Origin: Bacteroidota bacterium | GTDB lineage: Bacteria; Bacteroidota; Ignavibacteria; Ignavibacteriales; Melioribacteraceae | DNA length: 45,701 bases | Assembly: GCA_021801605.1 (NCBI GenBank) | Contig: JAJYXU010000084.1 | Coordinates: forward strand, 1 to 45,701 | Reading direction: 5' to 3' | Shown: in pieces, positions 1-45,701 of the stretch | Layout: each line of letters starts with the position of its first letter | Position numbering within the stretch: position 1 is the stretch's first letter | The notes under the pieces: generated by a model | Seen by the model: the letters and a program-made list of their open reading frames with translations, nothing else | The model's database searches: none | Told to the model about the DNA's origin: nothing | Program-made: the position numbers and the translations under genes

Positions 1-7
1 ATCAGTT

Positions 8-157
8 GAGACCTCTGAAAAATTAAGAATAGAACGCAGATGACACAGATTAAACGGATTAACGCAGATTTAATCCGCGAAAATCTGCCAAATCCGCGTC
101 ATCTGTGTGCTATTAAAAATGTTGTAGTCCTGTACAATTCTATTTTTCAGAGGTCTC
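8..157. mobile_element. MITE-like element A
   Basis: A 150 bp element bounded by perfect 16-base inverted repeats, GAGACCTCTGAAAAAT at 8-23 and its reverse complement at 142-157. It is flanked on both sides by the direct repeat TCAGTT (2-7 and 158-163), as expected of a target-site duplication. The interior is rich in short imperfect palindromes and contains the core AATCCGCGAAAATCTG at 72-87, shared with two other elements in this window. It encodes no protein, so it would need a transposase from elsewhere. It lies directly behind the stop codon of the thioredoxin-like gene; the right copy of the duplication shares one base with that stop. Confidence 0.8.
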
Positions 158-162
158 TCAGT

Positions 163-660
163 TCATAATAATTTTAACAGATCTTTTTCCAAACTTTCTT
201 TCGGTGTTTCAACTATTCTACCTATTTCAGAATCGTTCTTGTAAAAGATAAATGTCGGTACAAGTTTGATCTCAAGCTTTTCTACTTCATTTCCGGTTGC
301 GTTTTTATTTCTGTCAACACAGATTAAAGTTAAGTTCTTCTGATCATAGCCGAGCAGATCAAGAATTTTGAAGAAGCGGGGTACTTCCCTTTTGCTGTCG
401 CTACACCACGTTCCCATAACAATTGTAATCTTTACATCTTTCAGCTTACCGGAAACATCTTTCAGTGTAACAGAATCAACGGAGTACATATCAATCTCGG
501 AATTAAACCACCAGGAAAAACTTGTGTCAGCAAAAGCAGTTCTATCGCAAAGACCAATGAGCATCGGTTTGCCCGATTTTTCATCAACAGACAATTTGTT
601 TTTCTCCTGAGCGAATGATATTGAAGCAAATAGTAAGAAAAAAATAAAAATCTTTTTCAT
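163..660 (-). CDS. exported thioredoxin-like protein
   Basis: A 165-residue protein with an N-terminal signal peptide (hydrophobic residues about 4-16, probable cleavage after SFA) and a thioredoxin-like body. The active-site region reads TWCSDS (Cys86, Ser89), so the second cysteine of the usual WCxxC is a serine. It is followed by KREVPRF and later by the VPTFIFY strand with the cis-proline typical of the fold. A single cysteine argues against ordinary disulfide reduction, and the true role is unknown. I chose the ATG at 660 because AAAGGAG stands 6 bases before it; a longer frame from 678 would bury the signal peptide behind a charged extension. Element A follows the stop at once. Confidence 0.8.
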   Translation of the reverse strand: MKKIFIFFLLFASISFAQEKNKLSVDEKSGKPMLIGLCDRTAFADTSFSWWFNSEIDMYSVDSVTLKDVSGKLKDVKITIVMGTWCSDSKREVPRFFKILDLLGYDQKNLTLICVDRNKNATGNEVEKLEIKLVPTFIFYKNDSEIGRIVETPKESLEKDLLKLL

Positions 661-699
661 ATTAATCTCCTTTGTCATTTCTTTGTGTAAAGTGACCTC

Positions 700-1572
700 T
701 CAATTTGTATTGTTCGATTTACGAACATCTAATCCCCAAAACAATTTATTGCGAAGAATTTCGAAATAATTAGTTCTGTTAGAATGAACAAGCCGCACCG
801 GCTGTTGACTCTTTTGAATTGTGACAACTGCCGGCGAATTAAAAAAATTAACACGCTGTCCGTCGCAGCTGACTTGAATTTTTTCGGAAGGAGAATTCAC
901 AATCACAGTAACTTTTTGCTGGCTTGAAATGACCAGTGGACGCATGGTTAATGTGTGAGGTGCAATTGGACTTAATGTAATCACATCGGCTTTGGGATTA
1001 ACAATTGGTCCGCCTGTTGATAAGGAATAGCCTGTTGAACCGGTTGGCGTCGCTACGATCAATCCGTCGGCAGAAAATGTTGCTACATAATCATCGTCAA
1101 CCTTTACTGTCAGCTCTATCATTTTAGACCACGAACCTTTATCAATCACCAGATCATTAATTGCATACAGTTCTTTTGCACCGCATTTAGCCAGCAAAGT
1201 CATCCGTTCTTCAATAACATAATTTTGTGTTTTAATATCCTGGAGAAAATCCGTAAATCCGTCAAGATCAAACTCGGCTAAGAATCCTAATTTGCCAAAG
1301 TTAACACCAATGATTGGAGTGCTTGAATGACGCATTTCATATGCGGTATTGAGCATTGTTCCATCGCCGCCAATTGAAACAACCATATCACAGGTTTTGC
1401 CTAAATCATCATGTGAGGAATATTTTGCATCAGCATCAAATTGATCCTTAGAATCATGAAGCGATTCACTCAGAATAAAATTGAATCCATTGCGGCGTAT
1501 TTGTCCGATGATTGTTTTTACAATGGGAAGAATTTCTGTTTTAGAAATATTTGGAATGATTCCGATTGTCAT
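700..1572 (-). CDS. nadK: NAD kinase
   Basis: A 290-residue cytosolic enzyme that phosphorylates NAD to NADP with ATP or polyphosphate. The glycine-rich GGDGT motif is at residues 68-72, followed by the substrate-binding INDLVID segment and the conserved ATPTGSTGYSLSTGGP block, all hallmarks of the family. Length is normal for bacterial NadK. The ATG is one base past the stop of the upstream glycosyltransferase, so the two are probably translated from one message. The family assignment is secure; nothing unusual is seen. Confidence 0.95.
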   Translation of the reverse strand: MTIGIIPNISKTEILPIVKTIIGQIRRNGFNFILSESLHDSKDQFDADAKYSSHDDLGKTCDMVVSIGGDGTMLNTAYEMRHSSTPIIGVNFGKLGFLAEFDLDGFTDFLQDIKTQNYVIEERMTLLAKCGAKELYAINDLVIDKGSWSKMIELTVKVDDDYVATFSADGLIVATPTGSTGYSLSTGGPIVNPKADVITLSPIAPHTLTMRPLVISSQQKVTVIVNSPSEKIQVSCDGQRVNFFNSPAVVTIQKSQQPVRLVHSNRTNYFEILRNKLFWGLDVRKSNNTN

Positions 1573-1573
1573 T

Positions 1574-2341
1574 TTACTTCGCTCTATTTAGTTCCCAAAG
1601 TTTACAATATTTTGTAAATACATAAGCTGACGAAAAAATCGCGAGTATGAACCCGTGTAGTCCGTCAAGAAAACCTAAACGAAAGATATACATTTTTAAA
1701 AAAAGAAAAACCGGGCGGAAAAGTATATCATTAAAACCGGCGGATTTTCCTTTTACGTTTAATTCTTTAGCAGCAAGAGAAGTATATAGATTAAATTTAG
1801 TGAAGTAATGTTCGATCGAAGGATCGGTGTAATGATTAAGATCGTATTTCAGATGACCGGTTTCTCCATTAACCTTTAAATGCTCATGAACTTCCTTCTC
1901 GTTGAAGTTAACAACTTTTTTATTGAAGAGACGCGTAATACGTGCGGGATACCAGCCGCTATGCTTAATCCATTTGCCAAGAAAAAAAGCACGGCGGGCT
2001 ACATCGTAAGCATTGAACTGCGGTTTAATAGTTTTAAATGTTTCCAGTTCTTTAATTAGTTCCGGTGTAAGTTCTTCATCTGCATCAATCCATAAGATCC
2101 AATCGTATTTGGTTTTTGAGATAGCGTAAATTTTTGTCTTCGCATATCCGTTCCACTCAACAACTTCGCAATTTACATTTGGATAAGATGAGGCGGTCTT
2201 GAGCGTTGCATCTTTAGTACGTGAGTCTACCAATACAACTATATCATCAACAACCGTAAGTTGACTTTCGATGCAACGGCGAATGTTCTTTTCTTCATCA
2301 CGAGCTGTGATAATTGATGATATTTGAATTAAATCAGCCAC
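1574..2341 (-). CDS. family 2 glycosyltransferase
   Basis: A 255-residue GT-A fold glycosyltransferase of the type often annotated as an LPS-core beta-glucosyltransferase (WaaE/KdtX-like). The N-terminus has the family-2 signature (SSIITARDEEKNIRRCIES), then VVLVDSRTKDAT and the metal-binding acidic motif WIDADEE near residue 85. A hydrophobic stretch near the C-terminus (about 205-245) may sit on the membrane. The start is GTG at 2341, overlapping the end of a tiny ORF. It follows a lipid exporter of the MsbA type, which fits a role in building lipopolysaccharide or a related glycolipid. Donor and acceptor sugars cannot be told from the sequence. Confidence 0.85.
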   Translation of the reverse strand: MADLIQISSIITARDEEKNIRRCIESQLTVVDDIVVLVDSRTKDATLKTASSYPNVNCEVVEWNGYAKTKIYAISKTKYDWILWIDADEELTPELIKELETFKTIKPQFNAYDVARRAFFLGKWIKHSGWYPARITRLFNKKVVNFNEKEVHEHLKVNGETGHLKYDLNHYTDPSIEHYFTKFNLYTSLAAKELNVKGKSAGFNDILFRPVFLFLKMYIFRLGFLDGLHGFILAIFSSAYVFTKYCKLWELNRAK

Positions 2342-2465
2342 TTACGCAAGTCCCGTTTTTCAAATATTTAAGATGAGTTTTATAAAATGTACTGTTTAAT
2401 CCAAGTGTAAACCAAATAGGTGAGCTTGTCAATCGTTTTACGGTTTTTGTTTGTGTAAGCATCAT
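2334..2465 (-). CDS. possible 43-residue small protein
   Basis: An open frame of 43 codons fills the gap between the exporter gene and the glycosyltransferase. Its ATGATG start follows directly on the TAA of the exporter gene, and its TGA lies inside the first codons of the glycosyltransferase, so both junctions look translationally coupled. The peptide is basic (KTVKRLTSS, then KTHLKYLKN) and has no signal or transmembrane segment. I do not recognise it. It may instead be a decayed fragment of a longer gene, or simply spacer that stays open by chance. Confidence 0.3.
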   Translation of the reverse strand: MMLTQTKTVKRLTSSPIWFTLGLNSTFYKTHLKYLKNGTCVSG

Positions 2466-4325
2466 TTAATCTCTGAATTGAAGTTCGTATAATTTTTTGT
2501 AAATACCTTTCTCCTCTAAAAGTAGTTCATCATGTTTTCCATCTTGAACAATTTGACCTTTATCGAGAACGATGATACGGTCTGCATTGCGGATAGTGCT
2601 CAGACGATGAGCAATTACAAATGTTGTTCTTTCTGCCATTAAGCGTTCTATTGCCTGTTGAACAAGCACTTCCGATTCGTTATCGAGCGCCGAAGTGGCT
2701 TCATCAAATATCATGATTGGGGGATTCTTCAATAATGCGCGCGCTATTGAAAGACGCTGCCTTTGCCCGCCGGAAAGTTTTGTCCCCTTCTCTCCAACAA
2801 TTGTATCATAACCATGCGAAAGTTCAAGTACAAAATTATGCGCGTTAGCAGCTTTTGATGCAGCTATTAATTTTTCTTCGGAACAGTCATCAATTCCATA
2901 AGCAATATTATTTTTAACCGATTCATTGAAAAGAACTGTTTCTTGAGTTACGATTCCCATTAGCTTTCTTAAATCTTCCAGACGAATTTCTTTTATATCA
3001 ATTCCATCAAGCAGAATTTTGCCTGAGGTAGGATCATAGAATCGGGGAAGAAGATCAACGCAAGTAGTTTTACCGGCGCCGCTGCTTCCTACAAAAGCAA
3101 TCACGTTTCCCTTCTCTACACTCAAGTTGATATTATTCAGTATCAGTTCATTATCATCGTCATAATGGAATGATACATCTTGGAATTCAATTTTATCTTT
3201 GAAATCGGAGACCGAAACCGGTGCCGATACATTTTTAATTCCAGGTTCAGTATCCAATATTTCGAAAACTCTCTCTGCTGCTGCACTCGATTCTTGAATT
3301 CTATTATTAACGCTGCTTAATTCTTTTATCGGCGGCATCATCTGAAATATTGCAAGTAGAAATACAATGAACTCACTGGCGTTGAGAGTTTTATCAACAA
3401 GAACAAGTTCTCCGCCGTAGTAAATCATTGCGCCGCCAACAACAACGCTTAAAAACTCCGTAAGTGGAGAAGCAATATTTCTAACGCGTGCCATTTTTAA
3501 AACTAATTTGAAGAAGCTCTGGGTCTGGGCTTTGAATTTCCTGTTCTCATAATCTTCCATACCGAACGCCTTTACAATCTTTACGCCGGTAATTGTTTCG
3601 TGAAGAGTGGTTGTTATATCCGCCATTTTTTCTTGAAGCTGTCCGCTTTGTTTCCTTAGAATTAAACCGATCCAGCTTATTATTCCAATTGTAAATGGTA
3701 AAACTAAGAGTGAAAAAAGGGTCAGCCGCCAGCTTATGGAAACCGCAAGTCCAAGAAAAAATAATATTGTAAGAGGTTCACGTACCATATTAAGAAACAC
3801 GGCAGAAACACTCGCTTGAACAACATTGACATCGTTGGTAATTCTTGAAATCAAATTACCAGTTTTTTCATTTTTGAAATAGCTCATCGGTAATTTATGA
3901 AGATGAACATAAGATTGATTTCTCAGGTCGCGAATCATCCCCTGTTCAACAAAAGCCATATAGTATGCCTGCATATACCCGAAAATATTTTTAAGAAGGA
4001 AGGCGAACAAAATTAAAAAACAAATCTTCAAAAGAATTTCTCTCTCAGTTCCGCTAAAAAGATAACTCTTGAATGATTCGGCAATTTCATTTCCAATTTT
4101 CGAAAGCCAGTTCCCTGCAGAAGTATCTATGGTGGTTTGTGTCAAAGTTTTGGCTTGTGGCTGTAATGCGCCTTTCTCCTCGAACAATGTATTCAGCAAA
4201 GGGATTAACAAATAAACAGAAACTGTATTGAGCAGTGCATACAAAATTGAAAACAGCACTGAAGCAGTTAGATGCTTACGGTACGGTTTGATATATGATA
4301 AAACTCGATAGTATGTTTTCATCAA
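2466..4325 (-). CDS. MsbA-like lipid exporter ABC transporter
   Basis: A 619-residue half-transporter with fused membrane and ATPase domains. The N-terminal part (about 1-340) has six predicted membrane segments with the usual intracellular loop (NEKTGNLISRITNDV). The nucleotide-binding domain has Walker A GSSGAGKT at 413-420, the Q-loop near VTQETVLF, the signature LSGGQRQRLSIARAL and Walker B IMIFDEATSALD, then the switch histidine in IAHRLSTIR. This layout is that of MsbA and related multidrug exporters, which flip lipid A or other lipids across the inner membrane as homodimers. The glycosyltransferase next door favours a lipid substrate. It starts 4 bases after the upstream lipoprotein gene. 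Confidence 0.85.
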   Translation of the reverse strand: MMKTYYRVLSYIKPYRKHLTASVLFSILYALLNTVSVYLLIPLLNTLFEEKGALQPQAKTLTQTTIDTSAGNWLSKIGNEIAESFKSYLFSGTEREILLKICFLILFAFLLKNIFGYMQAYYMAFVEQGMIRDLRNQSYVHLHKLPMSYFKNEKTGNLISRITNDVNVVQASVSAVFLNMVREPLTILFFLGLAVSISWRLTLFSLLVLPFTIGIISWIGLILRKQSGQLQEKMADITTTLHETITGVKIVKAFGMEDYENRKFKAQTQSFFKLVLKMARVRNIASPLTEFLSVVVGGAMIYYGGELVLVDKTLNASEFIVFLLAIFQMMPPIKELSSVNNRIQESSAAAERVFEILDTEPGIKNVSAPVSVSDFKDKIEFQDVSFHYDDDNELILNNINLSVEKGNVIAFVGSSGAGKTTCVDLLPRFYDPTSGKILLDGIDIKEIRLEDLRKLMGIVTQETVLFNESVKNNIAYGIDDCSEEKLIAASKAANAHNFVLELSHGYDTIVGEKGTKLSGGQRQRLSIARALLKNPPIMIFDEATSALDNESEVLVQQAIERLMAERTTFVIAHRLSTIRNADRIIVLDKGQIVQDGKHDELLLEEKGIYKKLYELQFRD

Positions 4326-4329
4326 ATTC

Positions 4330-5577
4330 TCACATTGGAAGATTGGCTAATCCACATCCGCTAAACATTGAAATAGTATATATTATTTTGTCTTGTTTGT
4401 AATCATAAATTTTGATTTGAGCATTCTGAGTGGGACGCTCATCAAAAAATAACAACTTTCCATGAACTAATAAATTTTCATACTTAAACCCGGAAAAGGT
4501 TCTTATTAGTTTTTTCTCAACCGCATTAATGATTAATAGTTGCTGACCTTTTTCATTTTTATTGTTTGAAGATTTTACAACTTCATTATCAGTAACTATA
4601 AAAAAATAATTACCGTCATCCGACCAGAGACCATCCTTAATCTTTTGCTTAGTTTTAAAAATTATCTGCTCGGATTTTTCGCTAAAATCTCTTAAGTAAA
4701 TGTAAGATTCTCCCTGGGAATAAACCTCTCTAAAACGAAAACGATTGTTAGGTGAAATAGAGATGGGATTAGATTTCGGCGGTGCCGGAAAACCGTTTTG
4801 GAGCAGATCAAATGATCTTTCTTTAATTTTGCCAAGATTACCGTTCAGATCAATTGGAAATATTTTTTGATTAACTATTATGGAATTTACCGAATCAAAA
4901 GAAGAAAAATTCACTTTGAATGTATCGGGATTTTCCCAATACGTGTAAAGCTGAACTCCATTCCCAAATTCTGCAATCTCGTCACTCTGCTCTTCCTCAC
5001 GCCGATATTTATAAAGTCCCGCGTCGTGTATGAATCTCACTCCGCTAAACTTTCCATAACTGCTTGCCGTTGTTATAAAGACAGTATTATTATCCTTCGA
5101 TGGATTAAGAGCAATAACTTTTTTACCAAAATTGCTCCACTCAACTTCAGTCTGTTTTGTAATTAAGTTGAAGCTAAAGACTGATGGTCTATCAAGATAT
5201 TTAGCAACGAAGAGAAGATTTGCATAAGTATCGAGAGTTGGTTTACCATCGCGTGTAATTTTATAGTTTGTAATAAGTGAATCCGAGAAAAAATTGTAAG
5301 CTGTTTTACCGGCTTCCAAAGATGATGAAAATTTACCATAAAACAATTTGTAATTCCTCTCATATACTCTTTCGATCCGCAGTTTATTCCACAATGATCG
5401 GTTTAGGGATGATCTAAAATCTTCGACTTGATCTTGTTGCTTAAATTCGCCTAGAAAAATTGAATATAAATTTTGCTTCCCTTTATCATTGTCCTTCTCT
5501 GTATCAGAACAGGAAAGTGAAAAGAAAATCCCTGTTATAAAAACAAGCCGGAATATTTTTTGAAATTGCCAATTCAT
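4330..5577 (-). CDS. SPOR-domain lipoprotein with propeller-like body
   Basis: A 415-residue putative lipoprotein. A signal peptide ends in the lipobox FSLSC (Cys at about 23), followed by acidic residues. Residues about 37-110 resemble a SPOR domain: the strand YSIFLGEF, a helix, then the strand KLFYGKFSSSLEAGKTA, a fold that binds denuded glycan strands of peptidoglycan. The remaining 300 residues are strand-rich and repetitive in pattern (for example FFIVTDNEVV, LLIINAVEKKLIRTF, KIYDYKQDKIIYTI), as in beta-propellers. The precise role is unknown; a cell-wall-associated sensor or scaffold is an inference. A TATCTTTG sequence lies just upstream of the ATG, but I saw no matching -33 element. 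Confidence 0.65.
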   Translation of the reverse strand: MNWQFQKIFRLVFITGIFFSLSCSDTEKDNDKGKQNLYSIFLGEFKQQDQVEDFRSSLNRSLWNKLRIERVYERNYKLFYGKFSSSLEAGKTAYNFFSDSLITNYKITRDGKPTLDTYANLLFVAKYLDRPSVFSFNLITKQTEVEWSNFGKKVIALNPSKDNNTVFITTASSYGKFSGVRFIHDAGLYKYRREEEQSDEIAEFGNGVQLYTYWENPDTFKVNFSSFDSVNSIIVNQKIFPIDLNGNLGKIKERSFDLLQNGFPAPPKSNPISISPNNRFRFREVYSQGESYIYLRDFSEKSEQIIFKTKQKIKDGLWSDDGNYFFIVTDNEVVKSSNNKNEKGQQLLIINAVEKKLIRTFSGFKYENLLVHGKLLFFDERPTQNAQIKIYDYKQDKIIYTISMFSGCGLANLPM

Positions 5578-5607
5578 ATCACAAAGATAAGTAATAGGGC
5601 GGCAAAT

Positions 5608-6501
5608 TTAACCGCGGGGATGATGATCTCGATGGACTTGTTTGATATAATTACGATCTATATGAGTGTAGATTTGAGTGGTTGAGATATCGGCATGACC
5701 GAGCATCTCTTGAACAGCACGTAAGTCAGCACCTCCTTCTAACAGGTGAGTAGCAAATGAATGCCGGAATGTATGGGGGTGAATTTCTTTTTTAATCCCG
5801 GCTTCATCTGCATAACGCTTAACAATGTTCCAGATTGCCATTCGTGAAATTTTAGTTTCCCTTTTCGTATTTAGGAATACAAAATTTTGACTCTTCATTT
5901 TTTTTTCTAAATGAGGGCGCGAGTACAATAAATACTTCTTCAGCCAGAGGATGGCACTGCTTCCAAGCGGTACAATTCTTTCTTTTGAACCTTTTCCAAG
6001 AACTCTAACAACTTCATCATCAAAATAAAGATCATTGATTTTCAGATTAATTAGCTCTGATACGCGTAAACCGGATGAATATAATGTTTCTAGAATTGCT
6101 TTGTCCCGCAAACCGGTTATATCATCCGTCTTGGGCACATCAAGAACTTTTTCGATTTCATGAAACGATAAAACTGCAGGCAATTTTCTTCCAATCTTAA
6201 CAGAAGTAAGTTTTTCAGTTGGATTTTTTTCAATGTAATTACTGTCTTCTAAATAACGAAAGAATCCTTTTAATGATGACATATACCGCGCAGACGTAGC
6301 GCTATCCAAACCAATCTCCCTCTGCTGTTCAAAGAATGAAGATAAATGATTGGATGATATTTTGTTAAAATCGGTTATTGCTTTTTCTTCAAGATAGGAA
6401 AGGAATTTTTTCAGATCGTTCCGGTAAGCATTTGTAGTATTAGCGGAGAGGTTTTTTTCATATTGTAGAATAGTTAGATATTCTTTTACAAATTCCTCCA
6501 T
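5608..6501 (-). CDS. xerD: XerC/XerD-type tyrosine recombinase
   Basis: A 297-residue site-specific recombinase of the length typical of XerC/XerD, which resolve chromosome dimers at dif during division. The N-terminal SAM-like domain spans about 1-90. The catalytic set is complete: Arg146 in SGLRVSEL, Lys173 in GKGSKERIVPL, His243 and Arg246 in HPHTFRHSFATHLL, His269 in LGHADIS and the nucleophile Tyr278 in TTQIYTHI. It is embedded between housekeeping genes and not near a tRNA or phage genes, and the same window carries ftsK, its usual partner. Xer C versus D cannot be settled from one sequence, so the symbol is provisional. Confidence 0.88.
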   Translation of the reverse strand: MEEFVKEYLTILQYEKNLSANTTNAYRNDLKKFLSYLEEKAITDFNKISSNHLSSFFEQQREIGLDSATSARYMSSLKGFFRYLEDSNYIEKNPTEKLTSVKIGRKLPAVLSFHEIEKVLDVPKTDDITGLRDKAILETLYSSGLRVSELINLKINDLYFDDEVVRVLGKGSKERIVPLGSSAILWLKKYLLYSRPHLEKKMKSQNFVFLNTKRETKISRMAIWNIVKRYADEAGIKKEIHPHTFRHSFATHLLEGGADLRAVQEMLGHADISTTQIYTHIDRNYIKQVHRDHHPRG

Positions 6502-6504
6502 AAT

Positions 6505-8697
6505 TTATTCTTCGGGCTTTATATTTTCTAATTCTTCCTGGTCGGGATATCTAATTCTTTTATGGTGCTGACCGACCAATATACTTAAGAAGGAATCTTT
6601 AATTTTTTTCACATCAGAAAAAGTAAGCGGAGCTTCGTCAAGCTGTCCATCGTCAATTCTGCTATTGATCAGATTGTTTATCACATTTTCAATTTTTTGA
6701 GAATCAGAATCGCTCAGTGAACGGACAGTTGATTCACATGCGTCAGCCAGCATAACAATTGCTGTTTCTTTTGTAATTGGCTTTGGACCGGCATAGCGGT
6801 AATCATTTATATCAATTTTCTCTTCACCGTAAAGTTCTTTTGCCTTCGAAAAGAAATACGACATAACCATTGTTCCGTGATGCATCGGAATGAAGTCTAT
6901 AATTTCTTTGGGAAGGTTATAAGTTTCGGCTAATTCTATCCCTTTGGAAACATGAGCGATAATCAATTTTACGCTTTGTTCCGGCGTTAGATGTTCATGC
7001 ACATTGTGAGAGTTAGTCTGATTTTCAACAAAACTTTCGGGATCGAGCATTTTTCCTATATCATGATAATAAGCACCGACTCGTGCCAGAATTGGATTAG
7101 CCCCTATTGCCTCTGCAGCTGTTTCTGCCAGCGTTCCCATAGTTATTGAGTGATTAAATGTTCCGGGTGCGTTCTTTGCAAGTTCTTTTAACAACGGTCT
7201 GTTGAAATCGGTTAATTCTAGTAAAGTGAGATCTGTGGTAATATTAAAAAATCTTTCTATAAAAATTATCAAGCCATATGTTATAACCGGACTTATCAAA
7301 GCATTGGAACCGGCAAAAGCAAAACTTGATAACATTTGCTCAAACGAGTCGAACCTTTCAAACCCGAAGGCAATTATACTCAATACATAACCGATAAAAA
7401 TATAAAAGAACGAACGGAAAATTTGCGTACGGTTTTTAATATCGCGGACAGTATAAGCGGCAAGACTTCCGGCAATTATATTCATCAGGGCAAAAGCATA
7501 ATCGTTTCCCTGTAATCCGCCTACAATCAGAGATGCTACAACCGTTCCATAGAATCCTACACGTGAGTCAAAAATCATGGTTAATAACATCGAGGCAACA
7601 GGCACAAGCACTAGAAATTCCACCGCAGTAGAAACATTAATTTGATATACAAGAAACGCTAAGAAACTAATAAACAATATTGTACAAGCGATTAAAAGAA
7701 TTTTCAGATTGTCTTTATATATTTTTTTTCTGAAGAGACGTATATAAATTATGAGAGGCAAAACGATAATTAGTATATGTAAAAATTTGCCAATGCCTTG
7801 TAAGGATTTACCAACAAATCCGATTTCTTCACCTTTGGCAATTCGGTAGGAATCAATTTTTAGTTTTGTCTCGGGTTTGATCCTATCATGCTTAGCAACA
7901 ATTCTTTCATTCTCATTAACAATTCCAACATTTCTCGGCACTTCATCTTTAGCATTTTGGACAGCAATTTCTGTAAGCTGCTGGCTGTAAATTAAATTCG
8001 GTTTAATAAAATTAGCAACATATTCCTCAACAGCTTCATTTAATTCAGCGTTATTACCCACGTTGCTTGTTAAGTAAAAATTAATAAAATCATTTACACT
8101 TTTGCGGTCCAGGTAAGATGTTTTGGGAAATATTTTTTCGAACTTTCCGTCTCGCACTGCAATACTGTCTCTAGATATTTCATTATAAGTAAGATTAAGA
8201 AGTCCGCGTTGATAAATATTTTTCAATATCGCCAGTGAGAGATTGAACATTCGGGAAAGAGAAATTAGCTTAGATGATTTAGATAATTTTTGTTGATGAT
8301 AAAGCTTATAAAAAACTCCATACGAATTATCGCTTAAAAAAGTTAAATCCTTTGCAGTACCGCTGTTTTTTAAAAATATTTTAGAAAGGAAAACATTGTA
8401 TTTTTTAAGAGAATCTAAATAGATATTAGCAAGATTGTTATCTCTGAGAAAGATAGGTTGAATCATTCTTGCTGCATTCAATTTTTCATTCTCATACTGT
8501 ACGGGATCTTTTAAAATCTCAAAAGTAGTTGAAGCAATAAGATCATCATGGATCCAGACAGAACCAACAGCAACTTCAGATTCAATAGATTCACCATGCG
8601 GAAACATTAAAACGACAAGAATTACGGTAATAAAAACAATAATCAGCTTAATTCGTAAACTCGAACGTAATTTTATTTTTGTATGTGGCAGCAACAT
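6505..8697 (-). CDS. 7TM-HD phosphodiesterase, PgpH-like
   Basis: A 730-residue membrane protein: one N-terminal membrane segment (about 14-33), a large extracytoplasmic 7TMR-HDED-type region to about 290, a bundle of about seven membrane helices to about 480, and a cytosolic HD domain. The metal-binding residues are visible as FNHSITMGTL, then YYHDIGKM, HEHLTPEQS and IPMHHGT. This order matches PgpH, which hydrolyses cyclic di-AMP in Firmicutes and is widespread in Bacteroidota. Substrate is therefore inferred from family. It is 3 bases upstream of the Xer recombinase gene and one base downstream of a HAD phosphatase gene. Confidence 0.87.
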   Translation of the reverse strand: MLLPHTKIKLRSSLRIKLIIVFITVILVVLMFPHGESIESEVAVGSVWIHDDLIASTTFEILKDPVQYENEKLNAARMIQPIFLRDNNLANIYLDSLKKYNVFLSKIFLKNSGTAKDLTFLSDNSYGVFYKLYHQQKLSKSSKLISLSRMFNLSLAILKNIYQRGLLNLTYNEISRDSIAVRDGKFEKIFPKTSYLDRKSVNDFINFYLTSNVGNNAELNEAVEEYVANFIKPNLIYSQQLTEIAVQNAKDEVPRNVGIVNENERIVAKHDRIKPETKLKIDSYRIAKGEEIGFVGKSLQGIGKFLHILIIVLPLIIYIRLFRKKIYKDNLKILLIACTILFISFLAFLVYQINVSTAVEFLVLVPVASMLLTMIFDSRVGFYGTVVASLIVGGLQGNDYAFALMNIIAGSLAAYTVRDIKNRTQIFRSFFYIFIGYVLSIIAFGFERFDSFEQMLSSFAFAGSNALISPVITYGLIIFIERFFNITTDLTLLELTDFNRPLLKELAKNAPGTFNHSITMGTLAETAAEAIGANPILARVGAYYHDIGKMLDPESFVENQTNSHNVHEHLTPEQSVKLIIAHVSKGIELAETYNLPKEIIDFIPMHHGTMVMSYFFSKAKELYGEEKIDINDYRYAGPKPITKETAIVMLADACESTVRSLSDSDSQKIENVINNLINSRIDDGQLDEAPLTFSDVKKIKDSFLSILVGQHHKRIRYPDQEELENIKPEE

Positions 8698-8698
8698 A

Positions 8699-9544
8699 TT
8701 ATTTTTTCGCCTGAAGAAGAATTTTTAGAAACTCGGCAACTCCATCGTCATTGTTTGTTTTTTTAGTTACAATATCAGCCATTTTTTTTATTTCAGGAAC
8801 AGCATTAGCTACCGCAATTTTAAGAGCGTCAGTATCAAACAACGATTTATCGTTATACCAATCGCCAAGCACTGCAGTATTATTCATCTTAATTTTGAGA
8901 TGACGTAAAAGTTTTCTCAGTCCCTCGCCTTTATTGCATCCCTTTTTTCTAATTTCAAGATAATAAGTTCCACCATGATTTTGAGATTTATAATACGAAG
9001 ATCGTATACCAAGTGTGTAAGGGAAAGTCATTTTTTTTGCTACATATTTAACACTTTCCTGGTAATCCCCCACGATAACTATTTCCAAAGTTTTATCAAG
9101 AAAATTTTCGTAAGAAGTTACTTGCTGGTATTTAGCGCCAAATTTGTTAAGAAAAAGAGGAATGTGTGCGTTCCCTTCTGTAAAATAAATTGCCGAATCA
9201 TGGCACAAAGCGATTTTTAGTAAATATTTATCGGTTAAACGTAGAGAACGCAATACATATTTTTTAGGCAGATATGATTCAAAAATACTTTTCTCGTCAG
9301 GAGATCTTTTGATTAAAGTACCATCCAGCGTAATTAGCGGTATTTCTATTTCTAGCAAATCCGCATATTCTGTTACAGCACTAAGCAATCTTCCGGTAGC
9401 AATAGAAAATTTAACTCCCAACTTTGAAAGCTCTTTTACAAGTGTCTTTGTTTCCTCGCCAAGATTCCCATTATCATCCAGTAATGTGCCGTCAAGATCA
9501 AATACAACTAATTCTATTTTGCGGAGTAATTCTTTGCTAAGCAT
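8699..9544 (-). CDS. HAD phosphatase, Cof type
   Basis: A 281-residue member of the HAD superfamily, Cof/YidA-like subgroup, acting on small phosphorylated metabolites in the cytosol. Motif I is VVFDLDGTLLDD with catalytic Asp16 and Asp18, motif II is SIATGR, and motif IV is LGDWYNDKSLF near the C-terminus. The cap domain between them fits type IIB. The substrate cannot be predicted. I chose the ATG at 9544; a TTG at 9556 would add four residues, and neither has a clear Shine-Dalgarno sequence. It appears to head the transcription unit that continues through pgpH and xerD. Confidence 0.85.
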   Translation of the reverse strand: MLSKELLRKIELVVFDLDGTLLDDNGNLGEETKTLVKELSKLGVKFSIATGRLLSAVTEYADLLEIEIPLITLDGTLIKRSPDEKSIFESYLPKKYVLRSLRLTDKYLLKIALCHDSAIYFTEGNAHIPLFLNKFGAKYQQVTSYENFLDKTLEIVIVGDYQESVKYVAKKMTFPYTLGIRSSYYKSQNHGGTYYLEIRKKGCNKGEGLRKLLRHLKIKMNNTAVLGDWYNDKSLFDTDALKIAVANAVPEIKKMADIVTKKTNNDDGVAEFLKILLQAKK

Positions 9545-9710
9545 TATTGTTTGCAAAACTATTTTAAAATAATGAGAATGATATTGAAGAAATACGTTAG
9601 TTTCATTTTATTTATCCGTTCAACTCAAGAAATAATTCATTCTTCTTTCTGCTTCCACGAATATATTTGAGGGTAATTTCTATTTGAAGTGATATAGTGG
9701 TTTGTTCTTT

Positions 9711-10070
9711 TTATAAAGTTTCCAATTCTTTTAATGCTTCATTTACTGTGTTGCAAACATGAAGAACTCTATCCAGCTGAGAAATCTCTATAAGTGTCTT
9801 TACATTTTTAGTAGGTGAAGCAATTCTAATATGACCTTCGTTAGATTGAAGGATTCTAAAAGCAAGTAAGATGGCGCTTAAACCGGAACTGTCGCAATAT
9901 TCAACTTCCGAAAGATCAATGATCAGTTTTTTAACGTCTTCGGTATGAAGCAGAATTGTAAACTCACCTTTAACAAACCCGGCGATGGATGCATCAAATC
10001 GTTTTTCGTTCAATTTGAATGTGGCTATATCGCCAATCTTTTTTAATTCGTAATTAAAATTTTCGCTCAT
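9711..10070 (-). CDS. STAS-domain anti-sigma factor antagonist-like
   Basis: A 119-residue single STAS domain, the length of SpoIIAA/RsbV proteins. It carries the loop VEYCDSSGLSAI (Asp60-Ser61-Ser62-Gly63), which holds the serine phosphorylated by the partner kinase in that family, and the strand LIIDLSEV before it. Such proteins switch partners between an anti-sigma kinase and a free state; others act in envelope lipid transport or signalling. No kinase or phosphatase partner is in this window. It lies 73 bases after the gene upstream and is followed by about 170 bases before the HAD gene, in which I see no clear promoter or terminator. Confidence 0.82.
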   Translation of the reverse strand: MSENFNYELKKIGDIATFKLNEKRFDASIAGFVKGEFTILLHTEDVKKLIIDLSEVEYCDSSGLSAILLAFRILQSNEGHIRIASPTKNVKTLIEISQLDRVLHVCNTVNEALKELETL

Positions 10071-10143
10071 ATTCCTATTTCTATAAATTAGATTTTTACA
10101 CCACTAATCTACAAATTCAATTAAATAATCCAAACATTATTAA

Positions 10144-10674
10144 TCAAAACATTCTCAGATAGTTCAAAAAACTGCGATAAGCCACCTCGGGGTTTGTGTT
10201 TTTATCTGCTATTTGCATGTTATAGTACTCTCCCGAATACTCCTTCTCAAAACTCACCCTAATCTTAGATTTTACCACATTTGATATTGCACTAAAAAAA
10301 ACATCTTCAGAGCGGTTTAGATCGACCACCACATCAAATTCTTTCTGGTTTAAGCTGCTAACAAGATTTTTATCCGGCAAATTCAATTTTGTAATCTGGT
10401 TCAGGTGATAAGCAATATGTTTGAATTTTTCTCTTTCAGAAACAAGACTGTATTTATGCTCAGATAAGAATAGAGTTATTACTTTTTTATGAATTTGATA
10501 ATACTTCAAAATCTCCAACGAAGAAAAGAAATCTTTATCGTCCTTTGGCATTACGAAAAATAGATCATTCGCATTGCTTATAACGTTATTAAAAGAAAAT
10601 TCTCTGCTGTTTTTGCGCAAATATTTCTTCTTAATTATAAAATGCGCGATTTTCTTTTTTAATCCTTCAAACAT
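10144..10674 (-). CDS. hypothetical protein in the ligA operon
   Basis: A 176-residue protein with a basic N-terminus (many Lys in the first 22 residues) and an alternating helix/strand pattern: LFFVMPKD, KVITLFLSE, EFDVVVDLNRS and SNVVKSKIRVSF. The segment around FDVVVDLNRSEDVFFSAISNVVKSKIRV recalls the half-domain of family 9 glycosyltransferase-like proteins found as short conserved hypotheticals in Bacteroidota, but I cannot show that and see no catalytic motif. It starts one base upstream of the ligA stop and probably shares its message. No signal peptide or membrane segment is evident. Confidence 0.65.
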   Translation of the reverse strand: MFEGLKKKIAHFIIKKKYLRKNSREFSFNNVISNANDLFFVMPKDDKDFFSSLEILKYYQIHKKVITLFLSEHKYSLVSEREKFKHIAYHLNQITKLNLPDKNLVSSLNQKEFDVVVDLNRSEDVFFSAISNVVKSKIRVSFEKEYSGEYYNMQIADKNTNPEVAYRSFLNYLRMF

Positions 10675-10675
10675 T

Positions 10676-13619
<2,944 letters not shown>

Positions 13620-13638
13620 AGAATTCACAAATTACTTA

Positions 13639-15009
13639 TTAATTCTTCACTAATTTAGCTGCAAAAGAACCGTCAATACCATGAATATGCGGCAAAGTTT
13701 GAACCGTACTATTTTCTGCAACTAATTCTATTGGTAAATAATTACCAGCATTAACTAAATTGAAATTCGAATTTTCTGATAAAAATTTTTTAATGATTTC
13801 AAAATTTTCTTCGGGTTCAATTGTGCAAGTGCTGTAAACTAAACTGCCGCCCGGTTTTAATTGTGCTGCGCCGCTTTTCAGTAACTCGTATTGAATATTA
13901 ACAATATTTCTGATATCTCCCAAATCCCTTTTCCATTTTATATCAGGTTTCTTTGTGAGAGTTCCTAAACCGGAACAAGGTGCATCTATTAAAACTCTGT
14001 CAAAGCCCTCTTCATCTTTATATTCATTTGCATCAATTGTAATGGTTTTAACGTTCTTAACTTTTAATCTATCAAGATTTTTTTGTAACACCTTCAATCT
14101 GCTATCAAAACGGTCAAGTGCAACAATTTCGCCTTTGTTCTTCATTACATCTGCCATTAAAGCTGTTTTTCCACCGGGTGCGGCACATAGATCTAAAACG
14201 CGCATTTCCGATTTTATATCCAAGAGTTTAATTGGTAATCCGGTACTCTCATCCTGAACTGAAAAATACCCTTTATGAAAATATTCCCAATCGGTAATGT
14301 TGGATAGATTTGCCATTCGAATAAAGTCCGGCAAATATTTTCCATCGCTGAATTTTAGATCAACTGAATTCAACAGCAATTTCATTTCATCAACATTTGT
14401 TACTAAACTATTTACATGAAGAGTAAGAGAAGGTTTATTATTATTTGCTATAAGAAATTTTTCGGCGTTTTCTTTTCCGTAACGGTTAACCCATCTCTTT
14501 ACCAGCCAAGTTGGATGGGAATAATAAGCACTCAAGTATGCAATGATATCTTCGTTTGGATCAGGATAACGGATTGAATCTTTGCTCCTAATAATGTTGC
14601 GTAAGACAGCATTGGTTAAATCTGCAGGTTTTTGTCCTTGTAATTTTTTAACAAAATCAACTGCTTCGTTAACAGCAGCATAATCCGGAACTTTATCTAA
14701 AAATAAAATCTGATAAAGTGCCACACGCATTGTGTTTTTAACATTAGGAATACATTTAGAAAATTGACCTTTATAGAATCCGTTAAGAATCCAGTCAATT
14801 CTTCCTAGCCAGCGGGTTACACCGTGAACGATTTCGTATAACAATGATTTATCTGGACCGGCGAGGTTGGAATTTTTTATTTCAATATCCAGAAGTTTAT
14901 CTAGATATGCATCTGTTCTATCAATTCTGTTAAGAATTTTAACTGCATGTCCTCTAACACCTTGATAGAGATTCATGCCGAATGTTTCGTTGTTTTGTTC
15001 CTGTTCCAT
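13639..15009 (-). CDS. rsmB: 16S rRNA (cytosine-967-C5)-methyltransferase
   Basis: A 456-residue protein with an N-terminal NusB-like RNA-binding domain (about 1-150) and a C-terminal SAM-dependent RNA m5C methyltransferase domain. The SAM-binding loop is VLDLCAAPGGKTAL, the first conserved cysteine lies in DAPCSGLGTLTKKPD and the catalytic cysteine in VYSTCTIEPEEN. This fusion is diagnostic of RsmB (Sun), which modifies C967 of 16S rRNA. The ATG at 15009 is preferred; a TTG three codons upstream (15018) is in frame. There is no clear Shine-Dalgarno sequence, as is common in Bacteroidota. Confidence 0.93.
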   Translation of the reverse strand: MEQEQNNETFGMNLYQGVRGHAVKILNRIDRTDAYLDKLLDIEIKNSNLAGPDKSLLYEIVHGVTRWLGRIDWILNGFYKGQFSKCIPNVKNTMRVALYQILFLDKVPDYAAVNEAVDFVKKLQGQKPADLTNAVLRNIIRSKDSIRYPDPNEDIIAYLSAYYSHPTWLVKRWVNRYGKENAEKFLIANNNKPSLTLHVNSLVTNVDEMKLLLNSVDLKFSDGKYLPDFIRMANLSNITDWEYFHKGYFSVQDESTGLPIKLLDIKSEMRVLDLCAAPGGKTALMADVMKNKGEIVALDRFDSRLKVLQKNLDRLKVKNVKTITIDANEYKDEEGFDRVLIDAPCSGLGTLTKKPDIKWKRDLGDIRNIVNIQYELLKSGAAQLKPGGSLVYSTCTIEPEENFEIIKKFLSENSNFNLVNAGNYLPIELVAENSTVQTLPHIHGIDGSFAAKLVKN

Positions 15010-15071
15010 ATCAAACAATAAGTATTAGGTGCTATTTTATTTCAATAAAAATGAATGAATAAAGGGATGGA

Positions 15072-15104
15072 TTTAAAAAGAGAAAGGGCTGCTGAAACAG
15101 CCCT
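15072..15104 (-). terminator. intrinsic terminator after rpmE
   Basis: On the minus strand AGGGCTG, a six-base loop and CAGCCCT form a 7 bp GC-rich stem, followed by TTTCTCTTTTT. It begins about 20 bases after the rpmE stop and separates rpmE from rsmB. Confidence 0.85.
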
Positions 15105-15126
15105 ATATATAACCCTTAAAAGAAAA

Positions 15127-15342
15127 TTAAACGGCTTTTTCTTCTTTTACACCATATTTCTTTTTAAATCTTTCTACACGACCCGTGGAATCGACAAGTT
15201 TTTGTTTTCCAGTAAAGAATGGATGACAGTTAGAACAAAGTTCTATTTTGATACTGCTAACCGTAGAGCGTGTTACAAATGTATTTCCACAAACACATGT
15301 AACTTCACATCGCTGATAATTTGGATGAATTCCTTGTTTCAT
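15127..15342 (-). CDS. rpmE: 50S ribosomal protein L31, zinc type
   Basis: A 71-residue ribosomal protein L31. The zinc-binding cysteines are present as Cys16, Cys18 (CVCGN), Cys36 and Cys39 (CSNCHPF), so this is the zinc-containing (C+) form, which can serve as a zinc store. The family sequence MKQGIHPNY, the [11 protein letters not shown] block and the C-terminal [10 protein letters not shown] are all recognisable. AAGGAAGT precedes the ATG by about nine bases. It is a one-gene unit with its own promoter (15374-15405) and terminator (15072-15104). Confidence 0.97.
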
Positions 15343-15373
15343 TTTAAAACTACTTCCTTGATTATTTTGGGCA

Positions 15374-15405
15374 CAAATTTAGGTATGCTACAGCTAAAAA
15401 ACAAA
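15374..15405 (-). promoter_or_regulatory. Bacteroidota-type promoter of rpmE
   Basis: On the minus strand TTTG (15405-15402), exactly 20 bases, then TAAATTTG (15381-15374), which matches the -33/-7 consensus of the primary sigma factor in Bacteroidota. The rpmE start lies about 32 bases downstream, leaving a short leader with a ribosome binding site. Confidence 0.75.
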
Positions 15406-15420
15406 CTCGATTTGCGCAGA

Positions 15421-16095
15421 TTATGGCATTTTTAGGGCTTTTTTCAAAGAATCTGCTTTCATCTGTGCTTTTCTAAGTGAGTCTACCTGTGCTCGGTATT
15501 TATTTAGAGTGTTTTGATCCGGCTTTTCCGATATGAAGAAACCATTATACGGCATCGGCTCACTACCGCTATTGACAATATTTCCGCGCTGCATATTCCT
15601 TTGACGACTACTGCCGGAAATATAATCATCCAGTGAGACAGACCCTGTAGTACTTAGCGGAAATCTTGTATTGGCTCTATTTTGAGAATTGCTTGAGTTA
15701 AGCGATGAACCTGAATTTCCGCTCGAAGCCACTGAGTTATTATTTTGATTTGAATTTTTCTTTGCTAAATCACTGCCGACTTCAACAGAATTACTTACAA
15801 TGGATTGACTATCTAACTTTTGTGCCGGATTAAGTAAAGGATTATCTATCTGCTGAGATGAAGGAAGGAAAATAAATAATAAAATAATTGCAGTAACAAC
15901 TACCGCAGAAGGAGCTAAAAATTTGATCCAGTTGAAACTTTGTTTTTCCTCTTCCAATTTTCCAAAATTCTTGTTTTTAATTCGCGTCATCAAATTGTAT
16001 TCAAAATTTTCCGGTGTTTTAACCTTTGGAAGATTTTGAAGATCTTTGATCAACTTAGAATTCTTTGTTTCATTTTCATTGTAGATAGTTTTCAT
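15421..16095 (-). CDS. putative anti-sigma membrane protein
   Basis: A 224-residue protein encoded 3 bases after the ECF sigma factor gene. Residues 1-55 are a charged cytosolic region with the segment LPKVKTPENFEYNLMTRI; one membrane segment spans about 57-78; the rest is a Ser/Asn-rich extracytoplasmic tail with low complexity (SSGNSGSSLNSSNSQN) ending in a Lys-rich coiled segment. The position and topology fit a membrane anti-sigma factor, but the HxxxCxxC zinc motif of the common ZAS domain is missing. Function is inferred from the neighbour only. Confidence 0.6.
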   Translation of the reverse strand: MKTIYNENETKNSKLIKDLQNLPKVKTPENFEYNLMTRIKNKNFGKLEEEKQSFNWIKFLAPSAVVVTAIILLFIFLPSSQQIDNPLLNPAQKLDSQSIVSNSVEVGSDLAKKNSNQNNNSVASSGNSGSSLNSSNSQNRANTRFPLSTTGSVSLDDYISGSSRQRNMQRGNIVNSGSEPMPYNGFFISEKPDQNTLNKYRAQVDSLRKAQMKADSLKKALKMP

Positions 16096-16098
16096 AGG

Positions 16099-16683
16099 CT
16101 ACTCTTTATAAATATGTTTTAAGAGCTTTTGTAATTGAGCGCGACCGCGATTAATTCTTGATTTAACAGTTCCAATTGCAAGTCCGGTAATTTCAGAAAT
16201 TTCTTCATATGACAGATCTTGTATATCTCTTAATACCACAACTTCTCTATAAACCGGTTTCACTTTAAGTAAAGCTTTTTGAATGATTTCATTTCTTATC
16301 TCGCCATCTGCTATCTTTTCCGGTGAACGAAACATTTTATCTTCAATTTGCGGAGTTTTTTCATCGTCGTTATTACTTATCGAAAAAATAGTTCTTCTGC
16401 GTCTCCGTTTCAATTCATTCTTTGCAAGATTTCCCGCAATTGTATAGATCCACGTAGAAAACTTTGCGAATGATCTATAAGAATCTTTATTAAGATAAAA
16501 CTTAATCATCGTGTCTTGAACAATATCGGTACAAACATCTCTATCGCCAACAAATCTATAAACAAAATTCATCAATGGATCTTTGTAACGCCTAACCAAA
16601 ATTTCATAAGCTTCAAGAGTATTGCTATCTTGAAAATCTTTAATAAGCTCTTCATCTTTTAATTCGGTCAACGACTTATTCAA
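16099..16683 (-). CDS. ECF-type RNA polymerase sigma factor
   Basis: A 194-residue sigma-70 family protein of extracytoplasmic-function size. Region 2 covers about 20-90 (YEILVRRYKDPLMNFVYRFVG, then DIVQDTMIKFYLN and FSTWIYTIAGNLAKNELKR), and region 4 covers about 135-190 (LRDIQDLSYEEISEITGLAIGTVKSRINRGRAQL). An in-frame stop lies four codons upstream, so a TTG at 16683 is the only sensible start. TATAAT stands 5 bases before it. The next gene encodes its probable membrane anti-sigma partner. The regulon is unknown. Confidence 0.9.
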   Translation of the reverse strand: MNKSLTELKDEELIKDFQDSNTLEAYEILVRRYKDPLMNFVYRFVGDRDVCTDIVQDTMIKFYLNKDSYRSFAKFSTWIYTIAGNLAKNELKRRRRRTIFSISNNDDEKTPQIEDKMFRSPEKIADGEIRNEIIQKALLKVKPVYREVVVLRDIQDLSYEEISEITGLAIGTVKSRINRGRAQLQKLLKHIYKE

Positions 16684-16725
16684 TGAGTATTATACCCTAT
16701 CTGAAAAGAAATGTTTCAAATTTTT

Positions 16726-16765
16726 CCGGTTAATTTTAGCCATATAAGAAAATAAAAGCAACCGG
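16726..16765. repeat. imperfect inverted repeat upstream of sigma gene
   Basis: CCGGTT (16726-16731) and AACCGG (16760-16765) enclose a second inverted pair, ATTTTA/TAAAA, with a small internal mismatch, giving one imperfect stem of about 13 positions. It lies between holA and the sigma gene. There is no U-run in either sense that would make it a clear terminator. Confidence 0.4.
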
Positions 16766-16772
16766 CTTTAAA

Positions 16773-17804
16773 CTAAAAACTGGAAGAAACTTCGTGTCCC
16801 AGCATTTCCGATATCAAAGTAAGTAAAACTGTCTTTGGATCGGCAGAAGTAGTTTTTACTGCAATATCTGCATTTAGAAGGGCACGAGAAGCATTAAGAA
16901 GACGCTCATCGTTCATCATATAACTTGCCTTTTTACAATTTACATAATAACCCCAGCTCACACCAGCCAATCTGGCTGCTTCATTATCGTTAATTCCCAA
17001 TTTCACCAATTCCATTATTTGTGCAACTATTAAAACAAACTTAGAAAGCATATTAACAATAACGACAATCTCCATACCCGAGTCAAAAAGATTATATGCT
17101 ACTTCAATCGCTTTCGATTTATTCCCTTTACCTACGACATCCTGAAGATTAAAAATTGAGTATTCTTTTGTGGGAGAAGCGATTTTAATAATATCTTCAG
17201 TAGTAACTTTCTCTTTGTCGGACAAATAATTAAGCAACTTTTGAAGTTGAATCTCGAGTAAAGCTTTATCCTCTCCAACTATATCAACTAAAAACTGTGC
17301 TATATTACCTGGAAAATTAATTCCAAGTTGTTTTGCCTTTTTCACAAGCCAATCAATCAGCTCATCACCGGTTGCAACACGTGCTTCGAATAATGCACGC
17401 ATGTTTAATAAATTAGAATAGGGATCTTTGGAAGGATCCGATATCTTTCCAGATTGTGTGACAACCAAAATTGAAAAGTCGGGAGGATTTTTAATGAAGG
17501 CGGATAATTCTTTTTTATCGTTAAATTTTTCAAAGTTTTTAACAACAATTAATTTTTTACCGCCGCCGAAAGGAAATGAAAAAGCTAGATCCAAAATTTG
17601 AGATAGACTTTGACTCTTTTCAGCACTGATCACTTCCTTATCAAAATCGGAAAGAACAAAAGGGGCAACTGCTTTTTCGATTGTCTCAACAGCAAGATCT
17701 AAAGTGTATTGATCTTCACCGCAAAGGAAATAGATAGGAAGAAATTTATCTTTCGAAAGAGATTTTGATATTTCTGTTACAGATGGAATTTGAATTTTAG
17801 CCAT
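16773..17804 (-). CDS. holA: DNA polymerase III subunit delta
   Basis: A 343-residue clamp-loader delta subunit, which opens the sliding clamp during replication. It has the AAA+-like N-terminal domain with PIYFLCGEDQYTLDLAVETIE, the strand LIVVKNFEKF, the block INFPGNIAQFLVDIVGEDKALLEIQLQKLLNY, and the C-terminal collar domain (SIFNLQDVVGKGNKSKAIEVAYNL). As expected for delta there is no functional Walker A. The ATG at 17804 is preferred to a TTG two codons upstream. It follows the cyclophilin gene after 39 bases. Confidence 0.9.
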   Translation of the reverse strand: MAKIQIPSVTEISKSLSKDKFLPIYFLCGEDQYTLDLAVETIEKAVAPFVLSDFDKEVISAEKSQSLSQILDLAFSFPFGGGKKLIVVKNFEKFNDKKELSAFIKNPPDFSILVVTQSGKISDPSKDPYSNLLNMRALFEARVATGDELIDWLVKKAKQLGINFPGNIAQFLVDIVGEDKALLEIQLQKLLNYLSDKEKVTTEDIIKIASPTKEYSIFNLQDVVGKGNKSKAIEVAYNLFDSGMEIVVIVNMLSKFVLIVAQIMELVKLGINDNEAARLAGVSWGYYVNCKKASYMMNDERLLNASRALLNADIAVKTTSADPKTVLLTLISEMLGHEVSSSF

Positions 17805-17843
17805 ATACAATCAATTAAGTCTGCAAAAAATTGTTCGATAAAT

Positions 17844-18461
17844 TCAACCGGCTCGTTTTTCAATAATTATTTTTTGAATTACAACTGCCTCTATAGGTTT
17901 ATCATTTCTATCTGTTTTCAACTTACCGATATCAAAGAGAACATTCATCCCGCCTATGACTTTACCAAAAATAGTGTGTCTTCCATCCAACCACGGTGCC
18001 GCAATAGTAGTAATGAAGAATTGGCTTCCGTTTGTATTAGGTCCGGCATTAGCCATAGCCAGAACACCTGCATCATCAAAATGAAAGCTTCTTACAATTT
18101 CATCATCAAACTTTTTACCATAAATACTCTCGCCTCCCTCTCCGGTTCCGGTTGGATCACCGCCCTGAATCATAAAATCTTTTATGACACGATGAAACGT
18201 TAATCCGTTGTAATAACCTTTTGCCGAAAGTGCAACAAAATTTTCAACTGTCTTAGGTGTTTCTTTGGCATATAATTCTAATTCAAAAGTACCTTTGTTC
18301 GTTTCAACAACAGCAACTAATTTTTCCCTTCCTTGCAAGTCCAACAATTGAGCCACGGTTGCACCGTCTTGAGATGACTGTAAAACTTTTGGTTTACAAG
18401 ATAAACAACAAACCATCAATGCAATTGTAGAAACGAAAAAAAATAATTTTCTTTGGTTCAT
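17844..18461 (-). CDS. cyclophilin-type peptidyl-prolyl isomerase lipoprotein
   Basis: A 205-residue protein with a signal peptide and lipobox (VCCLSC, lipidated Cys about residue 22), followed by a compact cyclophilin domain. Active-site elements are FHRVIKDFMIQGGDPTGTG (catalytic Arg), NGSQFFIT and APWLDGRHTIFGKV. It would catalyse proline cis-trans isomerisation in the periplasm, anchored to a membrane, helping envelope proteins fold. The ATG at 18461 is used; a GTG at 18470 is possible. It begins 10 bases downstream of uppP. Confidence 0.9.
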   Translation of the reverse strand: MNQRKLFFFVSTIALMVCCLSCKPKVLQSSQDGATVAQLLDLQGREKLVAVVETNKGTFELELYAKETPKTVENFVALSAKGYYNGLTFHRVIKDFMIQGGDPTGTGEGGESIYGKKFDDEIVRSFHFDDAGVLAMANAGPNTNGSQFFITTIAAPWLDGRHTIFGKVIGGMNVLFDIGKLKTDRNDKPIEAVVIQKIIIEKRAG

Positions 18462-18471
18462 TTCATACACC

Positions 18472-19320
18472 CTATGGTAATATTACTCCCTTTCCAAGAA
18501 GAATTAAAATAATTATACCAGCAATAATTCTATATACAATGAAAACAAATGTTGAATTCTTTTTTAAGTACCGAAGAAGCAATCCTATTGAAATATAACC
18601 AACAGCCGCTGATGCAATAGTTGCAACAATCAAATTAATCATTCCATTATGATCAATATATTTCAAGGATTGATAGAATTCCAGCAATCCGCTTGCCGCA
18701 ACGGCAGGAATGCTCATTAAAAAAGAGAAACGCGCCGCAGTCTCACGATCAAATCCCAGAAATAAACCGGCTGTTATTGTTGTGCCCGAACGAGATGAAC
18801 CGGGTATTAGCGCTAATGATTGTGCAAATCCGATAATTAATGCATCATACCACTTAAGGTCTTTGGTCTTACGTGTAAATTTGCCTGTCTTTTCTGCTAC
18901 AGCTAGAATTAGTGCAAGAACAATCAAACTTCCGGCAATGATATATAAATTTTTTGTCAGCACACCTTCAATAATATGTTTGAAACCAAGACCGATCACT
19001 GCTACCGGAAGAGTTGCAAAAACCAAGTACCAGCCCATTTTAGAATTTATTGATTGTTCGTTAAATTTTTTACGGTCAAGTACATTGTCGTGTATAAAAT
19101 CTTCAAGAATTGAAATCAAGTCTTTCCAAAAATATGACAACACAGCAAGAAGGGTCCCCAGCTGAATAACCGCTATAAATGCAGTCCATTTTTCTGGATT
19201 CTCAAATGATATTAAATTCATCAACTTACCGGCTACTGTTAAGTGTCCGGTACTGCTAATGGGTAGAAATTCAGTTATGCCTTGTATGATCCCCAGCAAA
19301 AGTGCTTCAATTGTATTCAA
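18472..19320 (-). CDS. uppP: undecaprenyl-diphosphatase
   Basis: A 282-residue polytopic membrane enzyme of the BacA/UppP family that removes a phosphate from undecaprenyl diphosphate so the lipid carrier can be reused in peptidoglycan and polysaccharide synthesis. Both family signatures are present: GIIQGITEFLPISSTGHL near the N-terminus and LIPGSSRSGTTITAGLFLG in the middle. About eight membrane segments are visible. It is followed by the cyclophilin gene and preceded closely by a beta-barrel protein gene, within an envelope-rich run of genes. Confidence 0.95.
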   Translation of the reverse strand: MNTIEALLLGIIQGITEFLPISSTGHLTVAGKLMNLISFENPEKWTAFIAVIQLGTLLAVLSYFWKDLISILEDFIHDNVLDRKKFNEQSINSKMGWYLVFATLPVAVIGLGFKHIIEGVLTKNLYIIAGSLIVLALILAVAEKTGKFTRKTKDLKWYDALIIGFAQSLALIPGSSRSGTTITAGLFLGFDRETAARFSFLMSIPAVAASGLLEFYQSLKYIDHNGMINLIVATIASAAVGYISIGLLLRYLKKNSTFVFIVYRIIAGIIILILLGKGVILP

Positions 19321-19329
19321 GATTGACCT

Positions 19330-19971
19330 CTAAAGAATAAAAGTTACACCTAAATAAATTCCAAACGAGAAAGCGTTTAAGTTCAGTTTCTCACCGGTGG
19401 AGTGATTGATGATTGAATTTTGTGCATTAGAAACATCGCCGGTTACATCATAACGTAAATTTGTTCCGATCAATGCATAAAAATTTTTACTAAGTAAAGT
19501 GTTTCCTTCTGCTTTTAATACCAATCCATAACCGCTTGCCGAATAGTTTGTGGAAGAATTAATTTTTTCGGAAAGCGAAACGAATCTTGGTCCAATGCCG
19601 CCGCCAAATTTAAATTGATACCCTGCGCCTGGAAGAAGATAATAAGCAAGAATACTAGGTCTATGCATATTAAAAGCAATCTCATATGCCCCGCCTGAGC
19701 CGAATGAAGCGGTATAGGAATCAATCATCAATTCATATTCCAGCCCGAGTGCAAATGAATTGAACAATTTATAATCTGCTTCACCTGAAAAACTAACGGA
19801 GCTTTTGAACGATGGAAGAATATTACCTCCTGCGGCAAAACCAGTATTAACATAATCGCGGAATGACGGTGAAGATCTGAAATCTAGACCCATCGACAAA
19901 TTTAAATCCCATTGCGCAGAGATATTATTCATAGCTGTTATAAAAATTATAAGCATAAATATTTTTTTCAT
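19330..19971 (-). CDS. outer-membrane beta-barrel protein, unknown
   Basis: A 213-residue secreted protein with a clear signal peptide (MKKIFMLIIFITAMNNISA, then Q). The mature part is made of alternating strands with aromatic girdles (FNSFALGLEYELMID, YAL IGTNLRYDVTG) and ends in an aromatic-rich strand (FSFGIYLGVTFIL), as in small outer-membrane barrels. No specific function is recognised. Its ATG overlaps the TGA of the upstream membrane protein gene (ATGA), so the two are translationally coupled. Confidence 0.78.
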   Translation of the reverse strand: MKKIFMLIIFITAMNNISAQWDLNLSMGLDFRSSPSFRDYVNTGFAAGGNILPSFKSSVSFSGEADYKLFNSFALGLEYELMIDSYTASFGSGGAYEIAFNMHRPSILAYYLLPGAGYQFKFGGGIGPRFVSLSEKINSSTNYSASGYGLVLKAEGNTLLSKNFYALIGTNLRYDVTGDVSNAQNSIINHSTGEKLNLNAFSFGIYLGVTFIL

Positions 19972-21038
19972 TTTTCTTCCGCATTAATACTAAATACTGA
20001 AAGGAACGATTCTTTTTTTAGACCTTTCTTTAAACGGCTAACATTTACAATATATACGATGATAAGTGTTGAAAGCACAAAAAGTAGATACGAAATAAAG
20101 TGTGTAAGCAGCGCGTAAGCAGCACTTACTTCGTAACCGAACTTAAAAAGTTGAGTAAGTACAAAAATCGAAATTAAATGATAAGGACCGGTTCCGCCGG
20201 GTGTTGGTATCATTGCGCTAAATGAACTGATGGTCATTACAATCCACGCCATTGTAAAAGTAACTCTGCCAGTAGATTCCATTCCAAAAATATAAAAGCC
20301 CACATAAGAATTTAACGCATAGAGAAGAAGAATAACAGCGGACCAGATAACCAGCATGATAATATTTTTTGTTCCTTTGATACTTGAAAGACCGTTGATT
20401 AGAGTGTTAAATAGTCCTTCTAAACGGTTTTCAAAGTTTTGGCTAATTTTGCTTGCCAGTTTTAAAAATATTTTTTTAAATATCTCCTGATAACGAACAA
20501 GTAAAAACAAAAATACCGTTACGAAAAAAATTAAAATATATCCGATAGTGAGCGAAGTCCTCAGCCAGATGACTTCATCATATAAATTGCCCGGGTAGAT
20601 ACTGACGCTAATTAATGCGGCTAATGCAAATGTTGTAATATCAATTATTCTTTCAACTAAAATTGTTCCAATTACTGAAGTACGAGAAATATTTTCCCAT
20701 CTGCCGAAAAATAAACCTCTGTAAAGTTCTCCCAAACGGGGAATAACACAACTCACTCCATATCCAACCATTACCGCACCGAAAAGATGAAATGTGGTAA
20801 CATCTTTCTTAACGGACTTAATCATGTAACGCCACCTAAGTGCACGGGCGAGATGTGAAGCAAAAAAAACAATTACATAAAGAAAAATTGCCAATAAAGA
20901 TGATTGTGCAATCAGCGAAAGTGATTTTTGAAGATCAATACCTTTAAATGCAAAATAGAGAAACAGAATTGTAAGGATGACCGGGAAAAAATAACCTGCT
21001 ACTTTTGCCAGTTGATTATTTATTTTACCTGAGGTCAA
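19968..21038 (-). CDS. LPG-synthase/flippase-like membrane protein
   Basis: A 356-residue integral membrane protein of the lysylphosphatidylglycerol synthase membrane-region family (UPF0104, MprF flippase-like). About eight helices are seen, together with the family blocks HLARALRWRYMIK, GYGVSCVIPRLGELYRG and PTPGGTGPYHLISIFVL. Proteins of this family move lipids or lipid-linked sugars across the inner membrane. The aminoacyl-transfer domain of MprF is absent, so lipid lysinylation is not expected. The start must be the TTG at 21038, since a stop lies upstream in frame; it overlaps the lolA end by 14 bases. Confidence 0.82.
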   Translation of the reverse strand: MTSGKINNQLAKVAGYFFPVILTILFLYFAFKGIDLQKSLSLIAQSSLLAIFLYVIVFFASHLARALRWRYMIKSVKKDVTTFHLFGAVMVGYGVSCVIPRLGELYRGLFFGRWENISRTSVIGTILVERIIDITTFALAALISVSIYPGNLYDEVIWLRTSLTIGYILIFFVTVFLFLLVRYQEIFKKIFLKLASKISQNFENRLEGLFNTLINGLSSIKGTKNIIMLVIWSAVILLLYALNSYVGFYIFGMESTGRVTFTMAWIVMTISSFSAMIPTPGGTGPYHLISIFVLTQLFKFGYEVSAAYALLTHFISYLLFVLSTLIIVYIVNVSRLKKGLKKESFLSVFSINAEEK

Positions 21039-21645
21039 TAATCTTTATTCCTTTGGGAGGATAATATGTAAATCGTGAATCTGACAAGTCTTGATTTATT
21101 TTTAAATCTGTGAACTGAAAAGCATAACGCATATCGCCGCGGTCAAGAACTTCTATTTTAGAAATCATTCCATCGTTGGTAATCCAGATTTTAACATACT
21201 TGAATTCCATGTCTTGATCTTTAGGAGTAAGTTCGATGCATCCCTCTCCTTTTGGTGTCGGCTCCTCTTTTACAATTTTACTTTTACAGAGAGGCGGATA
21301 ATCAAATATAAAACGTTCAAGAGAAAACGATGTTGGGTCATCGGTAAGATTACTTATTACAACTCTGTTAAACCGTTTGTCGTTATTCCAAATTGTTTGC
21401 CCATCGGATACAATGAGCTGATTTTTTAGATCAACAATGAATTTATTTTTTCTTTTGTAGGTAAATTTACCGGAACTCTTTCCCTGGTCACGACCCTGTG
21501 CATCAAAATAATTTTGTGAAAAATTTGCCGTAAAATTGGTTATAGAGTTAAACTTGTTCCGGACTTTTTTAATATAATCGTTTGCAGACTGCGAATAAAT
21601 TATTGATGAAACTAAACAAATGAATATGAAGATTTTCGTTTTCAT
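21025..21645 (-). CDS. lolA: outer-membrane lipoprotein carrier LolA
   Basis: A 206-residue periplasmic chaperone that carries lipoproteins from the LolCDE complex to the outer membrane. It has a signal peptide (MKTKIFIFICLVSSIIYS), then the LolA body: ITNFTANFSQNYFDAQG, GKFTYKRKNKFIVD, LIVSDGQTIWNND and the strand-rich C-terminal half ending in FTYYPPKGIKIID. Several putative lipoproteins in this window are likely clients. It starts one base past the ftsK stop. Confidence 0.9.
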   Translation of the reverse strand: MKTKIFIFICLVSSIIYSQSANDYIKKVRNKFNSITNFTANFSQNYFDAQGRDQGKSSGKFTYKRKNKFIVDLKNQLIVSDGQTIWNNDKRFNRVVISNLTDDPTSFSLERFIFDYPPLCKSKIVKEEPTPKGEGCIELTPKDQDMEFKYVKIWITNDGMISKIEVLDRGDMRYAFQFTDLKINQDLSDSRFTYYPPKGIKIIDLR

Positions 21646-21646
21646 T

Positions 21647-24109
21647 TTATAATGATCTCAAAATAGTTTCGAGTTGTTCTTCACTATCAACAATAACCTC
21701 ACGCGCTTTACTTCCTTCCGACGGACCTACAATTCCAGCTTGTTCAAGTTGATCAACAATTCTTGCGGCACGTGAATAACCAAGCTTTAATCTTCTTTGC
21801 AGTAAAGAAACAGAACCTTGCTGGTGGCGAACAATAACACGAGCTGCCTCTTCAAACATCGGATCGAGATCGCTCATAAAATCGCCTTGAGCTTCTTTCC
21901 GCTTATCATAAAGAGAAGGAAGAAAATATCTCTTTGAAAAACCTTTCTGAACGTAAATGAAATTTGTAATCTTTTCAACTTCTTCGGTAGAGATAAATGC
22001 ATTTTGAATACGGATCGGTTTCGGCATTCCGCCCGGAAGGAATAGCATATCACCCATTCCAAGTAATTGCTCTGCACCATTCATATCAAGAATAGTTCTG
22101 GAATCAATTTTGGTTGCAACCTGATAAGCCATGCGCGCACTGAAATTCGCTTTTATAACGCCCGTGATAACGTTTACCGACGGTCTTTGTGTTGCAAGTA
22201 TTAAATGAATTCCAACAGCACGTGCAAGCTGAGCAAGACGCGCAATCGGTTCTTCAACTTCTTTACCGGACGTAATCATCAGATCTGCCAACTCATCAAT
22301 CACCACTACAATATAGGGCATCTTATGGTGCTTCATCTCGTCCGTATCTTTTGGCCGGGATTTCGGATTCATGACTTTTTTATTGTAATCAATAATATTT
22401 CGCACGCCAACCTTTGCCAATTTATCATAACGCTTTTCCATCTCGTACTCAACAGCTTTCAGAGAAAGGAGCGCGTTGGACGGATTAGTAATTATTTCTT
22501 CTTCTAAATCCGGCGAGACAGCAAGAAAATGTTTGCTTAGTTTTTTATAGAAAGATAATTCAATCTTCTTCGGATCAATAATTACAAACTTTACATCTGA
22601 TGGATGTTTTGCATAGATCAAACTGTTCAAGATCATATTGATGCCGACACTTTTACCTGAACCGGTTGACCCGGCAATAAGCATATGCGGCATCTTTGCC
22701 AAATCGGTAATATAAACTTCGCCGGAGATTGTTTTACCAAGGGCTAACGGAAGCTCATCTTTCGACTCAGATAATTTTTTTAGAACAGAGCTTGCCCTTA
22801 CAATTGAAGCATGCGCATTAGGAATTTCAACACCTATTGCGCTCTTGCCGGGAATTGGCGCAATGATTCGAATTCCACGCGCGGCAAGGGCTAATGCAAT
22901 ATCATGTTCAAGACTAACGATACGGCTAATTTTTACACCCGGAGCCGGAACAATTTCATAAAGCGTTACTACCGGACCAGGTGTGACGGTAATATCATCA
23001 ATCTGAATATCGAAGAGAGCCAGTTTATCTTTTAACAGCGCCGCATTTCGCTTTAATTCACTTTCATTAACTCTAATCTCTTCATCATCAGGCGGAGTAA
23101 GCAAACTAATTGAAGGCGGATTGTAATCAATTTTTTCCTCCCATTGATCAGGCATAGTTGCCTCTGCCGCTTTATCAACCGCATGAATTATTTCATCATA
23201 CTCTTTGGCTTCCCCTTTTTTCGTTTTCAATTCGGCGGATTTTTCAATAACAGGTGCTATATTTCTTTCTGCTTGATCTTTTTTAACAATCGTTATTTTT
23301 GTTTTCGGTTCGATTACTTCTTCTTCATCCTCTTCTTCTTTGGCTTTGAATAAAGATTTTAATTTGCTGTCGCCGCGAAGGTTTTTAATCTTATCAAGAT
23401 TGTCTTCAACTTTTCCATCTAGCGGGGTTACAATTTTAATTTCTTCTTTCTCTTTATCACGGAATAAATTTTTAATGGACTCAATTACCGAGCTGAATTT
23501 GAAATCGAACGCAATTATTAGCGTAACAAGAATTGAAGCGCTTAAAAAGATTATGCTGCCAAGCCCGCCAAGTAATTTGCTGATTATAGTTCCGAAGAAA
23601 AATCCAATCTTTCCGGAAAGTTCATAATAATCTATGAACAGAGATATTTCCGGTGTGTATTGAAGCATTCCGAAAAAAGTTGACAGTAAAATTCCCATAA
23701 CAAGAAGAAAATTAGAGAAGTAGAGTGCTAGTTTATAATTCCTCTCTTTACTTAAAACCGTATAGCCCCATAAAAACATAATTGTAGGAAAAATTATAGA
23801 GAAATAACCGATTGTTGAATGGATAAAAAAGTAAGAAACATAGGCACCAAAAATTCCAAGCCAGTTATGTGTTGTTGCCGCTTTGTTCATCAGCTCTGGA
23901 TTACCGTTAAAAACTCCAAACAATCCTAAAAAATTGTACGGAAAATAGGATTCGTCATCGCGCGAGTAAGAAAGTATGCTAAGAAAAATTAGGAGAGCTA
24001 TAACAACTAGAAAAATGGCAAGCAGTTTTTTTTTCTTTTCCGGAGAAACGACAAAAAAATTTTCTCCCGCAGAAGAAGAACTTTCCTTTGATTTAATTTT
24101 CTTCGGCAT
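21647..24109 (-). CDS. ftsK: DNA translocase FtsK
   Basis: An 820-residue septal DNA pump. The N-terminal part has about five membrane helices (first at about 28-47, last at about 182-202), then a charged linker (205-320), and the motor domain with Walker A GSTGSGKS at 479-486 and Walker B IVVVIDELADLM. The C-terminal gamma winged-helix domain (SVSLLQRRLKLGYSRAARIVDQLEQ) binds polar DNA guide sequences and activates XerD. Length is on the short side, as in SpoIIIE/Bacteroidota forms. It lies 2 bases after comB. Confidence 0.95.
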   Translation of the reverse strand: MPKKIKSKESSSSAGENFFVVSPEKKKKLLAIFLVVIALLIFLSILSYSRDDESYFPYNFLGLFGVFNGNPELMNKAATTHNWLGIFGAYVSYFFIHSTIGYFSIIFPTIMFLWGYTVLSKERNYKLALYFSNFLLVMGILLSTFFGMLQYTPEISLFIDYYELSGKIGFFFGTIISKLLGGLGSIIFLSASILVTLIIAFDFKFSSVIESIKNLFRDKEKEEIKIVTPLDGKVEDNLDKIKNLRGDSKLKSLFKAKEEEDEEEVIEPKTKITIVKKDQAERNIAPVIEKSAELKTKKGEAKEYDEIIHAVDKAAEATMPDQWEEKIDYNPPSISLLTPPDDEEIRVNESELKRNAALLKDKLALFDIQIDDITVTPGPVVTLYEIVPAPGVKISRIVSLEHDIALALAARGIRIIAPIPGKSAIGVEIPNAHASIVRASSVLKKLSESKDELPLALGKTISGEVYITDLAKMPHMLIAGSTGSGKSVGINMILNSLIYAKHPSDVKFVIIDPKKIELSFYKKLSKHFLAVSPDLEEEIITNPSNALLSLKAVEYEMEKRYDKLAKVGVRNIIDYNKKVMNPKSRPKDTDEMKHHKMPYIVVVIDELADLMITSGKEVEEPIARLAQLARAVGIHLILATQRPSVNVITGVIKANFSARMAYQVATKIDSRTILDMNGAEQLLGMGDMLFLPGGMPKPIRIQNAFISTEEVEKITNFIYVQKGFSKRYFLPSLYDKRKEAQGDFMSDLDPMFEEAARVIVRHQQGSVSLLQRRLKLGYSRAARIVDQLEQAGIVGPSEGSKAREVIVDSEEQLETILRSL

Positions 24110-24111
24110 TA

Positions 24112-24879
24112 TTAGGAAACTTTGGGTTCGTTTACAAGATTATTTTGTGCTGTTCCGGTCTCTAACTTCTTAATAGCACCGGAAATATAATACGGAATCA
24201 AATTGGTAGTTCCAAATTGCGCACATTCCTTTATATCAGCCCCAAAACCGTTCTCAATTAAGAGTTGTCCGTGTTCGGTTTCTTTCAACATCTTATTAAT
24301 ACTTTTACCAAAAGATTTATTTAAGACCAAACTCGCCCGTCCGGAATCGCTGATCTCAAGATCGGTGCTGACTTTATCCATTTCGCTAATGAGTCTGCCG
24401 GCACATACGGTATCTTCTAAGTTAAAATTACCGTTAGTTCCGGCACAAATTATTTCAACATCCTTATTGAGAAATAGGAGGTGATTAGCAATAGTTGGAA
24501 GATTATTAAAACTACATATGAAAAGGTTTTCGGAAAATTTTGCTTTAACAATTGCTTTCGACCCGTTAGTAGTATAAAGAATAATTGATTTTCCGGAAAC
24601 AACATCCGGTGTATATTCCAACGGTGAGTTGCCAAGATTAAAACCTTCAACTTTTTTTGTATTCCGTTCGCCGCTTAGAATCGTTTGTCCACCGAAAGCA
24701 TTACCGGAAACTTTCATAGCAAAATCAACTGTGCTTACCGGAATAACTTCTCGTGCACCGTTGGTAAGTGCGGTAACTATAACTGTTGAAGCGCGGAGAA
24801 TATCTATAACAACAGAAGTTTTTCCGCTGAAATAAAGATCGTCAAAATGCAGATTTGAATAATGGACGTTAATTTTCAT
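24112..24879 (-). CDS. comB: 2-phosphosulfolactate phosphatase family
   Basis: A 255-residue protein of the ComB family, a Mg-dependent phosphatase converting 2-phosphosulfolactate to sulfolactate, the second step of coenzyme M biosynthesis in methanogens. Family blocks include VVIDILRASTVIVTALTNGA, LSGERNTKKVEGFNLGNSP, ILYTTNGSKAI and ICAGTNGNFNLEDTVCAG. Many non-methanogenic bacteria carry it without the rest of the pathway, and no comA or comC is in this window, so the physiological substrate is unclear. It follows gcvT after 23 bases. Confidence 0.87.
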   Translation of the reverse strand: MKINVHYSNLHFDDLYFSGKTSVVIDILRASTVIVTALTNGAREVIPVSTVDFAMKVSGNAFGGQTILSGERNTKKVEGFNLGNSPLEYTPDVVSGKSIILYTTNGSKAIVKAKFSENLFICSFNNLPTIANHLLFLNKDVEIICAGTNGNFNLEDTVCAGRLISEMDKVSTDLEISDSGRASLVLNKSFGKSINKMLKETEHGQLLIENGFGADIKECAQFGTTNLIPYYISGAIKKLETGTAQNNLVNEPKVS

Positions 24880-24902
24880 TTTGAGAATAAAACCCTTATG
24901 GA

Positions 24903-25985
24903 TTAGTTTTTCACAAATGGAAGTTTAGTAATCACAGCCGGAATTTCTTTGCCGCGGATTACAAAATTTATTTTATTTCCTTCTTTACAATATTGAGAGT
25001 CAACATACCCGAGAGCAATTGCTCTGTCAAGAATTGGACTTACTGTTCCGCTCGTAATATGTCCGACAATTTTCCCATCAACAGATAAATCATATCCGTG
25101 GCGCGGAAATGCTTTCTCGCCTGAAACCATCGGGATTAATTTTCTTTTCAATCCATCCTCTTTTGCTTTCAGCAGAACATCCTTTGCAATGAATTCAGCT
25201 TTTTTCAATTTTGTAATCCAGCCAAGTCCCGCTTCAAGTGTGTTTGTAGTCTGATCAATATCATTTCCGTATAAACAGAAACCCATTTCCAGACGTAAAG
25301 AATCGCGTGCACCGAGACCTACAGGCTGAATATCAAAATCTTTTCCTGCTTCAAACAAAGCATTCCAAACTTTTATTGCTTCAGCTTCACCGCCTTTGAA
25401 ATATAATTCATAACCGAGTTCGCCGGTATATCCGGTACGCGAAACAATCATATCAATACCGGCAACTTTTGCAAAAAAGAAATAATAGTATTCCAGATCT
25501 AACTGCTTATCGCAAATTTTTTCCACTACATTTTTCGAATTGGGACCTTGAACTGCAAGCAGCGAGTAATCATCACTTTCGTCAATGATATCAACGCCAA
25601 ATTGGTTGTTCTCTTTCATCCAGGCAAAGTCTTTATTTTTGTTTGATGCATTAACTACAAGCATAAATTCTTTTTCGTTAATACGGTAAACGAGAAGATC
25701 ATCTACTATTCCGCCATCGGGATAACACATTGCAGAGTATTGAACTCTTCCGTTTGTTAGAACTGCAGCATCATTAACGGTAATATGTTGAACGAAATCC
25801 AATGCGCGGTCTCCGCGAATAAATATTTCTCCCATGTGCGAAACATCAAACACACCGACCGATGTGCGGACAACTTTGTGTTCCGCAATAATTGATGAGT
25901 ACTGAACAGGCATCTGGTATCCGGCAAAGTCAACTATCTTAGCACCAAGTTTTTCATGAATAGAATAAAATTTTGTTTTTTTCAT
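24903..25985 (-). CDS. gcvT: aminomethyltransferase (glycine cleavage T protein)
   Basis: A 360-residue glycine cleavage T protein that takes the aminomethyl group from the H-protein and transfers the methylene to tetrahydrofolate, releasing ammonia. Characteristic segments are VFDVSHMGEIFIRG, YSAMCYPDGGIVDDLLVYR, SRTGYTGELGYELY and GARDSLRLEMGFCLYGNDID. The ATG at 25985, 2 bases after the stop of the upstream aldolase gene, gives the usual family length; a longer reading from a TTG is less likely. The H and P proteins are not in the window, and no glycine riboswitch is seen. Confidence 0.95.
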   Translation of the reverse strand: MKKTKFYSIHEKLGAKIVDFAGYQMPVQYSSIIAEHKVVRTSVGVFDVSHMGEIFIRGDRALDFVQHITVNDAAVLTNGRVQYSAMCYPDGGIVDDLLVYRINEKEFMLVVNASNKNKDFAWMKENNQFGVDIIDESDDYSLLAVQGPNSKNVVEKICDKQLDLEYYYFFFAKVAGIDMIVSRTGYTGELGYELYFKGGEAEAIKVWNALFEAGKDFDIQPVGLGARDSLRLEMGFCLYGNDIDQTTNTLEAGLGWITKLKKAEFIAKDVLLKAKEDGLKRKLIPMVSGEKAFPRHGYDLSVDGKIVGHITSGTVSPILDRAIALGYVDSQYCKEGNKINFVIRGKEIPAVITKLPFVKN

Positions 25986-25987
25986 AA

Positions 25988-26635
25988 TTATTTTTGGTTT
26001 GATTTTTTCCAATCGCTCAAGAATTTTTCTAATCCTAGATCAGTAAGAGGATGTTTGAATAATTTTTCAATAACATCAAACGGCATTGTTGCAACATGAG
26101 CACCCATTAAAGCTGCGTCAACAAGATGAAGCGGGTGGCGAACGCTTGCAACAAGCACTTGCGTTTTGAAATTGTAGTTTTCATATATCTGAATAATCTG
26201 TTGAACCAAAGCCATGCCGTCGTGACTAATATCATCAAGCCTGCCAACGAAAGGGCTTATATAAGTTGCCCCCGCTTTAGCAGCAAGCAATGCTTGAGAT
26301 GGCGAGAAACATAATGTAACATTAGTATTAATTCCTTCATCGCTCAACGACTTTACGGCTTTAATTCCTTCTTTAATGAGAGGAACTTTAACAACAATGT
26401 TTTTATGAATCTTAGCAAGTTCGTGTGCTTCTTTCATAATTCCATCGTAATCAGTCGAAACAACTTCTGCGCTGATTGGTCCATCAACAATTTTAATTAT
26501 CTCATCCAGCAGCTCGCGGAAGTTTTTTCCTTCTTTAGCAACAAGTGATGGATTGGTGGTAACGCCGTCAAGTAAACCATAAGAAGCGGCTTCTTTAATT
26601 TCTTCTATGTTTGCTGTGTCAATAAAAAATTTCAT
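25988..26635 (-). CDS. small transaldolase / fructose-6-phosphate aldolase
   Basis: A 215-residue cytosolic enzyme of the short transaldolase (TalC/FSA/MipB) family, which forms a Schiff base with its sugar substrate. Typical segments are [27 protein letters not shown], the catalytic lysine in [39 protein letters not shown] and VLVASVRHP. The short family includes both true transaldolases and FSA-type aldolases, which differ at single active-site positions, so the exact reaction is left open. It stands 92 bases downstream of rng, behind a probable terminator. Confidence 0.88.
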
Positions 26636-26683
26636 ATGAGTGCCTTCACTATCTTGAATAGAGATTTTCTCAATGGAAAAATA

Positions 26684-26729
26684 GTAAAAAATGAAAACAT
26701 ATTAATACAACTGATAGGTAATATGTTTT
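26684..26729 (-). terminator. probable terminator after rng
   Basis: A perfect 11-base inverted repeat, TAATATGTTTT and its complement at 26694-26704 and 26719-26729, with a 14-base loop, directly overlaps the rng stop codon. On the minus strand it is followed by CATTTTTTAC. The stem is AT-rich, so termination strength is uncertain. Confidence 0.5.
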
Positions 26730-28326
26730 ACACAAAGTCACCTGTTATATCATCGCCGGTTTTAGTCGAGATGAAATAAAAATGTTGCGGGCTAATTTTT
26801 TCATCTTCAATCAGTTTTAGACGGACAAAATATCTTAACTGAATTTTGTGCAGCGGAGAAATAAATCCTTCTTTTAATTTCTCGCCGAGTGAAGGATGTA
26901 CTTTCAGCGTTAGCGATGTTCCTTTACCTTCCGCTTTGAACCGCTTAAGCCAGTGGTCAATTTCATGCATCAAGTTTGATTTCTTGGTAAGATATCCGGT
27001 TCCCAAACAATATGGGCAAGCTTCATTCATCGATTGCAAAATGTTTTCACGAATGCGCTCGCGTGTTATCTGCATCAAACCAAATTCGGTCATTGGAAGC
27101 AGAGCAATCTTGGCGCGGTCTTTCTTAAATTCTTTTTTCAATTCATCGTAAATTTTCTTGCGGTTCTTTTCATCTTCAAGATCAATAAAATCAACTACTA
27201 TTAATCCGCCTATATCGCGAAGGCGCAGCTGCCGAACAATTTCGCGCGAAGCTTCAAGATCGGTTTTGAGCGAATTCAACTCTTGTTCTTTCTTTGCTGC
27301 GTAGCGACCGCTGTTAACATCAATTACAACCATTGCTTCGGTATGTTCAATAACAATATGCCCGCCGCTTGGAAGAGGAACTTTTCTTCCCATCAATCCT
27401 TTTATCTGCTCGTCAATCTTAAATGCTTCAAAAATTGATTGATCTTCTTTGAATAGCTCTATCCGGTCAATTAAAGCCGGTTGTATGAATTGAACGTAAT
27501 TGCGAATCTCTTTGAAAAGTTTTTTTGAATCTACAAATACTTTTGAAACGTCAGGTGTAAATAGGTCTCGTATAACACTTATAGTTGTGCTCAAATCTTT
27601 GTAAAGAAGAAAAGGCGGTTCCTGCTTCTTGGCATCTTCCTGCATGTCCTCCCAAATCTTCACAAGATATTTTAGATCGCCGGAAAGCGATTCTTCACTT
27701 TGATCTTTAGCGGCAGTACGAATTATCAACCCGCAATTTGAGGGAAGAATTCCGCGAGCTATACGCCGTAATCTTTTCCGTTCTCTGAAATCATAAATTT
27801 TTTTTGATACGCCGATCTTATCATCGAGTGGAAGAAGAACACAAAATCTTCCCGGAATTGAAATTGAAGAAGTACAGCGAACACCTTTATCCTTAACGGG
27901 CTCTTTGATAATCTGAATTAAAATCTCTTCCCCTTTATGGAGTTTGGTAATTTGACGATGGTCTTTCTGTTCAGGTTTTGGAGAAAGCTGCTTAGCTTCT
28001 GCCGATGTTTGAACTTGAGCCACATTCTCTTCTTTACCGTCATCATCGCTGTCATCGGAATCGTTATCTTCATCAAGCATGCTTTGCAATGCTTCCGTAC
28101 GTTCACCAATATCGGAGAAGTGAAGAAATGCATCGTGCTTCAAACCGATATCAATAAATACAGCACGAATACCGGGCATAACTCTGGCAACTTTGCCAAG
28201 ATAAACATCGCCAACCATTCTACGCTTTTCAGGATGGTCAACAAAGAAATCTACAAGATTTCCGTCTTCAGTTATCGCAACATGATTCTGCGAAGTTGAA
28301 GAATTAATAATTATTTCTTTATTCAT
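26728..28326 (-). CDS. rng: ribonuclease E/G family endoribonuclease
   Basis: A 532-residue RNase G-like enzyme that cleaves single-stranded RNA for rRNA maturation and mRNA decay. The S1 domain lies in the first about 170 residues and is interrupted by a very acidic insertion (DEDNDSDDSDDDGKEE). The catalytic acidic residues are in VVIDVNSGRY and GGLIVVDFIDLEDEKN, and the zinc-link reads CPYCLGTG. Length is that of RNase G, with no long RNase E scaffold tail. It follows dusB after 18 bases. Confidence 0.93.
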   Translation of the reverse strand: MNKEIIINSSTSQNHVAITEDGNLVDFFVDHPEKRRMVGDVYLGKVARVMPGIRAVFIDIGLKHDAFLHFSDIGERTEALQSMLDEDNDSDDSDDDGKEENVAQVQTSAEAKQLSPKPEQKDHRQITKLHKGEEILIQIIKEPVKDKGVRCTSSISIPGRFCVLLPLDDKIGVSKKIYDFRERKRLRRIARGILPSNCGLIIRTAAKDQSEESLSGDLKYLVKIWEDMQEDAKKQEPPFLLYKDLSTTISVIRDLFTPDVSKVFVDSKKLFKEIRNYVQFIQPALIDRIELFKEDQSIFEAFKIDEQIKGLMGRKVPLPSGGHIVIEHTEAMVVIDVNSGRYAAKKEQELNSLKTDLEASREIVRQLRLRDIGGLIVVDFIDLEDEKNRKKIYDELKKEFKKDRAKIALLPMTEFGLMQITRERIRENILQSMNEACPYCLGTGYLTKKSNLMHEIDHWLKRFKAEGKGTSLTLKVHPSLGEKLKEGFISPLHKIQLRYFVRLKLIEDEKISPQHFYFISTKTGDDITGDFV

Positions 28327-28344
28327 TTTAAAACCTTTTTGTTC

Positions 28345-29412
28345 TTACCCGGTAACGTTAGCGTTTTCTTCCGCTAACCAGAAAAGAACTTTCCTTTGAA
28401 ATTTTTTATGAATTATCGCATGCTCATCAATATTTATAGGAGTATGCAAAATATTATCTGCGTGCTCGATAATAAGCGCACGTAGATCGGTCAAATTTTT
28501 TATTGAAAATACTTTGTCGAGTAAAAATTTTACTCCACTATGACTTTTGAAATACCAGATAGAATGCTTTTTTGCTTTATCGAGAGCAAGGAGTTCGCCG
28601 AATTCGTTTTCTAAATTATTTATATGCTGTAAAACGGTTTTACTTACAACAGATGAATCCGGTTCACCGGGATCAATTCCGGTTTCCATCAATGCATTAA
28701 ATCTGGAGAATATAAACGGATTTCCGAGCGCACCGCGTGCTACCATTGCGGAATCGCATCCGGTTGTGTACAGCATCTCCTTGACATCACGAGGTGAGAA
28801 CATTGATCCATTACCCACGACAGGAATAGTTACAGCTTCTTTAACTTTTTTCAACCAGGTCCAGTCAGCATTTGTATCGTATTTATCCGCACGCGTTCTT
28901 GCATGAACAAAAATCAGTGAACCGCCGTTATCTTGGACTGCTCTGGCATTATCAAAAACATTGATGTGCGATCTGTCTTTACCTAAGCGGATTTTAACCG
29001 AAATTGGAACACCGTTAGAACCATCAACCATTTTACGAACGAGTTTACCGATAGTTTTAGGATCATCGAGCAGAGAAGCACCCATATTTTTAGAACAAAC
29101 TTTTTCTACAGGGCAACCGCAGTTCAGATCAATTAAATCCGGTTTATGTTTTGAAATTTCTTTTACGGCTTCAAAAAGGATTTCCGGATCGTTACCAAGA
29201 ACTTGAACGCCAATTGGTTTTTCTGAGCGGTTAAATGAGAAATGACGGAGCGTTTCAAAATTATTTTTAATAACTCCTTCTGCGCTTACCATTTGTGTGA
29301 ACGTAATTCCTGCACCCATTTCTTTACAAATTTTACGGAAAGAAGAATCGGTTACTTCCGCCATCGGGGCTAAAAATAATTTATTGCCAATATCGAGGTT
29401 GCCGACTTTCAT
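28345..29412 (-). CDS. dusB: tRNA-dihydrouridine synthase
   Basis: A 355-residue flavoenzyme that reduces uridine to dihydrouridine in tRNA using NADPH. The TIM-barrel features are LFLAPMAEVTDSSFRKICKEMGAG, IGVQVLGNDP, the catalytic cysteine in DLNCGCPVEKVCSKNMGASLL, and VHARTRADKY followed by PVVGNGSMFSPRDVKEML, which bind FMN. The C-terminal helical domain is present. DusB-type is most likely from the general sequence and length, though the Dus subclass is not certain. Upstream is a 214 bp gap holding element B. Confidence 0.92.
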   Translation of the reverse strand: MKVGNLDIGNKLFLAPMAEVTDSSFRKICKEMGAGITFTQMVSAEGVIKNNFETLRHFSFNRSEKPIGVQVLGNDPEILFEAVKEISKHKPDLIDLNCGCPVEKVCSKNMGASLLDDPKTIGKLVRKMVDGSNGVPISVKIRLGKDRSHINVFDNARAVQDNGGSLIFVHARTRADKYDTNADWTWLKKVKEAVTIPVVGNGSMFSPRDVKEMLYTTGCDSAMVARGALGNPFIFSRFNALMETGIDPGEPDSSVVSKTVLQHINNLENEFGELLALDKAKKHSIWYFKSHSGVKFLLDKVFSIKNLTDLRALIIEHADNILHTPINIDEHAIIHKKFQRKVLFWLAEENANVTG

Positions 29413-29501
29413 TTAGAATTTCTACCAGCCATTTCCAAAAAACAATTTGCAATTATCTGCTTTACCGTATGGAACGATTTATAACCGTTCCTTAAAAATC
29501 C

Positions 29502-29612
29502 GAGGTTGTCTCATAAGTAATTATTCAAATAAAAAATCTGCGAAAATCTGTTTAATCTGTGTTTATCAGCGGTCTATTATTATTTAAAAAATTTTACTTA
29601 TGAGACAACCTC
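29502..29612. mobile_element. MITE-like element B
   Basis: A 111 bp element with perfect 19-base inverted repeats, GAGGTTGTCTCATAAGTAA at 29502-29520 and its reverse complement at 29594-29612. The interior contains AATCTGCGAAAATCTG at 29535-29550, the core shared with elements A and C. I found no target-site duplication, so it may be old or the flanks have changed. It lies 14 bases beyond the pnp stop and upstream of dusB. Transcribed, the ends would pair into a long stem. The rest of the gap (29413-29501) holds a 6 bp inverted repeat but no recognisable promoter. Confidence 0.72.
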
Positions 29613-29626
29613 TACATCAGAATAAT

Positions 29627-31735
29627 TTATTCTTTTTCCTCTGTATCTTCGGCAGCAGGAGTTTCATTCATTAGTGCTTTTCTTGAAAGGGATAACTTTC
29701 CTCCTTCAATTGCAATCAACTTAACTTTAACAACTTCGCCTTCTTTCAATACATCTGTTACTTTAGCGATTCGCTTTGTGTCAATCTGAGAGATATGAAG
29801 AAGTCCTTGTGTACCCGGAAAGATTTCAACGAATGCGCCAAAATCTGTTATCTTCATAATTTTACCGGTATAATTCTTACCAACTTCTGGTTCAGAAACG
29901 AGAAGTTTGATATATTCTTTTGCCGCTTTGGCAAGAGCCGCATCTTGACCCGCAATACTTACAGTACCATCTTCTTCGATGTTAATATCAACAGAGAAGT
30001 CTTTTTGCATTTTCTGAATTACTTTTCCACCAGGTCCAATTACAGTTCCAATTTTATCCGTTGGAATTTTTGTTGTATAGATTCTTGGCGCGTAGTTAGA
30101 AATGTTTGGTCTTGCAGTAGAAATTGCTTCATTCATAATTTTCAAAATATGAAGACGACCCTCTTTTGCTTGAGCGAGCGCTTTCTCCATAATCTCGTAA
30201 GAAATTCCTTGAATCTTGATATCCATTTGTAAAGCAGTAATTCCACTTTCCGAACCGGCAACTTTGAAATCCATATCGCCAAGATGATCTTCGTTTCCAA
30301 GAATATCCGATAGAATTGCAAATTGATTCTCTTCTTTCACAAGTCCCATCGCTATACCGGCAATTGGACTTTTAACAGGAACGCCGCCATCCATCAACGA
30401 AAGCGAACCGGCACAAACTGTTGCCATTGAAGATGAACCGTTCGATTCAAGAATATCCGAATTCAAGCGAACGATGTAAGGAAATTTATCTTCTGCGGGA
30501 ATGATATTTTTAAGAGAACGTTCGGCAAGATTTCCGTGTCCAACTTCTCTTCTTCCAACGCCGGAAAATCTTCCGGTTTCACCAACGCTGAACGGCGGAA
30601 AGTTGTAGTGAAGAAGGAATCGTTTTTTATATTCAGGCTGAAGTCCGTCTATAATTTGTTCATCGCCTTTAGCACCTAATGTTAAAGTTGTTAAGCTCTG
30701 AGTCTCGCCGCGTGTGAACAATGCACTTCCGTGAACTCGCGGAAGCAATCCAAGTTCAACCGTAATTGGTCTGATCTGAGTTGTATTTCTACCATCAAGG
30801 CGCAATCCGTCTTCAAGAATTCTTTTGCGCATCAAATCTTTTTCCATATCGTGAAGAATTTCTTTGATCGCAGTTTCTTGTTCGGGATATCTTTCTGCAA
30901 GAGCGGCAAGCACTTCATCAGTCAATGCATGGTTCTGTGAAGATCTTTCTTCTTTAGCAAGAACAGAAGAAACTATTGTTTTGAATTTATCATGAGCTAA
31001 AGCAGAAATATCGTTGAACAAATTCTGATCAATAACTTTTTCAGCGATAATCATTTTAGGTTTGCCGCAAAGTTCGCGTAATTCTTTTTGAACCTGGACA
31101 ATTTTTTTGATTTCTGCATGAGCAAACTTTAAAGCATCAAGCATAACTTGTTCGCTCAATTCTTTTGCTTCGCCTTCAACCATCATGATTGAACTTTCCG
31201 TTCCGGCAATAACCAATTCAAGATCGCTCTCTTCAGTTTCTTTGAGAGTAGGATTAATTATGAATTCACCGTTGATTCTTCCAACCCGAACTTCACCGAC
31301 AGGTTCGAGAAAAGGAATATCTGAGATTGCGAGTGCTGCCGAAGCGCCGCATGCGGCAATTACATCCGAATCGTTCTCGCTATCATATGAATAAACGAAT
31401 GCCGCGACTTGAGTATCATTTCTGTAATTATCAGAGAACAATGGACGTATTGGTCGGTCAATTAAACGTGAACTGAGAACTTCTTTATCTGTAGATTTGC
31501 CTTCGCGTTTGAAAAAGCCGCCAGGAATTTTACCGGCTGCAAATGCTTTTTCTCTATACTCAACACTGAGAGGAAAGAAATCCACATCAGGGCGCAATTC
31601 GCCTGCAACAGCAGTAACCAGAACCATTGTATCGCCGTAGCGAACCATTACGGCGCCGTTTGCCTGTTTGGCAAGTTTTCCTGTTTCAAAAATTAATTTT
31701 TGTTTTCCTATTTGTACTTCTTTGGTATAAACCAT
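29627..31735 (-). CDS. pnp: polyribonucleotide nucleotidyltransferase
   Basis: A 702-residue phosphorolytic 3'-5' exoribonuclease of standard length. Two RNase PH domains (about 1-220 and 300-540; catalytic-site segments FFKREGKSTDKEVLSSRLIDRPIRPLF and HYNFPPFSVGETGRF), a KH domain (IGTVIGPGGKVIQKMQ) and a C-terminal S1 domain (GKNYTGKIMKITDFGAFVEIFPGTQGLLHISQI) are all seen. It takes part in mRNA decay. A CGGAG sequence precedes the ATG, 12 bases after the rpsO stop; rpsO-pnp is a classic pair in bacteria. Confidence 0.97.
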   Translation of the reverse strand: MVYTKEVQIGKQKLIFETGKLAKQANGAVMVRYGDTMVLVTAVAGELRPDVDFFPLSVEYREKAFAAGKIPGGFFKREGKSTDKEVLSSRLIDRPIRPLFSDNYRNDTQVAAFVYSYDSENDSDVIAACGASAALAISDIPFLEPVGEVRVGRINGEFIINPTLKETEESDLELVIAGTESSIMMVEGEAKELSEQVMLDALKFAHAEIKKIVQVQKELRELCGKPKMIIAEKVIDQNLFNDISALAHDKFKTIVSSVLAKEERSSQNHALTDEVLAALAERYPEQETAIKEILHDMEKDLMRKRILEDGLRLDGRNTTQIRPITVELGLLPRVHGSALFTRGETQSLTTLTLGAKGDEQIIDGLQPEYKKRFLLHYNFPPFSVGETGRFSGVGRREVGHGNLAERSLKNIIPAEDKFPYIVRLNSDILESNGSSSMATVCAGSLSLMDGGVPVKSPIAGIAMGLVKEENQFAILSDILGNEDHLGDMDFKVAGSESGITALQMDIKIQGISYEIMEKALAQAKEGRLHILKIMNEAISTARPNISNYAPRIYTTKIPTDKIGTVIGPGGKVIQKMQKDFSVDINIEEDGTVSIAGQDAALAKAAKEYIKLLVSEPEVGKNYTGKIMKITDFGAFVEIFPGTQGLLHISQIDTKRIAKVTDVLKEGEVVKVKLIAIEGGKLSLSRKALMNETPAAEDTEEKE

Positions 31736-31747
31736 TTAGAAACTCCG

Positions 31748-32017
31748 TTACTTTCTTATGTTTAATTCTTTAATTATTGTGCGATATCTTTCAATATTTT
31801 TGCTTGCAAGATAATCAAGCAATCTTCTTCTTTTTCCAACCATCTGCATCAATCCGCGTCTTGAAGCGTGATCTTTTTTATGCGCTTCGAAGTGACCTGT
31901 AAGACGATTAATTTCTTCCGTAAGCAATGCGATCTGAACTTCGGTTGTACCGCTATCCTTTTCTCCTTTACCGAATTTTTTGATTACCGCAAGTTTTTCT
32001 TCTTTTGACAACGACAT
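31748..32017 (-). CDS. rpsO: 30S ribosomal protein S15
   Basis: An 89-residue S15, which binds the central domain of 16S rRNA early in assembly. Family segments include [59 protein letters not shown] lies 10 bases before the ATG. In many bacteria S15 represses its own translation through leader structure; the 200-base leader here contains palindromes and element C, but no specific S15 site can be claimed. Confidence 0.97.
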
Positions 32018-32096
32018 TTTACTACTCCTTTATTTGTTTGTTCGATATAACCCCAGAATGAACCGGAGTTTATTAGTTAGTTAATTTTCCTTTGTA

Positions 32097-32144
32097 GAGC
32101 AGATTTTTAATCTGCTCACAATAACACATATTAAATCTGTGTTA
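32097..32144. repeat. two short palindromes in the rpsO leader
   Basis: GAGCAGATT/AATCTGCTC (32097-32105 and 32109-32117, three-base loop) is a perfect 9 bp hairpin. It is followed by TAACACA/TGTGTTA (32122-32128 and 32138-32144). Neither has a U-run on the minus strand, so they are not plain terminators. They abut element C and may be a remnant of a related element or a folded leader of rpsO. Confidence 0.6.
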
Positions 32145-32149
32145 CTAAT

Positions 32150-32244
32150 GGCATCTCTAAAACTTCAAAAGCTAATCTGTGAAAATCTGTTTTTATCCGC
32201 TTTATCCGTGTCTCATTTTTTAAAAAATAGTTTTTAGAGATGCC
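32150..32244. mobile_element. MITE-like element C, inserted in the ribF end
   Basis: A 95 bp element with inverted repeats GGCATCTCTAAAACT (32150-32164) and AGTTTTTAGAGATGCC (32229-32244), differing by one extra T. It is flanked by the direct repeat CTAAT (32145-32149 and 32245-32249), a probable target-site duplication. The interior has AATCTGTGAAAATCTG at 32174-32189, matching elements A and B. The right end overlaps ribF: the final codons RASLKTIF and the stop come from the element or its edge. It carries no gene. Confidence 0.75.
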
Positions 32245-33167
32245 CTAATGATTTCCTGAGCTGTTTGTTTATCAATTTCTATCTGATGAATCAACGCCTC
32301 TTTCGATTCAAATCTAACCTCATCACGCAACCGTTTTAGAAATTCTACTTTCATAGATTTTCCATAAATATCACAATCGAAATTCAATAGATGAGCTTCG
32401 AGAACCAGTTCGTGTTTATTTTCAAACGTCGGTCTATATCCGATGTTCATTATTCCAATATGTTTTTCATCTTTCAGAAAACAGTCAACAACATAAACGC
32501 CGTTTTTGGGGACTGCTTTCCTCGGTTCATCCAGCTTAATGTTAGCCGTTGGAAAACCAAGTGTTCTTCCGCGCTGAGCACCAATTACAACTTTACCCGA
32601 AAAAGAATAATTTCGTCCCAAAAATAAATTGGCTCGTTCAACATTTCCTTCAGCAAGAGCATTTCTAATTTTTGTTGAGCTGATAATTTCTCCGTTCAAA
32701 CTTTCTGCCGATACATCGGTAACATCAAAATTATTAAGTCTGCCAACTTTACTGAGAATATTAACATCGCCCAATCTATCTTTGCCAAATTTATGATCGT
32801 GTCCGATAACCATATGAGCAGCGCCGATCTTCTCCACAATGAATCGTTTAATAAATTCATCCGAAGTTAGTTGTGAAAACTCTTTAGTAAAGTTTATCAC
32901 CATCAAATTTTCAATCCCCGCACTTTCAAGGATTTCTTTTTTTTCATCAAGCGATGTTAAAAGTTTCATATCAAAATCTTTTGAAAGAACAAAACGTGGA
33001 TGCGGTTCAAATGTAACAACAAAACCGTTTCCGTTTTTTTGGGCTGCAGTTTTTTTTACTTCATTAAGAATTTTTAAGTGCCCAAGGTGCAAACCATCAA
33101 ACGATCCAACAGTTACAACCGCATTTCTTGTATTTATATTTTCAGAAACTTCTGTATAAACTTTCAT
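32220..33167 (-). CDS. ribF: bifunctional riboflavin kinase/FAD synthetase
   Basis: A 315-residue enzyme that makes FMN from riboflavin and then FAD. The N-terminal nucleotidyltransferase domain has GSFDGLHLGHLKIL (HxGH motif), FVVTFEPHPR and ISSTKIRNALAEG; the C-terminal flavokinase domain has GRTLGFPTANIKL and KNGVYVV...IGIMNIGYRPTF. The last about seven codons and the TAA lie within mobile element C, so the natural C-terminus has been replaced, although all conserved parts remain. The ATG is one base past the truB stop. Confidence 0.95.
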   Translation of the reverse strand: MKVYTEVSENINTRNAVVTVGSFDGLHLGHLKILNEVKKTAAQKNGNGFVVTFEPHPRFVLSKDFDMKLLTSLDEKKEILESAGIENLMVINFTKEFSQLTSDEFIKRFIVEKIGAAHMVIGHDHKFGKDRLGDVNILSKVGRLNNFDVTDVSAESLNGEIISSTKIRNALAEGNVERANLFLGRNYSFSGKVVIGAQRGRTLGFPTANIKLDEPRKAVPKNGVYVVDCFLKDEKHIGIMNIGYRPTFENKHELVLEAHLLNFDCDIYGKSMKVEFLKRLRDEVRFESKEALIHQIEIDKQTAQEIIRASLKTIF

Positions 33168-33168
33168 T

Positions 33169-33894
33169 TCAATTCAATTGGGGAACAAGATAATAATTTT
33201 TTGCAAACTCTTTGAACTCATCGAGCGTTAGTGCGTCTTCCACTTTAAACTCACCAATTTGAGTTCGTCTCAATTCTTTTAAGTAAGCCCCGCATCTAAG
33301 CTGCTGTCCAAAGTCGTGTGCAATTACTCTAATATAAGTCCCTTTAGAACAGCTTATTTCAAAATGAACGTCGGGCAGATCAATTTTTGTTATTTTAAAC
33401 TTTGTAACAATAACTTCTCGTGCTTCTCTTTCAACTTCTCTTCCTTTACGCGCCAGTTTATAAAGAGGTTGTCCGTTATGTTTGATAGCCGAATACATTG
33501 GCGGCATCTGCAAAATATTTCCAAGGAACAGGTCGCGTGTTTTAAGAATTTCACTTTCTGTAATGTGCTCGTAACTATTATCAGAATCAAATTTACGCTC
33601 ACCATCGAATGATGATGTTGTTTTTCCCAGCGTAAAAATTCCGGTATAAGTTTTAGCAAGATCCTGAACTGTAGAAATTTCCTTTGTCTTTCTTCCAGTA
33701 CAAACTATTACTAAACCGGTTGCATTAGGATCCAGAGTTCCGGCATGCCCGACTTTTTTTACACCGATAGTTTTTCTTACTTTATAAACACAATCAAAAG
33801 AACTCTTTCTGAGAGCTTTATCAATAAGAATAATCTCACCGGCAACAAAATCCGGCTCAATTTCAGCTATCGTATTCTTCGCTATCGCTTTCAT
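33169..33894 (-). CDS. truB: tRNA pseudouridine-55 synthase
   Basis: A 241-residue enzyme that makes pseudouridine 55 in the T-loop of tRNAs. The conserved segments are GEIILIDKALRKSSFDCVYKVRK, the catalytic aspartate in VGHAGTLDPNATGLVIVCTGRKTK, KTYTGIFTLGKTTSSFD, MPPMYSAIKHNGQPLYKLARKG and the CSKGTYIRVIAHDFG block. I use the ATG at 33894; one at 33930 would add 12 residues. Either way the gene overlaps the end of rbfA, by 32 or 68 bases. The PUA domain at the C-terminus is short or absent, as in many Bacteroidota. Confidence 0.93.
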   Translation of the reverse strand: MKAIAKNTIAEIEPDFVAGEIILIDKALRKSSFDCVYKVRKTIGVKKVGHAGTLDPNATGLVIVCTGRKTKEISTVQDLAKTYTGIFTLGKTTSSFDGERKFDSDNSYEHITESEILKTRDLFLGNILQMPPMYSAIKHNGQPLYKLARKGREVEREAREVIVTKFKITKIDLPDVHFEISCSKGTYIRVIAHDFGQQLRCGAYLKELRRTQIGEFKVEDALTLDEFKEFAKNYYLVPQLN

Positions 33895-34222
33895 GAATTT
33901 TTTTGAACAATCCTTCCATCTTTTCAACATAGTCTAATGTATCATCTATAAAAAAATGGAGTTCCGGAACAAATCTAAGTTGGATTCTTCCGGCGAGTTG
34001 AGTTCTGATTAAACCTTTAAGTTCGTTAACGCTTTCCAAAACTTTTGTACGTTTCTCTTTATCAAAAACCGAGATATAGATTTTTGTGTGTTTTAGATCC
34101 GGACTAACTTTAACATTAGTTACGGTTATAAGACTCAGTTTTGGATCTTGAAGTTTGTGAAGAAAAATTAAACTGAGTTCTTCTTTAATGAGACTCGAAA
34201 CTTTATCTAATCTATGAGACAT
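33863..34222 (-). CDS. rbfA: ribosome-binding factor A
   Basis: A 119-residue KH-fold assembly factor of the small ribosomal subunit. Recognisable segments are SHRLDKVSSLIKEELSLIF, LSLITVTNVKVSPDLKHTKIYISVF and the C-terminal LRFVPELHFFIDDTLDYVEKMEGLFKKI. It sits 2 bases after infB and overlaps truB, the canonical order in this operon. Confidence 0.95.
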   Translation of the reverse strand: MSHRLDKVSSLIKEELSLIFLHKLQDPKLSLITVTNVKVSPDLKHTKIYISVFDKEKRTKVLESVNELKGLIRTQLAGRIQLRFVPELHFFIDDTLDYVEKMEGLFKKIHESDSEEYDS

Positions 34223-34224
34223 TT

Positions 34225-36831
34225 CTACTCTAATTTCTTCTTGGTTTCAATCATTTTATAAGCTTCAATAATATCGCCGGGTTTAATATCATTAAAGTTG
34301 GCAATACTAACACCGCATTCAAATCCTTTTTCAACTTCACGCACATCATCTTTAAATCTTCTCAACGAACTGATTTCGCCTTCGTAAACCGCAATTCCGT
34401 CTCTGAACAAACGGACTTTATTGCTTCTCATAATTTTTCCGTCTTGAACGGAACATCCGGCAATTGTACCTGCTTTTGGTACCTTAAAAATATCTTTGAC
34501 CTGGAGCGTTGCAACAACTTCTTCGGAAACAACCGGAGAAAGCATTCCTTCGAGAGCAGATTTTATTTCGTTGATGGCATCATAAATAATGTTGTAAAGA
34601 CGAATATCAACTTTTTCAGACTCGGCAAGTTTACGCGCGTTCGTATTCGGTCTTACATGGAATCCTACAATTATAGCGCCCGATGCTGCCGCTAAAAGAA
34701 CATCACCTTCAGAAATTGCGCCGACTGCTTTATGAATTACGCGAACGGAAACTTCCTGGTTAGATAATTTCATCAACGAATCCGATAATGCTTCGATTGA
34801 ACCATCCACATCGCCTTTAACAATCACCGGCAATTCTTTAAATCCGCCGTGACTGATTTGATTTGCAATTTCATCAAGAGTAATATGATGAACCTGGCGA
34901 TGATCTTGTTCGCGTTTTAACTGCATACGCTTCAAACTAATTTCGCGTGCTTCACGTTCAGATTCTGCAATGTGGAATGTATCTCCCGCCTGCGGTGCAG
35001 ATTCAAACCCAAGAACAAGAACCGGAGTTGAAGGGCCTGCTTCAAAAACTTTTTTACCGCGCTCATCAAACATTGCTCGTACACGTCCGTGCACAATTCC
35101 TGCTATAAACGGATCGCCAACTTTCAAAGTTCCTTTTTGAACAAGAACGGTTGCGGTAACACCTTTTCCTTTATCAAGCTGAGATTCAATTATTGTTCCG
35201 CGCGCTAAACGGTCTGGATTTGCTTTCAAGTCGAGCAATTCAGCTTCAAGAACTAATTTTTCTAAAAGGAGATCAACATTCTTTCCAAGTTTGGCAGAGA
35301 CTTCAACACACTGATATTTTCCGCCCCACTCTTCAACTAAAATATTTCTTTCTGCAAGTTGCTGCTTAATTCTTTCAATATTGGAATTTGGTTTATCAAT
35401 TTTATTGATCGCAATAATTATTGGAACATTTGCGGCAAGGGCGTGATTGATTGCTTCAACAGTTTGAGGCATCACTGCGTCATCTGCAGCTACAATTAAT
35501 ACTACAATATCCGTAACACGAGCGCCGCGTGCACGCATAGCCGTAAATGCTTCGTGACCGGGTGTGTCTAAAAATGTTACTTGTCTGTTCTCATCGATCA
35601 TAACTTTATAAGCGCCAATGTGCTGTGTAATTCCACCGGCTTCTCCGGCAACAACATTTGCGCGGCGTATATAATCCAGCAAAGATGTTTTACCATGATC
35701 TACGTGCCCCATAATTGTAACAACAGGCGGGCGAAATTTAAGTGTTTCTACCGGGTCCGGAACGTCGGCATCAAGTTCCGATTGATATTCTTCTTCAAGT
35801 TCTATTTCAAATCCAAAATCATCGGCTATCAAAGTTATAGTTTCAACATCAAGACGTTGATTGATAGAAACCATCAGACCTAATCCAATACATTTTTGAA
35901 TTACATCGCTTACGGAAACGCCCATTAAATTTGCGAGTTCGTTCACGGCAATAAATTCACTGACTTTAATTTTTGTTTTATCTAATTCTTTCTGCTGAAG
36001 AATTTGATTCTGAATCTCTTCTTTCTCTTTTCTTTTTTTCTTTCTTGCAGATGCTCTACCGCCAACAGCAGATTCATCTATACTAAGAAGAGTTCTTTTG
36101 ATTGCATCTTCAACTTCGCGCTTATCAATTTCCAGGCGTTTAATTTTTCTTTTTTTCTTAGCGACGATCACTTCTTCGGGAGCCTGACCGGGAGTAGTTG
36201 TTTTCTTTTTGGTCTTAAGAATTTTCTTTTTCTTTTTATTTTTTTCCGCTTCTTCCTGAGTTGCAGTTAACGGCTGAGCCGGTTTTTGAGTAGCTGTTAC
36301 TTCTTTAGATTCAACCTTATCGCGCCGCGGTTTAAGATCAACTCTGCCAACAATAGTTAAACCTTTTCTTCTTCCTTCGAGAGCAATTTCAGTTTCGGTC
36401 CTGTAAGATTTTTTTTCTTCAACCGGTTCTACAACTGGTTCTTCAATTACGGGCGCTGGAGATTCCTCAGCAGGTTCCTCTGGCTGGATTGTTTCAACCA
36501 CCGGCTCAACAAGAACTTCTTCAAGTTTCTGCGCAACAGGTTTTTCTTCTATAACTTTTGGTGCAATTTCAACAGGGGTTTCGGGCTCATCGTGTTCTGT
36601 TCTTTTTTTCTGAAAATCAGAAATCTTCTTATAATGTTTTTCAGCTTTTTCAATATCTTTTTTGAAAAACGATTTAATTTCCGTAACCATCTCATCGGTC
36701 AATAAAGCCATGTGAGATTTTACATCATAACCTTTCTTTTGTAAAAGTTCCACTAACGATTCAGTAGAAAGGTTATACTCTGCAGCAAATTTGTAGAGAC
36801 GTAATTTTTTTTCTTTAGCAGTTTCCGGCAT
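34225..36831 (-). CDS. infB: translation initiation factor IF-2
   Basis: An 868-residue GTPase that brings initiator tRNA to the 30S subunit. The N-terminal IF2_N domain (about 8-55) is followed by a Pro/Glu/Val-rich linker with Lys-rich blocks, a second IF2_N-type helix bundle, then the G domain with GHVDHGKTSLL (about residue 375), DTPGHEAF and NKIDK, and C-terminal beta-barrel domains that bind fMet-tRNA. The initiator tRNA itself is encoded in this window. The ATG lacks a clear Shine-Dalgarno sequence, and the 133-base gap upstream contains element D. Confidence 0.97.
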   Translation of the reverse strand: MPETAKEKKLRLYKFAAEYNLSTESLVELLQKKGYDVKSHMALLTDEMVTEIKSFFKKDIEKAEKHYKKISDFQKKRTEHDEPETPVEIAPKVIEEKPVAQKLEEVLVEPVVETIQPEEPAEESPAPVIEEPVVEPVEEKKSYRTETEIALEGRRKGLTIVGRVDLKPRRDKVESKEVTATQKPAQPLTATQEEAEKNKKKKKILKTKKKTTTPGQAPEEVIVAKKKRKIKRLEIDKREVEDAIKRTLLSIDESAVGGRASARKKKRKEKEEIQNQILQQKELDKTKIKVSEFIAVNELANLMGVSVSDVIQKCIGLGLMVSINQRLDVETITLIADDFGFEIELEEEYQSELDADVPDPVETLKFRPPVVTIMGHVDHGKTSLLDYIRRANVVAGEAGGITQHIGAYKVMIDENRQVTFLDTPGHEAFTAMRARGARVTDIVVLIVAADDAVMPQTVEAINHALAANVPIIIAINKIDKPNSNIERIKQQLAERNILVEEWGGKYQCVEVSAKLGKNVDLLLEKLVLEAELLDLKANPDRLARGTIIESQLDKGKGVTATVLVQKGTLKVGDPFIAGIVHGRVRAMFDERGKKVFEAGPSTPVLVLGFESAPQAGDTFHIAESEREAREISLKRMQLKREQDHRQVHHITLDEIANQISHGGFKELPVIVKGDVDGSIEALSDSLMKLSNQEVSVRVIHKAVGAISEGDVLLAAASGAIIVGFHVRPNTNARKLAESEKVDIRLYNIIYDAINEIKSALEGMLSPVVSEEVVATLQVKDIFKVPKAGTIAGCSVQDGKIMRSNKVRLFRDGIAVYEGEISSLRRFKDDVREVEKGFECGVSIANFNDIKPGDIIEAYKMIETKKKLE

Positions 36832-36862
36832 TGTATGATTATCCGTTTAAGTGTTCTGTTTA

Positions 36863-36963
36863 TGAGGCGTATCTAAAAAGGTCTATTCCGCTATTTTGGA
36901 TTGTGGAAATAAACCGAATTCAAAATTTTTCTATAATGATATTACTTTTTTAGAGAAGACTCA
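36863..36963. mobile_element. diverged MITE-like element D
   Basis: About 100 bp bounded by imperfect inverted repeats: GAGGCGTATCTAAAAAGGT at 36864-36882 and the complement of GAGTCTTCTCTAAAAAAGT at 36944-36962, agreeing at 15 of 19 positions. With one more T on each end (36863 and 36963) the flanks are TTTA on both sides (36859-36862 and 36964-36967), a possible target-site duplication overlapping the nusA stop. The ends share TCTAAAAA with element C, but the interior lacks the common core. It fills most of the nusA-infB gap. Confidence 0.5.
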
Positions 36964-36964
36964 T

Positions 36965-38212
36965 TTATTCTTCTTCTTCAAATTGATTTTCAAGAATTTC
37001 AATTATCTGTTTAGCTTTTTCTTCATCAAGCCCTTCAATCTCTTTGAGCTTATCAATTCCGGCGGCAAGAACTTCCAGTGCTGTATCTAACCTGTTGTTG
37101 ATTAGCAAGTCCACCATCTCTGTAGTTAATTCTTCACGGAGTTCTATAAGTTCAATATCTTCGTCATATTCTTCGAACGGCTTTTCTAACCTGATCACTT
37201 CTATTTCGTAACCGCTTAGTTTAATTGCAAGACGAATGTTAACGCCGTTCCGTCCGACTATTAACGATACTTGATCGCTATCGGCAGTTACAACACATTT
37301 CTTGGCATCTTCATCAATCTCGATCTGTTTTAATTTTGCCGGGGCAATGCACCTTTGGATGAAAACGACCGGGTCTTCCGAGTAGTTGATGACATCAATA
37401 TTTTCATTATTCAACTCGCGTACAATTGCATGAATACGTACACCCTTCATTCCAACGCAAGCGCCAACTGCGTCAATACGGGGATCGCTCGATTCAACTG
37501 CAATTTTGGCTCTTTCACCGGGTTCGCGTGCTATACCTTTGATTTCAATTACACCGTCATAAATTTCCGGAATTTCGATTTCAAACAATCTTCTCAAGAA
37601 AAGATTATCCGCACGCGAAACTAAAATGACCGGTCCGTTCGGAGTTTTTTTAACATCTTTAACAACAGCACGCACCGTATCACCTTTTCTGTATTTTTCA
37701 CGCGGAATTTGTTCGTGGCGCGGTAAAAGCAATTCGTTCTTGTTATGATTAACCAGTACATCATTTCTTCTTACCTGATAAATATCGCCTACAACAATCT
37801 CACCAAGCATTTCAACGTATTCATTGTAAATAATATCTTTTTCAATCTCTCTAATTTTTTGATTCAAACTTTGGCGTGCAAGGTTTATTAATCTTCTTCC
37901 AAATTCTTTCAATTCAATTTTCTGAACAAAATCTTCGCCTACTTCAAGTCCGTCTTCATTTCCTTTTTCATTCAATTCATCAATACTTATTTCAGTAGCC
38001 GGATCATTTACGGTATCAACTATAGTTCGTTCAAGAAATATTTCTATATCTCCCTTGTCCATGTTAACAACAACATCATATTTGGCTTCTAATCCAAATT
38101 TCTTTTTTACCATAATCCCAAAGATTTCTTCTATGATCCCTGCAAGAACGTCTTTATCAAGACTTTTCTCGCGGACCATTTGAGCAAAGGATTCTACTAT
38201 TTCGGTGTTCAT
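36965..38212 (-). CDS. nusA: transcription termination/antitermination factor NusA
   Basis: A 415-residue RNA polymerase-binding protein that modulates pausing, termination and antitermination. In order: N-terminal polymerase-binding domain (1-about 135), S1 domain (VVGDIYQVRRNDVLV...), KH1 (IDAVGACVGMKGVRIHAIVRELNNENIDVI) and KH2 (KKCVVTADSDQVSLIVGRNGVNIRLA), then an acidic tail with one helix-hairpin-helix-like segment (DKLKEIEGLDEEKAKQIIEIL). GAGGAG precedes the ATG. The operon leader holds a terminator-like hairpin, a possible target of NusA itself. Confidence 0.97.
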   Translation of the reverse strand: MNTEIVESFAQMVREKSLDKDVLAGIIEEIFGIMVKKKFGLEAKYDVVVNMDKGDIEIFLERTIVDTVNDPATEISIDELNEKGNEDGLEVGEDFVQKIELKEFGRRLINLARQSLNQKIREIEKDIIYNEYVEMLGEIVVGDIYQVRRNDVLVNHNKNELLLPRHEQIPREKYRKGDTVRAVVKDVKKTPNGPVILVSRADNLFLRRLFEIEIPEIYDGVIEIKGIAREPGERAKIAVESSDPRIDAVGACVGMKGVRIHAIVRELNNENIDVINYSEDPVVFIQRCIAPAKLKQIEIDEDAKKCVVTADSDQVSLIVGRNGVNIRLAIKLSGYEIEVIRLEKPFEEYDEDIELIELREELTTEMVDLLINNRLDTALEVLAAGIDKLKEIEGLDEEKAKQIIEILENQFEEEE

Positions 38213-38229
38213 TTATTACTCCTCTGTGA

Positions 38230-38673
38230 TCAAAAACTAATTAAAACTTTTGCTTTGGTAATGCTGCTAAAATTTATTTTGTATTCCGCCTCTTTGACCG
38301 CGAAGAAGAGATTCTCTCCTTCGATGCGGAGAAGTTTAGCGGTTAATTTTTTTTCGCCGTCTTCGATATACTCAATTTCAAATTTCCGGTTAATGTGTTT
38401 AAAGTATTGTACCAAAAATTTAAGCGGTCGCTCAGCACCGGGCGAAGAAACATCCAGCCGGTAATTCGATCCGACTAAATTTTCTAATTCGATTGCTTCG
38501 TTAAGGTTCCGGCTAACATTTGCGCAATCAAGCGCAGTGATTCCTTTTTCGCCATCTATAAAAACCTCAATGATTCGCAGATGATTGTCGCCGCGGAGGA
38601 CCAAATCAACCAGTATGAAGCCGTGAGCTTTTACAATTTCTTCGATTCTGTTATTAATTTGCTGCTTTTCCAT
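38230..38673 (-). CDS. rimP: ribosome maturation factor RimP
   Basis: A 147-residue protein that assists maturation of the 30S subunit. The family is recognised from the N-terminal domain (IEEIVKAHGFILVDLVLRGDNHLRIIEVFIDGEKGITALDCANVSRNLNEAIE) and YRLDVSSPGAERPL, followed by a small SH3-like C-terminal domain. It heads the rimP-nusA-infB operon. No Shine-Dalgarno sequence is seen at the ATG; only 16 bases separate it from the leader hairpin. Confidence 0.95.
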   Translation of the reverse strand: MEKQQINNRIEEIVKAHGFILVDLVLRGDNHLRIIEVFIDGEKGITALDCANVSRNLNEAIELENLVGSNYRLDVSSPGAERPLKFLVQYFKHINRKFEIEYIEDGEKKLTAKLLRIEGENLFFAVKEAEYKINFSSITKAKVLISF

Positions 38674-38675
38674 AT

Positions 38676-38706
38676 TCTATAAATAAAAATCGCCCTCGAG
38701 GGGCGA
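38676..38706 (-). terminator. terminator-like hairpin in the rimP leader
   Basis: On the minus strand TCGCCC, loop CTCGA and GGGCGA form a 6 bp GC-rich stem (38706-38690), followed directly by TTTTTATTTATAG. This is a textbook intrinsic terminator. It could end hemW transcripts, but it also lies downstream of the rimP promoter at 38718-38749 and so would be in the rimP leader RNA. Confidence 0.75.
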
Positions 38707-38717
38707 AATGGACGGCA

Positions 38718-38749
38718 CAAAGGTAGGAAGAATTGCCAGAAGAAGCAAA
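38718..38749 (-). promoter_or_regulatory. Bacteroidota-type promoter of rimP-nusA operon
   Basis: On the minus strand TTTG (38749-38746), exactly 20 bases, then TACCTTTG (38725-38718). It matches the same consensus and spacing as the rpmE promoter. Initiation would be near 38712, giving a leader of about 40 bases that begins just before the hairpin at 38706. Confidence 0.72.
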
Positions 38750-38775
38750 CTATAATAACTTTCGGGAATCAGCCG

Positions 38776-39909
38776 TTAGCTTTCTAATTTAATAAGTATC
38801 TCATCGCAGATTGCGTAACCTTTGGGAGTAAAGGAAAGCAGATTATTTTTTGATGTGAGAAAATTTTCTTCTTCCAACTGATTAAGAAAATTTTTGTTCT
38901 GCTCAAACCAATTGCCGCCGAAAAGGTTATTCAGTTCCATCAGATCAAGTCCTTTGCTTCGAAGTGCAAGCATTACATATTCATCAAGCATTTCATTTTC
39001 AGAAAGGACTTCCTCGCCTACAACCGCATTTCTTTTTGATTCAACAGCACTGTTGTAAAAATTTAATGCAGAATAATTCCACCACCGTTTTCCATTTACA
39101 AATGAATGGGCTGATGTGCCAAAACTTATGTAATCTTTATAATGCCAGTATGCGTTATTATGAATGCACTCTTTTCCATTGCGTGCAAAGTTGGAAACTT
39201 CATACTGATCGAAACCGTTTTGAGTTAGAAAGTCAATCGTTAATTCATAAAGATCGGCATCATAATCCTCGCTTTGCATTTTTACTTTGCCGTCTAAAAC
39301 CATTTTATTAAGAATTGTGCCATGCTCAAGAATTAAACTATATGTAGAAATATGCTTGATCGGAAGCTGTATGGCTTGTTTAAGGTTTGAACGCCAAATC
39401 TCTTTTGTCTGTTTTGGTAAATTAAAAATTAGATCAATACTAATGTTATCGAATCCCGAATCCGCCGCATCGTAAACAGTTTTAATTGCTGTCTCTGAAT
39501 CGTGAATGCGCGTAAGAAATTTTAATTCATCTTCATCAAAAGATTGAATACCGATACTAATCCGGTTAATTCCAATTTTACGGAAGGCGAGTAATTTTTC
39601 TCGGTTTACAGTTCCCGGATTAGTCTCAAGTGTTATCTCCGCATTATCATCAACAATAAAATTTTTCTTCAGATGCAGAATTATTTCTGCGATGTATTCG
39701 GGTTCCATAAAAGAGGGAGTGCCGCCGCCAAAAAAGATTGAGATAATTTTTCTTTCTGCGGAATATTTCTCCGCGAAAAAATTGATCTCTTTTTTCAGCG
39801 CAATGAGATATGAAGAGACATTTTCGTAAGATACAATAGAATAGAAATCGCAATAGATGCATTTGTGATCGCAGAAAGGAATGTGAATATAGATTGCTGT
39901 TTCTTTCAA
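38776..39909 (-). CDS. hemW: radical SAM HemW-like heme chaperone
   Basis: A 377-residue radical SAM protein. The start YIHIPFCDHKCIYCDF has the CxxxCxxC cluster ligands at Cys13, Cys17 and Cys20, a HemW/HemN feature; GGGTPS, the TLETNPGT strand and RISIGIQSFDEDELKFLTRIHD follow, and the C-terminal winged-helix HemN_C domain is present. HemW proteins bind heme and deliver it to respiratory enzymes, and are often mislabelled as coproporphyrinogen dehydrogenase. The start is TTG (39909), with an in-frame stop a few codons upstream; no alternative is credible. Confidence 0.9.
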   Translation of the reverse strand: MKETAIYIHIPFCDHKCIYCDFYSIVSYENVSSYLIALKKEINFFAEKYSAERKIISIFFGGGTPSFMEPEYIAEIILHLKKNFIVDDNAEITLETNPGTVNREKLLAFRKIGINRISIGIQSFDEDELKFLTRIHDSETAIKTVYDAADSGFDNISIDLIFNLPKQTKEIWRSNLKQAIQLPIKHISTYSLILEHGTILNKMVLDGKVKMQSEDYDADLYELTIDFLTQNGFDQYEVSNFARNGKECIHNNAYWHYKDYISFGTSAHSFVNGKRWWNYSALNFYNSAVESKRNAVVGEEVLSENEMLDEYVMLALRSKGLDLMELNNLFGGNWFEQNKNFLNQLEEENFLTSKNNLLSFTPKGYAICDEILIKLES

Positions 39910-39935
39910 GTGATATCTTTACAATAAATTCTATT

Positions 39936-39967
39936 CAAAGATAAAAAAGAAAAGGGGCTTGTTCAGC
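39936..39967 (-). promoter_or_regulatory. weak candidate promoter of hemW
   Basis: On the minus strand TATCTTTG (39943-39936) matches the -7 consensus and lies 20 bases after GCTG (39967-39964), a poor match to TTTG. It overlaps the terminator of the upstream gene and stands about 27 bases before the hemW start. Confidence 0.4.
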
Positions 39968-39972
39968 CCCTT
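39940..39972 (-). terminator. intrinsic terminator after outer-membrane protein gene
   Basis: On the minus strand AAGGGGCT, a five-base loop and AGCCCCTT form an 8 bp stem, followed by TTCTTTTTTAT. It lies about 25 bases after the stop of the gene at 39998-41074. Confidence 0.88.
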
Positions 39973-39997
39973 CAATGAAGAATAAATCTTAAAAAAT

Positions 39998-41074
39998 TTA
40001 GAAACCGAATGAAACACCCGCGCTTGCAGTTTTTGTTTTTGCTAATTTATAATCGGCATTGATGTTTACAATTCCGAGATGCAAATTAAATCCAATGACC
40101 GCACTGCTCTTATTCTCACCTTCCATATCCATACTGATGTGAGCTTTTACAGGAACTCCATTCAATGTTTGATTTGATGTATAATCGTAGCTTACAGTTG
40201 TCTTGGATGATTCTGTAGTTAAACCTACATAAGGAGTAATTGAAATTATAATTCCAAATGTTTTACTTGCATAAATACCCATTTGAGTTGCCGTACTTTC
40301 AAAAATATCGCCGACTTTAAGTTTCTGTGTAAAGAATCCAACTGTTAAATCAAGTGGCAAAGGATTTGGGAACCAAACACTCGGATTATGAATTATGCCG
40401 GCGCCGAAATAGCTGAACTTTCCTAGATCTTGAATATCAATATCAGGTAAATATCTAATTGCAACATTTGTACCGAAGACTGTACCGACAGTTAACTGTG
40501 CCGCAGCTGTCGGCAAAGCAGGTATCCCATCAAGGAATCCTTTTACCTCAGTGACTGGAAGATTATAGGGCTGAACTGTATATGAAGTTGATCCGGAAGT
40601 AATTGTCTTACCAGGGAATTGAACCTTCAAATAATCATTTTTACTTCCGATTATAGTTGGCCCGGAGAAATTAACTGTAAATTGTTGAGCGACTATCTGT
40701 TGTTTTAAATTATCATAGTTCGATTGTCCGATAGATGAAGGTGTATAATTAGAGCCCTGCAAAATCTGATCGACTTGTGCAGAAGAAAAATAGAAACCGT
40801 TACTTGTTGAAAAATTCTTTGCATCATCCGAAAAGAAAGATCCCATCGCAACAATTTTTAAATCCAAATGAAATCCCAGAATTGTTGCAGAAGGAAATTG
40901 TGAGACCCAACCCGAGTTTAAATTTGAGCCGAATGCGGAGATAACCGGTTTTACATATGCAGAGCCAACAGTAGATGAAAGTTTGGAAAGTGTCTCATCT
41001 AAACTTTGCGCCTTAAACGAAGAAGAAAAGACTAAACCGAGAATTACTATTAATGTCAGAAACCTTTTACTCAT
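39998..41074 (-). CDS. outer-membrane protein of unknown function
   Basis: A 358-residue secreted protein with a signal peptide (FLTLIVILGLVFSSSFKAQ). The mature N-terminus (SLDETLSKLSSTVGSAYVKPVISAFGSNLNSGWV) and the following FHLDLKIVAMGSFF match a Bacteroidota family I recall as DUF6588; the rest is strand-rich and ends in a phenylalanine (VSFGF), as in outer-membrane barrels. The function is not known. A strong ribosome binding site (AGGAGGAAGT) precedes the ATG, and a strong terminator follows, so it appears to be a well expressed single gene. Confidence 0.75.
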   Translation of the reverse strand: MSKRFLTLIVILGLVFSSSFKAQSLDETLSKLSSTVGSAYVKPVISAFGSNLNSGWVSQFPSATILGFHLDLKIVAMGSFFSDDAKNFSTSNGFYFSSAQVDQILQGSNYTPSSIGQSNYDNLKQQIVAQQFTVNFSGPTIIGSKNDYLKVQFPGKTITSGSTSYTVQPYNLPVTEVKGFLDGIPALPTAAAQLTVGTVFGTNVAIRYLPDIDIQDLGKFSYFGAGIIHNPSVWFPNPLPLDLTVGFFTQKLKVGDIFESTATQMGIYASKTFGIIISITPYVGLTTESSKTTVSYDYTSNQTLNGVPVKAHISMDMEGENKSSAVIGFNLHLGIVNINADYKLAKTKTASAGVSFGF

Positions 41075-41182
41075 TACTTCCTCCTGAATTTGTTGTTTTA
41101 TCTTAGTTGGAATTTAATGAACAAAATATTTATCGCAAAGAGAATATTGAACTAAAAGTCGATCTGTGCTTGAAAACAACCT

Positions 41183-42895
41183 TTAGTTTTTTGCCAAACC
41201 CATCAACTCTCTTGCACCGTTAAGAGCAGATTCAGTTATTTTTTCTCCGCTCATTAATTTAGCAACTTCCTTTATCCGGTCCTCATCGTTCAATTTGCGA
41301 ATAGAACTTACTACCCGCTCGCCGGATTTTTTCTTTTCTACCGCAAAATGATAATCCGAAAGTCCGGCAATTTGAGGAAGATGAGTAATAGCAACTATCT
41401 GATGAAACGAAGCAAGCGACTTAAGCACCTGCCCAACTTTTTGTGCAATCCGTCCGCTCACGCCGGTATCAATTTCATCGAAGATTAAAATTGGAAGACG
41501 ATCCGACTTTGCAAGAATAGATTTTAATGCAAGCATTATGCGTGATACTTCTCCGCCGGATGCAACTTTAACAAGCGGTTTAGGATCTTCCCCCGCATTC
41601 GTAGAGACAAAGAATTCAACTTCGTCGTAACCGCGGTTATTGAATTTATACTTTTTTCCATCCACCGAAATAAAATTTTCATCGTTTCCATCTGCGGTTT
41701 GATTTATAATTTTTGCTTCGAAGATGGAATCAGAGATACCAAGTGACTTAAGTGCTTCTTCAATTTCCTTTTTAATTTTTTTAGAAATTGATCTTCTCTC
41801 TTGTGAAAGTTTTTTTGCAATTATACCGCACTCTTTGCGAGCTTCATTTATCAATTTATCTAACTCAGAAATCTTTGCGCTAAAATTTTCCGCAAGTTCA
41901 TATTCTTTGCCGATCTTTTCACGGTGTTCAATAACCAAGTTTATCGAACCTCCATATTTTTTCTTTAAGAGATTGATAGCACCCACCCGCAGCCGGGCTG
42001 CCTCCAACCGTTCCGGTTCAATATCAATTCTCTCTTTATAACTTCGCAAGAAGGAAGAAATTTCATTCAAGATTGCAAATGCGGATTCACATTCCCCGAG
42101 TTTTTCTAAAAATGACTTATCTATCCGTGCCAGTTCTGTTAATTTATTTTTAGTTTCACCGAGGCGGTCTTGAATTGAATTTTCGGCATCATATAGATTT
42201 TCATAAATCTCGTTTGCCGCTGAAAGTAGTTTTTCCGAATTCTCAAGAATTTTCAATTCGTCTTCTAACTTTTCTTCTTCACCGGATTGAGGGTTTACTT
42301 CATCAATCTCTTTGATTTGAAATTCGTAATACTCTTTTTTCTCACGAAGTAAATTTTCTTTTTCACGCAGTTCACGAAATTCTTTTAAAAGTGAATTTAA
42401 TTTGTAATGCTCAGTTCTAAATTTTTCCAAATCACTTTCCAGATTAGAAAAATCGTCGAGCATTTCTATGTGAGTATCTGTGCGCAATAAAGATTGATGT
42501 TCATGCTGACCGTGAAGATCAACAAGCAGATCGCCGACTTCTTTAATAAGATTCAGGGTTACCGGTGTATCATTTAGAAAACATCTATTCGTTCCTTTCA
42601 AAGAGATTTCTCTACGGACTATTAAATCGTCGTTATCTTCAAGATCATTTGTTAAAAGTAATTCTCTAACTTTTTTATTTCCCTTTACATCAAAGATTCC
42701 TTCAACAACAGATTTCTCCGTGTCTTTGCGGACAACTTCGGTTGATGCACGTTCTCCAAGAAGTAATCCCATTGCATCAATTAAAATTGATTTGCCTGCG
42801 CCTGTTTCACCGGTTATGATATTCAGACCTTTGCCAAATTCAACAAGGATATTCTCGATGAGAGCGTAGTCTTTAATGAGAAGCGATTTGAGCAT
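41183..42895 (-). CDS. recN: DNA repair protein RecN
   Basis: A 570-residue SMC-like ATPase that takes part in recombinational repair of double-strand breaks. Walker A is GETGAGKS at residues 29-36; long coiled-coil arms fill about 160-370; the C-terminal ABC half has LVKVASGGEVSRIMLALKSIL (signature) and LPILIFDEIDTGVSGRIA (Walker B), and AITHLPQIAG. Length is normal. The 246 bases upstream up to the tRNA contain no other gene on this strand, and I find no exact consensus promoter for recN there. Confidence 0.96.
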   Translation of the reverse strand: MLKSLLIKDYALIENILVEFGKGLNIITGETGAGKSILIDAMGLLLGERASTEVVRKDTEKSVVEGIFDVKGNKKVRELLLTNDLEDNDDLIVRREISLKGTNRCFLNDTPVTLNLIKEVGDLLVDLHGQHEHQSLLRTDTHIEMLDDFSNLESDLEKFRTEHYKLNSLLKEFRELREKENLLREKKEYYEFQIKEIDEVNPQSGEEEKLEDELKILENSEKLLSAANEIYENLYDAENSIQDRLGETKNKLTELARIDKSFLEKLGECESAFAILNEISSFLRSYKERIDIEPERLEAARLRVGAINLLKKKYGGSINLVIEHREKIGKEYELAENFSAKISELDKLINEARKECGIIAKKLSQERRSISKKIKKEIEEALKSLGISDSIFEAKIINQTADGNDENFISVDGKKYKFNNRGYDEVEFFVSTNAGEDPKPLVKVASGGEVSRIMLALKSILAKSDRLPILIFDEIDTGVSGRIAQKVGQVLKSLASFHQIVAITHLPQIAGLSDYHFAVEKKKSGERVVSSIRKLNDEDRIKEVAKLMSGEKITESALNGARELMGLAKN

Positions 42896-43045
42896 ATTGT
42901 TTTGATTTATTTCGATGCGAATATTGCGAATACGGTCTTAACTATCAAGTCTGCAATTTTCTATAGTTTCGTTTGCTTTTGGTCTCTGCAAATTACAATA
43001 GAAATCAAGTAATTAGAATTCTTTTGGTGATTCACAATTATAAAA

Positions 43046-43078
43046 GTTGACTGGTGGTCTATTCTTTTCCTATATTTG
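43046..43078 (+). promoter_or_regulatory. Bacteroidota-type promoter of tRNA-fMet
   Basis: GTTG (43046-43049), 21 bases, then TATATTTG (43071-43078), matching the -33/-7 consensus. It points toward the tRNA 63 bases downstream, which implies a 5' leader of about 55 bases removed by RNase P. Confidence 0.65.
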
Positions 43079-43141
43079 CTCACCAAATTTTAATGCTCTT
43101 TGTAATTGATAGTAAAATAACGCGAAAAATAAAAATTATAC

Positions 43142-43214
<73 letters not shown>

Positions 43215-43228
43215 CAAGCAAGTAAAAA

Positions 43229-43270
43229 AAACCTTTGTAAGCAAATAACTTACAGAGGTTTTCTTTTTTC
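43229..43270 (+). terminator. bidirectional terminator between tRNA and accessory genes
   Basis: AACCTTTGTAAG (43230-43241) and CTTACAGAGGTT (43249-43260) form a 12-position stem with one G-U wobble and a 7-base loop. It is followed by TTCTTTTTT on the plus strand and, read the other way, by a run of eight T. It can stop transcripts from both sides. Confidence 0.88.
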
Positions 43271-43494
43271 TACATACACATTACATACACAAATAAAATT
43301 TTCCTATGAAATTTCATTAATTGTCACCATTCAGGTGTTAATTTTGAAAATATCATTTCAGACAAACCAACTATTGCTTGTCTTCCTAATTCTCTATATT
43401 AAGCAAATCCTCCAATTGTAATATTTTATATTTTTAACAAGTGTTTCAATACACGATCAATGCTATTCAATGAAGACATGTATTCGTTAACAGA
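43271..43494. other. gene-free spacer with tandem repeat
   Basis: No coding region or RNA gene is seen here between the tRNA terminator and the first accessory stop codon. At its left end TACATACACA occurs twice in tandem (43271-43280 and 43282-43291), one base apart. The remainder is AT-rich without clear signals. Confidence 0.5.
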
Positions 43495-43842
43495 TTAAAG
43501 ATTTACTTTTTTTATTCCCACGCCTGATAGACTAAATTTATTATTGAAGCAAAGGAAGTATGAACCGTTCGATAGTGTCTTTTTTCGTTTTAATATTCTC
43601 TTAGTATCTTCAGATAATATCATTGAAGGCGACCGAAAATAGAAGGTTCCGTGAGTTTTATTCTTGGAATGGATATAAAATTCTAAACCAACAATCTTTC
43701 CTTTCCCTTTTACAACTTCAGAATCAGAAATGATTGGATTAATTGAGACAATTTTATGACTTACAATTTTTTTATATGGACGACGTCTTATATTCCAATT
43801 TAATGGGCATTCTTTTGGCTGTTTGAATAGTATAAGTGACAT
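43495..43842 (-). CDS. orphan basic hypothetical protein
   Basis: A 115-residue, strongly basic protein, with a Lys/Arg-rich middle (KRILKRKKTL) and strand-like stretches (KIVGLEFYIHSK, GTFYFRSPSMIL, GSYFLCFNNKFSL). It has no signal peptide, membrane segment or motif I recognise. The region before the ATG has only a weak GGA. It lies 60 bases after the upstream orphan gene and may be cotranscribed. Its coding status rests on an uninterrupted frame and sensible composition; it may belong to an inserted segment next to the tRNA. Confidence 0.55.
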   Translation of the reverse strand: MSLILFKQPKECPLNWNIRRRPYKKIVSHKIVSINPIISDSEVVKGKGKIVGLEFYIHSKNKTHGTFYFRSPSMILSEDTKRILKRKKTLSNGSYFLCFNNKFSLSGVGIKKVNL

Positions 43843-43902
43843 TTTCTGTCCAATTATTTATTAGTAGAATCAGAATGAATTCGTAAATCGAGGACTAAAA
43901 TA

Positions 43903-44490
43903 TTATTTAATCAATTCTTGCAGTTCCTTCCAATCTTTCCAATCGAGTCTATATAAAGAAACAATAGCGGAAGCAATGAAGGATTTATTTAAATCACTTT
44001 CGAAATGAAATAAATAATGAGTAGCATATGTATCAAAAATGTTTTCAAAATCATTAAGCATCCGTTGAACAATTTGTGAGTATTTTTTTATTAGTTCATT
44101 CTCACTCAAATCATAATCTTCTTCACTATCGCTGATCTTTTGAAGTAAGTAATCGATTATAGAGTACTTGTTTTTAAACCAACTAAAATAGTTGCTTGTA
44201 TTTTCTATATTACCGTTTACTTCCCAATCAGCACTTAGATTTTCTATCCTATCTTCAAACCATTCATTAAAATTCGCATTGAATAATTCACAGTACTTTT
44301 TATCCTTCGGCATGCTGGAGATATCTCGAAGTTGAAGATTGCCGAATGAAAAGATAGGCGGTAGTGCATCAAAGTCTCTGATGAAGAGGCTAGTAACCCT
44401 CCTATAATCTATTTCGTCGTTTTCGTCCCTTAAATTATCTTCTGAAAAATCTAATTCAATTTGACCGAGGTCGTTAACCGAGTTTTTCAT
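43903..44490 (-). CDS. orphan acidic hypothetical protein
   Basis: A 195-residue acidic protein, rich in Asp, Glu and Asn in the first 30 residues (LDFSEDNLRDENDEIDY), and mostly helical afterwards with many aromatics (FNEWFEDRIENLSADW, NYFSWFKNKYSIIDYLL). No known domain, signal peptide or membrane segment is seen. An AGG sequence stands close before the ATG. It follows the TPR gene by 48 bases. It could be a partner or immunity-like protein for its neighbours, but that is speculation. Confidence 0.65.
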   Translation of the reverse strand: MKNSVNDLGQIELDFSEDNLRDENDEIDYRRVTSLFIRDFDALPPIFSFGNLQLRDISSMPKDKKYCELFNANFNEWFEDRIENLSADWEVNGNIENTSNYFSWFKNKYSIIDYLLQKISDSEEDYDLSENELIKKYSQIVQRMLNDFENIFDTYATHYLFHFESDLNKSFIASAIVSLYRLDWKDWKELQELIK

Positions 44491-44538
44491 TTCGCCTCAT
44501 CTTAAAATGCATAGTAATATTCTAAACAGATAATACTT

Positions 44539-45390
44539 TCATATTTCGTTTTTTATCTTCAATGCCTCTTTGTCTCCATGTTCAACGGCGAGATCGCAAA
44601 TTATTTTCCTAGTCTCAGGATCGAGCGCTTCAGATAAAAAAATATCCTTCTCCCAAAAATATTCTAAGAATTTTGGATTCTGCATGATTGCTCGTAAATA
44701 TGTGTCTAGAAGTAATGGGATGTTTCTATTGCCGACATAAATTTGTGCAAGTGTAGTATAAAGGTAGCATTTCATAGGATTCAATTTAATTGCTTTTTCT
44801 ATCAAAGCAACTCCTTTCTCCAGATACCCACAGCGTGAATATTGCCATCCTAGACTGTTCATCGCACAATAATCTTTTGGGTAGAAATAGATTATTTTTC
44901 TAAGAGTTTTGTATAGATTACGTGCATCATCAAGATTGCGATAACACTCTGCCATATAGTATAGCACATCTTTATCATTAGGTTCAAGTAAATTGGCATG
45001 TTTCATTATCCGTAAAGCATCTTCATATAACGATTGCCGAAAGTGAAGCATCCCCAAATTTATCCATGCTGAAGGTTCTTGTTTATTCATCTCTATAGCA
45101 ACCTGATAATATTCCAATGCACGCTCAAGCTGTCCCTTTTGTTCGAGCACCATGCCCAAATTATTAAATGTGTAATAATCTACCTCGCTTGATTCTAGCC
45201 TCTGCATTAAATAGTCTTCAGCCAGATCATAATTACCTAGATGGTAATAAGCTTTTGCCAGTCTATCAAGAATGACGGGATCGTCTGGCTTTTTATCTAA
45301 TGCTTTCTTAAAAGATTCAAGTGCTTTTTCATATTCATCAGAATCTAAGTGCTCATTTCCCTGAGCTATCATTCTTTCGAAGTCATTCAT
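44539..45390 (-). CDS. tetratricopeptide repeat protein
   Basis: A 283-residue cytosolic protein composed almost wholly of TPR repeats: about six units of roughly 34 residues, for example YEKALESFKKALDKKPDDPVILDRLAKAYYHLGNYDLAEDYLMQ and LERALEYYQVAIEMNKQEPSAWINLGMLHF. TPR arrays bind partner proteins. No signal peptide or catalytic domain is present. It has the strongest ribosome binding site of the accessory set (AAGGAGGT, 4 bases before ATG). It probably leads a unit with the two orphan genes downstream. Confidence 0.85.
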   Translation of the reverse strand: MNDFERMIAQGNEHLDSDEYEKALESFKKALDKKPDDPVILDRLAKAYYHLGNYDLAEDYLMQRLESSEVDYYTFNNLGMVLEQKGQLERALEYYQVAIEMNKQEPSAWINLGMLHFRQSLYEDALRIMKHANLLEPNDKDVLYYMAECYRNLDDARNLYKTLRKIIYFYPKDYCAMNSLGWQYSRCGYLEKGVALIEKAIKLNPMKCYLYTTLAQIYVGNRNIPLLLDTYLRAIMQNPKFLEYFWEKDIFLSEALDPETRKIICDLAVEHGDKEALKIKNEI

Positions 45391-45645
45391 TTTACCTCCT
45401 TCTGTTCTTCCCTTTGCGATTATCTCGAAATGATCCTAAGTCTCAAACCAAACTCTCCTTTCGTTTATTTCTGCTACTTTTTCTATGGGGTCGTTCCGTT
45501 TACTATTATAGGATTGTTCCGTTTTTTACTACCGTTCCGTTTCCACGTTTTTTCGGTTGTTCCATCAAGAAAAATCTAATACAAATTTTTTTCTCCTGAT
45601 GTATTATTTCTGAACTTGTTTTAACGTCTATACAAGTGAGATTTT
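45391..45645. promoter_or_regulatory. upstream region of TPR gene with repeated GTTCCGTTT
   Basis: GTTCCGTTT occurs at 45493-45501, 45516-45524 and 45534-45542, and a partial copy GGTTGTTCC follows, in a T-rich stretch without a credible gene. On the minus strand these are AAACGGAAC boxes upstream of the TPR gene and could be binding sites for a regulator. No consensus promoter was found. Confidence 0.35.
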
Positions 45646-45701
45646 TTACGGTTTATTTTTAATCTCTTCTAAAATTTCTCTAAACTGTTCTGCTGCGTTT
45701 T
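45646..45701 (-). CDS. C-terminal fragment of a gene running off the window
   Basis: The last 17 codons and stop of a possible minus-strand gene cut by the window edge. The peptide end (QFREILEEIKNKP) is a charged amphipathic helix and looks coding, but the fragment is too short to assign or to be sure of. Confidence 0.3.
   Translation of the reverse strand, partial: NAAEQFREILEEIKNKP

Follow-up and report, generated by a model that had tools for sequence, protein, structure and literature searches.

Locus and host genome of ribF

The question raised by this locus was whether the last codons and the stop of ribF had been supplied by a short mobile element, as was proposed in the initial annotation. 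The window, that is the whole 45,701-nucleotide stretch of DNA that was analysed, corresponds to contig C24 of a draft genome of 3.24 Mb in 189 contigs, and the set of genomes used for comparison includes 11 from the same genus. The ribF gene lies on the minus strand (32220-33167) and encodes a bifunctional riboflavin kinase/FAD synthetase of 315 aa, identified by a PRK05627 match (321 bits) and by matches to the FAD_syn and Flavokinase domains. A homologue with 90% identity was found in Bacteroidetes bacterium WY4.bin45, and several more in Melioribacter MAGs, which makes the source a Melioribacter-like member of the Ignavibacteria. The order of genes on the minus strand is what we take to be nusA, infB, rbfA, truB, ribF, rpsO and pnp, with ribF, rpsO and pnp in one common direction. 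The next gene of the operon after ribF, rpsO (S15), is located at 31748-32017 (minus strand), and the S15-leader match obtained at 31961-32075 on the same strand is weak (15.8 bits; gathering score 39.5). A CCGG..CTGG hairpin before rpsO was found again in the relatives that were read, and an extra nested stem seen at the rpsO leader in some relatives is absent in this genome.

Anatomy of element C and the end of ribF

Element C (32150-32245, minus strand) is a 96-bp MITE without a transposase gene, and its minus strand begins GGGCATCTCTAAAAACTATTTTTTAA. Its terminal inverted repeats are GGCATCTCTAAAA at 32150-32162 and TTTTAGAGATGCC at 32232-32244 (both given as the plus strand), which are complementary at 13/13 nt, and the second of them is read in the ribF frame. 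The fold of the element as single-stranded DNA beat 200/200 shuffles (z -5.0). The initial annotation had described flanking CTAAT repeats. Direct repeats do flank the element, but the 5-bp length was rejected: the paralogues show duplications of 4 bp, so the target-site duplication at ribF, read against them, is TAAT (32146-32149 and 32246-32249). The apparent fifth base, the C of CTAAT, is on the ribF side the outer base of element C itself (32245) and on the other side the first base of the GTAA tag of an adjoining REP. Element C is without one outer base, as is its close paralogue L002/L105.

The captured tail RASLKTIF with its TAA occupies 32220-32246 of the minus strand. After the target copy ATTA the coding strand reads GG GCA TCT CTA AAA ACT ATT TTT TAA, in which GG completes the Arg codon AGG (32244-32246; the A at 32246 belongs to the target copy), followed by GCA (32241-32243), TCT, CTA, AAA, ACT, ATT, TTT (32223-32225) and the stop TAA (32220-32222). 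All codons from AGG to the stop are inside the element except the one base of AGG, and the contribution of element C to ribF is two bases of the Arg codon, the seven residues ASLKTIF and the TAA stop. The reading of the inverted repeat as part of the tail was thereby confirmed codon by codon. When element C and one target copy (100 nt) were removed, a RibF of 328 aa instead of 315 aa was obtained, the joined frame staying open for the 21 codons past the common Ile-Ile that had been predicted (SNTDLICVIVSRLKICSTKEN). As a former state this extension is only a possible intermediate and is not proven to be ancestral, because the adjoining REP dimer also altered the ribF junction.

We consider it very probable that element C represents one copy of a non-autonomous DNA transposon (MITE), of a kind that duplicates 4 bp of AT-rich target on insertion, that it was inserted at ribF, and that this insertion, with the capture of the last codons and the stop, explains the present end of the gene. 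A transposase acting in trans would have inserted the element at an ATTA in the 3'-terminal part of ribF, immediately beyond the conserved riboflavin-kinase fold, and the ribosome would read 26 nt into the element, add seven residues and terminate at the TAA of the element. The core of the original proposal is supported by the inverted repeats, the dispersed copies, the codon reading, the differing tails of relatives and the clean empty site of another copy.

The conserved parts of RibF were stated to be unbroken, which agrees with the Flavokinase match, since it stops at residue 306, before the captured tail. Residues past about 303 are unconserved. In an AlphaFold2 model built from 15 sequences, with an overall mean pLDDT of 84.9, residues 289-314 form the final helix, and the mean pLDDT is 83 for 301-310 and 49 for 311-315. 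The model suggests, with low confidence, that the captured residues only lengthen a terminal helix. The change of tail would be tolerated because the last residues are unconserved and merely extend this helix. The explanation does not require selection for a new function.

RibF ends in relatives and the neighbouring REP dimer

RibF is present in 38/38 relatives beyond the genome itself, and its gene's 3' ends were compared in 29 relatives and 38 named-genome loci, two sets that partly overlap. Across both sets, element C was not found at ribF and no RibF ended in RASLKTIF; the case that the initial annotation had named as fatal to its claim, relatives that lack the repeats yet share the tail and stop, was thus not encountered among the relatives examined. 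The nearest RibFs, those of G006 and G001 (90% and 87% identical), stop at 309-310 aa with the tails EAQKEKIN and EAQKEKLTN, inside TTAACTAATTAA, a short way ahead of the rpsO leader and 76-78 bp before rpsO, and neither a MITE nor a REP dimer is present at the ends of these genes. The RibF at L041/L132 ends ..FIKN (its 3' end was taken from the DNA), and the ribF locus of L155 carries a frame break. An exact empty site at ribF was not found; G011 (70% identical in RibF), the sole relative whose 3' flank is similar, differs at the insertion point.

The REP-like dimer (32094-32145, minus strand) abuts the target copy of element C. It is composed of a GTAG-tagged palindrome (32094-32117) and a GTAA-tagged palindrome (32122-32145), with both tags pointing outward. 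It is dispersed, with 31 matches in its own genome, some of them in tandem arrays, and five Y1_Tnp matches were found in the same genome. With its tagged palindromes in an opposed pair, its many copies and the Y1_Tnp matches in the genome, the dimer has the traits of a REP/REPIN. Tandem REP units with a spacing of about 77 bp were also seen over several hundred bases at the starts of two contigs (L174 and L175; G000 C174 and C112).

In G011 (L037) a similar REP dimer occupies this position but the MITE is absent, and the RibF ends KQTAQGIIKTYS, its stop TAA being supplied by the GTAA tag, that is by the first bases of the dimer. A GTAG/GTAA dimer is thus found at the end of ribF in two species whose RibFs share about 70% identity, and is absent from closer ones. 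The ribF junction has evidently been altered at least twice in this lineage, because the closest relatives are without element C and the REP dimer and end at 309-310 aa. It might be supposed that the new end of ribF is due to the REP dimer and not to the MITE, in that the dimer first displaced an end of the KEKIN type and the MITE later only shortened the foreign tail from 328 to 315 aa. Such an order is suggested by the dimer of G011, with its stop in the GTAA tag and no MITE beside it, and by G006 and G001, which have neither insert. However, the dimer of this genome can be aligned with that of G011 over part of its length only. The two may be homologous or parallel, and may be separate insertions because most of ribF is closer to G006/G001 than to G011. 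We rate this history at slightly under an even chance; it would alter the past of the junction and not its present anatomy, since in either case the MITE holds the codons and the stop that are in use now.

The MITE family in this genome and others

A search of the genome with the 95-bp element returned 74 matches at E <= 10, of which seven, element C included, were full-length over 95 bp. A scan of 49 loci of the genome gave 24 two-ended copies, or 23 after L027 had been removed as a member of a second family. A perfect 4-bp duplication flanks 16/23 of these copies (15, plus L021, whose boundaries were corrected for mispaired ends). The paralogues have an outer G/C pair and duplications such as TTAA, TTTA, TAAA and TATA. 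The ends of the family are of the form GGG(C/T)ATCTCTAAAAACT. Two-ended copies in this genome are 86-161 bp long, and the longer versions (142-161 bp) contain an extra stem (CCCCGTGGAATA...). Seven one-ended matches (L069, L070, L081, L084, L086, L088 and L089) are by their appearance chance hits or remnants.

Beyond this genome, matches at E <= 0.001 were obtained in 3/38 relatives (G006, G011 and G014), none of them at ribF, and the exact 17-nt end pattern occurs in 7/79 genomes of the taxonomic family, this one included. An autonomous partner with the same ends was not found among the pattern loci examined, whose two-ended spans are of MITE size (up to 225 bp), the genome being a draft assembly. 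The main DDE_Tnp_1 transposase (on C50), whose gene was returned below the cut-off by a PF13701 search, has other ends, being bounded by unrelated repeats. As far as a limited literature search goes, the family is undescribed, and no paper on MITEs in Ignavibacteria was returned by a search of weak reach.

A second MITE-like family was observed in the window at 36863-36963 (101 bp), with the ends TGAGGCGTATCTAAAAA / TTTTAGAGAAGACTCA and a TTTA duplication at 36859-36862 and 36964-36967; the right-hand TTTA holds the stop (36965-36967) of the upstream nusA-like ORF. Contig C188 (L027) carries a similar stretch of 203 bp with the same types of ends.

Other copies at gene ends

An ORF of 60 codons or more terminates within four of the 24 two-ended copies: those at ribF, at a gene for a MoxR-type ATPase, at a lipoprotein-like gene and at L020. 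The lipoprotein-like gene (L224) has KGISKNYYLKNRTPIYPVE as its tail here and KRFK in G006. G006 has CAACTTAAGCGATTTAAGTGA at this place, with one TTAA and an uninterrupted 3' end, whereas this genome has CAACTTAA, then the element, then TTAAGCGATTTAGGTGA. This empty site directly shows, by comparison of the two sequences, a tail capture by the MITE family at the lipoprotein-like gene, and capture at ribF itself is strongly supported. The initial annotation had looked to relatives for an empty site that holds a single target copy and goes with another tail; no such site was found at ribF, but there is one for this copy. In G006 a MITE of the same family also lies shortly beyond the stop of the lipoprotein-like gene. 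The MoxR ATPase (AAA_3) ends NKLRVSLKTII inside an element, its G006 orthologue (96.9% identical) ends NKLMQ, and the contig stops right after the element, the right flank being TTAA only.

These copies also bear on whether the inverted repeats could be a native terminator or mRNA-end hairpin of ribF in this lineage, formed with no insertion. As RNA the junction has a strong predicted structure (z -4.3), and the repeats are located at a gene end, as a terminator would be. However, relatives are without the repeats at ribF, copies occur at many other sites with 4-bp duplications, one of them with a clean empty site, and ribF is followed by rpsO and pnp in the same direction. In view of the dispersed copies and of that empty site, a native terminator is refuted, and we regard it as extremely improbable.

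L020 was not counted as a capture, since the gene is broken and the target copies are unequal (TAAA/TATA). The copy at L020:1149-1648 lies between N-terminal and C-terminal pieces of an apparent single gene, which suggests a deletion beside the insertion. The copy at L003:1501-1596 is read through, with a frame open for 491 codons from the start of the element; it may be situated where a gene begins (5' end) or lengthen the N-terminus of the product. In loci of other genomes, no ORF that reaches 60 codons terminates inside any of the 15 two-ended copies.

The placement of copies was counted with mechanical, uncurated ORFs of at least 100 codons and without L027. Of the 23 copies, 12 are within 45 nt of a stop, eight are elsewhere outside ORFs and three are inside ORFs, the element at ribF being scored as interior since the joined frame is open. 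Of the TTAA, TTTA, TAAA and TATA sites in the same loci (n=2111), 161 are near stops, 371 elsewhere outside ORFs and 1579 inside. The near-stop share of non-coding sites is therefore 12/20 for the copies vs 161/532 for the target words (one-sided p 0.007). This crowding near gene ends is suggestive only, because the copies are few, the ORFs are uncurated, the sites share loci and the ribF element was scored as interior.

Both this crowding and the near identity of the captured tails of RibF and MoxR (..SLKTIF and ..VSLKTII) might be taken to mean that the tail is adaptive, the SLKTI peptide or the mRNA stem tuning the host protein or the operon mRNA. However, the SLKTI peptide is what one reading frame of the repeat encodes, and copies should gather at gene ends anyway if insertions in genes and promoters are lost, so an adaptive tail is judged very unlikely. 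Loss of harmful insertions, together with targets that resemble stop codons, accounts for the crowding. There is likewise little reason to expect a recurrent portable gene end, in which a preference for TTAA/TTTA/TAAA-like targets would steer the MITE family to TAA-rich gene ends and give unrelated essential proteins ..SLKTI-F/I, a TAA and an mRNA 3' stem, an effect kept by selection.

Comparison with known systems

The end of ribF, the gene of an essential flavin enzyme, offers a clean, datable case of a protein C-terminus rewritten harmlessly by a short mobile repeat. The same genome adds the MoxR ATPase and the lipoprotein-like protein, the latter with an empty site that is preserved in G006. 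The case also calls for caution in annotation, since a lineage-specific tail beside a repeat of this kind does not represent conserved function. That repeats can make new C-termini is already in print.

GTAG-tagged REPs are described as short palindromes with an outer GTAG that form dimers and tandem clusters, and the groups listed for them are Proteobacteria, Cyanobacteria, Chloroflexi and the PVC group, this lineage not being among them (PMC3733652). The dimer next to element C resembles them in its tagged short palindromes, in its paired and tandem arrangement and in the Y1_Tnp genes of the genome, and differs in that one partner carries GTAA.

Parallels to element C itself have also been described. 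In the Erwinia amidase gene ECA3499, ERIC/RU-1 replaced the normal stop and added residues past the conserved domain, the new stop lying inside RU-1 and the amidase having 496 instead of about 461 aa (Delihas 2007; PMC2759123). Element C likewise adds residues beyond a conserved domain and brings its own stop, whereas ERIC/RU-1 belongs to another repeat family, adds a longer peptide and occurs in another host group. In Coxiella burnetii, the overlaps of QMITE1 and QMITE2 with functional genes are described as all at 3' ends, with C-termini changed and length changed little (PMC5896051). Element C is similarly a MITE that altered a C-terminus at the 3' end of a gene, although the QMITEs have other sequences and are longer, and the direct repeats of QMITE2 are 7-9 bp vs 4 bp here. 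Rickettsia palindromic elements, as cited in a review (PMC2229807), are mobile palindromic repeats translated within conserved proteins. Element C is also a mobile palindromic repeat translated as part of a protein, but it ends ribF, whereas the Rickettsia elements are open-frame insertions within genes. Set against these systems, the element family is new, and the phenomenon is known from ERIC/RU-1 and the Coxiella QMITEs.

What the first reader, a model, noticed from the sequence alone, without database searches (positions are those of the whole stretch)
38673..38749. Promoter-proximal terminator in the leader of rimP-nusA-infB
A consensus promoter (TTTG, 20 bases, TACCTTTG) should start RNA near 38712. 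The RNA would at once form a GC-rich hairpin with a U-run (38706-38676), ending about at the rimP start codon. A hemW terminator would not need to lie inside the next leader. Since NusA enhances pausing and termination at such hairpins and autoregulates its operon in E. coli, NusA-dependent attenuation is a reasonable hypothesis here.
Basis: partly seen in the sequence, partly recalled or inferred. Interest (0 to 1): 0.62.

Follow-up and report, generated by a model that had tools for sequence, protein, structure and literature searches.

The report
Conserved promoter-proximal attenuator for nusA operon
Right after its promoter, the operon for the transcription factor NusA carries a tiny stop signal that is conserved in nearly all relatives examined and moves to nusA itself when the first gene (rimP) is missing or moved, which points to NusA limiting its own production; this is a minimal Bacteroidota version of a regulatory trick known in other bacteria.

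Summary
On the minus strand a Bacteroidota-type promoter (TTTG, 20 nt, TACCTTTG) is followed within about 12 nt by a 6-bp GC-rich hairpin and TTTTTATTT, ending 7 nt before the rimP ATG. It is not the hemW terminator. All 78 Ignavibacteriales rimP loci with upstream DNA carry the same hairpin and U-tract, whatever gene lies upstream, and 714 kb of held DNA contains no copy elsewhere. The hairpin is locked to the promoter (a -7-like element 9-15 nt before the stem in 74/77), not to the start codon (distance varies up to 136 nt). Other Bacteroidota families keep a promoter-proximal hairpin with U-run but use different stem sequences. In lineages that lost rimP, or where rimP lies away from nusA, the hairpin stands before nusA-infB instead, so it tracks nusA, not rimP. 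With only about 6 nt before the stem there is no room for an aptamer, leader peptide or antiterminator, so control must act through RNA polymerase and its factors. NusA-stimulated termination in its own leader is reported for B. subtilis, and rimP-leader terminators are described in other bacteria. Best reading: a minimal, Bacteroidota-wide NusA feedback attenuator. Conservation is shown; termination and NusA dependence are inferred.

The parts
38746..38749 (-). -33 element TTTG of the predicted promoter
   Evidence: Sequence; TTTG or a 3-of-4 match (mostly CTTG) at exactly 20 nt from the -7 element in 64 of 77 loci
38718..38725 (-). -7 element TACCTTTG (Bacteroidota consensus TAnnTTTG)
   Evidence: Sequence; a TAnnTTW-type element lies 9-15 nt before the stem in 74 of 77 loci
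38711..38713 (-). predicted transcription start
   Evidence: Inference from the -7 position; not measured
38690..38706 (-). terminator-type hairpin TCGCCC-CTCGA-GGGCGA
   Evidence: CGCCC/GGGCG present in all 78 loci
38681..38689 (-). U-tract TTTTTATTT; predicted RNA release near 38683-38681
   Evidence: Six T positions of the tract invariant in 77 loci, one interrupting purine in 74 of 77
38230..38673 (-). rimP
   Evidence: Pfam RimP_N 1.5e-15
36965..38212 (-). nusA (NusA_N, S1, KH domains), proposed regulator and target
   Evidence: Pfam
34225..36831 (-). infB (IF-2)
   Evidence: Pfam
33863..34222 (-). rbfA
   Evidence: Pfam
33169..33930 (-). truB
   Evidence: Pfam
32220..33167 (-). ribF
   Evidence: Pfam

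Best explanation
The element is a promoter-proximal transcription attenuator of the rimP-nusA-infB operon. RNA polymerase starts near 38712, makes about 6 nt, then a 17-nt hairpin and a U-tract interrupted by one purine. Part of the polymerases stop there and release an RNA of about 30 nt before reaching the start codon; the rest read through and express the operon. The leader has no room for an RNA sensor, so the stop/go decision must be made by the polymerase and factors bound to it. The most likely factor is NusA, which stimulates such weak intrinsic terminators: high NusA gives more termination and less operon mRNA, low NusA gives readthrough. Shown here: anatomy, conservation, locking to the promoter, tracking of nusA. 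Inferred: the start site, actual termination, NusA as effector.
For: (1) 78/78 Ignavibacteriales rimP loci carry it and 714 kb holds no other copy. (2) None of 49 other terminator-like sites has a TAnnTTTG element close upstream. (3) The promoter-hairpin gap is fixed while the hairpin-to-start gap varies; all 15 loci with starts 25 nt or more away keep a gap of 11-13 nt. (4) Other families of the class and phylum keep hairpin + U-run with different stems: 46 of 56 by rule, eight more by eye. (5) When rimP is absent (two families, 4 genomes) the promoter + hairpin sit before nusA; in one f11 genome whose rimP follows the upstream gene directly, a hairpin + T-rich run lies between rimP and nusA, 21 nt before nusA; in another with rimP away from nusA, rimP has no such leader. 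Outside those lineages only 2 of about 150 nusA starts show any such site. (6) NusA autoregulation by NusA-stimulated leader termination in B. subtilis, and the effect of NusA at weak hairpins and interrupted U-tracts (PMC12288461). (7) rimP-leader terminators are described in Firmicutes and Gammaproteobacteria (PMC2965389).
Against: No RNA data. The stem is only modestly weaker than other terminators in these genomes (-10.3 against -11.7 kcal/mol) and its U-tract is not worse, so weakness by itself does not mark it as NusA-dependent. The hairpin forms at about +7 to +23, where sigma may still be bound and NusA may not yet be loaded. The stem sequence is nearly invariant within the order, so classical covariation is absent there. 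infB and rbfA stay linked to nusA in the lineages checked, so infB as regulator is not separated from nusA. In the genome with rimP away from nusA, the nusA-side hairpin could instead be the terminator of the preceding polymerase gene.
Confidence: 0.66

Rival explanations
1. A promoter-proximal attenuator, but not sensed by NusA: termination is set by NusG, ppGpp/NTP level, sigma retention or polymerase speed, coupling the operon to growth rate.
For: The short leader allows only polymerase-linked sensing; the hairpin forms very early, where sigma may still be present; weakness relative to other terminators is small.
Against: The leader moves with nusA rather than rimP; NusA autoregulation by the same means is reported in B. 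subtilis (PMC12288461).
Confidence: 0.2
2. The hairpin is a 5' mRNA element: it stabilises the transcript or regulates translation of rimP (binding site for RimP or another protein, or start-codon occlusion).
For: It lies at the extreme 5' end and usually 17-18 nt before the rimP start; in the window UCCAU can pair with AUGGA of the start.
Against: The U-tract is nearly invariant, which a stability stem does not need; distance to the start codon varies up to 136 nt while distance to the promoter does not; pairing with the start region is not above chance across loci; the element appears before nusA when rimP is absent.
Confidence: 0.1
3. It is the ordinary terminator of hemW, lying by accident within the next leader.
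For: hemW ends at 38776 and no other terminator-like site was found between hemW and rimP.
Against: hemW is close upstream in only a minority of relatives, yet the leader is in all; the hairpin is locked to a downstream-facing promoter.
Confidence: 0.02

Closest known systems
NusA autoregulatory leader terminator of B. subtilis (Mondal et al. 2016, as reported in the review PMC12288461)
   Same: Same operon type; terminator in the 5' leader; proposed feedback by NusA-stimulated intrinsic termination.
   Different: B. subtilis has a leader of about 180 nt (PMC2965389); here the leader before the stem is about 6 nt. NusA effect not tested here.
rimP-leader (Naville and Gautheret 2010, PMC2965389)
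   Same: Upstream of rimP-nusA-infB; short GC stem with conserved GGG/CCC core and U-stretch; no visible antiterminator; close to the start codon.
   Different: In Ignavibacteriales the polarity is reversed (gCCC...GGGc instead of GGGc...gCCC); hairpin directly at the promoter; found before nusA when rimP is absent or elsewhere.
Rfam RF01770 (rimP)
   Same: Same gene context by name.
   Different: Own-genome search gave no match to this family at the leader and nothing above its cut-off; Rfam scan of the leader also negative.
Structured 5' element upstream of rimP in Flavobacterium psychrophilum (PMC9723704)
   Same: Same phylum and gene; reported as conserved in Flavobacteriaceae and without Rfam match; sampled rimP loci from the phylum here (f34, Flavobacteriaceae-like by inference) carry GAGGGGAC...GTCCCCTC + U-run.
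   Different: That paper gives no mechanism; the stem sequence differs.

Membership tests
rimP-leader (Naville and Gautheret 2010) | Located in the leader of rimP-nusA-infB | tested here: met
rimP-leader (Naville and Gautheret 2010) | Intrinsic terminator hairpin followed by a U-stretch, 4-130 nt from the gene start | tested here: met
   7 nt between U-tract end and ATG in the window, 16 nt between stem and ATG
rimP-leader (Naville and Gautheret 2010) | Stem motif GGGc(...)gCCC, G-rich 5' arm | tested here: not met
   Window and order-mates have CGCCC(...)GGGCG, reversed polarity; several other families of the class and phylum do have GGG(...)CCC
rimP-leader (Naville and Gautheret 2010) | No antiterminator structure visible | tested here: met
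   About 6 nt precede the stem
Rfam RF01770 rimP | Covariance model score above gathering cut-off | tested here: not met
NusA-autoregulated leader terminator (B. subtilis type) | Termination stimulated by NusA | not testable with these tools
   Needs in vitro transcription or NusA depletion
NusA-autoregulated leader terminator (B. subtilis type) | Terminator sits in the leader of the transcription unit that contains nusA | tested here: met
   before nusA itself where rimP is absent
NusA-autoregulated leader terminator (B. subtilis type) | Suboptimal terminator (weak hairpin or interrupted U-tract) | tested here: inconclusive
   U-tract interrupted by a conserved purine, but strength and U-run are close to those of other terminators in the same genomes

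The most novel reading that the evidence does not exclude
Bacteroidota control NusA with a sensor-free attenuator: promoter, hairpin and U-tract only, about 30 nt of RNA in all, whose stem sequence is fixed within each lineage because NusA (or polymerase with NusA) recognises it specifically, and which has been re-attached to nusA after rimP loss or relocation.
Probability: 0.3. Interest if true: 0.68.

Novelty: new variant of a known kind. Interest (0 to 1): 0.52.

Why it matters
It extends NusA leader attenuation to Bacteroidota, where I found no earlier mechanistic description in the library searched, and in a form so small that it leaves no place for an RNA sensor. The cases of rimP loss or relocation argue from comparison alone that nusA, not rimP, is what the leader serves. 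It gives a clean, short template for testing how NusA or sigma acts on a terminator formed just after promoter escape.

Tried and rejected
hemW terminator: rejected by conservation with differing upstream genes. Start-codon occlusion by UCCAU/AUGGA pairing seen in the window: not above permuted partners across 76 loci. Known Rfam family: none. Weak hairpin as proof of NusA dependence: difference from other terminators is small. Dispersed repeat: the pattern is unique in the genome. Viral copies of rimP: none confirmed. Mondal et al. 2016 is not held in full text and is cited through a review.

Full report
What is there. The window belongs to an Ignavibacteriales-type genome: its NusA is 98% identical to that of a metagenome-assembled Bacteroidetes genome and 81-94% identical to many Melioribacter, Stygiobacter and Ignavibacteria genomes. 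On the minus strand run hemW, rimP, nusA, infB, rbfA, truB and ribF. Between hemW and rimP lies TTTG (38749-38746), a 20-nt spacer, TACCTTTG (38725-38718), then TCGCCC-CTCGA-GGGCGA (38706-38690), TTTTTATTT (38689-38681) and the rimP ATG at 38673. The coordinates of the finding are right. The E. coli-type promoter scan misses the promoter, while the terminator scan finds the hairpin. The predicted RNA 38712-38681 folds only into this hairpin, -10.4 kcal/mol, z -2.76.

Is it more than chance. I collected 80 nusA loci from relatives and read the DNA upstream of rimP. Every locus with enough upstream sequence, 77 by script including the window plus L015 (whose RimP match was partial) and so 78 in all, has CGCCC, a short loop, GGGCG and a T-rich tract. 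In the 714 kb held there is no further copy on either strand, and the window's own genome holds the pattern once. The -33 element lies exactly 20 nt from the -7 element in 64 of 77, and a -7-like element lies 9-15 nt before the stem in 74 of 77. Of 49 other terminator-like sites in the same DNA, none has TAnnTTTG 3-30 nt upstream. Co-directional terminator-like sites within 60 nt of a start codon were found for 71 of 75 rimP genes and 0 of 180 control genes.

It is not the hemW terminator. hemW was found in the flanks of only a minority of loci, and often not next to rimP, while the leader is always there.

It belongs to the promoter, not to the start codon. The hairpin-to-start distance varies up to 136 nt by extrapolated starts, but all 15 loci with starts at least 25 nt away keep the stem 11-13 nt from the -7 element. 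This speaks for a transcriptional rather than translational role. The U-tract points the same way: six of its T positions are invariant in 77 loci. A possible pairing of the RNA's 5' end with the start codon in the window is not above chance across loci.

Phylum-wide spread. A covariance model hits every listed genome of the window's family and order, plus one more family clearly (f12) and one f18 genome weakly but at the right place. Reading the rimP upstream DNA of 56 genomes outside the order shows the same architecture with other stems: GAGGGGAC/GTCCCCTC, GTGGGG/CCCCAC, GTGGGC/GCCCAC, AGCCC/GGGCT, TTGCCC/GGGCAA and so on. A strict rule finds 46 of 56. Eight more (L110, L111, L132, L134, L135, L138, L139, L143) show a hairpin with larger or mismatched loop plus U-run by eye. 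A few rule-based hits in GC-rich genomes far from the start (for example L129, L130, L133) may be chance. A hairpin that persists while its sequence changes on both arms is what a conserved terminator should do. A GGG/CCC core is present in 43 of 46 of these leaders against 16 of 71 other terminator-like sites in the same loci; the sequences are related, so this is descriptive, not a test.

The leader follows nusA. Four genomes of two families have no rimP, even at E up to 10 apart from sub-threshold fragments. In all of them a TAnnTTTG-type promoter and a hairpin with T-run stand upstream of nusA, and infB and rbfA follow nusA in the three genomes whose downstream DNA was taken. In a genome of a third family (f11, G019), rimP starts about 11 nt after the preceding gene without a leader, and a hairpin with T-rich run lies in the rimP-nusA gap, 21 nt before nusA. 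In a relative of that genome (G010), rimP lies elsewhere without nusA behind it and without a hairpin between it and its likely promoter, while a larger hairpin ending in CGGGCTTTTTATTT precedes nusA; that last case is ambiguous because it could end the preceding gene, which looks like DNA polymerase IV. Among 158 nusA starts scanned, only L016 and L034 outside these lineages gave a terminator-like site. So the element serves nusA(-infB), not rimP.

Mechanism. Only about 6 nt lie between the predicted start and the stem, so an aptamer, a leader peptide or an upstream antiterminator cannot fit. The decision must be made by RNA polymerase and what is bound to it. NusA is the best candidate: it promotes hairpin formation and termination, especially at weak or interrupted terminators, and in B. 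subtilis it represses its own expression by termination in the leader (PMC12288461, citing Mondal et al. 2016, not held). The conserved purine in the U-tract fits, but a comparison with other terminators in these genomes shows only slightly weaker stems and no worse U-runs, so this is not decisive. An open question is whether NusA is already on the polymerase at about +25 to +32, when sigma may still be bound.

Relation to known systems. Naville and Gautheret described the rimP-leader as the most ubiquitous attenuator, with a GGGc(...)gCCC stem, no antiterminator, and NusA as likely effector (PMC2965389). The window's leader meets location, hairpin, U-stretch and lack of antiterminator, but has the reversed polarity CCC...GGG, and it is not matched by Rfam RF01770. 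A structured rimP 5' element conserved in Flavobacteriaceae was reported without mechanism (PMC9723704). I therefore call it a new variant of a known kind: it works like the rimP/nusA leader attenuator, but I do not file it as a member of RF01770 or of the GGGc(...)gCCC motif as defined.

Noticed in passing
39973-39951 (-): Strong terminator-like hairpin GAAGGGGCTGAACAAGCCCCTTT + TCTTTTTTAT just after the DUF6588 gene (41074-39998) and before hemW, so hemW may have its own start.
   Followed up: no
43142-43262 (+): tRNA gene (43142-43214) followed by a terminator-like hairpin with T-run at 43228-43262.
   Followed up: no
L159-L163 (genomes G015, G024, G127, G065): Near-complete genomes of two families have no detectable rimP although nusA (and infB, rbfA where checked) is kept; one (G127) shows two nusA loci, both with the leader.
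   Followed up: partly
L103-L158: rimP leader stems across Bacteroidota share a GGG/CCC core but in either polarity, mostly fixed within a family; why polarity flips between families is unexplained.
   Followed up: partly
L165 and L170, reverse strand, about 110-200 nt before nusA: In a genome with rimP away from nusA, the hairpin before nusA is large and holds inner hairpins, unlike the minimal form.
   Followed up: partly
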